Source of the DNA: Pseudomonadaceae bacterium
GTDB taxonomy: Bacteria > Pseudomonadota > Gammaproteobacteria > Pseudomonadales > Azotimanducaceae
Length of the DNA stretch: 64,000 bases
Assembly: GCA_024743175.1 (NCBI GenBank)
Contig: JANSXA010000003.1
Location: 310,001-374,000 of the forward strand
Direction of reading: 5' to 3'
Shown here: one piece after another, positions 1 to 64,000 of the stretch
How positions within the stretch are numbered: the first letter of the stretch is position 1
How the letters are laid out: each line of letters begins with the position of its first letter
Program-made: the position numbers and the translations under genes
The notes under the pieces: model-generated
Database searches by the model: none
What the model was told of the DNA's origin: nothing
What the model saw: only the letters and a program-made list of their open reading frames with translations

Positions 1-321
1 CGAGGCATCGGTTTGTGGGCAAAAGCCGCGACTTATCTGTTGCAGGACGCGGGTGAAGACACCTACGAAGCCAATCGATCGCTGGGTCTGCCGGATGATT
101 CCCGGGACTTCACCGATGCAGCTGTCCTGATAAAACACTTTGTTGGGACTGATGCTTTCCGCCTGCTTACAAACAATCCCAAGAAGGTTGAAGACCTGCA
201 GCTTTTTGGCCTGCGCGATATTACCCAGGAAAAACATGTCACCGGCGTCAGTGAATGGAATAAACGTTACCTCAGCGCAAAAAGGTTGTGGGGCCATAAA
301 CTTGATGACGAGGATATATAG
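1..321 (+). CDS. GTP cyclohydrolase II-like protein (RibA family), 3' part
   Basis: The reading frame is open from base 1, so the gene begins before the window; about 106 C-terminal residues are visible. RibA-family signatures are clear: RGIGL at the very start, a Tyr in ATYLLQD, DTYEAN, RLLTNNPKK, and the closing N-x-x-YL-x-x-K plus GHKL. GTP cyclohydrolase II opens GTP to start riboflavin synthesis in the cytoplasm. The segment is somewhat divergent (WAKAATY where typical RibA has xNKIRAY), so a RibA paralogue with another role cannot be excluded; the Zn-binding cysteines lie outside the window. The PI-PLC-like gene starts two bases after the stop and is probably co-transcribed. Confidence 0.8.
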   Translation, partial: RGIGLWAKAATYLLQDAGEDTYEANRSLGLPDDSRDFTDAAVLIKHFVGTDAFRLLTNNPKKVEDLQLFGLRDITQEKHVTGVSEWNKRYLSAKRLWGHKLDDEDI

Positions 322-323
322 GG

Positions 324-1292
324 GTGATGGAGAAAGTCATTGCGCTGCTCGTGCTGTTGTCAGCGGCAGGCTGTCAGCAGACGGTAGATAATCAGCTGCA
401 AAACAGTTTACGAATCAACGAACTGCAGTTTGTCGGCAGCCACAACAGCTATAAAAAGGCCATGTCGGAAAACTATGCGCAGGATCTGCGCCAGAGAAAT
501 CCACAAGCGGCGGCAAGCCTTGAATATGAACACATCCCGCTTGCCAGGCAGTTGGATCTCGGTCTGCGCAAGCTTGAGCTGGATGTTTTTGTGTTACCCC
601 AGGACAATGACTTCGCCGTGGGCCATGTGCAGGTCATTGATATGAACAGCCACTGCGACAGGTTAAGCATCTGCCTGGCCCAGGTGCGCCAATGGTCTGA
701 TGCCCATCCTTCACACGTGCCAATCTGGATCAGCTTCAATGCCAAAGACGGTGTAATTGCTGGTTTGCCGGATCCATTAGCCTTTACCGCCGATGCCCTG
801 AATAACCTGGACCAGCTGCTACAGGAGGCTTTGGGTGATCGTCTGATTCGCCCGCAGGATATTGTTGACCTCAAGTGGCCTGAGTTGGAGCAGGCCAGGG
901 GCAAGTTTCTGCTGATTCTTGATGAACAGGGCAGCAAACGGGAACACTACCTGCAGGGATGGCAACAGCGGCCAATGTTTGTCAACATCTCAGCTGATCA
1001 TCCTGCTGCTGCCATCATGATCATCAACGATCCGATAACGGAGCAGGCCAGGATCCGCCAGCTTGTGCAGCAGGGGTTCATGGTGCGCACCCGTGCAGAC
1101 GCCGATACCATGGAAGCCAGACAAGGGGATACAAGCCGTCGTGACGCCGCATTTGACAGTGGTGCTCAAGCCATCAGCACCGACTATTATCTGAGCACCA
1201 ATCCTTTTGGCACTGACTACTCTGTTGTGTTGCCCGGTGGGGTGCGGTGTAACCCTTTGTTAACCTCACAGCCCTGCAGCATTTCTGAATAA
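324..1292 (+). CDS. Lipoprotein, Ca2+-dependent phosphoinositide-specific phospholipase C-like
   Basis: The protein has 322 residues. A short signal peptide ends in a lipobox (LSAAGC, Cys17), so it should be exported and lipid-anchored. The domain opens with GSHNSYK (His40), followed by a KLELDVF strand near residue 85 and a second His in VGHVQV, the pattern of the Ca2+-dependent PI-PLC family related to GDPD-type TIM barrels. These enzymes cleave phosphodiester bonds of phospholipid head groups; the bacterial substrate is usually unknown. The start is GTG immediately followed by ATG; either could be used, and the signal peptide fits both. It follows the RibA-like gene by two bases. Confidence 0.75.
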   Translation: MMEKVIALLVLLSAAGCQQTVDNQLQNSLRINELQFVGSHNSYKKAMSENYAQDLRQRNPQAAASLEYEHIPLARQLDLGLRKLELDVFVLPQDNDFAVGHVQVIDMNSHCDRLSICLAQVRQWSDAHPSHVPIWISFNAKDGVIAGLPDPLAFTADALNNLDQLLQEALGDRLIRPQDIVDLKWPELEQARGKFLLILDEQGSKREHYLQGWQQRPMFVNISADHPAAAIMIINDPITEQARIRQLVQQGFMVRTRADADTMEARQGDTSRRDAAFDSGAQAISTDYYLSTNPFGTDYSVVLPGGVRCNPLLTSQPCSISE

Positions 1293-1307
1293 TCCGGCTC
1301 CTTTGTT

Positions 1308-2078
1308 TCAGACCTGCTGAATATGTCTGGCCAGGATTTGATTAAACACATCCGGTTGTTCGAAGTAGGGAGAATGTCCAGCGTCAGCGACCTCAGTTAA
1401 CGTTGCGGCAGGAAAGTGTGGCAGATAAGAAGACAATAGTGGCTGCGGAAAAAGCGGATCTTCCGCGCCCGCAATCAGTAGCGTTGGGCACGTGATGGCC
1501 TGCAACTGGTCCAGTTGCACCACGTCTTCTTTTTTCAGCAGCGTGGATAACTTGTCCCAGGAAAATTCTGTGTTGAAATTATTGATGGACTCATATAGCT
1601 GCATCAAGGCGGGTCTGCCGCGAGTGACCTGTGACATGGATGCCTGTATACCGCCGGTGTCACGACCGCGGGCACTGGTTAACGATTTCATGGCCGGGGT
1701 AGGGTTCGGATTTACAATGCCCCCGGAAGTACAGCTCAAGGTCAATGACCGCACCCGGTCAGGGGCGTCCAGCGTTGTGCGCAGGACGGTAAAGCCGCCC
1801 ATGGACTGTCCGACGAGGTGTGCTTTGTCGATGTTCAGCTCGTCCATAATGGCCAATAGATCGTCGCGAAACTGATGCACGGAGATTTCTCCAGTGCTGG
1901 GCGAGCGTGCAAAATAGCGATGATCAAACGCGACGCATTGATATGCTGATGAAAAGTGGGCAATTTGATTAAACCAGATGGCTGCGTTGCCTCCGGCGCC
2001 ATGTGCAAAGATCAGTGCGGGACCGCTGCCCACGGTTTCAAAGTAGATTTGTGCGCCGGGTCTGTCGAGAACGGGCAT
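1308..2078 (-). CDS. Alpha/beta-hydrolase fold protein
   Basis: The protein has 256 residues. HGAGG (26-30) forms the oxyanion turn, the nucleophile elbow is GQSMGG with Ser92, the acid is Asp207 in GAEDPLFP, and the base is His235 in AGHSPYF. This is a complete triad and a normal length for soluble esterases or C-C hydrolases. The start at 2078 is chosen because AGGAG lies about 6 bases before this ATG; a longer frame to 2129 lacks such a site and would run almost into the divergent gene. The substrate cannot be read from sequence. It faces a divergent enoyl-CoA hydratase gene, suggesting a role in acyl or ester catabolism. Confidence 0.85.
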   Translation of the reverse strand: MPVLDRPGAQIYFETVGSGPALIFAHGAGGNAAIWFNQIAHFSSAYQCVAFDHRYFARSPSTGEISVHQFRDDLLAIMDELNIDKAHLVGQSMGGFTVLRTTLDAPDRVRSLTLSCTSGGIVNPNPTPAMKSLTSARGRDTGGIQASMSQVTRGRPALMQLYESINNFNTEFSWDKLSTLLKKEDVVQLDQLQAITCPTLLIAGAEDPLFPQPLLSSYLPHFPAATLTEVADAGHSPYFEQPDVFNQILARHIQQV

Positions 2079-2131
2079 TTTTGCTCCTAAACATTCACTG
2101 AGAATATCGATGATACCGGGAGATCCCAAGC

Positions 2132-2959
2132 GTGAACGATAACTTACTTAACTATGAAGTGGTTAACCATGTGGCGCGTATTACCATGAACCGGCCGCGC
2201 TACAGAAACGCGCAGAGCCGCGCGCTGCTCGAAGCTATGGATGATGCGTTTGCCAGCGCCCAGGCAGACAGAAACGTACATGTTATTGCGCTGTTTGGTG
2301 CGGGAGATCATTTCAGCGCTGGTCACGATCTGGGGTCAGCAGACGAGCTGGCGGATCGTGCCCAGGATCCATTACAGGATGGGTTGCGTGGCCGCTACGA
2401 CCATTCCCGGGAACACTTTGTAGATAAGACCATGCGCTGGCGCAATCTACCCAAACCGACAATTGCCGGCGTGCAGGGGTATGCCATATTTGCCGGCTGG
2501 ATGGTGGCCAGTGCCATGGATATTATTTACGCCGCAGACAACGCCATGTTGCTGGCGGCAAATTTTCAATACTTCTCGGTACCCTGGGATGTTGCGCCGC
2601 GTAAAGCCAAAGAAATGCTCTACGAGTCGCGATTTATTGATGCCGATGAAGCGGCAGAGTTGGGCCTTGTGAACCGCGTGGTGCCTGCAGCTGACCTGCA
2701 TCAGGCAGTGATTGACTATGCTGAACGTATCGCCGCAAACGACCCGTTTCAGCTGCGCATGATGAAGCTGGCGGTCAATCAGATGCAGGACGGCCAGGGG
2801 TTTGCTGCGCACATTACCGCTGCCCATCATATGCACATGCTGTCTTCTGAGGGAGAAAAAGACCCGGACTATGCGTTGCGTGTACCGCCAGGCCAACAAC
2901 GGCCGATGGTGGCAAAGGCGTTTGAGAACTATGCACGGTACAAGGCCCGCGGTGAGTGA
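2132..2959 (+). CDS. Enoyl-CoA hydratase/isomerase (crotonase) family protein
   Basis: The 275-residue length is typical of crotonases. The first oxyanion-hole segment is FGAGDHFSAGHDL (about 53-65), and the second region is GYAIFAGWMVASAMD (about 127-141). Crotonases act on acyl-CoA thioesters as hydratases, isomerases or hydrolases; the exact reaction is not predictable here. GTG at 2132 is used as the start because it places the conserved first beta strand (NYEVVNHVARITMNRP) at the normal distance from the N terminus. The gene leads a same-strand run to about 9.28 kb with overlaps or very short gaps, so operon expression is likely. Confidence 0.85.
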   Translation: MNDNLLNYEVVNHVARITMNRPRYRNAQSRALLEAMDDAFASAQADRNVHVIALFGAGDHFSAGHDLGSADELADRAQDPLQDGLRGRYDHSREHFVDKTMRWRNLPKPTIAGVQGYAIFAGWMVASAMDIIYAADNAMLLAANFQYFSVPWDVAPRKAKEMLYESRFIDADEAAELGLVNRVVPAADLHQAVIDYAERIAANDPFQLRMMKLAVNQMQDGQGFAAHITAAHHMHMLSSEGEKDPDYALRVPPGQQRPMVAKAFENYARYKARGE

Positions 2960-3749
2960 AGTTAATGAGTCGTTCTGGTGCAACCCACCCTGGCAGGGAG
3001 GTGCGCGCACCCAACGTCTGGGTTTAAAACCGGTTGACCTTTCGACCTGGCTGGCCGTGACACCCGATGCGGTACAGTTGGACAATAAACTCCAGCAGCT
3101 CACCGCACGTTACGCGGAAGTGGTGCAGGTGCCCGCGCAGACCCGCGAGCTGGATGCCATGTTGTGTCAACTGCCGTGGCCTGGCCAAACAACGTATCAA
3201 TTTCCACACCTCATCGCCAATCTGGCTCTGAGGGTTGCAGATGACCTGTGTGTGATCGATGTCGCGGACCAACAGCGGCTGGTAGCCGCCTGTTTATGTG
3301 CACCCAGTTACTGGCACCTGTTAGATAAAATCGGCCAGCCGTTGTCTGAGGTCCATGCGCCGGTACCTGGTCTGAATGACAATATCGGTGCAAACATTCA
3401 GCGTTTTATCGATCGCGCACCACAGGGGCATCCGTTTATGCGCAGTAACTGGTTCCTGCACGGTGACGCGCAGCTGTTTCATAACGGGCCGGAAACTGAC
3501 CTGCGGATGCCTGTTGATCAATGGGTTCTGCGCAGTGAAAAACAGACTCTGTGCCGCTGCTCCGAGCGATACCTTCTATTTACCATACAGATCACTTGTG
3601 AGCCGCTCTCACACATCGCACATTTTCCTGTTGCGCAGCGAGATATGCTCAAGTCACTGCAGTTGATGGATGAAAATGAAGTGACGCATTTTGGTGGGGT
3701 GGCCAAATGCAGGCAATTGACTGATTATGTTGAATCTTTCACTCAATAA
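2952..3749 (+). CDS. DUF3445 protein, heme-dependent oxidative N-demethylase-like
   Basis: About 265 residues. The sequence follows the DUF3445 (HDOD-type) family: an N-terminal RLGLKPVDLSTWL, a central WHLLDKIGQPLSEVHAPVP, then RSNWFLHGD, and late LRSEKQTLCR followed by LLFTIQI. Characterised members bind heme and take part in oxidative N-demethylation, for example in dimethylamine or choline-like metabolism. Two starts are possible: ATG at 2931, or GTG at 2952, which has AAGG six bases upstream and overlaps the preceding stop by eight bases. I prefer 2952 as a coupled start. The electron-transfer partners sometimes found beside DUF3445 genes are not obvious nearby. Confidence 0.7.
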   Translation: MSEVNESFWCNPPWQGGARTQRLGLKPVDLSTWLAVTPDAVQLDNKLQQLTARYAEVVQVPAQTRELDAMLCQLPWPGQTTYQFPHLIANLALRVADDLCVIDVADQQRLVAACLCAPSYWHLLDKIGQPLSEVHAPVPGLNDNIGANIQRFIDRAPQGHPFMRSNWFLHGDAQLFHNGPETDLRMPVDQWVLRSEKQTLCRCSERYLLFTIQITCEPLSHIAHFPVAQRDMLKSLQLMDENEVTHFGGVAKCRQLTDYVESFTQ

Positions 3750-3758
3750 GTTGGACTG

Positions 3759-6700
3759 TTGCCTGTTTTGAAAGCCTCTTTTCTGAAAGCCTCTGTTTTA
3801 TGCCTGTTCCTGTTTGCTTGTTTTTCACATGCCGACAATTCACTGCCCCTCACACCCAACCAAACTGTCTCGATGACCCTGGATCAGGCGACATGGATGT
3901 CGATGGACATTTCACCTGATGGTAAAACAGTGGTTCTTGAGGTTCTGGGAGATCTTTATCTGTTACCCATCGAAGGGGGTAAAGCCACACCACTCGAAAC
4001 AGGTCTGCATTTTGACAGCCAGCCACAATACTCACCGGATGGTAAATCTCTTGTTTTCATAAGCGACCGTGATGGCTCTGAAGAAGTCTGGGTGCTGGAC
4101 CTTGAGCAGGATGTTGCCAGGCAGTTGACCACCAGCAACGATCGACTTGAATACGCTTCACCTGCCTGGTCTCCGGATGGTCGTACTGTTCTGGTATCCA
4201 GAAGTACCTTCGATGTCGGCACTTTTGAGTTGTGGGCTTTTCCGATTGAGGGTGGCTCAGGTGTGCAGATCACCAAAGCGAAACCTAAAGCGAATACACC
4301 TCGCGGGCAAAGGCATAACGCGCTGGGTGCGGTTTTTGAGCCAAGTGGTCGTTATGTGTATTACGCCCGGAAATCAGGCGGGTTTGGCTACAACGTTGGT
4401 TTTCCGCTGTGGCAGATTGCACGCAGAGATCTGCAGAGCGGCGCTGAAGATATCATCACATCTGTTCAAGGTAGTGCCATACGTCCGATCCTGTCTCCGG
4501 ACGGGCAAACCATGGTCTATGGCACGCGTTATGAGCAGCAGACCGGTCTGCGTGTGCGTAACCTTGTCAGTGGTGCAGATCGCTGGCTGGCATATCCCAT
4601 TGTCAGAGATGAACAGGAATCCAGATTTACCCGGGACCTTCTGCCTGGATATGCATTCACACCGGATGGGCAGGCTGTTCTGAGCACCAGAGATGGTCGG
4701 CTGATCCGCATCGAACTGCAAGACCGTTCGATCAGCAACATTGATTTTGAAATCAGCGTTGAAAAGCAGATCGTTGAACGGCTCGCTTTCACCTATCGAA
4801 CCGGGTTGGGTCCAGTGAAAGCGCGTATTCTGTCAGATGCTGTGGTTGCACCGGATCGCAGCGCCGTGGCTTTCTCCGCGTTTGCACGCATTTATGTTTA
4901 CCGTTTCAAAACCGGAAAGGTCGAAGCGATCACGCCACCGGAGCGCATAGCCGCAATGCCCGCCTGGTCCCCGGACAGTAAACTGCTGGCTTACGTCTCC
5001 TGGTCTGACAACGGTGGCCATATCTATCGCACTCGGCCGCGTTCGGGTGGGCGGCAACGGCAACTTTCCCGCGATGCAGGTTTTTATTCCTCGCCAGTCT
5101 GGTCGCCGGACGGTCAACGCATTGTGGCGATGCGCAGTTCGGATCAGGCGCGCCAGGTCAGAGCCAGTCGACCCGGGCCAGGGCATGCCGCAGATGTTGT
5201 ATGGTTGGACAGCAAAGGTGGCGCGACCAACCTTGTGACTCCGGGGCGTGGTTATGATCGCCCGCATTTTGGTCCAGAAGCAGATCGCATTTATCTGCAG
5301 GCGAGTAGTCCACCATCGCCGGGAAAATCCAGAGCAGGATTAGTCTCGCTGCGTTTTGACGGTACCGACCGACGGGAAGTATTAGCCGTCAGTGGTCCTG
5401 GATCCTTCAACCGTGGAGAAGATGTTGGTGCGGAGATGATGCAGATCTCGCCTGATGGCCAGTATGTGCTGTTCAAACAGGCGGGTCAGGTTTACGTTGC
5501 GCAACTGTTGGCCTATGTACCCCTGCAGAAGATTTCACTCAGTAAGCCAGCGTTACCACTGGTGAAGTTAACCGACGTTGGCGCTGACTTCATTGGCTGG
5601 GCGGATGAGGGCAACATTGTTTATTGGAGCGTGGGGAATCGTCTCTATCAACGTAGCCTCAGCTCGCTCGAGTTCCGCAGCGCAGAAGAGGATGAGGAAA
5701 AATCGCAAGCAGAGTCTGAATATGCGGATGCCTCGGACACCTCGGACACCTCTGAGCAGGTAGACGAAAGTGAGGACCTGCTTGAAGCGCACAGTGCCGT
5801 TGAGCAGGTCGATATCAATGTTTACATGCCGCGCTACAAACCTGATGGCATGATCGCACTGACCGACGCCACCCTGCTGACCATGGGGCCAGCAGGCGTC
5901 ATTGAAGATGCAGTTGTACTGGTGGAAGGTGATCGTATTGTCAGCGTCGGTCCGCGCGAAGCGGTTGAGATACCTGCTGAAGTTCGTGTTTTCTCAGTCA
6001 ATGGACGCTTTATATTACCCGGGTTTGTTAACACTCACGCGCACTTCAGAGGTGCTCGAGGCGTGCCCACACAATCCAATGCGTCATTTCTCGCCAGCCT
6101 CGCCTACGGTGTAACAACCGCCATTGATGTGCAGCCGGGTACGGTAGATTTATTAACCGACCAGGATCGTGTTGATGCAGGTCTTATGATTGGTCCGCGC
6201 GCTTTCTCAACCGGACCGGGCATTTTCAATAACAACAATTTTTCGTCGAAGTCACATGCGGCTGCTGTGTTGCAGCGATACAAGGACCTGTATCGGGTCA
6301 ATAACATCAAAGCCTATGTGTCCGGCTCGCGCAAACAGCGCCAGTGGTTGATCGAGGCGGCGCGCGAACTGAGGGTGATGCCCACTACTGAAGGTTATCT
6401 CGACATGAAAGTTGATCTGACCCACATCCTCGACGGCTTCAGCGGTTTAGAGCACAACTTTCCGCTTCCCACTTTATATGCAGATGTGATTGTACTGGCG
6501 GCAGCATCACAGATTGCCTACACCCCGGCATTGCTGGTGAACTATGGCGGCCCTTCAGCGGAAAACTGGTTCTACTCGCAGCGGTCACCTCACGATGATG
6601 CCAAGTTGCGCCGTTTTACACCCTATGCAGACCTTGCGGCACGCACATTGCGCCGTCGCTGGTTCCATGAACGGGAGTATATTTTTACCGAAGCAGCCCG

Positions 6701-7103
6701 TTCATCACGAAAAATTTTCGAGGCAGGTGGCCAGGTGGGCATTGGTGGTCACGGTCAGCTGCAGGGGCTGGGTTATCACTGGGAACTGCAGGCCATTGCC
6801 AGCGGCGGTTACAGCAACCTGCAGGCACTGCAGCTGGCAACCATTGGTGGCGCTCGCATGTTGGGTCTGGCACAGGATCTGGGCTCTGTTGAAGAGGGTA
6901 AACTTGCAGACCTTGTGATTCTGGACCAGGATCCGCGTATTGATCTGAGCCATACAACAGCATTGAGCCATGTCATGAAGGGTGGTGTGCTGTATGCAGC
7001 AGACAGCCTTGATGAAGTCTGGCCAGAACAGCAACCCCTGCCGACACAATGGTGGTGGCAATCCGGTCCGGAACAACTCACACAAGAGCAGATAAATGAC
7101 TGA
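3759..7103 (+). CDS. Secreted TolB-like beta-propeller / amidohydrolase fusion protein
   Basis: The protein has 1114 residues. A signal peptide (hydrophobic core, end near FSHADN) is followed by many SPDG(K/R/Q) propeller repeats (about 35-620), an acidic Ser/Glu/Asp linker (about 645-690) and an amidohydrolase domain with NTHAHFRG (His760, His762), a later ligand candidate His899 in GLEHNF, and a C-terminal EEGKLADLVILD. This architecture is known in periplasmic putative peptidase or imidase-like amidohydrolases. No ATG is available; TTG at 3759 (or 3768) just after the previous stop is the only reasonable start. The stop overlaps the MlrC-like gene by eight bases. A periplasmic hydrolase of cyclic amides or peptides is a reasonable guess, not proven. 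Confidence 0.85.
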   Translation: MPVLKASFLKASVLCLFLFACFSHADNSLPLTPNQTVSMTLDQATWMSMDISPDGKTVVLEVLGDLYLLPIEGGKATPLETGLHFDSQPQYSPDGKSLVFISDRDGSEEVWVLDLEQDVARQLTTSNDRLEYASPAWSPDGRTVLVSRSTFDVGTFELWAFPIEGGSGVQITKAKPKANTPRGQRHNALGAVFEPSGRYVYYARKSGGFGYNVGFPLWQIARRDLQSGAEDIITSVQGSAIRPILSPDGQTMVYGTRYEQQTGLRVRNLVSGADRWLAYPIVRDEQESRFTRDLLPGYAFTPDGQAVLSTRDGRLIRIELQDRSISNIDFEISVEKQIVERLAFTYRTGLGPVKARILSDAVVAPDRSAVAFSAFARIYVYRFKTGKVEAITPPERIAAMPAWSPDSKLLAYVSWSDNGGHIYRTRPRSGGRQRQLSRDAGFYSSPVWSPDGQRIVAMRSSDQARQVRASRPGPGHAADVVWLDSKGGATNLVTPGRGYDRPHFGPEADRIYLQASSPPSPGKSRAGLVSLRFDGTDRREVLAVSGPGSFNRGEDVGAEMMQISPDGQYVLFKQAGQVYVAQLLAYVPLQKISLSKPALPLVKLTDVGADFIGWADEGNIVYWSVGNRLYQRSLSSLEFRSAEEDEEKSQAESEYADASDTSDTSEQVDESEDLLEAHSAVEQVDINVYMPRYKPDGMIALTDATLLTMGPAGVIEDAVVLVEGDRIVSVGPREAVEIPAEVRVFSVNGRFILPGFVNTHAHFRGARGVPTQSNASFLASLAYGVTTAIDVQPGTVDLLTDQDRVDAGLMIGPRAFSTGPGIFNNNNFSSKSHAAAVLQRYKDLYRVNNIKAYVSGSRKQRQWLIEAARELRVMPTTEGYLDMKVDLTHILDGFSGLEHNFPLPTLYADVIVLAAASQIAYTPALLVNYGGPSAENWFYSQRSPHDDAKLRRFTPYADLAARTLRRRWFHEREYIFTEAARSSRKIFEAGGQVGIGGHGQLQGLGYHWELQAIASGGYSNLQALQLATIGGARMLGLAQDLGSVEEGKLADLVILDQDPRIDLSHTTALSHVMKGGVLYAADSLDEVWPEQQPLPTQWWWQSGPEQLTQEQIND

Positions 7104-8574
7104 TAAAAAGCAGCTGCGGATTGCACTGGCGGGTATCTCACACGAAACGAATACTTACTGTCAGGGACAAACACCCAAAGCAGACTTTTATACTTTGCGG
7201 GGCGCAAAAATGCTGGCTTCCGCGGGGCAGGAGTCTGATGTCGGCGGTGCTGTTGATGCCTGTGTAAGCCAGGGTTTTGAGCCTGTACCTGTTCTGTTTG
7301 CTTCAACTCAACCGTCTGGCACCATAGCTCGCGAAGCCTATGAAGAATTCAAGGAAGAAATCCTGACGGGTCTGACCGCCGCGGCACCTCTGGATGGATG
7401 TGTACTGTTACTGCACGGCGCCGGCGTGGTGGATGGCATTGAAGATCTTGAAGGTGACCTGGCTCAGGCGGTTCGTGAAGTGCTGGGCGACATCCCTATA
7501 ACCGCGACCTTCGATCTGCATGGCAACGCCACACAGTTCATGGCAGATCAGCTTAATGGCATCTTTGTCTGTCGTCAGTACCCGCATATCGATTTACATC
7601 TGCGTGCGGCAGATGCGGTTGCAGCAATCCTGGATATGCTTGAGCGCGGCGTCAACGCGACCTGTCATCTCCTGTCTCTACCCATCCTGCTGCCAACCAC
7701 GACAACCTTTGAAGGCGTTGGTGAAGCGACCCTGGCTGATCTGCTGGACCTGCAGGCACGGACACCGTGTGTGGATCTGAGCTGGTTTCACGGTTTCCCG
7801 TACACGGATGTGGCACACGTTGGAAGTTCTGTTGTGGCAACCTGTTATCCGGAACAGCTCGAGCAGGCACAGGTGGCGATAGCCTCATTTGCGCAACAGC
7901 TGTGGGATGGGCGTGAACAGTTTCGAGCGCGGTCATTGGACGCACAGCAAGCGCTGGCAGAAGCCCAACAGTGTGACAGCTTTCCAGTGGTTATCCATGA
8001 AACCTCAGATAACTGTGGTGGAGGATCTCCTGGTGACGGTACACATCTGTTGCGCGCAATGCTCGACGCTGGCCTGGGTAATGAGGCCTGTTTTGCTTTT
8101 CTGGTAGATGCAGAAACTGCGACTCAGGCACACAAGGCAGGTGTGGGTAGCAGTATTGCGATCAGGCTCGGCGGCAAAACAGATCAGCTTCATGGTGAAC
8201 CTGTTGAAACTACAGCTTATGTCAAAGCATTACATGATGGACGTCTGATCATGCAGCATATGTTTCGCGGTGCGCCGATTAACATTGGACCCATGGCCCG
8301 GCTTGTTATAGATGATATGGACGTTGTGGTCAGCTCAAGACGAAGCCAGACTTTTGATCGTGAACCGTTTCTGGCGGTGGGTATTGATGTGCATAGATAT
8401 AAATATGTTACCCTCAAGAGCAGTAACCATTTCCGTGCCGGTTTCCAACACCTGGCCAGTCAGATTGTCACCGCAGACACCCCAGGTTTGACCACACACC
8501 AGATTGAAATTTTTCCGCGACAGAAAACCAAACGCAGATTGTGGCCAATTGATTCTCAAGCGAGTTATCCATGA
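7096..8574 (+). CDS. M81 family metallopeptidase (MlrC-like)
   Basis: The 492-residue length is normal for the family. It starts with IALAGISHETNTY, the standard M81 opening. Likely zinc ligands are Asp140 and His142 in TFDLHGN and His164 in QYPHIDLH; the C-terminal domain has the DNCGGGSPGDGTH loop. The family is named for MlrC, which degrades linear products of microcystin, but most members sit in non-microcystin organisms and probably cleave amide bonds in other small peptides or cyclic compounds. No signal peptide is seen, so it is cytoplasmic. It overlaps both neighbours, so it is coupled to the periplasmic amidohydrolase before it. Confidence 0.88.
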   Translation: MTDKKQLRIALAGISHETNTYCQGQTPKADFYTLRGAKMLASAGQESDVGGAVDACVSQGFEPVPVLFASTQPSGTIAREAYEEFKEEILTGLTAAAPLDGCVLLLHGAGVVDGIEDLEGDLAQAVREVLGDIPITATFDLHGNATQFMADQLNGIFVCRQYPHIDLHLRAADAVAAILDMLERGVNATCHLLSLPILLPTTTTFEGVGEATLADLLDLQARTPCVDLSWFHGFPYTDVAHVGSSVVATCYPEQLEQAQVAIASFAQQLWDGREQFRARSLDAQQALAEAQQCDSFPVVIHETSDNCGGGSPGDGTHLLRAMLDAGLGNEACFAFLVDAETATQAHKAGVGSSIAIRLGGKTDQLHGEPVETTAYVKALHDGRLIMQHMFRGAPINIGPMARLVIDDMDVVVSSRRSQTFDREPFLAVGIDVHRYKYVTLKSSNHFRAGFQHLASQIVTADTPGLTTHQIEIFPRQKTKRRLWPIDSQASYP

Positions 8575-9281
8575 AAAAATCGGTATGTCTCATTACAGGC
8601 GTTGGACCAGGCACTGGCACGGCGCTGGTGAAAACCTTCTGTGCCGATTACGAAGTAGCGATGCTGGCCCGTAGCGAACAGCGCCTGCTGGATCTCAGTG
8701 CCGAGCACGAGACAGCCCATGCCTTTCCCTGTGATGTGACAGATACAGCGGCTCTGCAGGCAGTGCTGGCAGATGTTGAAGAAAAGCTCGGCCCTCCAAC
8801 TATTGTTGTGCACAACGCAGTGGGTGGTGCCTTCGGTAGTTTCATGGATATTGATCCCGAAGTACTTAATCAGAACTTTCAGGTCAACACCATGGCACTT
8901 TTACACCTGGCACGGCTGGTGGCGCCAGCAATGGTAGCGGCGGGTGAGGGTGCAATTGTGGTAACAGGCAATACGTCCGCCTACCGAGGCCTGGCAAATT
9001 TTGCCGGGTTTGCGCCCAGTAAGGCGGCGCAACGGGTGCTGGCTGAAGCCATCGCCCGTGACCTCGGGCCTAAGGGTGTGCACGTCAGCTATGTTGCCAT
9101 AGACGCCGTTATTGACCTGCCGTGGACCCGCAAGCTGTATGAAGGCAAGCCTGATGAGTTTTTCTGTCAACCCATGGATATTGCGGCAGAGTGTTATCGC
9201 CTGGCGTTGCAGCCGCGATCAGCCTGGTCTTTTTCATCGGTGATACGGCCATTCGGTGAAAACTGGTCACTGAATCAATAA
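8571..9281 (+). CDS. Short-chain dehydrogenase/reductase family protein lacking catalytic Tyr
   Basis: The protein has 236 residues with a Rossmann fold: glycine motif TGVGPGTG (about 9-16), CDVTD for cofactor binding and VHNAVGG in place of NNAG. The YxxxK active site reads F-A-P-S-K (Phe147, Lys151), so the Tyr that donates the proton is absent. SDR subfamilies with FAxxK are known, often annotated only as SDR, so this is likely a subfamily trait rather than damage; it may bind NAD(P) without classical oxidoreductase chemistry. The ATG overlaps the previous stop in ATGA, so it ends the coupled run that begins at 2132. Confidence 0.8.
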   Translation: MKKSVCLITGVGPGTGTALVKTFCADYEVAMLARSEQRLLDLSAEHETAHAFPCDVTDTAALQAVLADVEEKLGPPTIVVHNAVGGAFGSFMDIDPEVLNQNFQVNTMALLHLARLVAPAMVAAGEGAIVVTGNTSAYRGLANFAGFAPSKAAQRVLAEAIARDLGPKGVHVSYVAIDAVIDLPWTRKLYEGKPDEFFCQPMDIAAECYRLALQPRSAWSFSSVIRPFGENWSLNQ

Positions 9282-9315
9282 ACAGGACCAGCGCGCGCTG
9301 GAGCCACAAATTTGC

Positions 9316-9331
9316 TGTGAACCAGCTCACA
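9316..9331. promoter_or_regulatory. CRP/Vfr-type binding site
   Basis: TGTGA-N6-TCACA, a perfect match to the symmetric core of the CRP consensus, lies about 50 bases before the histidine kinase start in a 100-base gap. The position suits cAMP-CRP (or Vfr-like) control of the signalling operon. I see no equally clear -10 box, so activation versus repression is open. A short self-complementary GC-rich palindrome lies just upstream at 9288-9301 and may end the preceding transcript. Confidence 0.5.
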
Positions 9332-9381
9332 GAGTCCCTGAGTCTCTGCCGTTAACCTACTGATCGACAAAGGTATGTCCT

Positions 9382-11274
9382 ATGTGGGTCAAAAGGATGG
9401 GGAATCGCAAATTAATAGGGATGGTATTCACTGTTGCCAGCATCGTTCTGGCGATCAGCATTCTTGCGATCCTGTTACTGATTGCCACTGCCAGGACGCC
9501 TGAACAACTCTCCGGAATTGCCACCGATACCGCGTACCTGGAAGAGGCCGCTAATTCCATCACTCGAGGTATTGAAGTGGGTAGAGCCCAACATCAGGCG
9601 CTGGGGTCCGATGTGCAAAGGCTTGATGTTGCCCTGCAACAGGGCAGCGAATCACTCAGTCAGGCGCTGAACCAGACCTATCAACCGGCTGGGCTACTTG
9701 CTCAGACGCGCTGGCTTGTCATTGACTGGCTGAACCTGATTGATGCAGATGCAGGCCAGCTGAGCGCACCTACTCAGGTGCTTGATCAAAGTGATCTCCT
9801 GCTGCAGTCCCTGCAAAAGCTGCGGGATGAGTTTGTAGCGTATGGCGCAAGCCAGCGTGAACTGTTAACTGCTGAGGCAGCATACGCAACGCTGGCCAAT
9901 ACAACGGTGGGCACGCTCCGTGAAAGAGGTGATCAGAATCGAGCCGACAGCGTCTATGTAAACACCGAACAGGTGAAGTCTCTGCTGGCCAGTGGGCGTG
10001 TGGAGGACCTCGATGGTGTGCTGACGCTGGTGGATCAGCTGGAAGTTGTCGAAGCCAGTCTGCCAGCCGATCAGCGGGGCAACCTCCGTTCCCTGATAAA
10101 CACCACGTACACCATGATTTCGCTGCGCAGAGCCATGAATCAGGCGGTTGATGCCATGCAGCAGGACCTTGTTCTGTCTCAGCTGGAACAACTCAGCGAT
10201 ACCACAACAAACGATCAGATTTATGTGCTCGGCGCGGTCAACGATGCGCGTGTACTGCTGAACGTCTATACCGTGTTGATGCTAGCGGTCCTTGGCTTTT
10301 TTGGTCTTCGTCTGGCTGCCAGCCACCGAGCCTTGAACCGATCACACGATGATCTCGAAGTGCGCGTGGTGGAGCGTACTGCTGACCTCGCCCGTGCCAA
10401 TGAAAACCTGCAGGAAAGCCAGGTACAGCTGGTACAGGCTGAGAAGATGTCGAGCCTGGGTCAACTGGTCGCCGGCGTCATGCACGAGATCAACACGCCG
10501 CTGCTGTATGTGCTGAATAACACCTCCGTAACTGCTGAAGCCGTGGAAGATCTGGCCAGATACGTGGAGGCCACCAAACCGATACTGGCGGCACAGTCTT
10601 CGGAAGAAGGTAAGCAGGCCATCAAGGCGTTACTGGCTCGACGCAATGAGTTTGATCTTGATGAGATAGACGAAAATATGCAGGAGGTTGAGTCGCTTGC
10701 TCAGGACAGCATCGAAGGACTGAATCAGATCAGTGATCTGGTGCAGAGCTTAAAAGATTTCTCCCGTCTTGATCGCGTTGCAGATGACACATTCGACGTG
10801 CGTGAAGGCATAGAAAAAACCCTGACGATCACCCGCAACCTGCTCAAGCAGGGTGTAGAAGTGCAGAAAAACTTTGCTGACGTCCCGGAAATCTACTGTT
10901 CACCGTCACGCCTGAATCAGGTGTTCATCAACATTATCACCAACGCGGTACAGGCCATGGACGGACGTGGCGTGCTGAAAATCAGCACTTCATACAACCA
11001 GACATCCCAGGGTGACAGTGTCGAAATAGTTTTTGAAGATACCGGCTGCGGTATTCCTGAGGAGTATCTGACCAAGATCATGGATCCGTTTTTTACCACC
11101 AAACCCGTAGGTGAAGGCACAGGTCTTGGATTGTCCATTGTGCGGCAGATTGTAGAGCAGCATGAAGGTCAGATATTTGTCGATTCCAAAGAAAATGTTG
11201 GAACCCGTATTGTGTTGAGTTTTCCGGTTAAAGGGCCTCAGCAAAAGCCAGCGGATGCTGAGGAGGCAGCCTGA
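9382..11274 (+). CDS. Membrane-bound sensor histidine kinase
   Basis: The protein has 630 residues. TM1 (about 11-33) and TM2 (about 288-312) enclose a large periplasmic, mostly helical sensor domain of about 250 residues with no domain I recognise. After a coiled coil comes the HisKA box GVMHEINTP with phospho-acceptor His368, a roughly 90-residue acidic insert, the N box (INIITNAVQAM), G1 (EDTGCGIP) and G2 (GEGTGLGLSI). It should autophosphorylate and pass phosphate to the protein encoded next, whose ATG overlaps this stop. No HAMP or PAS domain is apparent. The signal is unknown. ATG at 9382 has AAAGG nine bases upstream. Confidence 0.88.
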   Translation: MWVKRMGNRKLIGMVFTVASIVLAISILAILLLIATARTPEQLSGIATDTAYLEEAANSITRGIEVGRAQHQALGSDVQRLDVALQQGSESLSQALNQTYQPAGLLAQTRWLVIDWLNLIDADAGQLSAPTQVLDQSDLLLQSLQKLRDEFVAYGASQRELLTAEAAYATLANTTVGTLRERGDQNRADSVYVNTEQVKSLLASGRVEDLDGVLTLVDQLEVVEASLPADQRGNLRSLINTTYTMISLRRAMNQAVDAMQQDLVLSQLEQLSDTTTNDQIYVLGAVNDARVLLNVYTVLMLAVLGFFGLRLAASHRALNRSHDDLEVRVVERTADLARANENLQESQVQLVQAEKMSSLGQLVAGVMHEINTPLLYVLNNTSVTAEAVEDLARYVEATKPILAAQSSEEGKQAIKALLARRNEFDLDEIDENMQEVESLAQDSIEGLNQISDLVQSLKDFSRLDRVADDTFDVREGIEKTLTITRNLLKQGVEVQKNFADVPEIYCSPSRLNQVFINIITNAVQAMDGRGVLKISTSYNQTSQGDSVEIVFEDTGCGIPEEYLTKIMDPFFTTKPVGEGTGLGLSIVRQIVEQHEGQIFVDSKENVGTRIVLSFPVKGPQQKPADAEEAA

Positions 11275-12293
11275 TGACTAGCGTTTCCGCGCAAGCGGCT
11301 ACAGGAGCACATCCGGTGATCATGTTCATTGATGATGAACAGCGCGTGTTGAAATCCATGCGGGCAATGTTCCGCAGAGACTATGAAGTGCTGTTGGCTA
11401 ACTCCGGCGCTGAAGCCCTGCAACTGCTGGAAACCCATGACGTTGAGGTGGTGGTATCAGATCAGCGTATGCCGGAGATGACCGGTGTTGAAGTCCTGGC
11501 TGAGATCAAGCACCGCTCCCCGGAAACTATCCGTATTCTGCTCACGGGTTATGCTGACCTTGCGGCTGTAGAAGCTTCAATTAATGAAGCCGAAGTGTTC
11601 AAGTACCTGATGAAACCCTGTCCGGCAGATGAAGTGCGTGGCGCGGTACAGGCTGCGTTGGAGCTGCGTGGTGGCGCTGTTTCTGTTGCACCGCTGGGTT
11701 CTGACGACATTGTTTACGTTGAGGATGACGAGGCGCCATCAGATGAGGCTCCACCGGATAATGTCACGCCGATCAACGCCAAAAGCAGAGCGGCGATTGC
11801 AGTGCGTAAGAAACCGGTAGCGCGGTCGGCTCCTGTCGTTGATATCCTTGTTTTCAGTGAAGACGCCAGCCTGTTTGATGGCATTGTCAGCGCCAGCCCG
11901 AATCATCGGGTTCATCAGGCTAAAAACCAGAGCCAGGTACTGGGTATGGTTCAGGACCATCCCATCGGTGTGCTGGTTACCGATGTCGGTGTTGACGAAA
12001 AAGGCGTCGCTCAGTTGAGCCAGGCGGTACGTGAAGTGACACCTGAAATTGTCATTATTCTCGCCAGCGAACGCTCGGATGCAAACCTGCTGATCCAATT
12101 GATAAATTCGGGTCAGGTCTTCCGCTTTCTGCTCAAACCGTTACAGACAGGACAGTGCAAAATCTGGCTGGCCTCGGCGATGCGCCGTTTTCTTGATAGC
12201 GGCGGTCAGGCGCTTGCAGCCCTGGACTCGGTGGTTACAAAACCCAGCACCTGGGTACGCTTTAAACACTGGCTGTTGGGCACGCAGGCATGA
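11274..12293 (+). CDS. Tandem receiver-domain response regulator without DNA-binding output
   Basis: The protein has 339 residues. The first REC domain (about 14-135) has IDDE acidic residues, phospho-acceptor Asp63 in VVSDQRMP, Thr in LLTGYAD and Lys in YLMKPC. An acidic linker (about 145-175) follows, then a second REC-like domain (about 188-320) with Asp237 in VLVTDVG and Lys in FLLKP but a weaker acidic pocket, so it may be only partly active. No HTH, HD-GYP or GGDEF follows; output probably works by protein contact. It is coupled to the kinase (one-base overlap) and to the next gene (four-base overlap), implying a three-protein signalling unit. Confidence 0.85.
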   Translation: MTSVSAQAATGAHPVIMFIDDEQRVLKSMRAMFRRDYEVLLANSGAEALQLLETHDVEVVVSDQRMPEMTGVEVLAEIKHRSPETIRILLTGYADLAAVEASINEAEVFKYLMKPCPADEVRGAVQAALELRGGAVSVAPLGSDDIVYVEDDEAPSDEAPPDNVTPINAKSRAAIAVRKKPVARSAPVVDILVFSEDASLFDGIVSASPNHRVHQAKNQSQVLGMVQDHPIGVLVTDVGVDEKGVAQLSQAVREVTPEIVIILASERSDANLLIQLINSGQVFRFLLKPLQTGQCKIWLASAMRRFLDSGGQALAALDSVVTKPSTWVRFKHWLLGTQA

Positions 12294-13675
12294 ACGCCTT
12301 AGCCTGGCGAGGCACTAATCTGAGCATTGGCCAGAGTTTTACCGTAGCCGCCTGGGTGGTCATCCTTGGCGTTGTGGGTAGCTGGTTCATGTTAAAGCAA
12401 GGTCCCGGACAGGTGCTGTCGGATCTGCCGGAGATCCCCAGATTTACGCTGACAACGGTTTCCGATGTCACTGAAACAACCTGGATACAACGCGCTGAGC
12501 AGGCGTATGCTGCGGGTCGAATCACCCGACCTGAAGGCGACAGCGCGCTGTTTTTCTATCAGAAAATGCTCGAGCGGGATGCGCAAAATCTATCCGCGCT
12601 GGCTGGCATAGAACGGATAACCAGCTACCTGATCAACGCCGCGGAATCAGCGCTGTTGAAAGAAGACTGGTCAGCTGCTGCTGACTGGGCCGCACAAACT
12701 CTGGCTATTGATGCAAACAATCTGGCCGCTCGGTCAGTTGTCAGTCGGGTAGAACGGTTCGAAAGAATCAAGTGGTTAGGTGATCGTGCGGTGGATCAGA
12801 TCGCTGCGGGTAATCTGACCAAACCTGTGGGTAATAACGCGCTGGCGTCTTATCGGGAAATGCTCAGCATGGATCCCGCAAACGTCGTCGCACAGCAGGG
12901 CATAGAATCCGTAGCCCAGCGTCTGGCAACCGTTGCGCAGACGGAAGCCTTTGCAGATAACCATGCCAGGGCGCGCGAGCTCATAGCGCTGGCGAAAAGT
13001 ATTGCACCTGACGCGCCCGGCATTTCGCAAACGGAAAAACTTACTCTGCAATGGACCGACATGGTCAAAGATCAGGCCGTCAAAGAAGATCTGTTAGCTG
13101 CCGCTAAGGCCATGCAGGAAGGCCACCTGCTGGGTATCCATTCACCCACGGGCATTGGCGCATTGGACCACTATCGGTCTGTATTGAAGAAAGACCCCAA
13201 TTCCAGTGCGGCACAATCAGGTATTGTTCTGGTGATTGATGGATTGCTGGATCAAGCCTGGGCGCTCTCCCGGGAAGAGCGTCTGGCGGAAGCTGCGACC
13301 CTGATCAGTCAGGCTGAGCAGGCGGGTGCCACCAATTCCGAGTTGCGTGAGATTAAATCAGAGCTCGACTTCCTGCAGCGAAGGGCAACTGCCAGGGCAG
13401 GTAACTTCGATGAGGTCCTGGCCATTCGGGAGCTGACGGTACGACGCCAGGCAGCCCCGGTGTTACCGCGAAATTCTCAGGGTGGTTGGGTTGAACTGCT
13501 GTTCACCGTGGATGAAGATGGCGGCGTAAAAGACATAGACGTTGTTGAAACCAGTGGTGCAGAGTTGTTAGAGCCAGCCCTGTCTGCGGTCAGGAAATGG
13601 CGTTTTGAGCCCTATCTGGACAATGGTCGCCCGATACCGGTGCGCAGCGGTGTACGTTTCTCCTTTCAAACCTGA
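12290..13675 (+). CDS. Membrane-anchored repeat protein with TonB C-terminal domain
   Basis: The protein has 461 residues: a short cytoplasmic N terminus, one TM helix (about 18-38), then a periplasmic part with three related helical repeats near 68-110, 168-205 and 273-320, each carrying a G-x-(I/L)-x-x-P-x-G-x-x-AL-x-x-Y pattern and a D-x-x-N step. The C terminus (about 397-461) is a TonB-like domain (FTVDEDGGVKDIDVV, AVRKWRFEPY). It could contact an outer-membrane partner or TonB box, but it lacks the usual Pro-rich TonB span. Its overlap with the kinase/receiver pair suggests it is their target or a sensor part. No ExbBD genes are nearby. Confidence 0.75.
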   Translation: MNALAWRGTNLSIGQSFTVAAWVVILGVVGSWFMLKQGPGQVLSDLPEIPRFTLTTVSDVTETTWIQRAEQAYAAGRITRPEGDSALFFYQKMLERDAQNLSALAGIERITSYLINAAESALLKEDWSAAADWAAQTLAIDANNLAARSVVSRVERFERIKWLGDRAVDQIAAGNLTKPVGNNALASYREMLSMDPANVVAQQGIESVAQRLATVAQTEAFADNHARARELIALAKSIAPDAPGISQTEKLTLQWTDMVKDQAVKEDLLAAAKAMQEGHLLGIHSPTGIGALDHYRSVLKKDPNSSAAQSGIVLVIDGLLDQAWALSREERLAEAATLISQAEQAGATNSELREIKSELDFLQRRATARAGNFDEVLAIRELTVRRQAAPVLPRNSQGGWVELLFTVDEDGGVKDIDVVETSGAELLEPALSAVRKWRFEPYLDNGRPIPVRSGVRFSFQT

Positions 13676-13755
13676 ACAGCCCCACGTAATGCGCTGGTCA
13701 TTTCCTGACCTGCCGAGTTAAGATCCGGAGAGTAACGATCATTTTCGGAGGGGAT

Positions 13756-14808
13756 ATGTACGTTCAAAAACTACTTCTGCTGGTTTTCCTGGCAATCACT
13801 TCTTATACCTATGCAGCTGATGGTATTCCACGCACGTCGAGTGGATTACCTGATCTGTCTGGCACTTATGACAGTGCAACACTCACGCCGCTGGTGCGAC
13901 CGCAAGAGTATGGCGACAATCTCTATCTGACGCCCGAAGAGGCGGAGCAGCTTTCCGCGGCTGAAGAAAAGGCCATGGCACAAGCCAATGCCGAAAGCGA
14001 TCCGAATCGTACAGCGCCGCCGGAAGGCGGTGATGGTTCCGCGGGTGCCGCCGGTAATGTAGGCGGTTACAATGCGTTCTGGATCGATCGTGGCACGGAT
14101 GCATTGCTGGTTGACGGTAAATTTCGAACTTCCATCATTGTTGATCCGCCCAACGGTCAGTTTCCGCCGCTGACACCAGCAGGCCAGATGCGCATGGCAA
14201 AGCTGTTTGGTGGTGTGAATCGCACCAACGAAGGCAAAGCCTGGTGGCTGGAGGAAGAAGGTCCAGGACCTTATGACAACATGGAGCAGCGCAACACCGC
14301 AGAGCGGTGCCTGATGGGTTTCAGCGGCGCCGCGCCGTCTATTCCCAGTCTGTACAACAATTTCAAACGGATCGTGCAGACCGACGAGCACGTGATGATT
14401 CTGGTGGAAATGATCCATGACGCCAGAATCATCCGCATCAACGGCACCCACCCGGGGCCGGAGATCACCAGCTGGCTGGGTGACTCCGTCGGACACTGGG
14501 AAGGAGACACCCTGGTGGTTGAAACTACAAACTTCAGCGACAAGGCTGCGGGGTTTTTTACCGGTGGCGCCAACATGCACTTGCTGGAACGGTTCACCAA
14601 ACAACCCAATGGCGATCTCATGTATCGCTTTACAGTAACCGACTTATCTCAGTGGCAAGCGCCATGGACGGGTGAATACGTGTGGAGCGCCAGCGACAAG
14701 CGTGTGTATGAGTACGCCTGCCATGAGGGTAACTACGCATTGGGTAACATCATGCGTGGTGCGCGTTTGCTGGAACAGGATGAAATTGCAGGTGCGGGAC
14801 AGGATTGA
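13756..14808 (+). CDS. Secreted protein of unknown function (paralogue of 41244-42353)
   Basis: The protein has 350 residues with a clear signal peptide ending near TYAADG. The family is conserved but I know no function for it. Conserved blocks are GLPDLSGTYD, GGYNAFWID, FRTSIIVDPPNG, NNFKRIVQTDEHVMI, HDARIIRINGTH, WLGDSVGHWEGDTLVVET and YEYACHEGNY. The last block has Cys, His and Glu that might bind metal. A second copy lies at 41244-42353 in this window. GGAGGGG is six bases before the ATG. A terminator follows directly, so the gene is probably transcribed alone. I recall such proteins beside degradation genes for hydrophobic compounds, but that is weak evidence of role. Confidence 0.8.
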   Translation: MYVQKLLLLVFLAITSYTYAADGIPRTSSGLPDLSGTYDSATLTPLVRPQEYGDNLYLTPEEAEQLSAAEEKAMAQANAESDPNRTAPPEGGDGSAGAAGNVGGYNAFWIDRGTDALLVDGKFRTSIIVDPPNGQFPPLTPAGQMRMAKLFGGVNRTNEGKAWWLEEEGPGPYDNMEQRNTAERCLMGFSGAAPSIPSLYNNFKRIVQTDEHVMILVEMIHDARIIRINGTHPGPEITSWLGDSVGHWEGDTLVVETTNFSDKAAGFFTGGANMHLLERFTKQPNGDLMYRFTVTDLSQWQAPWTGEYVWSASDKRVYEYACHEGNYALGNIMRGARLLEQDEIAGAGQD

Positions 14809-14838
14809 GTCGAGCCGGAATTGCTATCGTCCATAACC

Positions 14839-14870
14839 AACAAACCCCGGTAATCACCGGGGTTTGTTTT
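14839..14870 (+). terminator. Rho-independent terminator
   Basis: Twelve-base perfect stem (AACAAACCCCGG with CCGGGGTTTGTT) around a six-base loop, followed by T residues, 30 bases after the 14808 stop. It ends the rightward gene and may also stop leftward transcripts from the acyl-CoA dehydrogenase gene. Confidence 0.85.
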
Positions 14871-14876
14871 AGTGGC

Positions 14877-14896
14877 AACCCACGTTTGCGTGGGTT
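14877..14896 (-). terminator. Hairpin downstream of acyl-CoA dehydrogenase gene
   Basis: An eight-base perfect stem (AACCCACG with CGTGGGTT) with a four-base loop lies ten bases after the leftward stop at 14906. There is no strong T tract on the leftward strand, so it may work together with the adjacent terminator at 14839-14870. Confidence 0.5.
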
Positions 14897-14905
14897 TTCA
14901 CGTCA

Positions 14906-16162
14906 TCAGGAACCTTCGTATTTACGAACCTCGTGACGACCGACAACCATGTGATGAACTTCATCAGGACCATCAGCGATACGCAGAGTGCGCTGACCCG
15001 CGTACATGCGTGACAGTGGGCTCCACTGGGAAACACCGGTAGCACCGTGCATCTGGATAGCCTGGTCGATGATCTTGCAGACTTTCTCCGGCACCATGGC
15101 TTTGACTGCGCTGACATGGATACGGGCTTCTTTGTTACCCATGATATCCATGGCTCTGGCAGCCTGAAGGACCATCAGACGGCAAGCGTCCAGCTCGATG
15201 CGAGCACGTGATACCACTTCGATGTTTTTACCCAGCTGGATGATCGGACGACCAAACGCACTGCGTGTGCTGGCACGGCGGATCATGAGCTCCAGGGCAC
15301 GTTCACCGGCACCGATTGAGCGCATGCAGTGGTGAATTCGACCCGGGCCAAGACGAACCTGAGAGATCTCAAAACCGCGACCTTCGCCAAGCAGCATGTT
15401 TTCTTTAGGTACACGCACGTTATCAAATTTGATGTGCATATGGCCGTGTGGTGCATCGTCCTGGCCGAAAACCTCCATCCCCTCGAGAATTTGTACTCCG
15501 GGGGTGTCGATAGGTACCAGGATCTGCGACTGCTGTTTATGTGGCGGTGCATCCGGGCTGGTTTTTACCATGGTAATCATGATCTTACAGCGAGGATCGC
15601 CGGCGCCTGAGATGTAGAATTTCTCACCGTTGATGACCCATTCGTCACCTTCCAGCACTGCAGCTGTACTGATGTTTTTGGCATCAGATGACGGCAGACC
15701 AGGCTCGGTCATGGCAAACGCAGAACGGATTTCACCGTTTAACAGTGGCTTTAACCACTGTTCTTTCTGCTCGGGTGTGCCAACACGCTCGAGCACTTCC
15801 ATGTTGCCTGTGTCCGGTGCTGAACAGTTTAACGTTTCAGAAGCCAGGCTGTTTTTGCCCAGCTCGTTGGCGATGTAGGCGTAATCCAGATTGGACAGGC
15901 CTTCGCCGGTATCGGCATCAGGTAAGAAGAAGTTCCACAAACCGTTGTCTTTGGCTTTCTGTTTGACGGTGTCCAGCAGTTCAAGCTGGCCAGGTGCCCA
16001 GCTCCAGCGGTCGGCACGGCCTTCGCCGAGGGCGTAAAATTCTTCGGTGATAGGTTCTACGTTTTCTTTGATGTGTTTTTTAACCGCATCGAGCAGAGGC
16101 TGGGCCTCTTCAGACATGGTTAAGTGGAAAAGGTCTGGGTTTTCCAGAGCTGCTTCTGCCAT
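14906..16162 (-). CDS. Acyl-CoA dehydrogenase family protein
   Basis: The protein has 418 residues. FAMTEPGLPSSDAKN and YISGAGDPRCKI form the flavin/substrate regions; RSAFGRPI and the C-terminal MHGATGVS and ADGPDEVHH match the group related to ACAD10/ACAD11, which oxidises longer, branched or hydroxylated acyl-CoAs. It uses FAD and passes electrons to ETF. The start has GAGGGG before the ATG. The gene stands alone between terminators; it likely works in acyl-CoA breakdown with the other CoA enzymes of the window, though the substrate cannot be fixed from sequence. Confidence 0.88.
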   Translation of the reverse strand: MAEAALENPDLFHLTMSEEAQPLLDAVKKHIKENVEPITEEFYALGEGRADRWSWAPGQLELLDTVKQKAKDNGLWNFFLPDADTGEGLSNLDYAYIANELGKNSLASETLNCSAPDTGNMEVLERVGTPEQKEQWLKPLLNGEIRSAFAMTEPGLPSSDAKNISTAAVLEGDEWVINGEKFYISGAGDPRCKIMITMVKTSPDAPPHKQQSQILVPIDTPGVQILEGMEVFGQDDAPHGHMHIKFDNVRVPKENMLLGEGRGFEISQVRLGPGRIHHCMRSIGAGERALELMIRRASTRSAFGRPIIQLGKNIEVVSRARIELDACRLMVLQAARAMDIMGNKEARIHVSAVKAMVPEKVCKIIDQAIQMHGATGVSQWSPLSRMYAGQRTLRIADGPDEVHHMVVGRHEVRKYEGS

Positions 16163-16265
16163 TTTTCCCCTCTTTTTTTGGTTGATTCTACTGGCGATTC
16201 CAGGACCCTGATTCTACGCGCATCTACCCGGCAGGCGCCAGTGAAGCCGGAACGTGTCTGACGTG

Positions 16266-16289
16266 AAAAGCCCCAAAAACAAGGCTTTT
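16266..16289 (-). terminator. Terminator-like hairpin after glycine-zipper lipoprotein
   Basis: AAAAGCC pairs with GGCTTTT around a ten-base loop, about 24 bases after the leftward stop at 16313. Leftward RNA would carry the T-rich arm. It could act in both directions. Confidence 0.55.
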
Positions 16290-16312
16290 AGGGGAAAGTA
16301 CTTAGCTTAAAA

Positions 16313-16684
16313 TCAGTTCAGCACGGAGTAGCCGCGGTTACGCAGGCAGTTACGTACTACAACCCGTTTTTCCGTTGCTGCTCGCCCTGCGCCTTTTGCG
16401 CCGCCTGCAACGGCACCAACCCCGGCGCCTCGCTGGGCTGTGTCGCTGTTGCCCACAGCAGCGCCGATGGCAGCACCCACCGCGGCACCTGCCAGGGCGC
16501 GACCTGCGGTCTGAGCGCCAACGTTAACCTGTTCTGCAAGCGCCGTGCATTCGCTTAAATCCTGGTTGTACTGCGCCATATTTACCCCTTTAGGATCAAT
16601 GATGACGTTTCGATTTGCGCAGCCTGAAGCGAGCAGGACAGCGCTGAGAAGGGTGGCTGAATACAAGGGACGTAGAATCAACAT
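16313..16684 (-). CDS. Glycine-zipper lipoprotein
   Basis: The protein has 123 residues. The signal peptide ends in the lipobox LLASGC (Cys22), giving an outer-membrane or periplasmic lipoprotein. A central Ala/Gly stretch with GAAVGAAIGAAVG and GAGVGAVAGG spacing (about 66-100) is a typical glycine zipper, which packs as helical hairpins in or near membranes. Two cysteines (one in SECTALAEQ, one in RNCLRNRGY) could form a disulfide. Such small proteins are widespread, of structural or stress-related but mostly undefined role. Confidence 0.8.
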   Translation of the reverse strand: MLILRPLYSATLLSAVLLASGCANRNVIIDPKGVNMAQYNQDLSECTALAEQVNVGAQTAGRALAGAAVGAAIGAAVGNSDTAQRGAGVGAVAGGAKGAGRAATEKRVVVRNCLRNRGYSVLN

Positions 16685-16765
16685 AAATGTCGTCCGGAAT
16701 GACCAAGGTTAAAAACAGTTCAACACCAACTAGCTGAACCTGCGCTGAATCGCTGTTGAATACTG

Positions 16766-17845
16766 TCATAGTCGTACTTTGACTTCTTTTCCGTTTCGCT
16801 GCGCTGAGTCATACAGGGCGCTGAGCATCGACTGTACCTTCAGGGCATCCTCAACGGGCACAGCGCACGGACCCTTGTAGAGAATCTGTTCAACGAAGCT
16901 GTCAATTTTCCGATTAAACACCGCTTTGAATGAGGTATCAGCCAGCCAGGCAGGTTGCTTGTTCACCATGTGACCGGCTTCATCGGTGTGAATCACCGTG
17001 GGCTCCCAGGTGGCACCCCCTCTGCTGCCCATCAATTGGAAATTCATCAGGCTGCGTTCGCCGATGTGTGCAGCAAATGCACATTCGATGTGCAGTACGG
17101 CGCCATTGTCGAAGCGGATGCGACCTACTGCGAGATCCTCGACATCGTAGGTTTTGTAATCCCAGCCAGCCATGGGGCTCGCTATCACCCCGGAGGGTTG
17201 ATTGCCAAGGTAAGTGAACATATCTGCGCTGGCGCTTACCGGTTGTGGACTGCCCATGGTGTAGTGGGCCATTTCGAGTACATGCACCCCAATATCAATA
17301 ATTGGGCCGCCGCCGGACAGGGCCTTCTGACCGAACACACCCCAGTTGGGAATACCGCGCCGCCGCATAGCCTGCACACGTCCAAACAGGACGTCGCCAA
17401 ATGCGCCTTCCTCAAAGGCGCGCCTGAGATACTGGGTGCGTGGATCTAGGCGGTATTGAAATGCAACCACCAGTTGCCTGTTGGCTTGTGCAGCGGCTTT
17501 TGCCATTCGCCGACCTTCCGTCAGCGTCATTGCCATGGGTTTCTCACACAGCACATGACAACCGGCTTTGAGGGCAGCAATGGTCGGTTCAGCGTGAAAA
17601 CGATTCGGCGTGCAGACGCTGACGGCGTCTAAAGTTTCCTGTTTGAGCATCCGCTTGTAGTCGGTATAAATCGCCGCGTCGGGATAGCTGGCCTGGCTTT
17701 TTTCAAGGCTCTGCTCATTCAGGTCAGTAAACGCCACCAGATCGACGTCCGGTCTGCTGGCGAATTTTGTCATCTGCAACTCGGCGATGTCTCCGGCGCC
17801 GATGAATCCCACGCGCAGTCGAGTCTTCTTTGCAGATCGTGCCAT
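16766..17845 (-). CDS. Gfo/Idh/MocA family oxidoreductase
   Basis: The protein has 359 residues. N-terminal Rossmann domain with GFIGAGDIAE (about 13-22), then the family hallmark CEKPMA (about 100-105) whose Lys helps catalysis, FQYRLDPR, and GGGPIIDIGVH with the conserved Asp and His of the active site. These enzymes use NAD(P) to oxidise or reduce hydroxyls of sugars, inositols or similar compounds in the cytoplasm. AAGGGGAG precedes the ATG. It ends about 80 bases before the lipoprotein gene start on the same strand; the two need not be related. Confidence 0.87.
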   Translation of the reverse strand: MARSAKKTRLRVGFIGAGDIAELQMTKFASRPDVDLVAFTDLNEQSLEKSQASYPDAAIYTDYKRMLKQETLDAVSVCTPNRFHAEPTIAALKAGCHVLCEKPMAMTLTEGRRMAKAAAQANRQLVVAFQYRLDPRTQYLRRAFEEGAFGDVLFGRVQAMRRRGIPNWGVFGQKALSGGGPIIDIGVHVLEMAHYTMGSPQPVSASADMFTYLGNQPSGVIASPMAGWDYKTYDVEDLAVGRIRFDNGAVLHIECAFAAHIGERSLMNFQLMGSRGGATWEPTVIHTDEAGHMVNKQPAWLADTSFKAVFNRKIDSFVEQILYKGPCAVPVEDALKVQSMLSALYDSAQRNGKEVKVRL

Positions 17846-17869
17846 AGCTTCTCCCCTTAAGCTTTGATT

Positions 17870-19204
17870 CTATAACGCCGCGGCGCGTTCGATGCGCGGA
17901 TAATACAGCGCCAGCAGTATACTGCGGGTGATCATGAATATGCTCATGCCCAGCCAGACTGCGTGATAGGACCAGAGATGGAAAAATCCGACCAGGCTGA
18001 TGGCCCAGACCAGGGCCGAAAGGATCATCGCATTGCGCATTTCGACAATGTGGGTTGTGCCGATGAAGATACCGTCAAACAGAAATGCCCAGACACACAA
18101 CAGAGGGCTGATGATCAGCCAGGGTAGATACGCGGCTGCTGTTTCTCGGACCGGGGCTGAGGTGGTGAGCAGAGCGATAAAAGTCTCACCCAGCAGCCAG
18201 AACATCAAACCGGTAATGGCGGCGATAACAACCGCCCAGATAGCGCAGAACTGTGTGGTCCTGCGTAAGTGGTCAGGCGCACGGCCACCGTAGGCATATC
18301 CTGCCAGTGTTTCGGCGCTGTGCGCAAAGCCATCCAGAGCATAAGTCATGACAAAAAACAGCTGCATGAGCACGCCGTGGGCTGCCAGGGTGACATCGCC
18401 CAGGCCCGTGGCCATTATCGTGCCGATAAAAAAGGGCAGTTGTACAAAAAACGTACGCACCACCAGGTTTGAGCCGATATGGAACAGGGCACGCACCGCA
18501 TCTCCGATCCAGATGTGTACCGGCCAGTTGCCTTGCCATCCGCTGGCACGCAGCGCGCGAGAAACAAATCCTATGCCTGCAGCTGCAGCAAACCATTCAC
18601 TGATGATGGTGCCCATGGCAACCCCGGCAACACCATAGTTGAACACCAGCACCAGCAGGGCGTTGAGCATGATATTCGACAGGTTAAAACCGATACTCAA
18701 CCAGAGCGTGTCACGCATACGTTGCAGGCCAAACAGCATGCCCAGAGTCACCAGGTAAACGAGTAATCCAGGTGCGCCATAAATTCTGATTTCGTAGTAC
18801 ACCCGGGCAAGTTCAGCAACTTCTGTCGAGGCATCAAAAAGCTGGAAGAGCAGCCATTTTAAGGGGATCTGCAACAGCACAATGGCGGCGCCGATGAACA
18901 GGGCAACAGCCCCGGCTCGTAAACCCACGGCAAGCACTTCATTGATATCAGCCCTTCCGTAAGCCTGGGCGGTGAGCCCTGTGGTGCCCATACGCAGAAA
19001 GCCAAATAACCAGTACACCGCGCTGAACAGCGCAGCGCCCATAGTGACCGCCGCGATGAATTTTGGTTCTGGAAAGCGGCCCATAACGGCAACGTCCACC
19101 AGACCAACCAGAGGGATAGTGATATTGGCAAGAATGACCGGCCAGGTCAGTTGCCAGACGCGACGGTGCCAGCCGGCGCGCGTCGTTGGGAAGGTCTGTG
19201 TCAG
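17870..19204 (-). CDS. MATE family (DinF-like) efflux transporter with apparent CTG start
   Basis: The frame gives about 444 residues with a dozen hydrophobic segments. The first in-frame ATG/GTG/TTG is GTG at 19099, which would begin inside TM1; upstream codons in the same frame encode TWPVILANITIPLVGLVD, the conserved start of MATE TM1. No ATG, GTG or TTG occurs between that stretch and the upstream in-frame stop. The best candidate is CTG at 19204, overlapping the RND stop as CTGA, with a GGCGG stretch close upstream. MATE pumps export cationic or hydrophobic compounds with Na+ or H+. It is the last gene of the gntR-MFP-RND operon. Confidence 0.8.
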   Translation of the reverse strand: MTQTFPTTRAGWHRRVWQLTWPVILANITIPLVGLVDVAVMGRFPEPKFIAAVTMGAALFSAVYWLFGFLRMGTTGLTAQAYGRADINEVLAVGLRAGAVALFIGAAIVLLQIPLKWLLFQLFDASTEVAELARVYYEIRIYGAPGLLVYLVTLGMLFGLQRMRDTLWLSIGFNLSNIMLNALLVLVFNYGVAGVAMGTIISEWFAAAAGIGFVSRALRASGWQGNWPVHIWIGDAVRALFHIGSNLVVRTFFVQLPFFIGTIMATGLGDVTLAAHGVLMQLFFVMTYALDGFAHSAETLAGYAYGGRAPDHLRRTTQFCAIWAVVIAAITGLMFWLLGETFIALLTTSAPVRETAAAYLPWLIISPLLCVWAFLFDGIFIGTTHIVEMRNAMILSALVWAISLVGFFHLWSYHAVWLGMSIFMITRSILLALYYPRIERAAAL

Positions 19205-22200
19205 CCGCCTGAGCCAGGTTGTGCGTATGAGTCCTGGCGCACCGGCGCTGGTTTGCGGCCAAGCCAGGCTTTGAAACGCTCAATCTGATGCAGCCAGTCT
19301 TCCACCATCAGATACAGGCACGGTACCAGTAACAAGGTAATGAACGTGGCAAACAGCACGCCCCAGGCCAGAGATACCGCCATGGGTTTGAACGGTGCGG
19401 TTGCCGGTGTTGATGTGGCCATGAGGGGTATCAGGCCAACAAAGGTTGTGACTGACGTCAGCATGATGGGCCGGAAGCGCACCACGCAGGCGGTAGAGAT
19501 CGCTTCAAAAATTTCCTTGCCTTCCCGGCGCAGCCGATTAGCGGCATCCACCAGTACCAGGGATGCGTTTACCACTACCCCGGATAGCGCGACAATACCC
19601 AGCGCAGAGAAAAACATCAATTGTACTTCAAGTAGCCAGTGACCAACAATTGCGCCCACTGCGCCGAAGGGAATCACGCTCATGATCACAAACGGTTGCA
19701 GATAGCTGCGCAGAGGTATGGCCAGCAGGCCATATATAACGACCAGGGAAAACAATGCGCCAACCAGCAGTCCGCCCATCGCGGTACTGCGTTCCTCCTG
19801 TTCGCCGCCCAGTTCGATGTCGATAGCCGGGTAACGCTGCTGAAAATCCGGGATTAACTCTGTGCGGATACTGGCGCTGACTTCCTCAGGTGCAACAGTT
19901 GAGCGATCGACATCCGCGCTCACGGATACAGTGCGACGACCATCAAGGCGATTGATGCTGGAATAACCGCGGCTGATTTCAAAACTGGCAACACTGTAGA
20001 ACGGCACTTCATGGCCATCAGGCGTGCGGATGTACATGTCTTCAAGATTGCCGATGGACTTCCGTTCAGACTCGGGGAAGCGCACCATAACCCGGACGTC
20101 ATCCTGTCCGCGCTGCAGGCGTTGGGCTTCGGATCCGTAAAATGCGCTGCGCACCTGGCCAGCCAGATCAGCCAGAGTGAGCCCGAGATTACGTGCCTCA
20201 GGTAACAGGCTCAGTTGAATCTCCTGTTTGCCCGAGCGGAATGAATCGCGGATATCGAATACGCCGTCGTAACGGGACAGTTCGGACTTAAGTTGTTCAG
20301 CCGCCTCGCGTAGCTCTTCAACATCTTTGCCTTTGAGCTGGTATTCGATGGGTGAACCCGCTGAATAGGTGTCAGCATCGAAGGTTAACTTGACTGCATC
20401 TGACACAGAGCCGACATATTCGCGCCAGCGAGTAACCACGACTTTCGTGCTGATGTTGTTACGCTCAGCCAGCGGCGCAATGTCGATGACAATTTCAGCA
20501 ATGTTGCTGCGTCCCGCAAACGCCGGGCGCCCGGGACCGTTGCGATCCACATTCTGGCCGACGCTTGAGAGAATGTTACGTACCAGCGGCTGACTTAATC
20601 CGTATTCTTCAGTCATATCGTCATTTAAACGCAGTGCCGCTTCTTCAATGCGAGCGGCGGCAGCCAGCGTTGTTTCAGCGGCAATGCCTTCCGGCAGTTC
20701 CAGCCCGGCATAAACCCGGTCACCCTCGATGGCGGGAAAAAACCCAAACACCGCACGCCCGCTGGCAATCAATGACAGCGCCAGAATCAACACGCCCAGG
20801 CCAATGGCTGCACTGGCATAACGCCACACAATGACCTTCTCAACAAAGGGTTGGTAATGATCTGAAGCTATGTTCTGCAGCCAGTTTGCCAGTCCGCCCT
20901 GAAATCGATTCCAGGCAGCGGAAAGACCGGTGGTCGGTTCGCTGTGTTTTCGATGTGCCAGATGGGAAGGCAGAATCAGTTGAGATTCGATAATGCTGCA
21001 GATCAGAGCAAAGATGACAACCCAGCCAATTGGCGAAAAGAACCCAGCCATGCGTCCTTCAACCATAATCAGCGGTAGAAACGCGGCAACGGTGGTCAGC
21101 ACCCCGAAAATAACCGGCACCGATACTTCCCAGGTGCCGTCAACAGCAGCAGTTAATGGCGGTTTACCCAGTTGTTCCTGGGCAAAAATACGCTCGCCAA
21201 CAACAATGGCATCGTCAACCACAATGCCCAGCACCAGAATAAAAGCCATGACGGTCATGGTAGAGATGTTGATGTCGGTGAAAGGCAGGGCAGCCAGTGT
21301 GCCTAACAGGGCAACAGGAATGCCGATCGCCACCCACATGGCAACGCGGAATTTGAGAAACAGGGCGAGAATAACCAGCACCAGGACCAACCCACCACCA
21401 GCGTTTGCCGTCAGAACAGACATCCGTTCCTGCAGATCCAGGGACGTATCTATCCATGTATTCAGATACATACCCTCGGGTACCGGATAATTGTCAACAA
21501 GCTGGCGAACGTCTTCAGCAATTTCAATCAGGTCTTCGCTGCCTACCTGCGAGACGTTCACCACAACACCGCGCTTGCCATTGAAACGAGCCAGCAGATC
21601 ACCTTCTTCAAAAGTATCGCGAACAACACCCAGATCGCGCAGGGTGACACGGGTACCATCCGCACGGGTGAGCACAACAACGTCTTCGAATTCCTGTCCC
21701 CAATAGGCCTGACCGGTGGTGCGTATCAGAATTTCACCGTTCGAGGTCTTGATCGTGCCGCCAGGCATGTCCAGCGAGCTTTGGGCAATCGCGCGGCTGA
21801 CCTGGTCCAGCGTAATGCCGTAACGCCGCAGCTCCTGCTCCGATACTTCTATGGATATTTCATAAGGCCGAATGTATTCAACGGCTACCTGTGAGATCCC
21901 TTCGATTGCGGCGATATCGTCACGCAGCTCCCGGGCCACTTCTTTTAAGGTGCGTTCATCTGTATCACCGGACACCGCGATCTGCACCACACGGCGAGTA
22001 ACCGCGAGCTTCGAGACAATAGGTTTTTCAGTTTCAGCGGGAAAGCTGTTGATGCCGTCAACACGACTTTTAATTTCATTCAGGACAGCCACCTCATCCG
22101 CTTCAGAAAGCAGTTCGGCGGTGACGTTGCAGACACCTTCGGTGGCAGTGGAGCGAAGTTTGTCGATACCTTCCAGCCCTTCAATCGCTTCCTCAACCCG

Positions 22201-22398
22201 AATACAGACGGAGCGTTCCACTTCCACCGGTGCAGCGCCGAGGTACACAACCTGGACGTTAACCACTTTGATGTCGAAGTTCGGGAACTCTTCCTGATTG
22301 GTGGTGATCGCGCCGAATGCGCCGCCCAGCAGCAGCAGGATCATCAGCAGATTAGAAGCAACAGGATTGTGTGCAAACCATCGGATCGCAGTGTACAT
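19201..22398 (-). CDS. RND efflux transporter permease (AcrB/MdtB-like)
   Basis: The protein has 1065 residues, the full size of an RND pump. It begins with IRWFAHNPVASNLLMILLLLG (TM1), has periplasmic porter loops, the TM4 segment LGIVVDDAIVVGE with the proton-relay Asp pair, and a second duplicated half ending with the last TM bundle near MATSTPATAPFKPM. The substrate cannot be read. AAAGGA lies eight bases before the ATG; the adaptor stop lies eleven bases upstream. No TolC-like gene is in the window, so a distant outer-membrane channel is presumed. A FadR-type regulator heads the operon. Confidence 0.92.
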   Translation of the reverse strand: MYTAIRWFAHNPVASNLLMILLLLGGAFGAITTNQEEFPNFDIKVVNVQVVYLGAAPVEVERSVCIRVEEAIEGLEGIDKLRSTATEGVCNVTAELLSEADEVAVLNEIKSRVDGINSFPAETEKPIVSKLAVTRRVVQIAVSGDTDERTLKEVARELRDDIAAIEGISQVAVEYIRPYEISIEVSEQELRRYGITLDQVSRAIAQSSLDMPGGTIKTSNGEILIRTTGQAYWGQEFEDVVVLTRADGTRVTLRDLGVVRDTFEEGDLLARFNGKRGVVVNVSQVGSEDLIEIAEDVRQLVDNYPVPEGMYLNTWIDTSLDLQERMSVLTANAGGGLVLVLVILALFLKFRVAMWVAIGIPVALLGTLAALPFTDINISTMTVMAFILVLGIVVDDAIVVGERIFAQEQLGKPPLTAAVDGTWEVSVPVIFGVLTTVAAFLPLIMVEGRMAGFFSPIGWVVIFALICSIIESQLILPSHLAHRKHSEPTTGLSAAWNRFQGGLANWLQNIASDHYQPFVEKVIVWRYASAAIGLGVLILALSLIASGRAVFGFFPAIEGDRVYAGLELPEGIAAETTLAAAARIEEAALRLNDDMTEEYGLSQPLVRNILSSVGQNVDRNGPGRPAFAGRSNIAEIVIDIAPLAERNNISTKVVVTRWREYVGSVSDAVKLTFDADTYSAGSPIEYQLKGKDVEELREAAEQLKSELSRYDGVFDIRDSFRSGKQEIQLSLLPEARNLGLTLADLAGQVRSAFYGSEAQRLQRGQDDVRVMVRFPESERKSIGNLEDMYIRTPDGHEVPFYSVASFEISRGYSSINRLDGRRTVSVSADVDRSTVAPEEVSASIRTELIPDFQQRYPAIDIELGGEQEERSTAMGGLLVGALFSLVVIYGLLAIPLRSYLQPFVIMSVIPFGAVGAIVGHWLLEVQLMFFSALGIVALSGVVVNASLVLVDAANRLRREGKEIFEAISTACVVRFRPIMLTSVTTFVGLIPLMATSTPATAPFKPMAVSLAWGVLFATFITLLLVPCLYLMVEDWLHQIERFKAWLGRKPAPVRQDSYAQPGSGG

Positions 22399-22409
22399 GG
22401 AGAGGTCCT

Positions 22410-23552
22410 TTATGCGTCTTCGACAATCGGGTTAACTGTCATGCCTTCGATGGCGGTCTGGATAGGGGATAAACACACCCGGTCGCCATTGTTTAAACCG
22501 GACTGCACCAGCACGTTGTCCTGATAAAGGCGCAGCGGCTCAATTGATTTAAAGCGCAACTTATCCTCGGCATCCACAACCAGAACCTGGTTGTTATTAC
22601 GCAGTGCTGAGCGTGGCAGAACAAAGATATCCTCTGCGGACAGACCCTGTATTTCTGCATTCACAAACAGGCCAACGGCAAGCGGCTGCTGGGAGCCATC
22701 GCTCGGTACCCGGGCGACTAACTGCACCATACGGCTGGATATGTCGATTTCCGCTTCGGTGCGGACAATTTTCCCCTGCCAGGTCAGTTCCTGGCCCGCA
22801 TACTCGGTGCGCAGGGTGACATCCGGTTGTTGATCCGGGGGGAGTTCACCGCGCATCATCGGCGGTAAATTCAGGAATGCCAGCTGTCTGTCTGCGATCG
22901 GCAGGCGCACCTCAACAAGATCGCTGGCATACAGCGTCGCGATGGGTGAGCCGCGGGACACAAACTGGCCTATATCTACGTTTTCAGAGCGTACCAGGCC
23001 GGTAAACGGTGCGCGTATTTCGGTGCGGGCAATGTCCTGCTGGGCCTGCTCGAAGCTGACTTTTGCATCCTGCAGCGCGGCCTCAGCCACGCGCAGTGCA
23101 CGCAGCGAGTTTTCCATCTGTGAACGTGCAGCCAGCTGCCGCTCTTCCAGGCTCTTCAGACGCTGATATTCGAAGCTGGCATGCTGCTGCTCGGCTTCTG
23201 CACGTACCAGACTCGCTTTTGCACGATCTTTCATATTCTGATAGTCGGATTTGTCGACCTCAGCAAGCAGTTCACCTTTTTCAAAGTATCCGCCGGCCAC
23301 CAGTTTCGGCGACATCCAGGTGATTCGACCCGATACCTCGGGAATGAGCTGGCTCTCTGTTGAAGGCATGACGCTGCCTTGGGAATGTACTGCCAGTTGT
23401 ACAGATTCAGCCTGTACTTCGCGGATGCGAACTGTTGTAGGTATGGGTGTCTGCGCAGCAGGTTCAAGTACTGGTGCGGTGGCCATCAGCGCCGCCGCGC
23501 CAGCAGCAAAAACAACAATAATTATCAGCGGAATTATGAACGTACGCATCAT
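22410..23552 (-). CDS. RND efflux periplasmic adaptor (membrane fusion protein)
   Basis: The protein has 380 residues: an N-terminal membrane anchor (about 4-26), a barrel-sandwich half (VSGRITWMSPKLVAGGYFEKGELLAEVD), a coiled-coil hairpin with repeated Ala/Glu/Gln heptads (about 105-170), the second sandwich half (IRAPFTGLVRSENVDIGQFVSRG) and the beta-barrel. It links the inner-membrane pump encoded next to an outer-membrane channel. The ATG overlaps the regulator stop by four bases (ATGA), so expression is directly coupled to gntR. Confidence 0.9.
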   Translation of the reverse strand: MMRTFIIPLIIIVVFAAGAAALMATAPVLEPAAQTPIPTTVRIREVQAESVQLAVHSQGSVMPSTESQLIPEVSGRITWMSPKLVAGGYFEKGELLAEVDKSDYQNMKDRAKASLVRAEAEQQHASFEYQRLKSLEERQLAARSQMENSLRALRVAEAALQDAKVSFEQAQQDIARTEIRAPFTGLVRSENVDIGQFVSRGSPIATLYASDLVEVRLPIADRQLAFLNLPPMMRGELPPDQQPDVTLRTEYAGQELTWQGKIVRTEAEIDISSRMVQLVARVPSDGSQQPLAVGLFVNAEIQGLSAEDIFVLPRSALRNNNQVLVVDAEDKLRFKSIEPLRLYQDNVLVQSGLNNGDRVCLSPIQTAIEGMTVNPIVEDA

Positions 23553-24271
23553 GGTGCGAGAGCCTCCTGGGCGACAGCAGCGCGTGCGGTGTCAAACGCA
23601 CGCATCATGGTTTCTTGATTCAAATTAGAAAAATCAGTGAAAGAGTTGCGCACACCTTCCTGGTCGCGCTGTGCCAGCGCGGTATCCAGCTGCAGCGCAA
23701 AATCGCGATAGCGGCTGTTGTCGATCACAGCAAACGGGTGGATTGCAGTCAGGTTCGGGGCCACCTGTTCGAACAGTGTGCGCGCGATCAGTCGTAACGG
23801 CAGATTGCGGCTGGCAGACATGAAAGATTCCATCAGCTCAAAGCGGGCCAGGGTGTGGGCTTCTTTGCTCAGTTCGCCGTGGATGAGCGGTTTGATCAGT
23901 GCTCGGATCGCTGCAATCTCTTCGTCACTGGCCAGTTCCAGAGTCTGCTGGGCGGCCATGCTGACCATGGAGTTGATCACCATGAGAATCTGATCGACCA
24001 GAGTTGGATCAGGCAGATCACCCTGTGCCAGCATATGACCGATGACATCCAGACTGGCATCTTCGGTTTTCTTCACCCGCGCGCCGCCGGGCTGAACTTC
24101 CGCCAGCCCGATCTGCTCGAGTTTTTTCATGGCCTCACGCACGGCGCCGCGATTGGCATCAAATCGTGCGGCCAGATCGCGCTCGGACGGCAGCCTTTCG
24201 GAAACCCGGTAATGCCCGGACAGAATATCCTGAATCAGGCTGCCAGCGATGATGTCGTGTTTACCCGCCAA
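23549..24271 (-). CDS. GntR/FadR-family transcriptional regulator of the efflux operon
   Basis: The protein has 240 residues. N-terminal winged HTH with RLPSERDLAARFDANRGAVREAMKKLEQIGL (given here in pieces: RLPSERDLAARF, then GAVREAMKKLEQIG) is typical FadR-type, followed by an FCD-like helical ligand domain (about 80-225). The start is TTG at 24271; GGAG lies nine bases upstream and no ATG or GTG occurs earlier in the open frame. It leads the MFP-RND-MATE operon and a matching operator lies in its own leader, so it most likely represses itself and the pump until a ligand, perhaps a carboxylate, binds. Confidence 0.85.
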   Translation of the reverse strand: MAGKHDIIAGSLIQDILSGHYRVSERLPSERDLAARFDANRGAVREAMKKLEQIGLAEVQPGGARVKKTEDASLDVIGHMLAQGDLPDPTLVDQILMVINSMVSMAAQQTLELASDEEIAAIRALIKPLIHGELSKEAHTLARFELMESFMSASRNLPLRLIARTLFEQVAPNLTAIHPFAVIDNSRYRDFALQLDTALAQRDQEGVRNSFTDFSNLNQETMMRAFDTARAAVAQEALAP

Positions 24272-24341
24272 CGCAATGTACTCCAGATCTGTTCTGTAGC
24301 CCCTGGCAACCCAGTCGGCTACGAGTTTGGTCTGTCCGAAT

Positions 24342-24352
24342 TGGTCAGACCA
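24342..24352. promoter_or_regulatory. FadR/PdhR-type operator (TGGTCAGACCA)
   Basis: An 11-base perfect inverted repeat, TGGT-CAG-ACCA, fits the FadR-subfamily GntR consensus (TGGTNNNACCA). It lies about 15 bases downstream of the predicted -10 box of the gntR promoter, a position where bound repressor would block initiation or early elongation. A related half-site, TTTGGTC, lies just beside it near 24327-24333. Confidence 0.65.
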
Positions 24353-24366
24353 CTATGGTCAGGGCA

Positions 24367-24394
24367 AGTGTAGTTGGAAATAGATGAACATCAA
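24367..24394 (-). promoter_or_regulatory. Sigma70-like promoter of gntR-MFP-RND-MATE operon
   Basis: On the leftward strand TTGATG (24394-24389) and TACACT (24372-24367) are separated by 16 bases. Each matches four of six consensus positions. The GntR operator follows directly downstream. Confidence 0.55.
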
Positions 24395-24424
24395 GGGTTT
24401 TGTTACGCAAAGTAACGAAATGTG

Positions 24425-24448
24425 CGCCAGGGCACAGTGGCCCTGGCG
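24425..24448 (-). terminator. Hairpin after korB
   Basis: A nine-base perfect stem (CGCCAGGGC with GCCCTGGCG) and six-base loop lies 19 bases past the korB stop. The leftward 3' flank CACATTTCG is only mildly T-rich. A weaker inverted repeat, GTTAC-N5-GTAAC, lies at 24402-24416. Probably ends the korAB transcript before the gntR promoter. Confidence 0.55.
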
Positions 24449-24466
24449 GCAAATGGCAGAGCTGTC

Positions 24467-25459
24467 TTACTTTGGCCGTCGATCCAGCATGTTGCCGGTG
24501 CGCAGCAGTTGTTTCACCTTCTGGCGTCGCTCGTGGGTACGTATCGACCAGTAGCTGTCATCAAAAGCAGCACGTTCCGTGCGCAGGATCACGCCCATAG
24601 CCGTGGGCAGGTGCAGGTTGGCCAACAGTAGCGCCAGCGTAGGATTGGTCTCGTCATGGATCTGGATGTCATCCAGGGTGACACCGTCTACACCAAGCGT
24701 CACGGTCTCCAGACTCAGGGACTTTGTGTTGAGCCTCAAACCCTTGTCATTGTCAGCGCCATACAGCAGAGGCTCACCGTGACGGACATGAATCTGTGTG
24801 TCAGCAGCGGTCTTTTTCGCGGCGACATCGTCAAACACATCTTTGTTGTAAACGATGCAGTTCTGCAGAATCTCAACAAAGCTGCTGCCTTTGTGATTTT
24901 TTGCTTCGTTGAACAGCGAAGGCATGGTTTTCTGATCGATGTCGACACAACGCGCAAAAAACGTTGCACCGGCGCCGATGGCAAATTGACCAGGCGCCAG
25001 CGGTGCTTCTACAGAACCCGCCGGGCTTGTCGGGCTGTGTGTACCCGGTCGTGAGGTGGGCGAGTACTGCCCCTTGGTCAGGCCGTATATCTCATTGTTG
25101 AACAGCAGAATATTCAGATCGATATTGCGACGCAGGGTATGCAGCAGATGGTTACCGCCAATTGAAAGTCCGTCACCATCACCGGTGACAACCCACACTT
25201 CCAGTTCCGGATTAGCCAGCTTTACACCGGTTGCAAATGCTGGTGCACGGCCGTGAATGGTATGGAAACCATACGTATTCACGTAGTAGGGCAGGCGCGA
25301 GGAACAGCCGATGCCGGAGACAAAAACTGTTTTTTCCGGCACCGAGCCACCTTCAGCAAGGGCTTTGTGTACGCTTTTCAGAATGGCGTAGTCGCCGCAG
25401 CCGGGGCACCAGCGAACTTCCTGGTCTGTGGCAAAATCTTTAAAGGTTAATGCATTCAT
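24467..25459 (-). CDS. korB: 2-oxoacid:ferredoxin oxidoreductase, beta subunit (KorB-type)
   Basis: The 330-residue length is normal for the two-subunit KGOR type. WCPGCGDY (17-24) is the typical N-terminal Cys motif that helps hold an Fe-S cluster, and the TPP/Mg site is VVTGDGDGLSIG with NNEIYGLTKGQ downstream. The enzyme oxidatively decarboxylates 2-oxoglutarate (or another 2-oxoacid) to the acyl-CoA and reduces ferredoxin. It overlaps korA by four bases. In aerobes this pair can substitute for or back up the 2-oxoglutarate dehydrogenase complex. 2-oxoglutarate is the likely but unproven substrate. Confidence 0.9.
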   Translation of the reverse strand: MNALTFKDFATDQEVRWCPGCGDYAILKSVHKALAEGGSVPEKTVFVSGIGCSSRLPYYVNTYGFHTIHGRAPAFATGVKLANPELEVWVVTGDGDGLSIGGNHLLHTLRRNIDLNILLFNNEIYGLTKGQYSPTSRPGTHSPTSPAGSVEAPLAPGQFAIGAGATFFARCVDIDQKTMPSLFNEAKNHKGSSFVEILQNCIVYNKDVFDDVAAKKTAADTQIHVRHGEPLLYGADNDKGLRLNTKSLSLETVTLGVDGVTLDDIQIHDETNPTLALLLANLHLPTAMGVILRTERAAFDDSYWSIRTHERRQKVKQLLRTGNMLDRRPK

Positions 25460-27351
25460 ATCAGCCTCCCACCTGCTCCTGCTGGTACCTGCTCCTGCTG
25501 CTTAATGGTTTTGGTAGTCGGTGCAAACTTCGAAATGAATGCGCGGACCTCCTCCACGTTAAGCGGTTGGCCGGTCACTTTGTTAAATTGCTCTACCCGG
25601 ACATTGAGCTTGTCACGCAGCAGGGTGGCCAGTTGACCCGTGTTGAGTTCCGGGACAATGATTGTCTCAAAACCCGCCAGCAGCTCCCCTAAATTAGACG
25701 GCAGCGGATTGATGTGACGCAGATGGATGTGGGCAACCTGTTCACCTTCTGCCAATGCATCTTTCACAGCCTTGTAAAGCGTGCCATAGGTTGAACCCCA
25801 GGCTACCACGGCAACACCGCCGCTAACGCCCTGGTCAATCCTCTGCGGTTCAATGAAGTTTGCAACGCTGTCTACTTTCTGTGAGCGCACGTTGGTCATT
25901 ACCTGATGGTTCGCTGCATCGTAAGAGATGTTGCCGCTATCCACGTCTTTCTCAATACCGCCGACGCGATGTATGAATCTGGCGTCGCCTGGTGCAGCCC
26001 ATAAGCGAGCCAGGGTATCTGCCTGCCGTTCGAATACGGGTTGCTGGGTCTGCTCCGTGGGTTTGTGAGTATTGATGGCAGGGTAGGCCTCGAAATCCGG
26101 GATCGGCCACAGTTCTGATGCGTTGGCAATATAGCCGTCAGTTAACAGAATAACGGGTGTCATGTGGCGCAGGGCGATGCGAACAGCTTCAATTGCCGTA
26201 TCAAAACAATCAGCTGGAGAACGGGCAGCAACGACGGGCAACGGTGTATCGCCGTTGCGCCCATATACTGCCTGATACAGATCGCTCTGCTCGGTTTTGG
26301 TTGGCATGCCGGTAGAAGGTCCGGCGCGTTGACTGTTAACCAGCACCAGCGGCAGCTCGGTAGCAACCGCAAGGCCTAAGGCTTCCATTTTCAAGGCGAC
26401 CCCTGGACCACTGGAGGAGGTCACGCCCAGCTTGCCGGCGTAAGAAGCGCCGATGGCAGCACAGACAGCCGCTATCTCATCTTCAGCCTGAAAGGTGGCC
26501 ACGCCAGCTTCTTCAAGGCCCACCAGATGGTGTAACAGGCTTGATGCAGGGGTGATAGGATAAGAGCAGAACATGAGCTCAGTGTCAGCGAGCTCACCAG
26601 CGGCAACCAGACCCAGAGCGAGGTTTTCCGCGCCGGTGATGGTGCGGTATTCAACACTCTCCAGAGGCGCCTCGGGGGTGTGTTGCTGGTGCAGAATCTG
26701 TGCAACCTCAGTATTTTCGCCGTAGGCATGGCCCGCATCCAGCGCAACCAGGTTGGCATCGCGAATCTGTGTGTTGCCGGCGAATTTCTGTTTGATCCAG
26801 TCTTGCGTTGGCTCACGGGGCTGGTCGAACATCCACAATATCAGGCCAAGTGCCCAGAAGTTTTTGCAGCGACCCGCATCTTTGGTACCCAGACCCAGCG
26901 GTTTCACGGCTTCTACAGTCAGGTTGCTGATTTCGATGGGTACAACCTGATAGCTGTCCAGCGTGCCGTCATCCAGCGGATTGGAAAGCAGGTCGGCACG
27001 TTTCAGACGTTGCGGGGTAAACGCGTTGGCATCCACCAGAATCAGAGAATCAGCTTTCAGGTTGCCGAGGTTGACCACTAAAGCCGCGGGGTTGAACGCA
27101 ATCAGCACATCTGGCGCATCACCGGGTGTGGTGATGCGGTCACCGCCAAATTGGATCTGAAATGCAGACACGCCATAACGGGTGCCAGCGGGGGCGCGTA
27201 TTTCTGCGGGAAAGTCCGGCAGGGTAGATAAATCGTGCCCGGACATGGCTGATGCCACGGTGAACTGCTGCCCCTGCAGCTGAATGCCATCGCCTGAGTC
27301 ACCGGCAAACCGGATCACGTGGCTTAGTTTTCCGCCAAGTTGTTGTTCCAC
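25456..27351 (-). CDS. korA: 2-oxoacid:ferredoxin oxidoreductase, fused gamma-alpha subunit (KorA-type)
   Basis: The protein has 631 residues. The N-terminal gamma domain has FAGDSGDGIQLQG (about 11-23); the alpha domain has MFCSYPITPASS (about 255-266) and QAEDEIAAVCAAIGASYAG, the family's thiamine-contacting region. Length and domain order fit KorA-type fusions. The start codon is GTG. The last residues lie in a 14-base direct repeat (acctgctcctgctg, twice, near 25470-25500), so the C-terminal QVPAGAGG tail is probably of slippage origin. A -10-like TACAAT lies about 30 bases upstream. Confidence 0.92.
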   Translation of the reverse strand: MEQQLGGKLSHVIRFAGDSGDGIQLQGQQFTVASAMSGHDLSTLPDFPAEIRAPAGTRYGVSAFQIQFGGDRITTPGDAPDVLIAFNPAALVVNLGNLKADSLILVDANAFTPQRLKRADLLSNPLDDGTLDSYQVVPIEISNLTVEAVKPLGLGTKDAGRCKNFWALGLILWMFDQPREPTQDWIKQKFAGNTQIRDANLVALDAGHAYGENTEVAQILHQQHTPEAPLESVEYRTITGAENLALGLVAAGELADTELMFCSYPITPASSLLHHLVGLEEAGVATFQAEDEIAAVCAAIGASYAGKLGVTSSSGPGVALKMEALGLAVATELPLVLVNSQRAGPSTGMPTKTEQSDLYQAVYGRNGDTPLPVVAARSPADCFDTAIEAVRIALRHMTPVILLTDGYIANASELWPIPDFEAYPAINTHKPTEQTQQPVFERQADTLARLWAAPGDARFIHRVGGIEKDVDSGNISYDAANHQVMTNVRSQKVDSVANFIEPQRIDQGVSGGVAVVAWGSTYGTLYKAVKDALAEGEQVAHIHLRHINPLPSNLGELLAGFETIIVPELNTGQLATLLRDKLNVRVEQFNKVTGQPLNVEEVRAFISKFAPTTKTIKQQEQVPAGAGGRLI

Positions 27352-27381
27352 TTTACTTTTCTGTCAAAAAAATAGGCGCGC

Positions 27382-27412
27382 ATTGTAGCGGACTTGGGCG
27401 CTTTTGCGACAA
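27382..27412 (-). promoter_or_regulatory. Candidate promoter of korAB
   Basis: On the leftward strand TACAAT (27387-27382) matches five of six -10 positions and TTGTCG (27412-27407) is a possible -35 with a long 19-base spacer. The start of korA is about 30 bases downstream. Confidence 0.4.
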
Positions 27413-27520
27413 CTGGCTTGGATTGAGATGATATATGGTTATTTGTCCTGCAAGCTTCGCAGATTGACTCTGGCACCAGACCGGGTACAGTCCCGCCGCC
27501 TTAAACCAATGGAGAAAGTG

Positions 27521-27775
27521 ATGAAAACAGTTGCGAGTACCGATGCTTATACCATCGTGCAGCGTAAAGATGGCCGATACGCAGTTATTGACGCGGAAAA
27601 GAAACCCATCAATGCAGCCGAAAAAGTGGCCATTCTGCTGGAGCACGGTCTGATCACCGCGCCAGCGCCAAAAGCGCCGGAGCCGGAGCCGGAAGCTGAA
27701 GCAGAAGCGCCCTCGGAAGAGACTGCCGAAGCAGAAGAAACCGAAAAGGATGCTGAAGAAGGCGAACCGTCTTAG
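27521..27775 (+). CDS. Small acidic protein of unknown function
   Basis: The protein has 84 residues. A folded-looking N-terminal half ([23 protein letters not shown] in two pieces: [12 protein letters not shown] and [11 protein letters not shown]) is followed by a strongly acidic Glu/Ala/Pro tail from about residue 48. The ATG at 27521 has GGAGAAAG five bases upstream, which decides this start over longer frames from 27404. I do not recognise the family. Its end lies about 35 bases before the uvrB start on the same strand. The acidic tail could be a DNA-mimic or chaperone-type segment, but that is speculation. Confidence 0.75.
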
Positions 27776-27809
27776 ACTACAGCTTCGATGTTTATCTGAG
27801 TGCGATGCT

Positions 27810-29828
27810 GTGAGCAATGCTGATCCGTTCCGGGTTGAGTCCGAATATGAACCTGCGGGGGATCAGCCCACTGCCATCGCCGGCCTGGTTGAAGGCCTGG
27901 AATCAGGCCTCAGCCACCAGACACTGCTCGGCGTAACCGGCTCCGGAAAAACATTTTCCATAGCCAAGGTCATCGAACAGGTTCAGCGACCCACCCTGGT
28001 TCTGGCACCCAACAAAACCCTCGCGGCACAGCTGTACGGTGAGTTCAAAGAGTTTTTCCCCCACAACTCGGTGGAATACTTTGTCTCGTACTATGACTAC
28101 TACCAGCCGGAAGCCTATGTGCCGGCATCCGATACCTACATTGAAAAAGACTCGTCAATCAATGCGCACATTGAGCAGATGCGTCTTTCCGCCACCAAGG
28201 CACTGTTAGAGCGACGCGATACCATCCTGGTCGCCTCTGTATCTGCTATTTATGGTCTGGGAGACCCGCAGTCTTATCTGCGCATGGTGCTGCATCTGGA
28301 CCGCGGTGATCGGGTTGACCAGCGTCAGCTGTTAATGCGGCTGGCGGAACTGCAATACACCCGCAACGATCAGGTTTTCCAGCGCGGTACGTACCGTGTG
28401 CGTGGCGATGTGGTGGATGTGTTTCCTGCGGAATCGGAAAAAGAAGCCATCCGCGTGGAGCTTTTTGATGATGAAATTGAAGATCTGGCGGTTTTTGATC
28501 CGCTGACCGGCGAAATTCTCAATCGCGTGCCCCGTTACACCGTCTTCCCTAAAACCCACTATGTCACGCCCCGTGACCGTATGCTGAATGTGCTGGACGA
28601 TATCAAGGAGGAACTCCAGGATCGGCTGAACTACCTGACAACAAACAACAAGCTGGTTGAGGCGCAGCGGCTGGAACAGCGCACTCGATTTGATCTGGAA
28701 ATGATCCAGGAGCTGGGCTACTGCTCCGGGATTGAAAACTACTCACGTTACCTGTCCGGGCGTGAACCGGGTCATGCGCCTCCTACGCTGTTTGATTACC
28801 TGCCCAAAGATGCCCTGCTGGTGATTGATGAATCCCATGTCACGGTGCCGCAGATAGGTGCCATGTACAAAGGTGATAGATCGCGCAAGGAGACGCTGGT
28901 TGAGTTTGGTTTTCGTCTGCCTTCTGCGCTCGATAATCGCCCGTTGCGCTTTGATGAGTGGGAGCGCCTCGCGCCACAGATGATATTTGTCTCCGCTACA
29001 CCGTCGAACTATGAGGCGGAGAAGGGTGGTCAGACAGTTGAGCAGGTGGTGCGTCCCACAGGTCTGATTGACCCCGAGGTCATCATTCGGCCTGCCACAA
29101 CCCAGGTTGAAGATCTGCGCGGTGAAATTGATGACGTTATTGCTGCAGGTGAGCGTGTGCTGGTCACCACGCTGACCAAGCGCATGGCGGAAGATCTGAC
29201 TGAATATCTCGACGAGCACGGCGTCCGGGTACGTTATCTGCACTCTGATATTGATACCGTTGAACGGATGGAAATTATTCGCGACCTGCGTCTGGGTGAG
29301 TTTGATGTGCTCGTTGGCATCAACCTGTTGCGCGAGGGCCTGGACATGCCTGAGGTGTCTCTGGTGGCGATTTTAGATGCGGATAAAGAAGGTTTCCTGC
29401 GCTCAGAGCGTTCATTGATCCAGACCATTGGACGGGCCGCACGAAACGTACACGGACGTGCCATTCTATACGCGGACAAAATGACCGGTTCCATGGAGCG
29501 CGCCATCGGCGAAACTGATCGCCGGCGCGAGAAGCAGGTGGCGTTCAATACGGAACATAACATCACGCCGAAAAGTATCAGTAAGTCTATTGCCGATATC
29601 ATGGAAGGCGCCAGAGTTGTGGGCCCAGGGGCGCCGAAAAACGCGGGGAGACAGAAAGACAAAGGCAAGCAGGTTATTGAGATTCCTGCAGATCCCAGGG
29701 CCTTGGGTAAACTGCTGGCGAAGCTTGAAAAACAGATGTTGCAGCATGCGCAGAATCTCGAGTTTGAGGAAGCTGCAGCGCTGCGGGACCAACTGCAAAG
29801 CATTCGCGACGCAAGCTTGAAACGTTAG
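27810..29828 (+). CDS. uvrB: Excinuclease ABC subunit B
   Basis: The protein has 672 residues, against 673 in E. coli. The N terminus ([12 protein letters not shown]) leads into Walker [10 protein letters not shown], the damage-probing beta-hairpin region [13 protein letters not shown], the DEAD-like VIDESHV, helicase motifs including QTIGRAARN, and a C-terminal UVR coiled coil ([12 protein letters not shown]). UvrB loads onto damaged DNA with UvrA and recruits UvrC for nucleotide-excision repair. GTG at 27810 is used because it gives the normal N terminus; an earlier in-frame ATG at 27750 would add 20 unusual residues inside the upstream gene. No LexA box is evident in the short upstream gap. 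Confidence 0.97.
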
Positions 29829-29838
29829 TTTGGGGTAT

Positions 29839-29877
29839 AACAGTGCCATGCAGATAAAAACAGGCACTGTTGTTTTT
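29839..29877 (+). terminator. Rho-independent terminator of uvrB
   Basis: A nine-base perfect stem (AACAGTGCC with GGCACTGTT), a 15-base loop and a GTTTTT tail, ten bases after the uvrB stop. Confidence 0.8.
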
Positions 29878-29889
29878 GCGCATCCTCTA

Positions 29890-29916
29890 CGCTCACCACA
29901 ACGTTTGCGGTGAGCG
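29890..29916 (-). terminator. Hairpin downstream of carotenoid-oxygenase-like gene
   Basis: An eight-base perfect stem (CGCTCACC with GGTGAGCG) with an 11-base loop lies about 25 bases past the leftward stop at 29942. No T tract follows closely, so termination is only a possibility. Confidence 0.4.
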
Positions 29917-29941
29917 CGTTCCGACTGGCTGAAAAAGTCCG

Positions 29942-31321
29942 TTAGCTGCTGGCAGGTACTTCGGAATCTGCCACCCAGTTGCCGTGGAAGCCGTAAGGGA
30001 CCCGGCTGGGCAGATGTACCTGCGCAAGTGCCGGCCGAGACAGATCCTGCGCATCCAGAATCAGCAGATCGCTGGTGTTTTTATTGGCGTCAAAAACGTA
30101 GGTCATCAGGTAACCATCGTCTTCGTTTGTGGCACCTTCGCGAGGAATGAACACTGGCTCTGCACTGTGTCTGCCTGCACCCACGGAAAATTCGGTTGCA
30201 GTACCCGAGCGCATATCGTGTTTCAAAATTGATGGAAAGCCGTAGTCTCCGGCAGCACCGGCGACAGCCACGGTATAGCCGTAACGGTAGGGTTTGCCAT
30301 TTAGTGCAGGATGTATCCGAGGGAATTCCTGGGTTCGTGCATCGACGATAGTTTCATTCACCTTGCGGGTATTCGGATTAACTGTCCAACGGTCAAGACG
30401 CGGCAGGCTGTCACCAAACGGGCCATTAATGTCGTTATCAAACATGCGGTCATAACGGCAGATGTCGATCACCACGTTGCCATCTGAGTCTTCATAGGCA
30501 TTCATCGGATGATAGGCGTAGTTGGCGGTGATCGGTGACCAGATGATGTCCGCAGCATCACCGTTGCGGGGCATCAGACCGATGCGGGGTTCATGATCGT
30601 TGTCCCAGCGGAACGGGAAAGACGCGCCGGTCCCCAGCGCCATGAAACTTAAAGTTACGGGTAAATCGTAAATCACCACGTAGTTTTCGGTCAGACTCAT
30701 GTCGTGGATCATGGGCATGCCACCCAACGGAATATCTGTCTCGTCTGCCCACTCGCCGTCCGCATCAACCACGACATAACGCACGTGGTCACGCAGTGAA
30801 GCCCAGTCGTAACAGATCGCGTGCAGCTCGCCCGTGTCCGGATCCAGCTTGGGGTGAGCGGTGTAACCTGTGCCTATGGAAGTATTGTCGCCCAGGGACT
30901 CCAGTGTATAGCTCATATCCTGGGGTAGCCCGCCGGATTCGACAATGGCCATCGTGCGGCCACCATGACCAATGACATTGGTGTTTGCCGCGCTGCCGCC
31001 GACAAAACGGCTGTGATACCAGTCAGCACGGCCTTCATTCAGGCGTAATCCATGCACCATGCCGCGGCCTGTGAACCAGTGATAAGAGCCCGCATCAACA
31101 TCAGCGCCGGGGTTGGGACCGTTGCGCAGGAAGCGACCGTTGAGATCAGCGGGGATTGTGCCGGTGACTTGAAGATTTGTGGCAGTTGTTTCATCCGCAA
31201 TGCCGGCAAAGTTATTCTGCAGGTACATATTGTCAGCGCCACTGCCGCTGGAGCAGGCGGATAAGGCAAGCGGTGTGAACGGAAGCGCTATACCGCCTTT
31301 TAGAAGATGACGTCGTCGCAT
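29942..31321 (-). CDS. Carotenoid oxygenase family lipoprotein (RPE65/CCD-like)
   Basis: The protein has 459 residues. It opens with MRRRHLLKGG, a twin-arginine-like start, and a lipobox-like LSACSS, so export and lipidation are likely. The fold is a seven-bladed propeller; four candidate Fe(II)-binding His lie in TAHPKL, MIHDMS, AYHPMN and GFHGNW, in the right order, and FLRNGPNP is a family signature. Members cleave double bonds of carotenoids, stilbenes or lignin-like phenylpropenes with O2. It is 100 bases downstream of a P450 and CoA ligase on the same strand, which suggests a shared terpenoid or aromatic substrate. An exported version is less common. Confidence 0.87.
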   Translation of the reverse strand: MRRRHLLKGGIALPFTPLALSACSSGSGADNMYLQNNFAGIADETTATNLQVTGTIPADLNGRFLRNGPNPGADVDAGSYHWFTGRGMVHGLRLNEGRADWYHSRFVGGSAANTNVIGHGGRTMAIVESGGLPQDMSYTLESLGDNTSIGTGYTAHPKLDPDTGELHAICYDWASLRDHVRYVVVDADGEWADETDIPLGGMPMIHDMSLTENYVVIYDLPVTLSFMALGTGASFPFRWDNDHEPRIGLMPRNGDAADIIWSPITANYAYHPMNAYEDSDGNVVIDICRYDRMFDNDINGPFGDSLPRLDRWTVNPNTRKVNETIVDARTQEFPRIHPALNGKPYRYGYTVAVAGAAGDYGFPSILKHDMRSGTATEFSVGAGRHSAEPVFIPREGATNEDDGYLMTYVFDANKNTSDLLILDAQDLSRPALAQVHLPSRVPYGFHGNWVADSEVPASS

Positions 31322-31423
31322 GAGTTCTTTCCCTCTCTTTCAATAAATATTGCTCGCTGGAGCTGAAGGCCATTGTTCGTGTTAAGACAGGTGCTGACAA
31401 GTGCTTTTATTGTCAGCCGTGAA

Positions 31424-32632
31424 TCAGTATTTCGAGTGCTTCTCAAACGTGATAGGCATGTGTCGGATGCCGGAAATAAAGTTCGACTCCAGCCATTGGG
31501 GTTGTTCAGCCAGCGCAAAGTTCTGCATGCGGGACAGTATTTCGTGGAAAATGCAGTCAATTTCCACCCGTGCAATATGCTGCCCCAGGCACACATGGGT
31601 GCCGGTGCCAAACGCAATCTGCTCGTTGGGAAAGCGGTGCAGGTCCAGTTGATCGGGCTGCTCGAACTTCTGCGGATCGTAATTGGCAGCACCAAAATAG
31701 CGTACAACTTTATCACCAGCTTTAATCTGCTGGCCGTGCAGTTCAACGTCTTTTGTTGCTGTGCGCCGGAAATAAATCACTGGGCTGACAATGCGCAGCA
31801 GTTCGTCGCGAGCTGAAGTATCCAGTTCGTCACTCCGGTGCGCCTGCCATTCGGTCAGCGCGGCCGGGTTTCTGATCAATTCGTATAAGCCGCCGGCCAC
31901 AAGATTTCTGGTAGTGTCACCTCCAGCATCAATCAGCAGCATGAAAAACAACTGAAAGTCGATGGCATCCAACCGTCGGCCATCCACTTCGGCGTGCACA
32001 ATCTGACTGGCCAGGTCGTCTGACGGTTTTGCGAGTTTGCGCTGATAGACTTCCTGGGCGTAGGCGAACATTTTTGTCACAGCGTCTAACTGCTCGCCTG
32101 GCGCCAGGGCTTCGGGTGCGGTGTGGATTACTTCAGTGAGCTTGTACAGCTCGCGCCCATCGGCCAGCGGGATGCCGGTCAACTCAGCAATAACATAAGA
32201 GGGTAATTCTCCAGCTACCTCGCTGACAAACTCGCACTCACCGCGTTCTATAACCGGGTCGATGATTTTTGCCGATAACTCGGCAATGCGCGGTCTTAAA
32301 GCCGCAGCGGGCCCGCGGGTAAATTCTTTGCTGATGATGCGGCGAAACTGGGTATGTTGTGGAGGGTCCATCATCAACATCATTTTGTGATCGCCACCAC
32401 CCAGATCACCATTTGCCGGGTCTGGATCAGGCAACATCACGGTGGGTTCTGAAGAAAACAGCAGCGGCTGACGACCCACATCAGCAACGTCCGCATAACT
32501 GGTCAGCGCCCAGAAGCCGGGTCCGTCGGGTTCCTCATGCCAGTAAACAGGCGCGTTTTCCTGCAGCCAGTGATACTGATCGAGCGGATGACCATTTGCA
32601 AAGCTGGCTGGATCTAACAGATCGATTTTCAT
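31424..32632 (-). CDS. Cytochrome P450
   Basis: The protein has 402 residues, a normal size for soluble bacterial P450s. The I-helix oxygen-binding motif is DAGGDTTRN, the K-helix E-x-x-R lies in DELLRIVSP, and the heme loop is FGTGTHVCLG with Cys348 as thiolate ligand. The sequence style (MMLMMDPPQHTQFRR, FRRTATKDVELHG) is that of class I P450s acting on terpenes, steroids or alkyl chains. No ferredoxin or reductase gene is adjacent. The ATG directly follows the stop of the acyl-CoA synthetase gene, so the two are co-expressed: oxidise, then activate to a CoA ester. Confidence 0.92.
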   Translation of the reverse strand: MKIDLLDPASFANGHPLDQYHWLQENAPVYWHEEPDGPGFWALTSYADVADVGRQPLLFSSEPTVMLPDPDPANGDLGGGDHKMMLMMDPPQHTQFRRIISKEFTRGPAAALRPRIAELSAKIIDPVIERGECEFVSEVAGELPSYVIAELTGIPLADGRELYKLTEVIHTAPEALAPGEQLDAVTKMFAYAQEVYQRKLAKPSDDLASQIVHAEVDGRRLDAIDFQLFFMLLIDAGGDTTRNLVAGGLYELIRNPAALTEWQAHRSDELDTSARDELLRIVSPVIYFRRTATKDVELHGQQIKAGDKVVRYFGAANYDPQKFEQPDQLDLHRFPNEQIAFGTGTHVCLGQHIARVEIDCIFHEILSRMQNFALAEQPQWLESNFISGIRHMPITFEKHSKY

Positions 32633-34195
32633 TTATGACACTTTTTCCCAGTAAGGCTCGCGCACAACTTTGCGCTGGATTTTACCCGCAGCAGAACGCG
32701 GTAGCTCGCTCACATAATCAATGCTGCGCGGACATTTGAAGTTGGCCAGACGTTCACGTGCCCAGCTGATCAGTTCATCGGTCAGCGCCTGGCTGGGTTC
32801 AATATTGTCGTGCAGCTGTACAACGGATTTAACCTCTTCACCCCATTCGTCGTTAGGCACACCAATGGTGCACACGTCTACAACGGCCGGGTGTTTATGG
32901 ATTTCGCTGTCGACCTCCTGGGGGTAAATGTTCACGCCGCCGGAGATGATCAGCTCAGCGCTCCGGCCGGTGAGAAACAGGTAACCATCTTCGTCGAAGT
33001 AACCCATGTCGCCAAGGGTGAAATAGTCACCCCGATAAGACTTGCTGGTTTTAGTGTTGTCTTTGTAATACTCAAAACGGCCTTCTGAAGCGGCTGGCGC
33101 GCGCATATAGATAGTGCCGATTTCTCCAGCCGCGACCGGATTACCATCGTCGTCGAGTATCTTGTTATCAAATTCAGGGCCAGGGCAACCTACCGTGCCG
33201 GGTTTGGTCAGCCACTCTTCTGATCCCACAAGGAATCCGCCGCCACCTTCTGTGGCGGCATAGTATTCCCAGATGATAGGGCCGAACCAGTCGATCATGG
33301 CATGTTTGATATGAACCGGGCAGGGTGCAGCGCCGTGGATCAGGAACTTCAGAGAGGAAAGGTCGTACTTTGCCCTGGTCTCTTCAGGCAAGCCCAGCAT
33401 ACGGTGGAACATTGTGGCGACCATATGCGTATGTGTCACCTTATGCTCTTCGATCAGGCGCAACGCTTCCTCCGCATCCCATTTATCCATCATGACGATG
33501 CCTACACCGGACCAGAGCGGTTGCACGATATCAATCAAAAGCGGCGCTGCGTGATAGCCGGGTCCGGTCACCAGCCCGCGGTCTCGGCCGGGTTCATACG
33601 CTGCCGGCGTGTCACCCCATTGCGGCACTTCCAACAGCTTAGCTTTACGGTAGACACCTTTTGGTCGTCCGGTTGTGCCAGAGGTGTACAGCATACGAGC
33701 GCCGATTTCCGGGTTTTCGATATTGTCGCCGTTTAGACCTTCGATTGCCCGCGTATAGTCGGCAAAGCCTTCTATTTCACCGCCCACACTCAACAGCAGC
33801 TGCGCACCGGACGCGTGGCGGGGTGCTTCGACAACGGGTTCGCCAAGACTGGCATCAGCGATAAACGCCTTGGCTTCACAGTTATCGACGATGTAACCGA
33901 TTTCTTCACCTTTAAGATGAAAGTTGATGGGCGTGAAGCGGATGCCACTGCGGGTAGTGGCGACTAACGTTTCGATAAACTCCGGTCGATTTTTAGCCAC
34001 GATCGCCACGGCGTCACCCGGACCTATGCCGTGTTGTTCGAACAGTCGCACCAGGCGGTTAGCATTAGCGTTGAGTTCGGCAAATGAACGTTCGCCATAT
34101 TGGGTGACCAGCGCAGAGTTGTCCGGCTGGTGCTGCGCGTGAAACGCCACCAGCATGCCGTGTTCAATGGCCCATTCAAGCGTCATGTCCCCCAT
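32633..34195 (-). CDS. AMP-binding acyl-CoA synthetase
   Basis: The protein has 520 residues of the ANL superfamily: P-loop YTSGTTGRPKGV (about 169-180), YYAATEGGG (A5), LGDMGYFDEDGYLFLTGR (A7-A8) and the C-terminal catalytic Lys in AAGKIQRK. It forms acyl-AMP and then acyl-CoA from a carboxylic acid. It resembles the acid:CoA ligases found in steroid and terpenoid breakdown more than long-chain FadD, by impression only. AAGGGGAA precedes the ATG at 34195. It is the first gene of the ligase-P450-carotenoid oxygenase unit. Confidence 0.9.
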   Translation of the reverse strand: MGDMTLEWAIEHGMLVAFHAQHQPDNSALVTQYGERSFAELNANANRLVRLFEQHGIGPGDAVAIVAKNRPEFIETLVATTRSGIRFTPINFHLKGEEIGYIVDNCEAKAFIADASLGEPVVEAPRHASGAQLLLSVGGEIEGFADYTRAIEGLNGDNIENPEIGARMLYTSGTTGRPKGVYRKAKLLEVPQWGDTPAAYEPGRDRGLVTGPGYHAAPLLIDIVQPLWSGVGIVMMDKWDAEEALRLIEEHKVTHTHMVATMFHRMLGLPEETRAKYDLSSLKFLIHGAAPCPVHIKHAMIDWFGPIIWEYYAATEGGGGFLVGSEEWLTKPGTVGCPGPEFDNKILDDDGNPVAAGEIGTIYMRAPAASEGRFEYYKDNTKTSKSYRGDYFTLGDMGYFDEDGYLFLTGRSAELIISGGVNIYPQEVDSEIHKHPAVVDVCTIGVPNDEWGEEVKSVVQLHDNIEPSQALTDELISWARERLANFKCPRSIDYVSELPRSAAGKIQRKVVREPYWEKVS

Positions 34196-34282
34196 AAAAT
34201 TCCCCTTTCATCCCGTTTCTCTCAGATAGATTTGTACGCATTGGAACTGCGGGTTGCAAGCCGCAGGTACAGATAATATCGG

Positions 34283-34315
34283 GCAAAAAAAAGCCCCACG
34301 CGGGGTGGGGCTTTT
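34283..34315 (-). terminator. Rho-independent terminator of TonB-dependent receptor gene
   Basis: A nine-base perfect stem (AAGCCCCAC with GTGGGGCTT) with a short GC loop, followed on the leftward strand by eight T residues. It lies about 25 bases after the stop at 34339 and separates the receptor from the acyl-CoA synthetase unit. Confidence 0.88.
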
Positions 34316-34338
34316 GCGTTCATAGTTTGAACAGGTGT

Positions 34339-37059
34339 TTAGAACGCACCAAACCGATAAGTGACTTCGAGGCCGTAGAACTGTGGATACAGTGGCTGGG
34401 CCAACTGACGCCAGTCACCGCTGGCGGTACCGGTGGTAATGCCACGCGAATAAACTTTGTCCAGGACGTTGTCTACAAAGCCACGAACAACCCACTGGTC
34501 GCGATTGTCGCGCCAGGTCAACGAGACGTCTAAACGCTCCCGTGCCGGGTTCTCGTCGATCGCACGAATAATACCTTCCGATGCATATTCGCCGGTGTAA
34601 GAGAAGGTGCCGCCTGCTGTGAGGGTGCCCGCTTCAAAGTTCCACTGGTAAGAACCCCATAAGGTGTATTTCCATTCGGGTATACGCTTGAGTTCATTGC
34701 CTTTCAGGTTCTGGGCTAGGAAGGCGTCCCGTCCTGGTGCACCGGTAACCGGATCCGCTGCAGTCTGATTGAATATCTGCACTGGGAAGTTGGGATTGTC
34801 GTCTTCCAGAACAAACAGATCAGATTTATATTCGGTTTTGGTGTAGCTCACATTACCGCCCAGGGTGAGCGCATCTGTTGGCAGCCAGGTGAACTCAACT
34901 TCAACGCCCATGTTCTCTACGTCGTCGGTATTCAACACCTGATCCTGGGCCTGGCCCGCTGCGGCATTGAAGATTTCAATCCGATCCTGATAGCCGTCAT
35001 ATTGATACATGTAAACGGAAGAGTTTATCTGTAGCTGACCTTCGAGCAGGGTAGCTTTGTAACCGATCTCTGTGGCCAGAACTTCTTCCTGGTCATAGGT
35101 TAACGGTACGATGCCTGCGATGCCTCCAGCTGAAAGGCCACGGGAATCACCGATGCCCAGAGAGTATCCGCCTGCGCGATAACCGGTAGTTACCGATGCG
35201 TAGACCAGGGTGTCTGCGTTTGGCGTCCAGTCCAGGTTGACTCGGAAAGAGGTGTCCCCCCAGTCGTCTTCACCTTTTGCGGCATCGGCAAAGGAGTAGG
35301 GAATACCCTGTAATCGCAGAGGTGTTGTACAGGCGGGATCGGTCAACGCACACAATCCGCCGATTGGGTTATCCGGATCTCCCGTAGGGAAGGCATTACC
35401 CATGGCGAGGTTGGCGGTTGCCAGGTCGACACCAAAGTTGATCGGATCCAACTCAAAATAGCCGGTACGGTCTTCGAACGCGGACTTTTCGTCTTCTGCC
35501 CAGCGTACGCCAATGGTCAGAGCAAATTCTTCGTTAAAAGTATAGGTACCCTGGGTATAAACCGCGTAGGCATCTGTATCGATTTCATTCCAGTACTCAT
35601 AGTACGCACCGGTTGGATCGCCACTCCAGCGACCAATCTCCTGGGTGCCAACTGCCGCGTCACCACGTCGTGTGTGCGTTGCAGGTAACAATGGATCAAA
35701 TACACCGTAGTTGGCTGCATTCAGGAAACGCCCCTGGCTTTCTCGGTCGCGGAACGCGTAGTTCTGAACGCGATTGGCATGGAAATAATACAAGCCGCTG
35801 GTGACCTGTAGCTTGTCACCCAACTGCCACAGCAGCTGTAGTTCGTGCGAGTAGGTTTCGACGGACTCCGTTACCGTTTGCCGAGGCTGCGAAAAAGTAC
35901 CGTTGGTGTAGTCCAGATCGATATCAAACAGATAATCAAAGTCAGACCAGCCACCCAGGTACTTGATAGCGGTGGTTTCGCTGAGATCCCAGGTCAGATC
36001 AAACTGCACGCCGTTCTGGTCAAAGGTTTCGAAATTGTCGCCATTGTTGGCAACCTTTGCATTGAGATCTTCCAGGTCTGGATCCAGAGCTAAGCCCTGG
36101 CCGCCCAGGCCAAAACCTGAGTTAGGTACAGCTGATTGCGCGATATCTACTCCGGGACGATTGTAAGCACCGTACAGGGTTTCACCCGTAACCGGATGTG
36201 TGAAGGCTGTGGCGCCAGGCGTGCCGGCGGTGACGGGTCGAATGCCACGTGCATAGTTTTCTGTATTGACGGTATCGCGATCACCCGCAAACCCCTGGGC
36301 TACAACCGTGGACATGCCGATGATGCGATCCGAAGAGCGATCATTCCAGCGCACGTTGGCTTCCCAGTTATCAGCAATGTTCCATTGCAGAGAAATAGAA
36401 TAGTTGGAGTCGTGAATACTGTTGATGTCTTCACTGCCGGCAAGGCCACCCTGAGCTCCATCACGATCGCGATTCACGCCGACAATGCGATAAGCCAGCT
36501 TGTCTTCGATGATGGGTCCAGACAGAACGCCATAGTATTCCTGCGCACCCAGGTTGCCACCCAGAACGCGAAGCTCACCCTCAAACTCGTAGGTTGGTTT
36601 GTTAGTGATGTAATTCAGCGCACCGCCAATGGAGTTACGTCCATACAGTGTGCCCTGAGGCCCTCGCAGCGCTTCGATCCGCGCGATGTCGTAAAGGCCA
36701 TTCTCAGATGCGGCAATGCCGAAATCTTCCGAATAAACGCCGTTATAGTATGTTGCAACCCCTGGGTCACCACCGACAGCGCGGAAGTTTCGACCGACAC
36801 CGCGAATACGAATATCGTAGGCGTCTCGAGTGGTTGCAGGAATGAAGTTGACCAGTTCGTCAGCGCCCTGGATGCCGAAATCTTCGATCATATCTTCGCC
36901 AAAGGCGGTGATCGAAATAGACGTATCAGAAACTGTGGACTCGCGCTTTTCAGCGGTCACCACCATTTCTTCAATGACACGGCGTTTTTCTTCAGCAAGA
37001 ACTTGGTTTGCGAACAGCATACACAGCAGTGCAGCGCCACCAATGCGGAAATAAGACAT
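34339..37059 (-). CDS. TonB-dependent outer-membrane receptor
   Basis: The protein has 906 residues. A signal peptide (cleavage near VLAEE) is followed by a TonB box region (EEMVVTAEKRE), a plug domain (IRGVGRNFRAVGGDPGV, LRGPQGTLYGRNSIGGALN) and a long beta-barrel ending in aromatic VTYRFGAF, the usual C-terminal sorting strand. The start at 37059 is chosen because GGAGGGG precedes it; a longer frame from 37155 adds a stretch with no signal character. The substrate is unknown: the plug type is common in receptors for carbon compounds, and the neighbours suggest a hydrophobic terpenoid or similar. No Fur site is seen upstream. Confidence 0.92.
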   Translation of the reverse strand: MSYFRIGGAALLCMLFANQVLAEEKRRVIEEMVVTAEKRESTVSDTSISITAFGEDMIEDFGIQGADELVNFIPATTRDAYDIRIRGVGRNFRAVGGDPGVATYYNGVYSEDFGIAASENGLYDIARIEALRGPQGTLYGRNSIGGALNYITNKPTYEFEGELRVLGGNLGAQEYYGVLSGPIIEDKLAYRIVGVNRDRDGAQGGLAGSEDINSIHDSNYSISLQWNIADNWEANVRWNDRSSDRIIGMSTVVAQGFAGDRDTVNTENYARGIRPVTAGTPGATAFTHPVTGETLYGAYNRPGVDIAQSAVPNSGFGLGGQGLALDPDLEDLNAKVANNGDNFETFDQNGVQFDLTWDLSETTAIKYLGGWSDFDYLFDIDLDYTNGTFSQPRQTVTESVETYSHELQLLWQLGDKLQVTSGLYYFHANRVQNYAFRDRESQGRFLNAANYGVFDPLLPATHTRRGDAAVGTQEIGRWSGDPTGAYYEYWNEIDTDAYAVYTQGTYTFNEEFALTIGVRWAEDEKSAFEDRTGYFELDPINFGVDLATANLAMGNAFPTGDPDNPIGGLCALTDPACTTPLRLQGIPYSFADAAKGEDDWGDTSFRVNLDWTPNADTLVYASVTTGYRAGGYSLGIGDSRGLSAGGIAGIVPLTYDQEEVLATEIGYKATLLEGQLQINSSVYMYQYDGYQDRIEIFNAAAGQAQDQVLNTDDVENMGVEVEFTWLPTDALTLGGNVSYTKTEYKSDLFVLEDDNPNFPVQIFNQTAADPVTGAPGRDAFLAQNLKGNELKRIPEWKYTLWGSYQWNFEAGTLTAGGTFSYTGEYASEGIIRAIDENPARERLDVSLTWRDNRDQWVVRGFVDNVLDKVYSRGITTGTASGDWRQLAQPLYPQFYGLEVTYRFGAF

Positions 37060-37212
37060 GTATTTACCCCTCCGAGTGTTCGAACGTACAGACTGTGTTT
37101 TCCAACCAGGTACTGTCGTCGAATCCAGTTTAATGGAGCCGGTTCGTATCCCCATACGAACCGACTTCTCTAGGATTGACCAAATTCAGGACAGATGCAA
37201 CTGTCTATATAG

Positions 37213-37247
37213 TCGAAAAAAACCCCACCCGCGGGGCGGTTTTTGAA
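37213..37247 (-). terminator. Terminator after tRNA-Val
   Basis: On the leftward strand CCGCCC pairs with GGGTGG (one G-T pair) around CGC, extended by A/T pairs across a small bulge, followed by a seven-T tract, about 12 bases after the tRNA 3' end. Confidence 0.7.
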
Positions 37248-37257
37248 AGAAAAATGA

Positions 37258-37334
37258 TGGTAGGCACGGTCAGATTCGAACTGACGACCCCTTGGATGTC
37301 GACCAAGTGCTCTAACCAACTGAGCTACGCGCCT
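37258..37334 (-). tRNA. tRNA-Val (anticodon GAC), with C at position 33
   Basis: The leftward strand folds as a full cloverleaf of 77 bases with encoded CCA: acceptor stem AGGCGCG/CGTGCCT (one G-T pair), D arm with GTTGGTTA, anticodon stem CTTGG/CCAAG, five-base variable loop, T arm GTCAG-TTCGAAT-CTGAC. The loop reads TCGACAT, so the anticodon is GAC (Val). The acceptor and D arm agree with pseudomonad tRNA-Val(GAC). Position 33, a nearly universal U, is C here. The gene is followed by a terminator and looks transcribed alone. Confidence 0.9.
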
Positions 37335-37427
37335 GAAGAGGGTGCCTTGTTCAGCCTTATGACTGTCGGGGCGGCGCGTAGTCTAGCAATTCTGCCGGTG
37401 ACACCACAATAACTATTCCCCGCTTGT

Positions 37428-38507
37428 CTATTTAAGATCGATGTCCTCGATCTGGCCGGATGCAACCTGTTCTATTTCAAACAGCGGGTCGGTAGCGATG
37501 ACGCTGGCATGGGTCGTGATATCCTCCTGCACAACACTCGCCTCGCCAAACAGAGCGATGTGGAACAGTGCTTCTCCCTCGTACACCAGCGGCAGATTAT
37601 TCATGCCAATGACAATACCGTCGACGGTTGAGGAAACGCCCACTTCTGCGGAAGAAAACGGTGAGGAAATTATCCCCAGCAGATCATCGGCATTGACTCG
37701 ATCGCCCAGTTTGACCAGCGGTCGGAACATGCCGTCGCCGCTGGCTCGAAACCATTTGCTCGAACGGGCGATATTGGGTTCAGTGACAGCGGCTCTGTTG
37801 CGTCTGGCAGGCAGCATGCTCAGCCCGCGCATGGCGTTGGTAATGCCGCGAATACCCGTGACAATCGATCCTTCTGACAGACGCAGGGCTTCACCCGCTT
37901 CATAAGTTAATACCGGGATACCGCGCTCGCCGGCTTCTGCCCGCAGGGTGCCCTCGATTAGACCGGCATTAATGATTACCGGTATCGAGAAATCCAGCGC
38001 CATCTTCTTAACTTCCGGATTATCCAGCGCGGCGCGAATCTGCGGCAGGTTGTCGCGGTGTATCGCCGCGGTATGCAGGTCAATAACGTGGGTGCAGCGC
38101 GCCACCACCTCAGTGAAAAACAAATGGGCTATTCTTGATCCTAACGATCCGCTTTCGCTGCCCGGAAAGCAGCGGTTCAAATCGCGACGATCCGGCAGAT
38201 AACGCGACTGATGGATAAACCCGTGCAGGTTCACAACCGGTACCAGCACCAGAGTGCCTTTCAGCGACTTCAATGTCTTTAAGGTGCGCAGCCTGCGGAT
38301 GATTTCAATGCCGTTGAGTTCATCACCGTGAATCCCGGCGCAAATTAGCAAGACCGGGCCCGGTTGTTTGCCATGAATAATCTCCACGGTGAGGTCCAGC
38401 GGGGTGTGGGTATACAGCGCCGCAGCGGGAATGTCGAACTGTAGCCGCTGTCCAGGGCTGATTTGTTTTCCCGCCATTTTGAACGGTTTGTTCTGGATTT
38501 TGCTCAT
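37428..38507 (-). CDS. Succinylglutamate desuccinylase/aspartoacylase family protein (M14-like)
   Basis: The protein has 359 residues. The zinc motif is GIHGDELNG (His and Glu, about 59-67) with the third ligand His in VIDLHTA, plus a catalytic-type Glu in TYEAGEA. A C-terminal biotinyl/sandwich-like domain (KLGDRVNADDLLGIISSPF) is normal for this group. Members remove acyl groups from amino acids or act as carboxypeptidases. The gene is divergent to MFS-rimB-rimK; relatives of this gene are commonly found next to rimK and rimB, so it may hydrolyse glutamate-type modifications or dipeptides. AAAGGAA precedes the ATG. Confidence 0.87.
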   Translation of the reverse strand: MSKIQNKPFKMAGKQISPGQRLQFDIPAAALYTHTPLDLTVEIIHGKQPGPVLLICAGIHGDELNGIEIIRRLRTLKTLKSLKGTLVLVPVVNLHGFIHQSRYLPDRRDLNRCFPGSESGSLGSRIAHLFFTEVVARCTHVIDLHTAAIHRDNLPQIRAALDNPEVKKMALDFSIPVIINAGLIEGTLRAEAGERGIPVLTYEAGEALRLSEGSIVTGIRGITNAMRGLSMLPARRNRAAVTEPNIARSSKWFRASGDGMFRPLVKLGDRVNADDLLGIISSPFSSAEVGVSSTVDGIVIGMNNLPLVYEGEALFHIALFGEASVVQEDITTHASVIATDPLFEIEQVASGQIEDIDLK

Positions 38508-38523
38508 GGTGTTCCTTTGTCTA

Positions 38524-38566
38524 AAAAAAGCCTGCAGCGCGCGCAGAAAAAGCTTGCAGCGCGGGT
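38524..38566. repeat. Imperfect direct repeat
   Basis: AAAAGCCTGCAGCGCG and AAAAGCTTGCAGCGCG occur twice at about 27-base spacing in the 83-base gap between the divergent M14-like and MFS genes. It may be a simple duplication or paired binding sites for a shared regulator. Confidence 0.5.
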
Positions 38567-38590
38567 GGAAATGACGAGAATCGCGCCGCC

Positions 38591-39832
38591 ATGAAAGCCA
38601 CCCTAAAATCTTTATTCAGCGTATTTCTATCGCTGGCCATCCTACTGCTAGGTCATGGCCTGCAACAGACATTGTTGCCGCTGCATGCTCAAAATATCGG
38701 CTGGAGCCCTGCTGCAATTGGATTAACAGGCGCCGCGTATTTTGCTGGCTTTATCCTGGGTTGTTACTGCATGCCGCGGCTGATTGCCAGCGTAGGACAT
38801 ATTCGCGTGTTCACTGTGTGCACCGCGCTGGCTATTGTGGCTATTCTGACGCTGGCCCAATGGCAGTACCTGTCGGTCTGGATAGTCATGCGTCTGTTAA
38901 CCGGCGTCAGCCTGGCAGGTTTCTACATGGTGATAGAAAGCTGGCTTAACGAGAATGTCGCAGAGCGTTCTCGCGGCAGCCTGTTATCATTTTATGGGTT
39001 TGTCTGTATTGGCGCTATGGCAGTTGGCCAGCTTTTACTCTTCAGTGATGACATGCTGCAGGGTGCCGTGCTGGCAGCCATGATTTTTGCGCTGGCCATT
39101 GTTCCGGTAGGTTTAACCACCAGCCCCCAACCTGCAATACCCCCGCGGGTTATCCCCAGATTCCGCGTGGCATATCAGGCCTCTCAGGTCGGTCTCATCG
39201 CGGCAGCCATCTCAGGCTTTGTCATGGGATTGATCTGGAGTAATGGCGCGGTGTTTGCCGGTAGGGTTGCACTGGATAATCAGGTCGGCGCTACCTTTAT
39301 TATGGCTGTGCTGCTCGGTGGACTGTTCTGGCAGCTCCCGTTAGGCCGCCTTTCCGACCATATCGATCGTCGATGGGTCATTCTTGGTACCAGTACGTTA
39401 GCCTTTGTCTGCTCAATCAGCTGGGTATTTTTCGGAGCTACAACGCCTCTACACCTCTATGTGTTAGGTTTTGTAGTAGGAGGTTCTGCAATGCCACTGT
39501 ATTCGCTCGGGGTTGCGCACGCGAATGACAATGCGCGGGGTGATTTTCTGTTGATTGCAGGCGCGCTGCTGCTGGCCAATGGGCTGGGTTCTATTGCAGG
39601 GCCATTGCTTTATGCAGGTCTGGTCGGTTTACAACTGGATAACCTCTTTTTTGTGCTGATTGCCGCCGCTTTTGCGGTTTCAGCGGTCTGGACGGGTGCA
39701 CGTCTGGTTTTACACCATGTGTCTCGAGATCATTTTGAGCCTTACCAGATGGTGCCTAAAACCACCATGGCTGCGGTAGACATGGACCCACGGGGTATAA
39801 CCTCGACTGAACACAACAGTGAGACTTTTTAG
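38591..39832 (+). CDS. MFS transporter (YcaD-like)
   Basis: The protein has 413 residues with about twelve hydrophobic segments. The first half carries GLTGAAYFAGFILG and the loop motif RLLTGVSLAGFYMVIESWLNE (in two pieces: RLLTGVSLAGFYM, ESWLNE), typical of the YcaD/TMR subgroup; the second half has LPLGRLSDHIDRR, the MFS loop 2-3/8-9 signature. The substrate is unknown. It leads an apparent operon with rimB (ten-base gap) and rimK, so it may move amino acids or peptides related to RimK chemistry. No strong ribosome site is seen before the ATG. Confidence 0.87.
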   Translation: MKATLKSLFSVFLSLAILLLGHGLQQTLLPLHAQNIGWSPAAIGLTGAAYFAGFILGCYCMPRLIASVGHIRVFTVCTALAIVAILTLAQWQYLSVWIVMRLLTGVSLAGFYMVIESWLNENVAERSRGSLLSFYGFVCIGAMAVGQLLLFSDDMLQGAVLAAMIFALAIVPVGLTTSPQPAIPPRVIPRFRVAYQASQVGLIAAAISGFVMGLIWSNGAVFAGRVALDNQVGATFIMAVLLGGLFWQLPLGRLSDHIDRRWVILGTSTLAFVCSISWVFFGATTPLHLYVLGFVVGGSAMPLYSLGVAHANDNARGDFLLIAGALLLANGLGSIAGPLLYAGLVGLQLDNLFFVLIAAAFAVSAVWTGARLVLHHVSRDHFEPYQMVPKTTMAAVDMDPRGITSTEHNSETF

Positions 39833-39842
39833 GAAGAGTTGA

Positions 39843-40304
39843 GTGAATGACCGTAAGAAACATTACCCGTCGATTGGCTGGCGTGAGCGCGTCTCGTTAC
39901 CACAACTGGGCATCTATGGGATAACCGCTAAAACTGATACCGGTGCGCGCTCGTCCTGTCTGCACGCTTTTCAAGTTGATGAATTCGACAAAGACGACAC
40001 GCCCTGGGTGCGTTTTGGCGTGCATCCGTCACGGCGCAGTACATTTGACGAAGTGTGGTGTGAGGCAAAAGTTGTCGATAAACGCCTGGTGAAAAACTCG
40101 GGCGGCATTGAATCCCACAGGTATTTCATTGAAACCCAGCTGCAGCTGGGTGACCGCATCTGGAAAACGGAAATTTCCCTCGCTGATCGCGAGACCATGG
40201 GCTATCGCATGCTGCTTGGTCGCACAGCTATTCGTAACCACTACCTTGTAAACCCCGGCCGCTCGTTTCTGCAGAGTCGACATAAAAAACGGAAAAAATC
40301 ATGA
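39843..40304 (+). CDS. rimB: ATP-dependent zinc protease-type protein (RimB family)
   Basis: The protein has 153 residues. The family is retropepsin-like: [13 protein letters not shown] holds the D-T-G active-site motif (about 32-34), followed by [11 protein letters not shown] and MLLGRTAI. In Pseudomonas, RimB is a protease that clips the glutamate tails added to ribosomal protein S6 by RimK. The start is GTG at 39843, six bases after AGGAAG. The gene overlaps rimK by four bases (ATGA), so RimB and RimK are made together. The symbol rests on family and context. Confidence 0.85.
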
Positions 40305-41212
40305 AAATTGCGATTTTGTCGAGAAATTCTCGGATCTATTCAACCGCGCGACTGGTGGAAGCTGCAAAAGCCCGGGGACACGAAGTGCGTGTGTTAGATC
40401 ATCTGCGCTGTTTCATGGACATCACCTCAGAAAAGCCGACCCTGCACTATCGTGACGAAGAATTTGATGCTGATCATTTTGATGCGGTTATTCCGCGAAT
40501 TGGTTCGTCGGTTACTTTTTATGGCTGCGCCGTGGTGCGGCAGTTTGAGGTGATGGGTGTTTACTGTGTCAATGAATCGGTAGCCATAACCCGTTCCAGG
40601 GACAAGTTGCGCTCGTTGCAGCTGTTGTCGCGCCGTGGCGTAGGCATTCCCGCCACAGCTTTTGCGAATTCCCCTGATGATATCAAAGGCCTGATACGCG
40701 AAGTGGGTGGCCCGCCTCTGGTCATCAAATTGCTGGAAGGTACTCAGGGCATTGGTGTTGTGCTCGCTGAGACGCGTAACGCGGCACAGAGCGTGATTCA
40801 GGGTTTCATGGGCTTGTCTGCCGACATTCTGGTTCAGGAATTTATCAAAGAGGCCGGCGGCAGCGACATCCGTTGTTTTGTGGTCGGCGGAAAAGTCATT
40901 GCCGCCATGCAGCGCACTGCCCCGGAAGGGGAGTTTCGTTCTAATCTGCACAGAGGCGGCAGTGCCAAGGTGGTGCGGCTCAGTCCTGCGGAGCGTCGCA
41001 CCGCGGTGAATGCTGCGAAAATTATGGGACTGAACGTCTGCGGGGTTGATTTACTGCGCTCAGAGCGAGGCCCGCTGATCATGGAAGTGAACTCTTCTCC
41101 GGGCTTGAAAGGTATTGAGGAGGCGACACACAAAGATGTCGCCGGCCTCATTATCGATTTCATAGAGAAAGAGGCGCGCCCCAACAAAACCAAAACCCGC
41201 GGCAAAGGTTAA
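40301..41212 (+). CDS. rimK: Alpha-L-glutamate ligase (ribosomal protein S6 modification)
   Basis: The protein has 303 residues, as in E. coli RimK (300). It begins [14 protein letters not shown], then [12 protein letters not shown], the ATP-grasp motifs [15 protein letters not shown] and [14 protein letters not shown], and the Mg-binding [27 protein letters not shown] (in pieces: [20 protein letters not shown]). RimK adds glutamates to the C terminus of S6 and can make poly-glutamate; this alters ribosomes and translation. The C-terminal tail is short and basic. It is the last gene of the operon. Confidence 0.95.
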
Positions 41213-41243
41213 GGTTAATACCCGGCACTACTTCCTAGTAGTA

Positions 41244-42353
41244 CTATCTGCCGCCGGCGCTGACGTCTGCCTGGCGTTCTGCCTCTAACAGGCGGGCGCC
41301 GCGTAAGATACCACCCATGGAATAGTTACCTTCGTGGCAGGCGTATTCAAAGACTTTATCGTCGCTGCTGCGCCAGATGTATTCTCCGGACCAGGGTGCT
41401 GTCCACACAGTGGGGTCTTTGACGGTAAAGCTGTAGAGGATGTTGCCATCCTCCTGCGGTGTGAAGCGTTCAATCACCTGCATGTTTTCACTGCCGCCGC
41501 GCGCCTGTCGGCTCGCCGCAATAAAGTTTCGTGTATCAACAACCAGTGTATCGCCGTCCCAGCGACCAACAGAATCACCCAGCCAGCTTTTCATGCTGGC
41601 CGGATTGTGGGTGCCATTCATGCGCACGACACGTGCATCGTGCACCATCTCAATCATGATCATGACGTGTTCATCGGTCTGTACAATGCGTTTGAAGTTG
41701 TTATACAGGCTGGGAAACGTCGGCGTGGCGCCAGTGAAGCCGACAATGCAGCGTTCTGAAATGCCCAGTGACTCAGGGCCGTCGTAAGGACCGCGATGAT
41801 CCACGTCGAGCCACCACGCTGTGCCGTCGTTAGGGCGGCGCAGTTTGGCGCGCTCGCGGGCGGCAGACATGGCTTCTTCGGTCAGTGGTGGCATACGCCC
41901 GTTAGGCGGGTCGATGATGATCGAGGTGCGGAATTTGCCGTCGACGGTGAAGACGTCGTCACCTTCGTCCACCCAGAAATTGTTATATCCACCGACGTTG
42001 CCGGCGCCGCTGGCTTCGCTGAACTCTTCACCCACGCCAACGGGTGGTGCGCCACCTTCAGGTGGGGCTTCGGTCACAGGTCCGCGGTTTTTGTCCCGTT
42101 CAATGACTCTCAGTCTGTTCTCTTCAACGATAGCAGCCGCCGCTTCAGGCGTCAGGTAGCGATTGTCGCCAAACTCTTTTGGCCGCTGGAAGGGTGTCAG
42201 CGTGGAAACATCATATGTCCCTGAGAGGTCGGGTTTACCGCTGTCCGTGCGTTTGATGCCATCGGCAAAAGCCGGTGCACCGGTCATAAGCGCGACCGAT
42301 GCGCTGATCAGCGCTGCTGTAAAAGTTGTCCAGGTGGTGTCGGCGGTGTTCAT
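41244..42353 (-). CDS. Secreted protein of unknown function (paralogue of 13756-14808)
   Basis: The protein has 369 residues with a signal peptide ending near PAFADG. The blocks match those of 13756-14808: KPDLSGTYD, GGYNNFWVDEG, FRTSIIIDPPNG, NNFKRIVQTDEHVMI, HDARVVRMNGTH, WLGDSVGRWDGDTLVVDT and EYACHEGNY, so the two are clear paralogues, very roughly half identical by eye. No catalytic class is recognised. It is slightly longer because of a Glu/Pro/Gly-rich insert near 95-115. GGGGAG precedes the ATG. The gene is flanked by opposite-strand genes and is probably transcribed alone. Confidence 0.8.
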   Translation of the reverse strand: MNTADTTWTTFTAALISASVALMTGAPAFADGIKRTDSGKPDLSGTYDVSTLTPFQRPKEFGDNRYLTPEAAAAIVEENRLRVIERDKNRGPVTEAPPEGGAPPVGVGEEFSEASGAGNVGGYNNFWVDEGDDVFTVDGKFRTSIIIDPPNGRMPPLTEEAMSAARERAKLRRPNDGTAWWLDVDHRGPYDGPESLGISERCIVGFTGATPTFPSLYNNFKRIVQTDEHVMIMIEMVHDARVVRMNGTHNPASMKSWLGDSVGRWDGDTLVVDTRNFIAASRQARGGSENMQVIERFTPQEDGNILYSFTVKDPTVWTAPWSGEYIWRSSDDKVFEYACHEGNYSMGGILRGARLLEAERQADVSAGGR

Positions 42354-42502
42354 GTTTCTCCCCTTTATGAATGGTGCCAGCCTCTACTATAACGCCTTTT
42401 TTCAATGTGCGTGTTTTTTGCAAATCTGTTGTTGCCTGCAGCAGCCTTGCGTAGAGTCTTGGCTTCGCGTGTGAGCGAAAAAAAAGAACAGGGAAATGAG
42501 TT

Positions 42503-43483
42503 ATGAGTATTGATATGGGTGTCACCTTTGGCAGCCTGGGTGTGCTGGGTCCACGTGCGATTATCGACGTTGCCAGGATGGCTCAACAGATGGGTTACCG
42601 CTCGTTGTGGACCGTGGAGGCGACAGGTACTGATGCTATTTCATTACTGGGCGCGGCTTCAGCGGTCGCGCCTCAACTTGATCTGGCAACCGGCATTGTG
42701 CCCGTTGCAGTGCGTACACCGCCGCTGGCTGCCATGTCTGCAGCAACCCTGCAGGCACTCAGCCCGGATGCGGATGTATGGCTGGGTGTTGGGGTGTCGG
42801 CGCCCGGTATCCTGCGCCAGCATGGCGCGCCGCCACCAGATCGACCGATTGCTCGAATGCGCGAATATGTTGCGCTGCTGCGCGAATGCCTGTCTGGTGA
42901 AGCGGTAACTTTTGAAGGTGATTTCTGGTCAGTCAAACGGTTCAGATTAGGTATGCGCCTGGGTGAGCGAAAGCCAAAGATTGTGCTGGCGGCTTTGGGT
43001 CCACAGATGTTGAAGCTGGCTGGTGAAATTGCCGATGGGGTGTTGCTGAATTACATTCCTGTCAGCCATGTGGGGCCTTCTATTGAGCAGGTGCGTGCTG
43101 GTGGCAACGCCAGGATTTTTGCCTACGTACATGCCTCCGTTACTGAATTTGAGCGCGGTGCAAAATCAGCTCGAAAAGATCTGTTCAACTACGCCATGGC
43201 TGATGGCTACGCCAATATGTTTCGTGCTGCCGGTTTTTCTGACGAGGTAGATCAGTTGCGGGACTGCCATGCGCAAAAAGACCGGGAAGGGGCGTTAGCT
43301 GCAATCACAGAGCAGATGATTCAAGCGATTAATTTTATCGGTGATAAAAAAGAAGTGACGGCGTTTACGCGAAGCTACATTGACGCTGGCGTTGAGCACC
43401 CGGTACTGATGCCAATGCCCTGGGCGGATGATCGCTGGCAGGTCACTGAACAAACCATGAGTGCGGCAATTGCGGCTCTTTAG
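42503..43483 (+). CDS. LLM class (luciferase-like) flavin-dependent oxidoreductase
   Basis: The protein has 326 residues with a TIM-barrel luciferase-like fold: MAQQMGYRSLWTVEA (about 27-41), ATGIVPVAVRTPPLAAM, WLGVGVSAP, ALGPQMLKLAGEIADGVLLNY and the C-terminal GVEHPVLMPMPW. The phrase ALGPxMLxLAGExADG is common in F420- or FMN-dependent LLM enzymes. Gammaproteobacteria mostly lack F420, so FMN is likelier, but cofactor type is not decidable. The gene lies 54 bases before an SRPBCC gene on the same strand. Possible roles: oxidation of hydrophobic or xenobiotic compounds. Confidence 0.87.
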   Translation: MSIDMGVTFGSLGVLGPRAIIDVARMAQQMGYRSLWTVEATGTDAISLLGAASAVAPQLDLATGIVPVAVRTPPLAAMSAATLQALSPDADVWLGVGVSAPGILRQHGAPPPDRPIARMREYVALLRECLSGEAVTFEGDFWSVKRFRLGMRLGERKPKIVLAALGPQMLKLAGEIADGVLLNYIPVSHVGPSIEQVRAGGNARIFAYVHASVTEFERGAKSARKDLFNYAMADGYANMFRAAGFSDEVDQLRDCHAQKDREGALAAITEQMIQAINFIGDKKEVTAFTRSYIDAGVEHPVLMPMPWADDRWQVTEQTMSAAIAAL

Positions 43484-43537
43484 CGTAAAAGCCCGCTCAA
43501 TCAAAACGAATTAAAAACACTTCAAAAGGAGAAGTTC

Positions 43538-43957
43538 ATGGCTCAAGCCAAAGTGGTAGAAACGATAGATGCAAGTGCCGACGCCGTCTGGCAGATTCTG
43601 GGTAATTTTAAAGGTATTCAGCCCGGGCCAGGTATCGATGCGGTGGTTTATGAGGGTGAGGGTGTTGGCATGACCCGCACCATCTCAACGTCCAATGGTG
43701 ATGTTGTGGAACAGTTAAATGTTTACGAGCCCGAAGCCCGTCAGTTTGCTTATGCCATCACTAACGATGCAGGTCCGCTGCCTTTTGCCCTCTATAGCGC
43801 CACAGTCGCGGTGAATGACAATGGCGATGGCACCACAACTGTTGAATGGACCGGAACATTTGAACCCAAAGGGGTAGATGAAGAAACAGCGGTAAAATTT
43901 GCCACCGGTATCTATACGCGCGCCATTGACGGCGCACGCACAGCGCTTACGGGTTAA
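43538..43957 (+). CDS. SRPBCC (START-like) family protein
   Basis: The protein has 139 residues. It opens VVETIDASADAVWQILGNF, the usual first strand and helix of Bet v 1/polyketide-cyclase-like proteins, and ends with a long helix (VKFATGIYTRAIDGARTAL). Such proteins bind hydrophobic ligands in an internal cavity; some act as cyclases or as carriers. AAAAGGAG lies six bases before the ATG. It probably forms a unit with the LLM flavoprotein upstream. It overlaps the convergent aldehyde dehydrogenase gene by four bases at the stop codons. Confidence 0.88.
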   Translation: MAQAKVVETIDASADAVWQILGNFKGIQPGPGIDAVVYEGEGVGMTRTISTSNGDVVEQLNVYEPEARQFAYAITNDAGPLPFALYSATVAVNDNGDGTTTVEWTGTFEPKGVDEETAVKFATGIYTRAIDGARTALTG

Positions 43958-45375
43958 CCCAGCCGGTCGATAACATCTCCGAAGAGTTGCTCGTCTGAGA
44001 GTAACTCTTTGTTGACGGGCAGGGGTTTAGACACCCAGGTTTCATTGATCAGATCGCGCCAGGAGATGTTGTGATTGGTGCCATTGCCACCCCATGAACC
44101 GCAGCCCAGAGAGAACGTCTGACGCATGCCATTCCACAGATTTCCACTGTTGGATGCAGCCTGAGGCTGGTTCACCATGACTCGGGATGTTTTAGTGGCT
44201 TCTGCCAGCTTCATGATATTGCTGTCGCTGGTAGAATAAATGCCACAGGAATGCCCCTGCCCCTGATAGCCCTGAATGTTATTGGTCAACTCGACAGCGT
44301 GGTCGATATCCCGGGCGTGGTACAAAGCCATGACCACAGACAGTTTTTCACCTGAGAAAGGATAATCAGGGCCCCAGCCGGTTTCCGGCACAATGAAAAA
44401 CTCTGTATTTTCCGGGATATCGATACCGGCCTTGGCTGCAATAACTTCAGCGGGCTGGGCCACGATATCGGTATTCAGGTGTCCTTCACTGTCCCACAGT
44501 GTTTGCTGTAACTGCGCTTTTTCCGCCTCGTTAACCAGGTATCCACCTTTTGCCTGAAGCTTTTCAAGCATCGTGTCGTAGATGGCATTGTGCAGAATGA
44601 CCGAGTTATCCGACGAACAGGAAGCGGCAAGGTCGAGGGTTTTCGACATGTGGATTTTCTCCGCCGCGTCATCCAGGTCGGCTGTATCGTCTACCGTGAC
44701 CACCGCATTGCCAACGCCGACGCCAAGTGCCGGCGTGCCGCTGGAGTAGGCTGCTGTGACCATGGCGCCACCACCGGTCGCCAGCACGCGGTCACATTGC
44801 CGCATCAGCTCATTTGTCAGATCCAGGCTGGGCGTTTCTATGGCGATCACCAGATCTGCGGGTGCGCCCATTTTCACAAGTGCCTCGCGCATCAGGTCGC
44901 AGATCTTTTTATTGGTCAGCTTCGCACGGGGGTGCGGTGCCACAATAATTGCGTTACGGCCTTTCACAGCGTGAATGGCTTTGATTACCGGTGTGGCTTC
45001 TGGATTTGTTGAAGGAGATAACGCACCTATCACGCCCATGGGTTTGGCAATCTTCACAATTGCCCGTTCCGGATCTTCTTCCAGAATGCCGACAGATTTA
45101 TCGTCGATAATGTCCATCAGGGTGGCGCGGGTTTTACGCTGTATTTTCAGGAACTTACCGGCGTAATTGCCCAATTGGGTTTCGTCGATGGTGAACTGAG
45201 CAATTTCTTCCGCAACGCCTGGACGCGCAACTGCCCAGACCATGGCGCGGATCAGGTTATCTACCTGCTCCTGGGTATAGTGCTCAATCTGCTCCTGTGC
45301 GGCGCGCGCACGGGCAACCAGCGCGGCGATCTCTTCTGCAGCGCTGGATTCGGTGTTGATTGCCTGTTCGGCCAT
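43954..45375 (-). CDS. Acylating aldehyde dehydrogenase family protein
   Basis: The protein has 473 residues. It resembles EutE/AdhE-N/SauS-type CoA-acylating dehydrogenases: ALSPSTNPEATPVIKAIHAVKGRN (in pieces: SPSTNPEATP, KAIHAVKGRN), ATGGGAMV, VGVGNAVVTVDD and a catalytic loop LAASCSSDNSV, where the Cys is the nucleophile. CoA-acylating types make acyl-CoA from an aldehyde with NAD(P). The C-terminal half with LGCGSWGGN is also typical. GGAG lies before the ATG. Sulfoacetaldehyde, acetaldehyde or another small aldehyde are possible substrates; sequence alone does not choose. It lies downstream of the VOC gene on the same strand. Confidence 0.85.
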   Translation of the reverse strand: MAEQAINTESSAAEEIAALVARARAAQEQIEHYTQEQVDNLIRAMVWAVARPGVAEEIAQFTIDETQLGNYAGKFLKIQRKTRATLMDIIDDKSVGILEEDPERAIVKIAKPMGVIGALSPSTNPEATPVIKAIHAVKGRNAIIVAPHPRAKLTNKKICDLMREALVKMGAPADLVIAIETPSLDLTNELMRQCDRVLATGGGAMVTAAYSSGTPALGVGVGNAVVTVDDTADLDDAAEKIHMSKTLDLAASCSSDNSVILHNAIYDTMLEKLQAKGGYLVNEAEKAQLQQTLWDSEGHLNTDIVAQPAEVIAAKAGIDIPENTEFFIVPETGWGPDYPFSGEKLSVVMALYHARDIDHAVELTNNIQGYQGQGHSCGIYSTSDSNIMKLAEATKTSRVMVNQPQAASNSGNLWNGMRQTFSLGCGSWGGNGTNHNISWRDLINETWVSKPLPVNKELLSDEQLFGDVIDRLG

Positions 45376-45407
45376 GTCGATATCTCCCTGAAATTCAGCC
45401 CGTTATG

Positions 45408-46151
45408 TTACACAAAGTTGAAGGCGACATCGCCGATAAAAATGCCGTTCAGATCCTCACGCCACAACCCCAGCTCTCGTGCCTGGGTATTTATAAGGTC
45501 AGGCTCTGGACAGGCGAAGGTGATGCCTGTGATCCCCAGATCATCCACGGCTGCAGAAAAACGGATGAAACTCTGGTCGGTAAACACCAGTACATAGCTG
45601 CCGTCGGGCTCGGTGATCACCGGTGTGGACATCACTTCACCCCAGCGTTGAGCCAGAACAGCAGGTTCGGGATGCTGCAGCTCACAGCCCCGCAGTGCTG
45701 TTACGTCAGATGCCCGTTGCGCTCGCCAGTTGGGTCCAGCCCACAGCCAGTCTGCTGCCGGTCGCATTTCGTCAAAGGAAACAATGGCACCGCCGATATC
45801 TTTGGGGTGTACATGGCAGGCAGACACTTGTGTACGTTCAACCTGCCAGATGGTGCGTACACTGTGCTGAGCTAGATGCTCTGCGGTGCGGACAAAGTCA
45901 TCCACCTGCATCAACACCATGTAACCGCAGGTGTCCTGACGTTTGGCCAGCAGGCGGCCGGCAGAGGTGTTGTCCCGGGTAGGCGCAACAATTTCGAGAA
46001 AATTCTCGCCGATGGACATCACCGAGTTTTCCAGGCCGAATTCTGCAACGCCTGGGTCGGCATAGTCAGCGGTGATGCCAAGCAGCGTAAATAACTGTTC
46101 GCGTATGGGGTGAAGTGCTTCTGCAGCGATGGCTACCTGGCGTAGTTTCAT
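45408..46151 (-). CDS. VOC (glyoxalase-like) superfamily protein
   Basis: The protein has about 247 residues. KLRQVAIAAEALHPIREQLFTLLG (in pieces: KLRQVAIAAEAL, REQLFTLLG), FGLENSVMSIGENFLEIVAPT and GGAIVSFDE fit a glyoxalase-like dyad with paired beta-alpha-beta-beta-beta modules. Metal ligands would be among His and Glu residues such as HVHPKD and FLEIV, but the set is not certain. VOC proteins include dioxygenases, isomerases and resistance proteins. The start at 46151 (MKLRQV) is preferred over 46190 because the family begins at this strand. It lies between the small protein gene and the aldehyde dehydrogenase gene on the same strand. Confidence 0.72.
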   Translation of the reverse strand: MKLRQVAIAAEALHPIREQLFTLLGITADYADPGVAEFGLENSVMSIGENFLEIVAPTRDNTSAGRLLAKRQDTCGYMVLMQVDDFVRTAEHLAQHSVRTIWQVERTQVSACHVHPKDIGGAIVSFDEMRPAADWLWAGPNWRAQRASDVTALRGCELQHPEPAVLAQRWGEVMSTPVITEPDGSYVLVFTDQSFIRFSAAVDDLGITGITFACPEPDLINTQARELGLWREDLNGIFIGDVAFNFV

Positions 46152-46210
46152 GGTTGGTGCCGCGGCTAAATGTAAGACGTACGGAACCACGGCCGGTGGC
46201 TGAAAACAAG

Positions 46211-46432
46211 CTAATTGTGGTGCGTGGGCGTATCACTTTTATCCTGCGTTTTCTCCAGCCCTTTCTCCAGCGCTGGGCAGCCTTCACGTTTGAGTTCCGC
46301 AGCGATGCTGCGAAGCTCACCCAGGTCTCTGGGTTTGAAGGCATCTTTTTGCGCGGCTAATTCCACCAGATCACTGCCGACGGTGTCATTGACGTGCGCC
46401 AGATATCCTTTTAAAAGCTTGCGATAACCCAT
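46211..46432 (-). CDS. Small hypothetical protein
   Basis: The protein has 73 residues, largely helical by composition, with many charged residues (ELRSIAAELKREGC) and no signal peptide or membrane segment. The start MGYRKLLKGYLAHV looks natural, and the reading frame shows amino-acid use expected of a real protein, but I do not recognise the family. It is followed by the VOC gene on the same strand. A Pho-box-like site lies about 54-71 bases upstream in the matching orientation, so it could be under PhoB control. Confidence 0.6.
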   Translation of the reverse strand: MGYRKLLKGYLAHVNDTVGSDLVELAAQKDAFKPRDLGELRSIAAELKREGCPALEKGLEKTQDKSDTPTHHN

Positions 46433-46485
46433 GGTTTATACGTGATGATTTCCTGCCCATCCTGCTATCACGCTAATCCTTCCTG

Positions 46486-46503
46486 TTGACAGTTTTATGA
46501 CGG
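46486..46503 (-). promoter_or_regulatory. Pho-box-like site, leftward orientation
   Basis: Read on the leftward strand it is CCGTCATAAAACTGTCAA, matching 16 of 18 positions of the Pho box (CTGTCAT-A[AT]A[AT]-CTGTCA[CT]). It points toward the 46432 gene. A weak -10-like TAGCGT lies ten bases downstream of it. Confidence 0.5.
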
Positions 46504-46530
46504 CTTTGTCGCGTCAAACGCGTTATGCGC

Positions 46531-46548
46531 ATGTCATAAATCTGTAAC
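46531..46548 (+). promoter_or_regulatory. Pho-box-like site, rightward orientation
   Basis: The site reads ATGTCATAAATCTGTAAC: two 7-base direct repeats with the four-base AAAT between them, close to the PhoB-binding consensus with mismatches mainly at the first position and within the second repeat. It lies about 107 bases before the lipoprotein start at 46655. A possible -10 (TATCTT, 46581-46586) is farther downstream than in classic PhoB promoters. Confidence 0.55.
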
Positions 46549-46654
46549 GAAAACGAAATGTTCGGGTCACAAAGCGGAACTATCTTGCCCGCTGGACACT
46601 GGGGTTGACCTTGGTGAATCAGTTGCAAAGAAATAAAACTCTCTGGGGGAGTTC

Positions 46655-49600
46655 ATGAAATCCAATAGTTTGTTACGGACACTGCGCCAGGCAGTGCTCC
46701 TTGGTTTAGGATCGCTCGTTCTGGCGGCTTGTGGAGGCGGCTCTGATAACGCTTCACCCGGCTCTGTGGTAGTTGAAGTACCGGTCACCGGCGGCACCGG
46801 AAGCGGCGGTACCGGCGGTGGCAGCACCGGCGGTGGCGGTACAGGTGGTGGTGGTCAATCCAATCCCAGTACCATCCCGGCTGCTTTGAATGCTGTGATT
46901 ACCGACAGCGGCACCACAGCCTCAACCTCGTTTGGCAATCTGCCGATTTTCACCATTGATGTGACCGCCCTGACGGGTGGCGCATTAGACCCTGCAGGGT
47001 TGGTTCTGGGTAACGATGCGATTTACCAGATTTCTGGTGGCGCATTGCGCATATCCCCACCCAGCGCCGGGGCTGCCTGTGCATTCAATCTTGAGCCCGG
47101 CGCCATCGTCGTGGGTGCAAGCGCAACAGACTTCCTTGTGATTGAGCAGGGTTGCCAGTTAGTTGCAGACGGCACCTCGGATCAGCCGATCATCTTTACC
47201 GCGCTGGAAGAAGTTACCGGCAACGTCGAAGCCTCTGACCGCGGTCTTTGGGGCGGTGTTGTGATTAATGGCTTTGCACCGATAAACGACTGTCCTGCTG
47301 GAGAAACCGGCGGTACAGCAGGTTGCACAAAAGAAGGCGAAGCCAACTCCGGTTTGTTTGGCGGCGATGATCCAAATGACAATTCAGGCATCCTGCGCTA
47401 CGTCAGCGTCCGCTACGCGGGTTCAAACGTTGATCCCCAGAACCAGCTCAATGGTATTGCTTTCCAGGCCGTGGGCGATGCAACTGTTGTTGAATATGTG
47501 CAGGTCCATAACAACCTGGACGACGGCATTGAATTTTTCGGTGGCACCGTCAATGCAAAATACATTGTTCTAACGGGTAACGATGATGACAGCCTGGACT
47601 GGACCGACGGCTGGGTGGGTAACCTTCAGTATTTGTATATCGAACAGACCGACGGTGGCGACAACGCGATTGAAGCGGATAACCGCAGCGACGAAGAAGA
47701 TGTACTGCCACGCTCCAACCCGACCATCGCGAACATGACCGTTATCGGCAAGTCTGATGAACGCGCTCTGCGTTTTCGTGCGGGTACAGCGGTTACCTTG
47801 TATAACAGCTTTGTCGACGGCTCTGAGCGCTGCATCCGAGTTGACGGCACTTCACGTGATTTCCTCGGCGCGGCAAGCGACCCGGCTATCACCATTGCTG
47901 GTGTCAGCTTCGCCTGTGCACAAACTAACGATGGAGACACGGGCGGTGCAGTTGCTGCTTATCTGAGCGGCGCGACCAACGTATCGCAGACAGGTGAGCA
48001 GGTTGATCCGATCAACATCGCTGATACTTTCTTCGAAAACACCGATTATCTCGGCGCTTTCGGCTCTGAAAACTGGGCGGACGGCTGGACACTGGAAGGT
48101 TCGGTCAGTCAAACCACGCAGCCTGACTTTGGTTGTCCGGATGGCACAACCACCTCATCGCGCACCATCGACGGTCAGCGCATCTGTCAGCTGAGTGGTG
48201 ATATCACCAGCGACCTGCTATTGACCTCCAACAACCTGTACGAGTTGGTGGGTAAGGTTACGATTGGGGGTGATAACACGGATTCTGCGGATCTGAGCAT
48301 TCAAGCGGGTACAACCATTTTTGGTGGCACCGATGTTGACTTCCTTGTGATCTCTCGCGGTTCCCGCATCCTGGCCAATGGCACACGGACAGCGCCAATT
48401 ACTTTCACCAGCCAGTCGGATGTTGAAGGCACGGTGCTTGCAACCGACCGAGGACTCTGGGGTGGTGTGGTAATCAATGGTAATGCACCGATAAACGACT
48501 GTCCTGCGGGTGAAACCGGCGGCACAGCAGGGTGTACTAAAGAAGGTGAAGCCAACTCTGGACTGTTTGGCGGCGATGTTGCTGATGATGACAGCGGCCG
48601 TCTGAACTATGTTGTTGTGAAATACGCAGGGTCTAACGTTGACCCGCAGAATCAGCTGAACGGTATTGCTTTCCAGGGTGTGGGCAGCACAACCGAAGTC
48701 GATTTTGTACAGGTGCACAACAACCTGGATGATGGCATTGAGTTTTTCGGCGGCACTGTGAGCGCGCGTCACGTCATCTTGACGGGCAACGCGGACGACT
48801 CACTCGATTGGACTGATGGCTGGGTCGGTAAAATTCAATACCTGATCATCAACCAGACCGACGCCGGTGACAGTGGCATTGAAGCGGACAATCGCTCAGA
48901 TGATCCGGGCGTTACACCAACGTCGCTACCTAAGATTGCAAACATGTCGATCAACGGAAATGCAGCATCGCGTGCAATTCGCGTACGTGCAGGTTCCGGC
49001 CTGGAGCTCTACAACAGCACGGTGCAGGGTAACGATCGCTGCTTTGTGGTTGAAAGTGCTGAGTCGCTGGCCTTGTTAGGTACAGGTATCCAACTGGGCG
49101 GCGTGAGCCTCGACTGTGTTGATCCACTAGACGCGGCAGTACAGGCTGAAATTGACGCCAGTGAAAACGTCAGCACCGACGGGACCCTGGTCAGTGCCGT
49201 GGATCTGTCAGCGGATGACTTCTTCGATAACACCACGTTTGTGGGTGCAATCGAGAACGTTGATGAAGACTGGACCACGGGCTGGGCCTTCGGTATGCCG
49301 GATGCAAGCGGTGTCTTTGGGTGTCCTGTGGGCACCACTGAAATTGCAGCCATAGATGGCACAACGACAACGTGCAGCCTGGCTGGCACCTACACTACAG
49401 ACCTTGTGTTACCTCGTAACAACATCTATGTGCTCGACGGTGCGGTCACCATTGGTGGCGACAACACGGATTCTGCAATTTTGGATATCCAATCGGGTAC
49501 AGAGATTGTTGGTGATGACCCGGTAGACTTCCTGGTGATTTCTCGTGGGTCTCAGATTCTGGCTCGGGGTACGCAGAACGCGCCGATCACGTTTACCGCA

Positions 49601-50512
49601 GCTGATGACATCCTGGGCAACATTGCCAACCCAACAACAACTCAAGGGTTGTGGGGCGGTCTGGTGATCAACGGGAACGCGCCCATTAATGATTGCCCGG
49701 CTGGCATCGATGGTGGCACGGCTGGTTGTACCAAGGAAGGTGAAGCCAATTCCGGCACCTTTGGTGGAGATGATCCGTTAGATAACAGCGGTGTACTCAA
49801 CTACGTGGTTGTGAAGTTTGCGGGTTCAAACGTAGATCCACAGAACCAGTTGAACGGTATTGCATTCCAGGGCGTGGGGTCTGGCACTGAAGTCGACTAC
49901 ATTCAGGTGTTTAACAACCTTGATGATGGTGTCGAATTCTTCGGCGGCACCGTTAACGCTTCACACGTGGTACTGATAGGTAACGCGGATGACAGCCTGG
50001 ACTGGACCGATGGCTGGGTAGGCTCGCTGCAGTATCTGCACATTGAACAAACCGCAGGCGGTGATAACAGCATTGAAGCGGACAATCGCAGCGATGACGA
50101 ACTGGCAACGCCGATATCTGAACCAACAATTGCTAATATGACCATTGTCGGTGACTCAGCCCAACGAGCGATTCGCTTACGCGTTGGCACCGGATTGCGT
50201 TTGTACAACTCAGAAGTATCCGGTAGCGACCGCTGTCTGGAAGTGTCAGGTGTTGCATCGCTGAGTTATCTCGGCAGTCGCATCACCTTTGATGCTGTCG
50301 GGCTTGGTTGCAACACCATTGTTGATGGCGGCGATGCAGATGTGCAAGCCTTCCTGGATGGTTCTACCAACGTCACTCAGGATGGCTCAACGCCTACGCC
50401 GGTTACTTTGCCAGCAGGATTAGACCCGGCAGGCGACAGCATCATCGGTTCTGATATCAGTGATTGGGGTCAAGGCTGGACGGTTGGTGTACCAGCACTG
50501 AGCGGTAACTAG
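46655..50512 (+). CDS. Large surface lipoprotein with three tandem beta-helix-like modules
   Basis: The protein has 1285 residues. Signal peptide with lipobox VLAAC (Cys26), a Gly/Thr/Ser-rich linker (about 44-70), then three modules of about 400 residues. Each carries DFLVI, RGLWGGVVING or a close variant, INDCPAG, GCTKEGEANSG, AGSNVDPQNQLNGIAFQ, NNLDDG(I/V)EFFGGTV and DDSLDWTDGWVG. Such repeats form right-handed beta-helix-like folds in secreted or surface proteins whose typical form has one module. The Asp-rich loops suggest Ca2+ binding. GGGGGAG precedes the ATG. A TBDR follows after a hairpin and a Pho-box-like site precedes, so a surface capture protein working with that receptor is the best guess. 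Confidence 0.85.
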   Translation: MKSNSLLRTLRQAVLLGLGSLVLAACGGGSDNASPGSVVVEVPVTGGTGSGGTGGGSTGGGGTGGGGQSNPSTIPAALNAVITDSGTTASTSFGNLPIFTIDVTALTGGALDPAGLVLGNDAIYQISGGALRISPPSAGAACAFNLEPGAIVVGASATDFLVIEQGCQLVADGTSDQPIIFTALEEVTGNVEASDRGLWGGVVINGFAPINDCPAGETGGTAGCTKEGEANSGLFGGDDPNDNSGILRYVSVRYAGSNVDPQNQLNGIAFQAVGDATVVEYVQVHNNLDDGIEFFGGTVNAKYIVLTGNDDDSLDWTDGWVGNLQYLYIEQTDGGDNAIEADNRSDEEDVLPRSNPTIANMTVIGKSDERALRFRAGTAVTLYNSFVDGSERCIRVDGTSRDFLGAASDPAITIAGVSFACAQTNDGDTGGAVAAYLSGATNVSQTGEQVDPINIADTFFENTDYLGAFGSENWADGWTLEGSVSQTTQPDFGCPDGTTTSSRTIDGQRICQLSGDITSDLLLTSNNLYELVGKVTIGGDNTDSADLSIQAGTTIFGGTDVDFLVISRGSRILANGTRTAPITFTSQSDVEGTVLATDRGLWGGVVINGNAPINDCPAGETGGTAGCTKEGEANSGLFGGDVADDDSGRLNYVVVKYAGSNVDPQNQLNGIAFQGVGSTTEVDFVQVHNNLDDGIEFFGGTVSARHVILTGNADDSLDWTDGWVGKIQYLIINQTDAGDSGIEADNRSDDPGVTPTSLPKIANMSINGNAASRAIRVRAGSGLELYNSTVQGNDRCFVVESAESLALLGTGIQLGGVSLDCVDPLDAAVQAEIDASENVSTDGTLVSAVDLSADDFFDNTTFVGAIENVDEDWTTGWAFGMPDASGVFGCPVGTTEIAAIDGTTTTCSLAGTYTTDLVLPRNNIYVLDGAVTIGGDNTDSAILDIQSGTEIVGDDPVDFLVISRGSQILARGTQNAPITFTAADDILGNIANPTTTQGLWGGLVINGNAPINDCPAGIDGGTAGCTKEGEANSGTFGGDDPLDNSGVLNYVVVKFAGSNVDPQNQLNGIAFQGVGSGTEVDYIQVFNNLDDGVEFFGGTVNASHVVLIGNADDSLDWTDGWVGSLQYLHIEQTAGGDNSIEADNRSDDELATPISEPTIANMTIVGDSAQRAIRLRVGTGLRLYNSEVSGSDRCLEVSGVASLSYLGSRITFDAVGLGCNTIVDGGDADVQAFLDGSTNVTQDGSTPTPVTLPAGLDPAGDSIIGSDISDWGQGWTVGVPALSGN
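46900..50509 (+). repeat. Three tandem ~1.2-kb intragenic repeats
   Basis: The shared motif (L)WGG(V/L)VING occurs near 47247, 48456 and 49651, giving periods of about 1209 and 1195 bases. Approximate units are 46900-48110, 48111-49310 and 49311-50509. Unit 1 differs at its N-terminal strand; units 2 and 3 share FGCP-GTT and VTIGGDNTDSA openings that unit 1 lacks. The DNA copies have diverged at synonymous sites, so the duplications are not recent. Confidence 0.88.
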
Positions 50513-50528
50513 GCCCGAGCAGATCACG

Positions 50529-50554
50529 GCGCCAGGTAGTTTTCTACCTGGCGC
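50529..50554 (+). terminator. Hairpin between lipoprotein and TBDR genes
   Basis: An 11-base perfect stem (GCGCCAGGTAG with CTACCTGGCGC) with a TTTT loop lies 17 bases after the lipoprotein stop and is followed by TTTGCTGCTT. It is a partial or weak terminator, or an mRNA-stabilising hairpin, and would lower receptor levels relative to the lipoprotein. Confidence 0.65.
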
Positions 50555-50589
50555 TTTGCTGCTTCTAACACCAAATATTAGGTGAGAAA

Positions 50590-53217
50590 ATGATTCGAAA
50601 AATGATTTGGGCCACTGCAGGTTTTTTTGCGATGGCTAACTCCGCAGGAGCGGAAGAATCCACAGGCATTGCGCCACCCGGAGTCATGGAAGAAGTGATT
50701 GTCCTGGGTAAATTTATTCCGGATGAGAAGCGTACTACCTCGGAAATCTCCAACGTGCTGGACGAAGAAGCCCTCGGTCTGCTTGCAGACTCCAGTGTTG
50801 GTGATGCGCTGGCGAGAGTGACCGGCTTGTCGCTGGTCGGTGGTAAGTATGTCTACGTCCGCGGCCTGGGTGAACGTTACTCGTCTACTTTGTTAGATGG
50901 ATCACGCATTTCATCTCCGGTGCCCTTTCAGAAAACCGTGCCTTTAGACATCGTACCGAAAAGTATCGTCCGCAATCTGCTGGTGCAGAAGACCTATTCA
51001 GCCCAGTATCCCGGCGACTTCAGTGGTGGTGTTGTTGACATACGCACCCGCGCAACGCCAGAAGAGAATTTCTTCGACGTGTCTTTCACTCTGGGTGGCA
51101 ATTCTGAAACCACCGGTGGCGACGGTCTGAAATACTCGGGAGGGTCCGACGATAACTGGGGTTTCGACGATGGCACTCGACATATTCCGGAGAATATTGC
51201 GCTGCTCTCCAGTGAGAATTTTGAGGATATAGACTTTCCTGAGGATCGTGCTTTAGGTGCGAGTTTCTTCAACAATTGGGATATCCGCGAGTTTGAGATC
51301 AAACCTGATTTTGCTGGCGATGCTGAACTTGGTTATCGCTTTGATCTCGACAATGGCATGTCGATCGGCGTGTTGGCTGCGGGTAAGTACGATAATTCCT
51401 ATCGGCAGTACGATACCGAGTATGCGCGATACAATTTTACCGGTGCTGCGGTGAATCAGCTGAACGACTATGCGCGGGAGTCTACTCGTCAAACGGTAAC
51501 CATGAGTGGTTTTCTTAACGTTGGTTTTGAGCTCAACAATGACAATGCAATAACCATCACGCACGTGCTGCTGCGTCAGACAGATGATGAAATACAGCAG
51601 GACCGAGGGGTCTCCAGTGAGTTTGGATTCTCGTTTACGCCAGTAGAAAATATTCTCATGCAGTGGACAGAGAACGAAATCCGATCCACCTCAATCAAGG
51701 GTGAGCATTACTTCAACATCGGCGATACGGTAAACGGCGCCTTGATTAACTGGCGTTATGTTGACGGGTCTGGTCTGCGCGAATCACCGGATACACGCAC
51801 GTACACCTACTTCGAAGAAAACGGCGTGGAAAACGTATCTGATTCGTTCACACAGCTTGATGCAAAGAACATTTACATTGCGCCGGAGCGTCAATTCCAG
51901 AAGCTCAAAGATGAAATTGACGAGTATGGGTTTGACCTGGAACTACCCTTCCTCCTGGGTGACATTGATGTGGTCTTGAAGGCGGGTTATGCGGAATACG
52001 AACGTACGCGTACAACCGAAGATCGCTTGTTTCGTTTTGATGTGACCAATACAGCGCCTGACTTTGTGCGTCTGCAGACGCCGCGTCAGCTGTTCGGCCT
52101 GGACAACTGGGGTGCAGGCTATCTGGACGTAGATGACTTTTCCGGTCGCGCTGCAGATTCCAGTGACATTTTTCCGTTTGCAGAATCCAGCGAGGAAACC
52201 TCAGGCTATTACGTCGGTGTTGATGCGCAGGTAACGGATCGTATTCGCGTGCAGGCGGGTGTTCGCAAAGAAGACACAACCCTTAAGGCGGATGCTTTTG
52301 GCGGCAGCACCTTACCTGGTTCAGACAACCAGGTGTCAGAAGACTATGATGATACGCTGCCCTCTGGTTCGTTGACCTTCGAGTTTGTCAACGACATGCA
52401 GTTGCGTCTGGCTTACTCAGAAACAGTGAATCGTCCCAGCCTGCTTGAAATTACCGGCTCAACCATTCGTAACCCGGAAGATGCCCAGTTGTATCGAGGC
52501 AACGTGTTTCTGCAACCCGCCGAGCTGACAAACTATGACCTGCGGTGGGAGTGGTATTTTGGTGAAGCTGACAGCGTTTCGGTGGGTGTCTTTGCCAAAG
52601 AGTTTGATGAGCCCATTGAACTGGGTCGCATCGAGGCCGAAAACGAAATTTTCACCTGGTACAACGCTGAAGAGGCCGATCTTGAAGGCGTCGAACTTGA
52701 GTTCCGCAAGGATCTGTTCTTTGACCGCTGGTTTAACTGGGGGCCGGATTGGGATCTGTTCACGCTCTCCGCAAACGTCTCCTTTATTGACTCTGAAGTG
52801 ACACTCTTTGGTCCAGGGGAAACGGCAGCCAATGTACCGCTAACCGGTAATCGCGGACTTGATGAAGTGTTTGAAAACGAACGCCAACTCACCGGCCAGT
52901 CGGATCTACTCGGTAACCTGATCCTCAGCTATTCCAATTATGAAACAGGTATTGAAGGCTCTTTAGCCTACAACTATACCGGTGAGCGTATCGCCCTGGT
53001 GGGTGCTGTGAATGCCCCTGATGTTCTCGAAGAAGCCCGAGGAAAACTGGACTTTCTGCTTAAATATCAATTTGTTATGTGGCAAACGGATCTGGAGCTT
53101 GAGTTCAAGTTGCAGAACCTGCTGGATGAGGAAATTGAGTGGACTCAGGGTGGCCGGGTGTATGAGCGCTACCGCCCGGGGGTGAGTTACAGTCTGGGTG
53201 TGAAAATGAGCCTGTGA
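50590..53217 (+). CDS. TonB-dependent receptor paired with the beta-helix lipoprotein
   Basis: The protein has 875 residues. Signal peptide (end near NSAGAEES), TonB-box-like VMEEVIVLG, plug domain (DSSVGDALARVTGLSLVGGKYVYVRGLGERYSS, in pieces: LARVTGLSLVGG, VRGLGERYSS; YPGDFSGGVVDIRT) and a beta-barrel ending in SYSLGVKMSL. The plug with GLGERY-type strands is common in receptors of Alteromonas/Sphingomonas-like bacteria with unknown substrates. AGGTGAG precedes the ATG, 77 bases after the lipoprotein stop. The pairing with a surface lipoprotein and the Pho-box-like site upstream suggest uptake of a phosphorus-containing compound. Confidence 0.9.
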   Translation: MIRKMIWATAGFFAMANSAGAEESTGIAPPGVMEEVIVLGKFIPDEKRTTSEISNVLDEEALGLLADSSVGDALARVTGLSLVGGKYVYVRGLGERYSSTLLDGSRISSPVPFQKTVPLDIVPKSIVRNLLVQKTYSAQYPGDFSGGVVDIRTRATPEENFFDVSFTLGGNSETTGGDGLKYSGGSDDNWGFDDGTRHIPENIALLSSENFEDIDFPEDRALGASFFNNWDIREFEIKPDFAGDAELGYRFDLDNGMSIGVLAAGKYDNSYRQYDTEYARYNFTGAAVNQLNDYARESTRQTVTMSGFLNVGFELNNDNAITITHVLLRQTDDEIQQDRGVSSEFGFSFTPVENILMQWTENEIRSTSIKGEHYFNIGDTVNGALINWRYVDGSGLRESPDTRTYTYFEENGVENVSDSFTQLDAKNIYIAPERQFQKLKDEIDEYGFDLELPFLLGDIDVVLKAGYAEYERTRTTEDRLFRFDVTNTAPDFVRLQTPRQLFGLDNWGAGYLDVDDFSGRAADSSDIFPFAESSEETSGYYVGVDAQVTDRIRVQAGVRKEDTTLKADAFGGSTLPGSDNQVSEDYDDTLPSGSLTFEFVNDMQLRLAYSETVNRPSLLEITGSTIRNPEDAQLYRGNVFLQPAELTNYDLRWEWYFGEADSVSVGVFAKEFDEPIELGRIEAENEIFTWYNAEEADLEGVELEFRKDLFFDRWFNWGPDWDLFTLSANVSFIDSEVTLFGPGETAANVPLTGNRGLDEVFENERQLTGQSDLLGNLILSYSNYETGIEGSLAYNYTGERIALVGAVNAPDVLEEARGKLDFLLKYQFVMWQTDLELEFKLQNLLDEEIEWTQGGRVYERYRPGVSYSLGVKMSL

Positions 53218-53256
53218 ATTCATAATTCTGTCACATAGCGGCCACATAATGCCGCC

Positions 53257-53550
53257 ATGAAATCAGCAGTCATCATTTCAATTGCAGTGCTGGCCATCTC
53301 CGGATGCGCCAGCCAGGCACCCACATTCTCCTGGTACCACCCCCAGGGTGGAGAATATCTGTTCTCTTTTGATGCCGATGAATGTACTGAAACTGTAGCT
53401 CAGCAGGGTCAGCAGCTGGGTACTGATACCCAGGGTCCATTTTTCCAGTGTATGCACAGTCGCGGTTATTATCTGGTCGATGCCCAGGGCATTGTGCAGG
53501 CGCCTGAAGAAGTTGTTCTGGCGGAAGGACCGCAAGTCTCCCAGCAGTAG
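53257..53550 (+). CDS. Small lipoprotein of unknown function
   Basis: The protein has 97 residues with a signal peptide and lipobox AISGC (Cys17). The mature part contains WYHPQGGEYLF and two Cys (DECTETV, FQCMHSRGYYL) that could form a disulfide. I do not recognise the family. The pattern C-x-(n)-QCMxxRGY is seen in many small proteobacterial lipoproteins. It begins 40 bases after the receptor gene on the same strand and is probably co-transcribed with it. Confidence 0.75.
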   Translation: MKSAVIISIAVLAISGCASQAPTFSWYHPQGGEYLFSFDADECTETVAQQGQQLGTDTQGPFFQCMHSRGYYLVDAQGIVQAPEEVVLAEGPQVSQQ

Positions 53551-53569
53551 CTTGAGCTACTGCTCCACT

Positions 53570-54103
53570 TTAAAAGTTCCTTGTGACCGCGCCGGTATTT
53601 GAGTTGTACTCAAATGACAGTGTCGGCGCATCCGTGAACGTATAACGGCAGGCCCCACCGCCCAGATAAGCCGGTTGCAGATCCGCATCACTGTTCAGCG
53701 CGATCACCGTACTCCCCTGTAACAGCGCATTTGATATCGATATGCAGTCGGCAACGTTGTTCAGCGACGGATTGGCTTCAATGCCGCCAAACCATTGTTG
53801 TGAAGGCCAGCCATTGGCGTTGAAATCAATCTGTCCGTCCAGACCGGCGCCAAACACGGGCAGGTTTTCAGCAGGCTGACCGCCTGCCTGCAGCTGCCAG
53901 ACTGAGTGAGCGAGTTGCACACTGGCCTGTAATGCTGCGGCGGTTGTCTCCGCCCTTGCCAGGTGCGCGTCGTCATCAATGCGGATAAACCGGGGTAACG
54001 CAACCGCCGCCAGTATCGCGATCAGCAGGATAACTACAACCAGCTCCACCAGGGTAAACCCGAGCGTCGAAAAACCGACCATTTCAGTACGTTTAGTCAC
54101 CAT
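53570..54103 (-). CDS. Type IV pilin-like (type II secretion/MSHA-type) prepilin
   Basis: The protein has 177 residues. The prepilin peptidase site is STLGFTLVELVVVILLIAILAAVALPRF (in pieces: LGFTLVELVVV, LLIAILAAVALPRF): cleavage after Gly leaves N-terminal Phe with Glu5, followed by a long hydrophobic helix. The globular part has two Cys (ADCISI, GACRYTF) near the C terminus, a typical disulfide loop. The leader is short and basic (MVTKRTEM). It stands alone, without assembly genes nearby, and could be a minor pilin or MSHA-like subunit. Confidence 0.85.
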   Translation of the reverse strand: MVTKRTEMVGFSTLGFTLVELVVVILLIAILAAVALPRFIRIDDDAHLARAETTAAALQASVQLAHSVWQLQAGGQPAENLPVFGAGLDGQIDFNANGWPSQQWFGGIEANPSLNNVADCISISNALLQGSTVIALNSDADLQPAYLGGGACRYTFTDAPTLSFEYNSNTGAVTRNF

Positions 54104-54179
54104 ACCGCAAGTTTAGGTCAGATTTGTGGCTGTGCTGGGTTAAGCTCCTGAACCTGGGAACTGGGAAGAGAGAAAACAA

Positions 54180-55409
54180 ATGACACAAAGAGTAGATCTG
54201 GGTGGTGCACCAACAGGACCTCTGGCCGGTGTCCGCATCATTGATTTCACTGCAGTTTATTCGGGACCAATTGCCGCATCGATCCTCGGTGATCAAGGCG
54301 CACAGGTGATAAAAGTCGAGTCCGCCGCAGGCGACCTGATGCGGCGCGGACTGCCCAAAAGTAACGGTCTGGGTGGCGCATTTGCGGCTATGAACCGCAA
54401 CAAAAAGTCCGTTTGCCTGAATCTGCAAACTGATGCCGGGCGTGAAATTGCCCGCCAGCTGGTCAGCACAGCAGATGTGGTGATGGAAAACTTCCGTCCC
54501 GGTGTCATGGACCGCCTGGGGATCGGCTACAACAGTTTCAAAGCTGAGCACCCTAAACTTGTCTACGTCTCTATCAACGGCGTTGGCTCTGTAGGTCCGT
54601 ATGCCAACCGTCGGGTTTACGATGCAGTGATTCAAGCCATCTCCGGTTTCACAACCCTGCAACCGGAAGGTGCCCCGGCTATGGTGAACTCGCTGGTGTG
54701 TGACAAAGTCACGTCTCTGACCGCTGCCCAGGCAGTCACCGCCGCATTGTTTCAAGCAGAACGCTCCGGACAGGGGCAGCGGGTCGAGCTGTCCATGCTG
54801 GATGCCAATCTGTATTTTTTGTGGCCGGACGTGATGACCAATTTCACTTTCATGGACCCTGAGGTAGAAAAAATCCCTTATCTCGATCACAGCCTGTTTC
54901 TGCGCCGTACATCAGATGGCTGGATTGCCGTGATGCCGGTGCAGCAGGCAGAGTTGCTGGGTGCCTTCCGCGCCCTTGACGTTGAATATCTGATTGATGA
55001 CGAGCGCTTCAATACGTTTGAAGCACGGGCACGTAACCGCAGCCTGATGAAACAGCTCATGGATGAGGCCTACGCAAAGTTCCCCACGGAAGAACTGGTG
55101 CAACGCCTGGAAGCTAATGATGTGCCGTATTCGAAAGTGAATATGCGCGATGAAGTTGTCGATGATCCGCAGATCCAGGCCATGCAGGCGTTGTGGCGTT
55201 ATGACCACCCTCGCGCCGGGGAAATCAGGTCGCCACGACCACCAGCGCAGTTCGAGCGTACACCCAGTAATGTGCATGCTCATACGCCTTCCCTGGGAGA
55301 ACATAACGCGGAAATCCTGGCTGAACTGGGCATAGAACAAACCCGTATTTCACAGCTTTACGACGACGGTGTGCTGTATGATGACGCCGCTGAAAACTCC
55401 TCTGCCTAG
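54180..55409 (+). CDS. CaiB/BaiF family CoA-transferase
   Basis: The protein has 409 residues, class III CoA-transferase size. GPLAGVRIIDFTAVYSGP (about 13-30), GDQGAQVIKVESAAGD, ADVVMENFRPG and GVGSVGPYANRRVYDAVIQAISG (in pieces: GVGSVGPYAN, YDAVIQAISG) are family motifs; the catalytic Asp lies in YDAVIQ. It moves CoA from one acyl-CoA to a free carboxylic acid. The downstream gene starts ten bases after its stop and is a double GST-N protein. The substrate is unknown; carnitine, bile-acid or aromatic acid types are all possible. Confidence 0.9.
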   Translation: MTQRVDLGGAPTGPLAGVRIIDFTAVYSGPIAASILGDQGAQVIKVESAAGDLMRRGLPKSNGLGGAFAAMNRNKKSVCLNLQTDAGREIARQLVSTADVVMENFRPGVMDRLGIGYNSFKAEHPKLVYVSINGVGSVGPYANRRVYDAVIQAISGFTTLQPEGAPAMVNSLVCDKVTSLTAAQAVTAALFQAERSGQGQRVELSMLDANLYFLWPDVMTNFTFMDPEVEKIPYLDHSLFLRRTSDGWIAVMPVQQAELLGAFRALDVEYLIDDERFNTFEARARNRSLMKQLMDEAYAKFPTEELVQRLEANDVPYSKVNMRDEVVDDPQIQAMQALWRYDHPRAGEIRSPRPPAQFERTPSNVHAHTPSLGEHNAEILAELGIEQTRISQLYDDGVLYDDAAENSSA

Positions 55410-55418
55410 GGCGCCTTT

Positions 55419-56183
55419 ATGTCGTTTTTTTATCCTTTGAACATCACCACGTCGCTGGCGGCAACGTTTCTGCGCGCAGGGGCTGGAGTATCTGCCCAAC
55501 CCGCGAGCAAGCAGCCTGCGCAGCTGCTCAAGCTGTATGAATTTGAAGGCTGTCCACACTGTCGCCTGGTGCGCGAGGTGCTGACGGAGTTAGATCTCGA
55601 CGCCTTGATACTGCCCTGTCCAAAAGGTGGTCACCGCTATCGAGATGAAGTGATTGAGCAAGGTGGCAAAGCGCAGTTTCCCTACTTTGTAGACCCAAAT
55701 ACGGATGTCAGCATGTATGAGTCGGCAGATATCATTGACTATCTGTTTGCCACTTACGCCGGTCGTCCAAAACCCTGGCACTGGCGTGCCATCGAGCTCC
55801 AGCGCTTCAGTTCTGTGTTGGCTTCAGTGCCACGTATCGGGCAGGGCACAATGGTTAAAAAATCCAAAGTACCCCAGCACCCTCTGGAGCTTTACAGTTT
55901 CGAGTCGAGCCCGTTTGCACGCCCGGTGCGGGATTTAATGTGTGAAATGGAATTGCCTTACATTCTGCGTTCTGTTGGCCGTACCAGTTTTGCAGACTGG
56001 GTGCCCCCGGCAATGCGGCAGATGCAGGCTGAACAGAATGAACCGGCAACACGTAACCGTCAGGCATTACATGCGCGGACGGGCGTGATATCTATTCCGT
56101 ACCTGGTAGATCCAAACACTGGGGTCGAGTTAGCGGAGTCGTCAGATATATTAGATTATCTGCAGAAAAACTACGCGCTTTAG
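55419..56183 (+). CDS. Tandem GST N-terminal (thioredoxin-fold) domain protein
   Basis: The protein has 254 residues. Two thioredoxin-fold GST-N domains follow each other: first at about 31-115, with YEFEGCPHCRLVREVL containing C-P-H-C, and FPYFVDPNTDVSMYESADIIDYL; second at about 146-254, with YSFESSPFARPVRDLM, where the Cys pair is replaced by S-P-F-A, and IPYLVDPNTGVELAESSDILDYL. No GST-C domain is present. Proteins of this double-GST_N type occur in bacteria and plants without known function. The first domain could be a redox or glutathione site; the second may only bind glutathione. It is probably co-transcribed with the CoA-transferase. Confidence 0.85.
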   Translation: MSFFYPLNITTSLAATFLRAGAGVSAQPASKQPAQLLKLYEFEGCPHCRLVREVLTELDLDALILPCPKGGHRYRDEVIEQGGKAQFPYFVDPNTDVSMYESADIIDYLFATYAGRPKPWHWRAIELQRFSSVLASVPRIGQGTMVKKSKVPQHPLELYSFESSPFARPVRDLMCEMELPYILRSVGRTSFADWVPPAMRQMQAEQNEPATRNRQALHARTGVISIPYLVDPNTGVELAESSDILDYLQKNYAL

Positions 56184-56186
56184 GGC

Positions 56187-56729
56187 TCAGATAAGAAAAG
56201 CGAGGGCCACAAAAGTCGCCAGGCCGCCACCCATAGTAGCAAGCGTTTTGTTGCGCAGGCCCTTCGACGATAAGCCCAGCCAGGTACCGCTGAGCAACAC
56301 AAACAGCAGTGCTGCGGCCATGAATTTCTGAAACTCTTTGAACAGCACAGGTCCGTGACCTTTGTGTAGCTCAATCATGAGTTTCTGCAGGCTGGGTTCG
56401 TGTTTACTGATATTGACACCCTCGGCCGTGGTCGCAAGGACGTAGTAAGTTGTTGAGGTGGGCCGGGTTGTCACCGAGTTTTGGCCGGCGCGCAGGTATT
56501 CAAATTCGTGTGCTATGCCAGCACCGGCAAGCAGGCCTGCCACGTCTGCTTCGAGCGTGGTTGAGCCCAGATTCAAAGTCGCACCAGCGGGCGTGGGCAC
56601 TGTAATTTCTTCGACGCTACCCTTTACCCCGAGCAGGTACAGACCACCGGAGGTGGCGATCACGATGAGTACGGGTGCAAAAAATGCGGCTGCAAACAGA
56701 TGCGCCTTGATCCAGAAACTGCGATTCAC
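56187..56729 (-). CDS. PepSY-like membrane protein beside the Fur-type TBDR
   Basis: The protein has 180 residues. TM helices at about 9-33, 138-155 and 160-179 flank a periplasmic region (35-130). KAHLFAAAFFAPVLIVIATSGG and HKGHGPVLFKEFQKFMAAALLFVLLSG (shown in pieces: KAHLFAAAFFAPV, LHKGHGP) resemble PepSY-associated TM proteins, often found next to siderophore receptors and suspected of a role in ferric reduction or assembly; His pairs could bind heme. The start is GTG with GGAAG five bases upstream. It lies 39 bases after the TBDR stop on the same strand. Confidence 0.7.
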   Translation of the reverse strand: MNRSFWIKAHLFAAAFFAPVLIVIATSGGLYLLGVKGSVEEITVPTPAGATLNLGSTTLEADVAGLLAGAGIAHEFEYLRAGQNSVTTRPTSTTYYVLATTAEGVNISKHEPSLQKLMIELHKGHGPVLFKEFQKFMAAALLFVLLSGTWLGLSSKGLRNKTLATMGGGLATFVALAFLI

Positions 56730-56768
56730 AATGCTTCCAACAATAACCTACCAAGCGCATATCATAGG

Positions 56769-59036
56769 TCAGAAGGTAAACCTGACGCCAACAGAAGCTG
56801 TGGTGTCTTTGTTAGGACGTGCGCCGTATGGCTGACGACCGAGGATATCTTCTTCGCCTGTCAGGTTTTCCACCCGGGCAAACAGTTCTGTCGCCTCGTT
56901 GAGGTTGTAGCTGCCTGAAAGATCAACACTCAGCGTGCTGTCGGTCTGTTCAAAGGCGCCACAGGATGCGCGCACGCAAACTTCATCAACATAGTTCGCC
57001 GCGAGATAAACATCCCACTGATTGGCGACCAGGCCGATTGACACATTCAGCTGGTTCTCTGGAATATAAGGAATCGGGTCACCTTTACTGACGTCGCCAA
57101 AAAAGTCTGTACTGGCAATGTCAGAATCGAACTTGCTGTCAATGTAGGTGTAAGCAACTTCCAGCGGCATGGCGATTTGTCCGCGTGGATTCAGATTGGT
57201 GCCCAACAGCATTTCAAAACCCTGCACGGTGACTGCGTCACCGTTAAAAGCGTCGCCGATTTCGCAATTTGAGCCCGACGAGGCTGTACACTCACCCAAC
57301 AGATTATCGTAGTCGCTTAAGAAGTAGGCGGCTTCGATACGTAGATTACTGTCATTGAACCGCAGACCAAGTTCATAGTTGATGGCTTCTTCTTCATCAA
57401 CACCGGGTGCATTGCTGGGTGCGGTGAAGCCTTTGTGGATGCCAGCAAATACGCTGAGTTCATCGTTAAAGCTGTAGATAGCACCCATGCCCGGGAGCCA
57501 TACAGACGTGTCGTTCGAACGTCTGTCGCGCAGATTGGCAGCACTACGTGAGGCAGGATCCAGCGTGTTGCCAGGGCGGATCTCCCAGCGGGTGCGTTGC
57601 TGTTCTATGTCCTCAAAGCGCAAACCCGGTGTGAGTGTCCAGTTGCCAATTTCAATGCGGTCGTAGACGTGGATGGCCAGCGCCTGGGCTTCCTGTACCC
57701 GGTTGCCGGCGTTGCCTAACAAACCGATATCGTCGCGTACAAGCTGGCCGGAGATCTGACTGTAACTGCTGTTGCGCTGCAGACGGTCTTCTTCATCTTC
57801 GTGCATGCGCAACCCGACGTTGATTGAATGTGACCAGTCACCGGCCAGCACGCTCCAATCCAGGCCCAGCTGAATGCCTCGCGAAAAGTACTCGCGGTCG
57901 TTGGCTCGCAGTTGCAGGCTGCCTGGCGGCGTATCAATGTCGCCGTCCAGAATGCCCTGCAGCTGGTCGCTGGTCAGACCGCCAAGAGGCTCACCGCTGT
58001 TTATTGCCTGAACTACATCGAACCAGCTGGTGCGGGAGAAGCTTTCTGCATCCGTTGAGCCGTCAAAATCGATGCCTTCAGTTTTGAACCAGCTCCGCTC
58101 ATGCGTATTGTTGTAGGCCGTGGCGTTGAAGTTAAGTCGGTCACTGATATCCCACTCATAACGCAAAATAACCTGTTCGTGCTGAGTGGCTATGTTGTCC
58201 AAAGCAGATAAACCGTAGCGTCGGAAAGCATCTCTGTCGAAGTCGCCGTCGGTCAGGCCAAGGTACGTCTGGTCGGAATCCTGCTCCGCGTATTGCAGCT
58301 TCAACTCAACACGATGGTTAGAGGTGTCAGGTGCATAACTCAGCTTCAACGTATAGTCTTCTACGTCCAGGCCGGTATCTCCGCCCCGGTCGATTGTCTG
58401 AAATCCATCTGACTGCCATTGGTGGGTTTCAACAAGGTAGCCAAAGCCAGAGTCGGTGCGCGCGCCATAATGCGCGTGCAGGCGATAAGTTGAATCTTCT
58501 CCAGCTTCCAGAGTGACTTTGCCGCTGGCGACTTCGGGAATGGGAACGGAGATCATGTTAAGAGCACCGCCTATTGTATAAGGCCCCTGGGTGATGGCTG
58601 CAGGACCTTTCAGCACTTCAATAGCAGACATGCGACCGATGGTCGGGAAATAGTACGCGCTGGGCGCGGAATAGGGAGCGGGTGAAATCAGCACGTTATC
58701 TTCTAACAGAGTAATTCGGCCACTGCGTTCAGTGGCAACACCACGGATACTGATGTTGGGGCGTAAGCCGTAGCCGTCTTCAACCTGCACCGAAACGCCT
58801 GGAATCTGCCGAACGATGCGCTGGATGTCATTGTGGCCAAGCTGCTCAATCTGCTCTGCGCTCACATAGTGCGCGCTGCCGGCAACCTGTTCACCCAACT
58901 GGCGTTCGCCAACAATGGTTATTTCTTCTTCAAAAAAAGTAGCGCCTTCGTCGGCGTGGGTCGCGCTGACGATGCCAGTAACCCCGAAAATGAATGCGCA
59001 AACGACAGCGTGCGGCTTTGATATGACAGACTGCAT
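56769..59036 (-). CDS. TonB-dependent receptor, predicted Fur-regulated
   Basis: The protein has 755 residues. Signal peptide (end near VSATHADE), TonB-box-like EEEITIVGERQ, plug with IRGVATERSGRITLLEDNVL (in pieces: IRGVATERSGR, LLEDNVL) and APSAYYFPTIGRM, then a beta-barrel ending in TASVGVRFTF. The GYGLRPNISIRGV plug is typical of FecA/FhuA-like metal receptors. The start at 59036 is preferred to the longer frame at 59135 because it gives a normal signal peptide. A near-perfect Fur box lies 60-75 bases upstream, so uptake of a ferric chelate or related metal compound is likely. The PepSY-like gene follows. Confidence 0.9.
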   Translation of the reverse strand: MQSVISKPHAVVCAFIFGVTGIVSATHADEGATFFEEEITIVGERQLGEQVAGSAHYVSAEQIEQLGHNDIQRIVRQIPGVSVQVEDGYGLRPNISIRGVATERSGRITLLEDNVLISPAPYSAPSAYYFPTIGRMSAIEVLKGPAAITQGPYTIGGALNMISVPIPEVASGKVTLEAGEDSTYRLHAHYGARTDSGFGYLVETHQWQSDGFQTIDRGGDTGLDVEDYTLKLSYAPDTSNHRVELKLQYAEQDSDQTYLGLTDGDFDRDAFRRYGLSALDNIATQHEQVILRYEWDISDRLNFNATAYNNTHERSWFKTEGIDFDGSTDAESFSRTSWFDVVQAINSGEPLGGLTSDQLQGILDGDIDTPPGSLQLRANDREYFSRGIQLGLDWSVLAGDWSHSINVGLRMHEDEEDRLQRNSSYSQISGQLVRDDIGLLGNAGNRVQEAQALAIHVYDRIEIGNWTLTPGLRFEDIEQQRTRWEIRPGNTLDPASRSAANLRDRRSNDTSVWLPGMGAIYSFNDELSVFAGIHKGFTAPSNAPGVDEEEAINYELGLRFNDSNLRIEAAYFLSDYDNLLGECTASSGSNCEIGDAFNGDAVTVQGFEMLLGTNLNPRGQIAMPLEVAYTYIDSKFDSDIASTDFFGDVSKGDPIPYIPENQLNVSIGLVANQWDVYLAANYVDEVCVRASCGAFEQTDSTLSVDLSGSYNLNEATELFARVENLTGEEDILGRQPYGARPNKDTTASVGVRFTF

Positions 59037-59095
59037 TTTTAATCCCACTGCAAAATAGCGGCTTGGCCGCGACAGAGAGGGCAATATGTCCCAAA

Positions 59096-59110
59096 TGAGA
59101 ATGATTATCA
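59096..59110 (-). promoter_or_regulatory. Fur box
   Basis: TGAGAAT-G-ATTATCA on the rightward strand, the 7-1-7 Fur inverted repeat (TGATAATnATTATCA), with one mismatch. It lies 60 to 74 bases before the TBDR start at 59036. A weaker related stretch (TGAGAGTTATTTGCA) follows near 59120-59134. Confidence 0.75.
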
Positions 59111-59219
59111 ATACTAAAATGAGAGTTATTTGCAAATAGGGTCAGGTCGACATCAGGGGCATATCCACTTACCTTTAAAGAAGGCGTCAAATGAGTAACG
59201 CGCATCCAAGGGGAGTCAA

Positions 59220-60035
59220 ATGCAGCTGGAATCGCAATATTGTCAGGCCACCATGAATTACCTTGGTGGTTTGCAGATCGTGCCTATCGAAGTGAGTATC
59301 AAAAATGGCCGACTTGCACCTGATCTATCCTGGCAGGCTAACGGCTTTGAGTTAATCCACAGCGAAAGTGCGGTGCAGAACTGGTCAAACGATGCAGAGA
59401 TCGCGCGCGTGTATTACGACGAAATGTCGAGTCTCGCCCGCACGCTGACCGGCTGTGATCACGCGCTGGTGGCAAGTCATATCAACCGCAATCCGGAGCA
59501 GGCTGATCTGCATGAAGATTACGCGCCGATACAATTTGTGCATTCAGACTTTACGGATAACTACGGTGATCTGCTGATTCAGCGTTATCGCCAGAATGAA
59601 GCGGAGGCCGTCGCCGCCCTGTCCGCTTCCGGGATTACGGTTGAGGACATGGCGCGGGCAACACGCCTGCTGATTCTGCAGTTCTGGCGCAATGTCGGGC
59701 CGCAGCAGATGGACTATCCGCTTGCCTTCTGTGATGCGCAGACTGTGCCCCGCGCCGATATGCATTCGATTCATGTGCCCAATTACGCGGGTGGCGATTT
59801 TGCTTTTGATACCTTTGCGGTGACGCCACCGCCTGCGCAGGATGCGCATGACTGGTATGTGTTTCCCGATATGACCCGTGATGAAGCCGTTGCATTCCGC
59901 ACCTTTGATAGCGATATGGTGGCTTCCGGGGCCCCTTACTGGACGCCACATTCCGCATTTCTCGATGAAAGCGCTGGGCATAATGCTCCGGCCCGACGCA
60001 GTATAGAGGTGCGCGCTACCTGCCTGTTTTTCTGA
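59220..60035 (+). CDS. CmcJ/NvfI family protein (2-oxoglutarate/Fe-oxygenase-like)
   Basis: The protein has 271 residues. VHSDFTDNYGD (about 101-111) with its His and Asp, an FWRNVGP-type stretch at about 155-161, and C-terminal PHSAFLDESA and RRSIEVR are features of the CmcJ/NvfI/GA4-desaturase-like family, where the HxD and distal His bind Fe(II). Characterised members are cephem 7-hydroxylation subunits, fungal NvfI and related oxygenases. AAGGGGAG precedes the ATG. It stands just before the infC operon on the same strand, without evident functional link. The substrate is unknown. Confidence 0.78.
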   Translation: MQLESQYCQATMNYLGGLQIVPIEVSIKNGRLAPDLSWQANGFELIHSESAVQNWSNDAEIARVYYDEMSSLARTLTGCDHALVASHINRNPEQADLHEDYAPIQFVHSDFTDNYGDLLIQRYRQNEAEAVAALSASGITVEDMARATRLLILQFWRNVGPQQMDYPLAFCDAQTVPRADMHSIHVPNYAGGDFAFDTFAVTPPPAQDAHDWYVFPDMTRDEAVAFRTFDSDMVASGAPYWTPHSAFLDESAGHNAPARRSIEVRATCLFF

Positions 60036-60107
60036 AATATTGGCCTGTAGCTTCGTCCCGGGTGTGCAGCAACGACTAACTGCCTAATTTCTATTGAAAA
60101 ACTGTGC

Positions 60108-60136
60108 TTGAAGCGCTGCAAAACCGGCAGTAGAAT
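60108..60136 (+). promoter_or_regulatory. Sigma70 promoter of infC operon
   Basis: TTGAAG (60108-60113) and TAGAAT (60131-60136) separated by exactly 17 bases. The predicted transcript would have a leader of about 160 bases before the ATT start of infC. Confidence 0.65.
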
Positions 60137-60302
60137 GCGCGCCTGCACGAGTCTGCGCCCTTGGCAGATGTGCACGGAAAATAACGGAGTGGCTGATCAC
60201 GCTGACATCGGAAGGGGTGCCAGGCGCGTTCGGCCGTTTGCTGTCGGAGATCGACAGCTTTATGAGCAGCCAATACGGAATTGTGTATGGCGGGAGAGAC
60301 CT

Positions 60303-60842
60303 ATTAAGAAAGGAATGAAGCGAGCCGAGCGTTCGTTACTCAACGAAGAAATTCGTTCAAGCAACGTACGTTTGGTCGCCGCAGACGGATCTCAAAGAGG
60401 CGTGGTTTCACGCGAGGAAGCGCTGGCAGAAGCACGCGCGAGTGGTCTGGATCTGGTGCTGGTAGCATCCGAAGCCGAACCACCAGTCTGCAAGGTGATG
60501 GACTATGGAAAGCATCTGTTTGAGCTGAAGAAGACCAAAGCAGCACAACGTAAGAAACAGAAGCAGATCCAGGTTAAAGAAATTAAATTTCGACCCGGAA
60601 CGGAAGAAGGCGATTATCAGGTGAAACTACGCAACCTGAGACGCTTTTTAGAAGAGGGTGATAAAGCCAAGGTTTCATTAAGATTTCGCGGACGAGAAGT
60701 TGTCCACCCCGAAATTGGAATGGAATTGATGAAGCGCATTGCTGAAGACCTTGATGATTTAGGTCAGATTGAATCTGAACCTAAGTTTGAAGGACGGCAG
60801 GTGATCATGGTTTTACAGCCCAGAAAGAACAAGAAGAGCTGA
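60303..60842 (+). CDS. infC: Translation initiation factor IF-3 (ATT start)
   Basis: The protein has 179 residues, against 180 in E. coli IF-3. Signatures: [14 protein letters not shown] at the N domain, [18 protein letters not shown] in the linker (in pieces: [12 protein letters not shown]), [21 protein letters not shown] (in pieces: [17 protein letters not shown]) and a C-terminal [15 protein letters not shown]-3 keeps 30S subunits free and checks the start codon. The start is taken as ATT at 60303, with GGGAGAG before it; the ATG at 60315 has its purine-rich site adjacent with no spacing. Pseudomonads and E. coli also use ATT here, and IF-3 represses its own mRNA because it rejects such codons. 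Confidence 0.95.
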
Positions 60843-60892
60843 CGGCTAACGCCCGCAGGCTTTCACTAGCTTTCGTACCGGATCGTGCCCTG

Positions 60893-60921
60893 AGCCGCAG
60901 CTACTGTAGTAGTTGGCGGCT
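60893..60921 (+). promoter_or_regulatory. Hairpin in infC-rpmI gap, candidate L20 autoregulatory element
   Basis: AGCCGC-AGCTAC pairs with GTAGTT-GGCGGCT (one bulged G, one G-T pair) around a TGTA loop, 28 bases before the rpmI start. No T tract follows, so termination is unlikely. In E. coli, L20 represses rpmI-rplT by binding RNA structures in this region. Confidence 0.5.
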
Positions 60922-60948
60922 TTAACAATTGCGTGGAGAAAGAGGCCA

Positions 60949-61149
60949 ATGCCAAAACTTAAAACCAATCGTGGTGCAGCTAAGCGTTTTCGTAAAACGT
61001 CCAGCGGCTACAAGCATAAACAAGCAAACAAGAATCACATCTTGACCAAGAAAAGCACCAAGCGTAAGCGTCAGCTCAGAGGGCTCACCGGAGTTGCTCC
61101 TGCAGACGTGGCAGGGTTGCGTCAATTGATTCCCACCAAAGCTCGATAG
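60949..61149 (+). CDS. rpmI: 50S ribosomal protein L35
   Basis: The protein has 66 residues, very basic, with [14 protein letters not shown] at the start and [15 protein letters not shown] and KRKRQLRG in the middle, all diagnostic of bacterial L35. AGAGG lies before this ATG and the family start is invariant, so a longer frame from 60913 is rejected. L35 is a structural protein of the large subunit. It lies between infC and rplT as in other proteobacteria. Confidence 0.97.
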
Positions 61150-61158
61150 GAGTAAACC

Positions 61159-61527
61159 ATGCCGAGAATAAAACGTGGCGTGGCTTCAAGAGCTCGTCGT
61201 AAAAAGATTCTAAAAGCCGCCCGTGGTTATTACGGAGCGCGCAGTCGTACATTTAAGGTCGCCAAGCAGGCGGTTATTCGCGCAGGGCAATATGCCTACC
61301 GCGACCGCCGTCAGCGCAAGCGTCAGTTCCGTCAGCTATGGATTGTGCGTATTAACGCAGCAGCGCGTGAGCATGGCCTGTCTTACAGCCGGTTTATAGC
61401 CGGTCTCAAAGAAGCTGGTGTGGAAGTTGACCGCAAAGTGCTGGCGGATATTGCCATGCACGAGAAAGAGGCTTTTGCTGCGCTTGTTGAGCGCTCGAAA
61501 TCCGCGCAAACGGCAGCTGCAGCTTAA
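61159..61527 (+). CDS. rplT: 50S ribosomal protein L20
   Basis: The protein has 122 residues. [39 protein letters not shown] (in pieces: [27 protein letters not shown]) is the classic L20 start, with [24 protein letters not shown] (in pieces: [14 protein letters not shown]) after it. L20 binds 23S rRNA early in assembly and also represses translation of its own operon. The tail ends in a short Ala-rich extension. The stop is followed by a 186-base gap before pheS that contains a terminator-like hairpin. Confidence 0.98.
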
Positions 61528-61627
61528 AAAGCGGCAGCCCGACGCCTTAAAAAGCGGCGGCACACTACCAACAGCTTCTCAGGAGACCTTAATCGGGAAT
61601 CCTTGCCGGGCAGCTGTGAGCGCATAA

Positions 61628-61659
61628 AAGGGAAGGACCCAGGTTCTTCCTTTTTTTTT
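61628..61659 (+). terminator. Strong rho-independent terminator between rplT and pheS
   Basis: A 10-12-base stem (AAGGGAAGGACC region with GGTTCTTCCTT, two G-T pairs) and tiny loop, then nine T residues. It may end most infC-rpmI-rplT transcripts. No leader peptide with Phe codons like E. coli pheM is visible before it. Confidence 0.8.
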
Positions 61660-61698
61660 GGCCCCGTTCTAAAGCTGGTAACCAGCCGTAAACGGTAA

Positions 61699-62727
<1,029 letters not shown>

Positions 62728-62739
62728 TCGGAGAAGATA

Positions 62740-64000
62740 ATGAAATTCAGTGAAGCGTGGCTGCGCGAATGGGTTAATCCTGATCTGGCGCGTGATGACT
62801 TATTGCAGCAGCTGACCATGGCGGGGCTTGAAGTGGATGGCGTTGAGCCGGTGGCAGGTGCATTTTCCGGTGTTGTGGTCGGCCGGGTGGACGCCTGCGA
62901 AAAACATCCCAATGCGGACAAACTTTCGCTGTGTAGTGTTTTTGATGGACAAGACAGCCACCAGGTCATTTGTGGTGCCCCGAACGTACGACAGGGTTTG
63001 TATGTGGCGTACGCCAAAGTGGGTGCTGTGCTGCCAGACAATTTCAAAATCAAAAAAGCCAAACTGCGCGGTGTTGAGTCTTTTGGCATGTTGTGCAGTG
63101 CCGCGGAACTCGGCCTGGGAGATGATCACGATGGCATTCTTGAACTGTCTGACGAGCTTGCCGTGGGTGCGGATTTTTTCGCCGCTTATGGTCTGAATGA
63201 TGTCACTGTGGATGTTGATCTGACACCTAACCGGGGCGATTGCCTGAGCCTGCGAGGGCTGGCCCGGGAAGTCGGCGTGCTGAACAACCTGACGGTGGCT
63301 TATCCGCAGGTTGATGCGGTAACGGCGACCCATGATGAAACGTTTCCTGTTGAGTTAGCCAACCCTGAAGGCTGCCCGCGCTATCTGGGCCGCGTGATCA
63401 AAGGTATTGATCTGACTAAACCAACCCCGGGGTGGATGCGAGAGCGCCTGCGCCGATGTGGTCTGCGCAGTATTGACCCTGCGGTGGATGTCACCAACTA
63501 CGTGCTCTTAGAACTTGGTCAACCCATGCACGCGTTTGATCTGAACCAGATCTCTGAGGGGATCGTGGTCCGCAATGCAACAGCAGGGGACAAGCTGACG
63601 CTATTAGATGGACAGGACGTGGAACTCGATGAGCAGACGCTGTTGATCACCGACGCCAACGGCCCGGTTGCCATTGCAGGCGTGATGGGTGGCGAGCGCA
63701 GTGGGGTGCAGACAAATACAAAAGATCTGTTCCTTGAGTGTGCGTTTTTCAGCCCATTGGCCATTGCCGGTACAGCACGTCGTTATGGTTTACACACCGA
63801 TGCGTCCCATCGTTACGAACGTGGCGTCGACTACGACCTGCAGGCGGTGGCAATGGAGCGTGCAACACAACTTCTGCTGGATATTGTTGGCGGCGAGCCG
63901 GGTCCAGTGACCGAAGTGCTTGCCCGGGAACACTTACCCAGTGCTCAGCCTGTGACACTGCGTCAACGCCGACTGCAGCAACTGCTGGGTGCTGCCATTG
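62740..64000 (+). CDS. pheT: Phenylalanine--tRNA ligase beta subunit, 5' part
   Basis: The ATG at 62740 follows the pheS stop by 12 bases with GGAGAAG upstream; the frame is open to the window end, giving 420 residues of the usual 790 or so. KFSEAWLREWVNP opens the protein; the tRNA-binding EMAP-like domain (about 40-148) has NADKLSLCSV and GAPNVRQGLYVAYAKVG (in pieces: CGAPNVRQG); the B5 and B3/B4 domains begin after about 200 with CPRYLGRVI, TNYVLLELGQPMHAFD (in pieces: VTNYVLLELGQPMHA) and GVMGGERSGV. The C-terminal half with the anticodon-like FDX-ACB domain lies beyond the window. Confidence 0.98.
   Translation, partial: MKFSEAWLREWVNPDLARDDLLQQLTMAGLEVDGVEPVAGAFSGVVVGRVDACEKHPNADKLSLCSVFDGQDSHQVICGAPNVRQGLYVAYAKVGAVLPDNFKIKKAKLRGVESFGMLCSAAELGLGDDHDGILELSDELAVGADFFAAYGLNDVTVDVDLTPNRGDCLSLRGLAREVGVLNNLTVAYPQVDAVTATHDETFPVELANPEGCPRYLGRVIKGIDLTKPTPGWMRERLRRCGLRSIDPAVDVTNYVLLELGQPMHAFDLNQISEGIVVRNATAGDKLTLLDGQDVELDEQTLLITDANGPVAIAGVMGGERSGVQTNTKDLFLECAFFSPLAIAGTARRYGLHTDASHRYERGVDYDLQAVAMERATQLLLDIVGGEPGPVTEVLAREHLPSAQPVTLRQRRLQQLLGAAI

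Follow-up and report, generated by a model that had tools for sequence, protein, structure and literature searches.

Among described systems, the closest to the locus analysed here is that of ElpS (CC_0170) in Caulobacter crescentus, a protein that is made under phosphate starvation and anchored at the cell surface (Le Blastier 2010, PMC2996285). The neighbouring cc0171 is reported not to be regulated like elpS, and its deletion leaves ElpS production intact (PMC2996285). In Flavobacterium johnsoniae, phosphate depletion leads to strong induction of Fjoh_3856/3857 (PMC8115612). The lipoproteins FI, FII and FIII of that organism share 31–36% identity with the Caulobacter lipoprotein at 50–54% coverage and have been modelled as polygalacturonase-like; in the PUSIII/PUSIV clusters to which they and the TonB-dependent transporter (TBDT) Fjoh_3857 belong, the lipoprotein and, for PUSIII, the TBDT are strongly induced by phosphate depletion (PMC8115612). 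Phosphate-starvation lipoproteins of this type are known, then, from two phyla (PMC2996285, PMC8115612). Among open-licence papers, none was found that shows the cargo of such a lipoprotein–receptor pair. On Pho boxes that accompany genes for TonB-dependent receptors (TBDRs), whether in marine bacteria or next to pst, only the Caulobacter paper was relevant.

The window, which is the whole stretch of 64,000 nucleotides analysed, contains a pair of similar design, in that both here and with ElpS/CC_0171 a lipoprotein gene is followed by that of its own TBDR. Unlike ElpS, which is about 50 kDa, the window's lipoprotein has three modules and a mature mass of 128.7 kDa, and the gspC and gspD genes that follow the receptor in the order lipoprotein-TBDR-gspC-gspD are absent among the window neighbours examined. 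In comparison with ElpS, only the window appears to have an additional co-regulated small lipoprotein and divergent gene. Two-module relatives in the lipoprotein-TBDR-gspC/gspD order occur in Hyphomonas johnsonii, Maricaulis salignorans, Eilatimonas milleporae and an uncultured Kordiimonas, with gspC found in 27 and gspD in 29 of 95 loci, exclusively among two-module alphaproteobacterial loci within L167–L216. The Hyphomonas johnsonii protein, which occupies the elpS position, is 45% identical to the window lipoprotein over 698 aligned positions. Culturable Seongchinamella and Pseudohalioglobus strains have relatives that match almost the entire length of the protein, although some of these genes appear split as recorded. 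Since two-module relatives hold the ElpS gene position, the window pair can be viewed as a three-module form of the ElpS kind, a kinship that is read through these relatives. The relation to FI–FIII likewise runs through ElpS rather than through direct alignment, and the Flavobacterium clusters, from a different phylum, differ in having sigma factor, FecR-like and T9SS-type genes (PMC8115612). The preliminary description of this DNA did not name the ElpS precedent.

Comparison gives good support to phosphate control of the locus and to a part for it, at the cell surface, in acquiring phosphorus. The evidence consists of promoter geometry, its recurrence, linkage to pst, phoU and phoB in some relatives, a family relation seen in both sequence and gene order, and the published induction of ElpS and FI–FIII. 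Linkage, promoter register and two extra co-regulated small genes make of the locus a testable unit, in bacteria of which many are marine.

Genes and proteins of the locus

The genes and protein-coding features are as follows.

46211..46432, minus strand: divergent small protein gene, 73 aa, family MGYR-LLK-Y
46655-50512, plus strand: three-module lipoprotein gene, 1285 aa (ORF check; LAAC-G lipobox, Cys26)
46985..48118, plus strand: module 1, residues 111-488
48203..49306, plus strand: module 2, residues 517-884
49391..50509, plus strand: module 3, residues 913-1285
50529..50556 (coordinates approximate), plus strand: predicted hairpin of 12 pairs between the lipoprotein and TBDR genes
50590-53217, plus strand: TBDR gene, 875 aa (ORF check; Pfam plug and barrel)
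53257-53550, plus strand: small lipoprotein gene, 97 aa (ORF check; lipobox by eye)

The ORF coordinates match the cluster as it was originally outlined, with three genes on the plus strand separated by short gaps of 77 bp (lipoprotein to TBDR) and 39 bp (TBDR to small lipoprotein). The hairpin in the first gap is possibly a partial terminator; it is not among the matches listed by the terminator scan. Downstream of the pair, the small lipoprotein gene is followed by a pilin-like gene on the opposite strand.

The three modules of the large lipoprotein are 55–64% identical to one another, which bears out its earlier reading as a triple-module protein. The mature form is highly acidic, with a pI of 4.05 from 121 Asp and 48 Glu. 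A right-handed beta-helix fold of the modules is hinted at by weak matches to Pfam Beta_helix: of 74 module homologues, 12 reach E <= 0.1, the best of them E 0.0052. Window module 2 stays at 16 bits where the cut-off is 25.9, and sequence searches against solved structures gave no convincing PDB relative. The receptor was correctly named as a TBDR, containing both plug (PF07715, E 3.6e-9) and barrel (PF00593, E 2.5e-28) domains. Its nearest NCBIfam family is TIGR01782, below that family's cut-off. An EEVIVLG segment near its N terminus, picked out by eye, resembles a TonB box. Lipoprotein and TonB-dependent receptor are also encoded together in SusCD-type systems, from which the window differs in that its lipoprotein has no SusD-family match (E <= 1) and its receptor no SusC-family match.

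Partnership, pst/pho linkage and possible function

The partnership of lipoprotein and TBDR is supported across the family, 110 of 115 lipoprotein loci having a TBDR match on the same strand no more than 2.5 kb downstream. Some relatives have pst, phoU or phoB genes in their neighbourhood, and the gene orders are of five kinds. The most complete arrangements are pstSCAB-phoU-lipoprotein-TBDR in G034 and pstSCAB-phoU-phoB-lipoprotein-TBDR in an uncultured alphaproteobacterium (L198); phoU-phoB is linked to the pair in L197, and phoU lies near it in L190 and L214. In Kordiimonas (L204) pstC-pstA-pstB-phoU is located about 2.4 kb upstream of the pair, in Haliea (L155) pstC-pstA-pstB-phoU-porin lies upstream, and in a Halieaceae locus (L158) phoB is placed just past the TBDR. 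A Catenovulum locus (L200) has DUF3450 and ExbB/TolQ-like genes after the pair (one of 95 loci). The family search found nothing phosphorus-related among the neighbours in L070, L152 and L153.

The cluster is probably the outer-membrane part of a phosphorus-scavenging system, and the complete scheme, from PhoB activation through lipoprotein capture and TBDR import to accessory small proteins, is considered rather likely. Under phosphate limitation, PhoB would activate three promoters at the locus, the main one giving rise to the large acidic ElpS-type lipoprotein together with its own receptor. At the cell surface the lipoprotein would capture a ligand rich in phosphorus, for which a phosphoester polymer or nucleotide was suggested at the outset, and deliver it to the receptor for TonB-energised import across the outer membrane. 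Within the periplasm the phosphorus would pass, directly or after hydrolysis, to a phosphate transporter such as PstSCAB, with the small lipoprotein and the divergent small protein acting as co-regulated accessories. For the pair itself, we infer surface location, capture, hand-over, TonB energisation and the nature of the cargo.

Linkage to pst makes phosphate itself a possible cargo. It is conceivable, if tentative, that the pair uses TonB power to import phosphate (or polyphosphate or a calcium-phosphate colloid) and forms the outer-membrane half of a high-affinity phosphate transport system. The acidic modules would then catch polyphosphate or the colloid, and operation in series with PstSCAB would replace passive entry through porins; the MGYR-LLK-Y small-protein family, under PhoB control, may be an accessory, perhaps a regulator. 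Such an importer fits better than one for an organic ester with the pstSCAB-phoU(-phoB)-lipoprotein-TBDR order, free of phosphatases, of some relatives.

It is unlikely that the lipoprotein instead serves an extracellular phosphatase as a cofactor, activating it or giving it a scaffold either at the surface or after release; such a role has been proposed for ElpS, and the TBDR would then be a separate importer. Over-production of ElpS raises phosphatase activity in the supernatant whilst ElpS itself showed no such activity, and deletion of elpS leaves the activity unchanged (PMC2996285). The presence of gspC and gspD beside two-module relatives would suit this role; these genes are, however, limited to the alphaproteobacterial loci noted above, the TBDR is an almost constant partner, and no phosphatase was found among the cluster genes examined.

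PhoX requires iron and calcium. A pair that imports a non-phosphorus need of phosphate starvation, for example one of these metals for PhoX-type phosphatases, is a distinctly doubtful explanation. The acidity of the lipoprotein would suit metal binding, the receptor's weaker NCBIfam matches include haem/haemoglobin receptors, and PhoX-family genes are present in 11 of 13 genomes tested; against this, the linkage noted so far is to pst, phoU and phoB.

Promoters of the PhoB type

In PhoB promoters the spacing between the final half-site and the -10 hexamer is constant. Three candidate promoters of this kind are present in the cluster.

46470..46503, minus strand: candidate divergent PhoB-type promoter, CCGTCATAAAACTGTCAA, 10 bp, TAGCGT (pattern scan)
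46531..46586, plus strand: candidate PhoB-type promoter of the lipoprotein–TBDR unit (coordinates verified; score and register tests)
53217..53250, plus strand: candidate PhoB-type promoter of the small lipoprotein, AATTCATAATTCTGTCAC, 10 bp, CATAAT

The site first picked out as a Pho box, ATGTCATAAATCTGTAAC at 46531-46548, differs from CTGTCATnnnnCTGTCAT at three of 14 specified bases. It proves to be real and to form part of a four-half-site Pho promoter, in which direct CTGTCAT-like repeats recur with an 11-bp period: ATGTCAT (46531-46537), CTGTAAC (46542-46548), the poor ACGAAAT (46553-46559) and the fair GGGTCAC (46564-46570), followed after 10 bp by the -10 hexamer TATCTT (46581-46586). 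The divergent box (46486-46503, minus strand, two mismatches) faces the 73-aa ORF, and its promoter is one mismatch off the 14-genome scan pattern, which the counterparts in G152 and G167 match exactly. The third box (53217-53234) overlaps the TBDR stop codon by one base, the codon's last and the box's first, and its counterparts in G152 and G167 keep the 10-bp spacing; the small lipoprotein gene, more than a simple third cistron, has with it a Pho-type promoter of its own. All three promoters recur in these two genus relatives. The divergent box, the two further half-sites, the -10 hexamer and the third box are additions to the preliminary description.

For scoring across homologues, a matrix was built from sites at seven phoB loci and one phoX locus, chosen with the Pho-box consensus. 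It was confined to these because the other phoB and phoX loci lacked plausible sites: own phoB and six more of 14 phoB loci gave no match with up to four mismatches within 600 bp, and a plausible site was present in one of 17 PhoX-family loci. Genes for pstS were passed over because none of seven loci has a Pho box at <=3 mismatches, six of the upstream regions being, by eye, the end of a PhoR-like kinase. Fifteen of 19 family upstream regions, including the window's, scored above all 125 controls and four fell short of the top control, a conservative test since the controls still contained a lipoprotein fragment (L083) and receptor upstream regions from within the locus. In a wider set, 74 of 101 homologues exceeded the 95th percentile of 256 controls, and these controls still include genes with strong sites in front of them, namely a gspD, a porin and a phoB gene; the controls' 99th percentile was 15.3 without lipoprotein promoters and 16.8 with controls touching them. 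Pho boxes upstream of orthologous pairs, whose absence had been named as refuting phosphate control, are therefore present in most, with no convincing one in the remaining 27, most Kordiimonas-type ones among them. Of 76 distinct promoters, 40 have the -10 hexamer, which stood outside the two-half-site matrix score, at a distance of 10, 21 or 32 bp, against 0–5 for other registers.

Matches at <=3 mismatches number two in the whole window against 6.4 expected from shuffles, and this count was dropped as evidence; both fall in the 222-bp gap 46433-46654, where by arithmetic about 0.02 would be expected. That the resemblance is due to chance and the locus regulated otherwise, as the whole-window count, the three mismatches of the named site and the lack of a box at own phoB might suggest, was rejected as very improbable given box conservation, the -10 register and three promoters in one cluster.

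The genome encodes PhoB (TIGR02154 above cut-off, G000:C15:184102-184776). Within it the strict promoter pattern with one mismatch is not enriched (23 versus 33 in the reversed control) and the loose 18-mer is (389 versus 222); the single exact promoter-pattern match precedes a Na/Pi cotransporter gene, and the genome's phoX-family gene has the same promoter geometry upstream. The MGYR-LLK-Y family occurs in 25 of 200 genomes, with lengths of 72–164 aa (24 members translated) and a Pho-box score above 10 upstream of 19 of the 25. L003, L011 and L019 have no standard box; by eye, L011 appears to share a CTTTAAC repeat at 11 bp with the pstS of its genome. A second member of the small-lipoprotein family is found elsewhere in the window's genome, behind a triple Pho box.

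Promoters of the cluster

The three open reading frames, their lipoboxes and the TonB-dependent receptor (TBDR) named in the preliminary description were all borne out when the window was re-examined. The mature lipoprotein has a computed mass of 128.7 kDa and a pI of 4.05, and its three modules share 55–64% identity.

46211-46432, minus strand: divergent open reading frame of 73 amino acids, upstream of the lipoprotein gene
46531, 46542, 46553, 46564: half-sites of the lipoprotein promoter, on an 11-bp grid
46581-46586: lipoprotein -10 element, TATCTT, 10 bp after the last half-site
46655-50512, plus strand: lipoprotein gene; modules at residues 111-488, 517-884 and 913-1285
50590-53217, plus strand: TBDR gene
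53257-53550, plus strand: small lipoprotein gene
Divergent promoter: CCGTCATAAAACTGTCAA, 10 bp, TAGCGT
Small lipoprotein promoter: AATTCATAATTCTGTCAC, 10 bp, CATAAT

Two minus-strand genes lie nearby. A pilin-like gene (53570-54103) adjoins the cluster and carries an N-terminal methylation motif, with a GspG match far under the cut-off, and a second long frame (56769-59135) reads as a putative TBDR.

The genus relatives G152 and G167 have counterparts of both the divergent and the small-lipoprotein promoters with the 10-bp spacing kept, and by eye the region before each of their lipoprotein genes holds four half-sites followed, after 10 bp, by TAAGGT or TAGAGT. Only 6 bp separate the -10 of the small lipoprotein from its ATG, which leaves the start codon or the mRNA leader in doubt. 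Across 14 chosen genomes the strict promoter pattern gave six exact matches against three for reversed controls. Three fall at cluster-type genes, two at the divergent gene (G152 and G167) and one at a copy of the small-lipoprotein gene (G085); those in G033 and G144 are one and the same site before an unidentified frame, and that of the window's own genome (G000:C18:142067-142099) has a Na/Pi cotransporter (PF02690) starting 83 bp past its first base. With one mismatch the own genome yields 23 matches against 33 for the control, so that the pattern alone is weak evidence and the argument is carried by conservation.

Recurrence of Pho boxes before homologous pairs

Upstream regions of lipoprotein homologues were scored with a matrix of 19 half-sites. 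Lipoprotein genes contributed none of these; the sources were seven of 14 phoB loci and the phoX-family gene of the own genome. The half-sites were picked with the Pho-box consensus, and matrix and consensus are thus not independent. Half of the phoB loci examined, among relatives and the own genome, have a Pho box; the own phoB showed none at up to four mismatches within 600 bp upstream and contributed no site.

The expected recurrence of Pho boxes before homologous pairs held in most cases. Among 21 family loci, two (L018, L021) lacked a usable start; 15 of the 19 scored upstreams, window included, beat all 125 control upstreams, although several loci are close kin (L004 and L017; the g33 group) and the 19 are not independent events. 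The remaining four fell short of the top control, the fraction of controls reaching the score being 0.016 (L013), 0.048 (L019), 0.15 (L011) and 0.24 (L003). In a wider set of 115 loci, from which 14 without a start, lipobox or upstream sequence were removed, 74 of 101, summed over groups, exceeded the 95th percentile of 256 controls drawn from named contigs and 29 the 99th, leaving 27 below the 95th; the named-contig loci are the best 77 of 298 relatives, and some genomes are common to the family set. The best matches among these contigs bear the titles Pseudomonadales, Gammaproteobacteria and Halieaceae.

In 40 of 76 promoters (score about 10 or more, first 45 bases distinct) the -10 motif TAnnnT, which stood outside the box score, lies 10, 21 or 32 bp past the best-scoring 18-mer, against 0 to 5 in other registers (-9 to +9). 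It is very likely, judging from sequence, that the cluster is under phosphate control. By eye, the L011 lipoprotein gene and the pstS of the same genome (G034; L061) seem to share a variant 11-bp repeat, CTTTAAC rather than CTGTCAT, perhaps reflecting a shifted PhoB specificity.

Gene neighbourhood and the ElpS/PUS comparison

A same-strand TBDR match begins within 2.5 kb downstream of the lipoprotein at 110 of 115 loci. The five exceptions are L161, L162, L199 and L213, where the sequence stops close to the gene, and L240, for which there is no explanation. Flanks of 95 loci searched with G034 PstS and PhoU gave PstS in three and PhoU in eight, the latter from seven records, L077 and L156 being the same contig; the other three-module loci showed neither in the flanks searched. 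The phoB neighbours are examples rather than a systematic count.

Gene orders around the pair
G034: pstSCAB-phoU-lipoprotein-TBDR
L198: pstSCAB-phoU-phoB-lipoprotein-TBDR
L197: phoU-phoB
L204: pstC-pstA-pstB-phoU, other small frames, pair, gspC-gspD; phoU confirmed also in L190 and L214
L155 (Haliea): pstC-pstA-pstB-phoU, a porin that carries an exactly spaced Pho box of its own, small frames, pair
L158 (Halieaceae): phoB beyond the TBDR, opposite strand

The pair is likely to have a surface role in phosphorus acquisition. A Porin_5 porin occurs near the pst/lipoprotein cluster in two lineages (L155, 4335-5597; L077, 3309-4595).

In the Caulobacter study, ElpS is linked to phosphate starvation and surface anchoring, phosphatase activity rose only when ElpS was over-expressed, and the order ElpS, cc0171, T2SS is given for Caulobacter and Hyphomonas neptunium (PMC2996285). 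Two further papers describe FI-FIII and Fjoh_3857 of Flavobacterium johnsoniae (PMC8115612) and several Caulobacter TBDRs under PhoB control (PMC11208175). An ElpS-like order, with GspD adjoining the pair, is found in Hyphomonas johnsonii, Maricaulis salignorans, Eilatimonas milleporae and an uncultured Kordiimonas; GspC, scanned in H. johnsonii only, fell below the model's cut-off. By tblastn, GspC was found at 27 and GspD at 29 of 95 loci, all inside L167-L216. Relatives are 38–48% identical to the window lipoprotein over the best segment. By these comparisons the pair is of the ElpS/PUS kind in a new form, its putative ElpS membership resting on gene position and on these relatives. In an alphaproteobacterium (L208), a strong Pho-box-like site (CTGTCATATGATTGTCAC) precedes the GspD gene (13345-15285), as if its T2SS were under Pho control.

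Small proteins and an intergenic hairpin

The divergent frame belongs to a family with the signature MGYR-LLK-Y, present in 25 of 200 family genomes (L247-L271 and the window copy, 46211-46432). Positions place 16 of the 25 divergent to a lipoprotein homologue, and a Pho-box score above 10 precedes 19, including those in G018 and six g35 genomes, where the lipoprotein search gave no match; the copies of G029 and G074, which sit behind the small lipoprotein, have no Pho box of their own. One longer member gave weak, sub-threshold helix-turn-helix matches, with none in six others and the window copy. The family is possibly an undescribed Pho-regulon protein.

The small lipoprotein family occurs in 42 of 200 genomes. 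A second own copy (L034) stands behind a triple Pho box, TTGTCAT-AGAA-CTGTCAT-ATTA-CTGTAAC (G000:C15:204742-204770), about 300 bp upstream with CCTAAGG-like repeats between. A strong box precedes only two, L086 and L070, of the seven copies that are arranged otherwise than in the window.

Between the lipoprotein and TBDR genes a hairpin is predicted in the window (50529-50556), where it is strong, and in L068 and L081. Of the 18 named loci that were folded, L150, L152, L158 and L160 show by eye similar GCCAGGC/GCCTGGC hairpins, some with T runs. Such a hairpin may provide lipoprotein in excess of the receptor.
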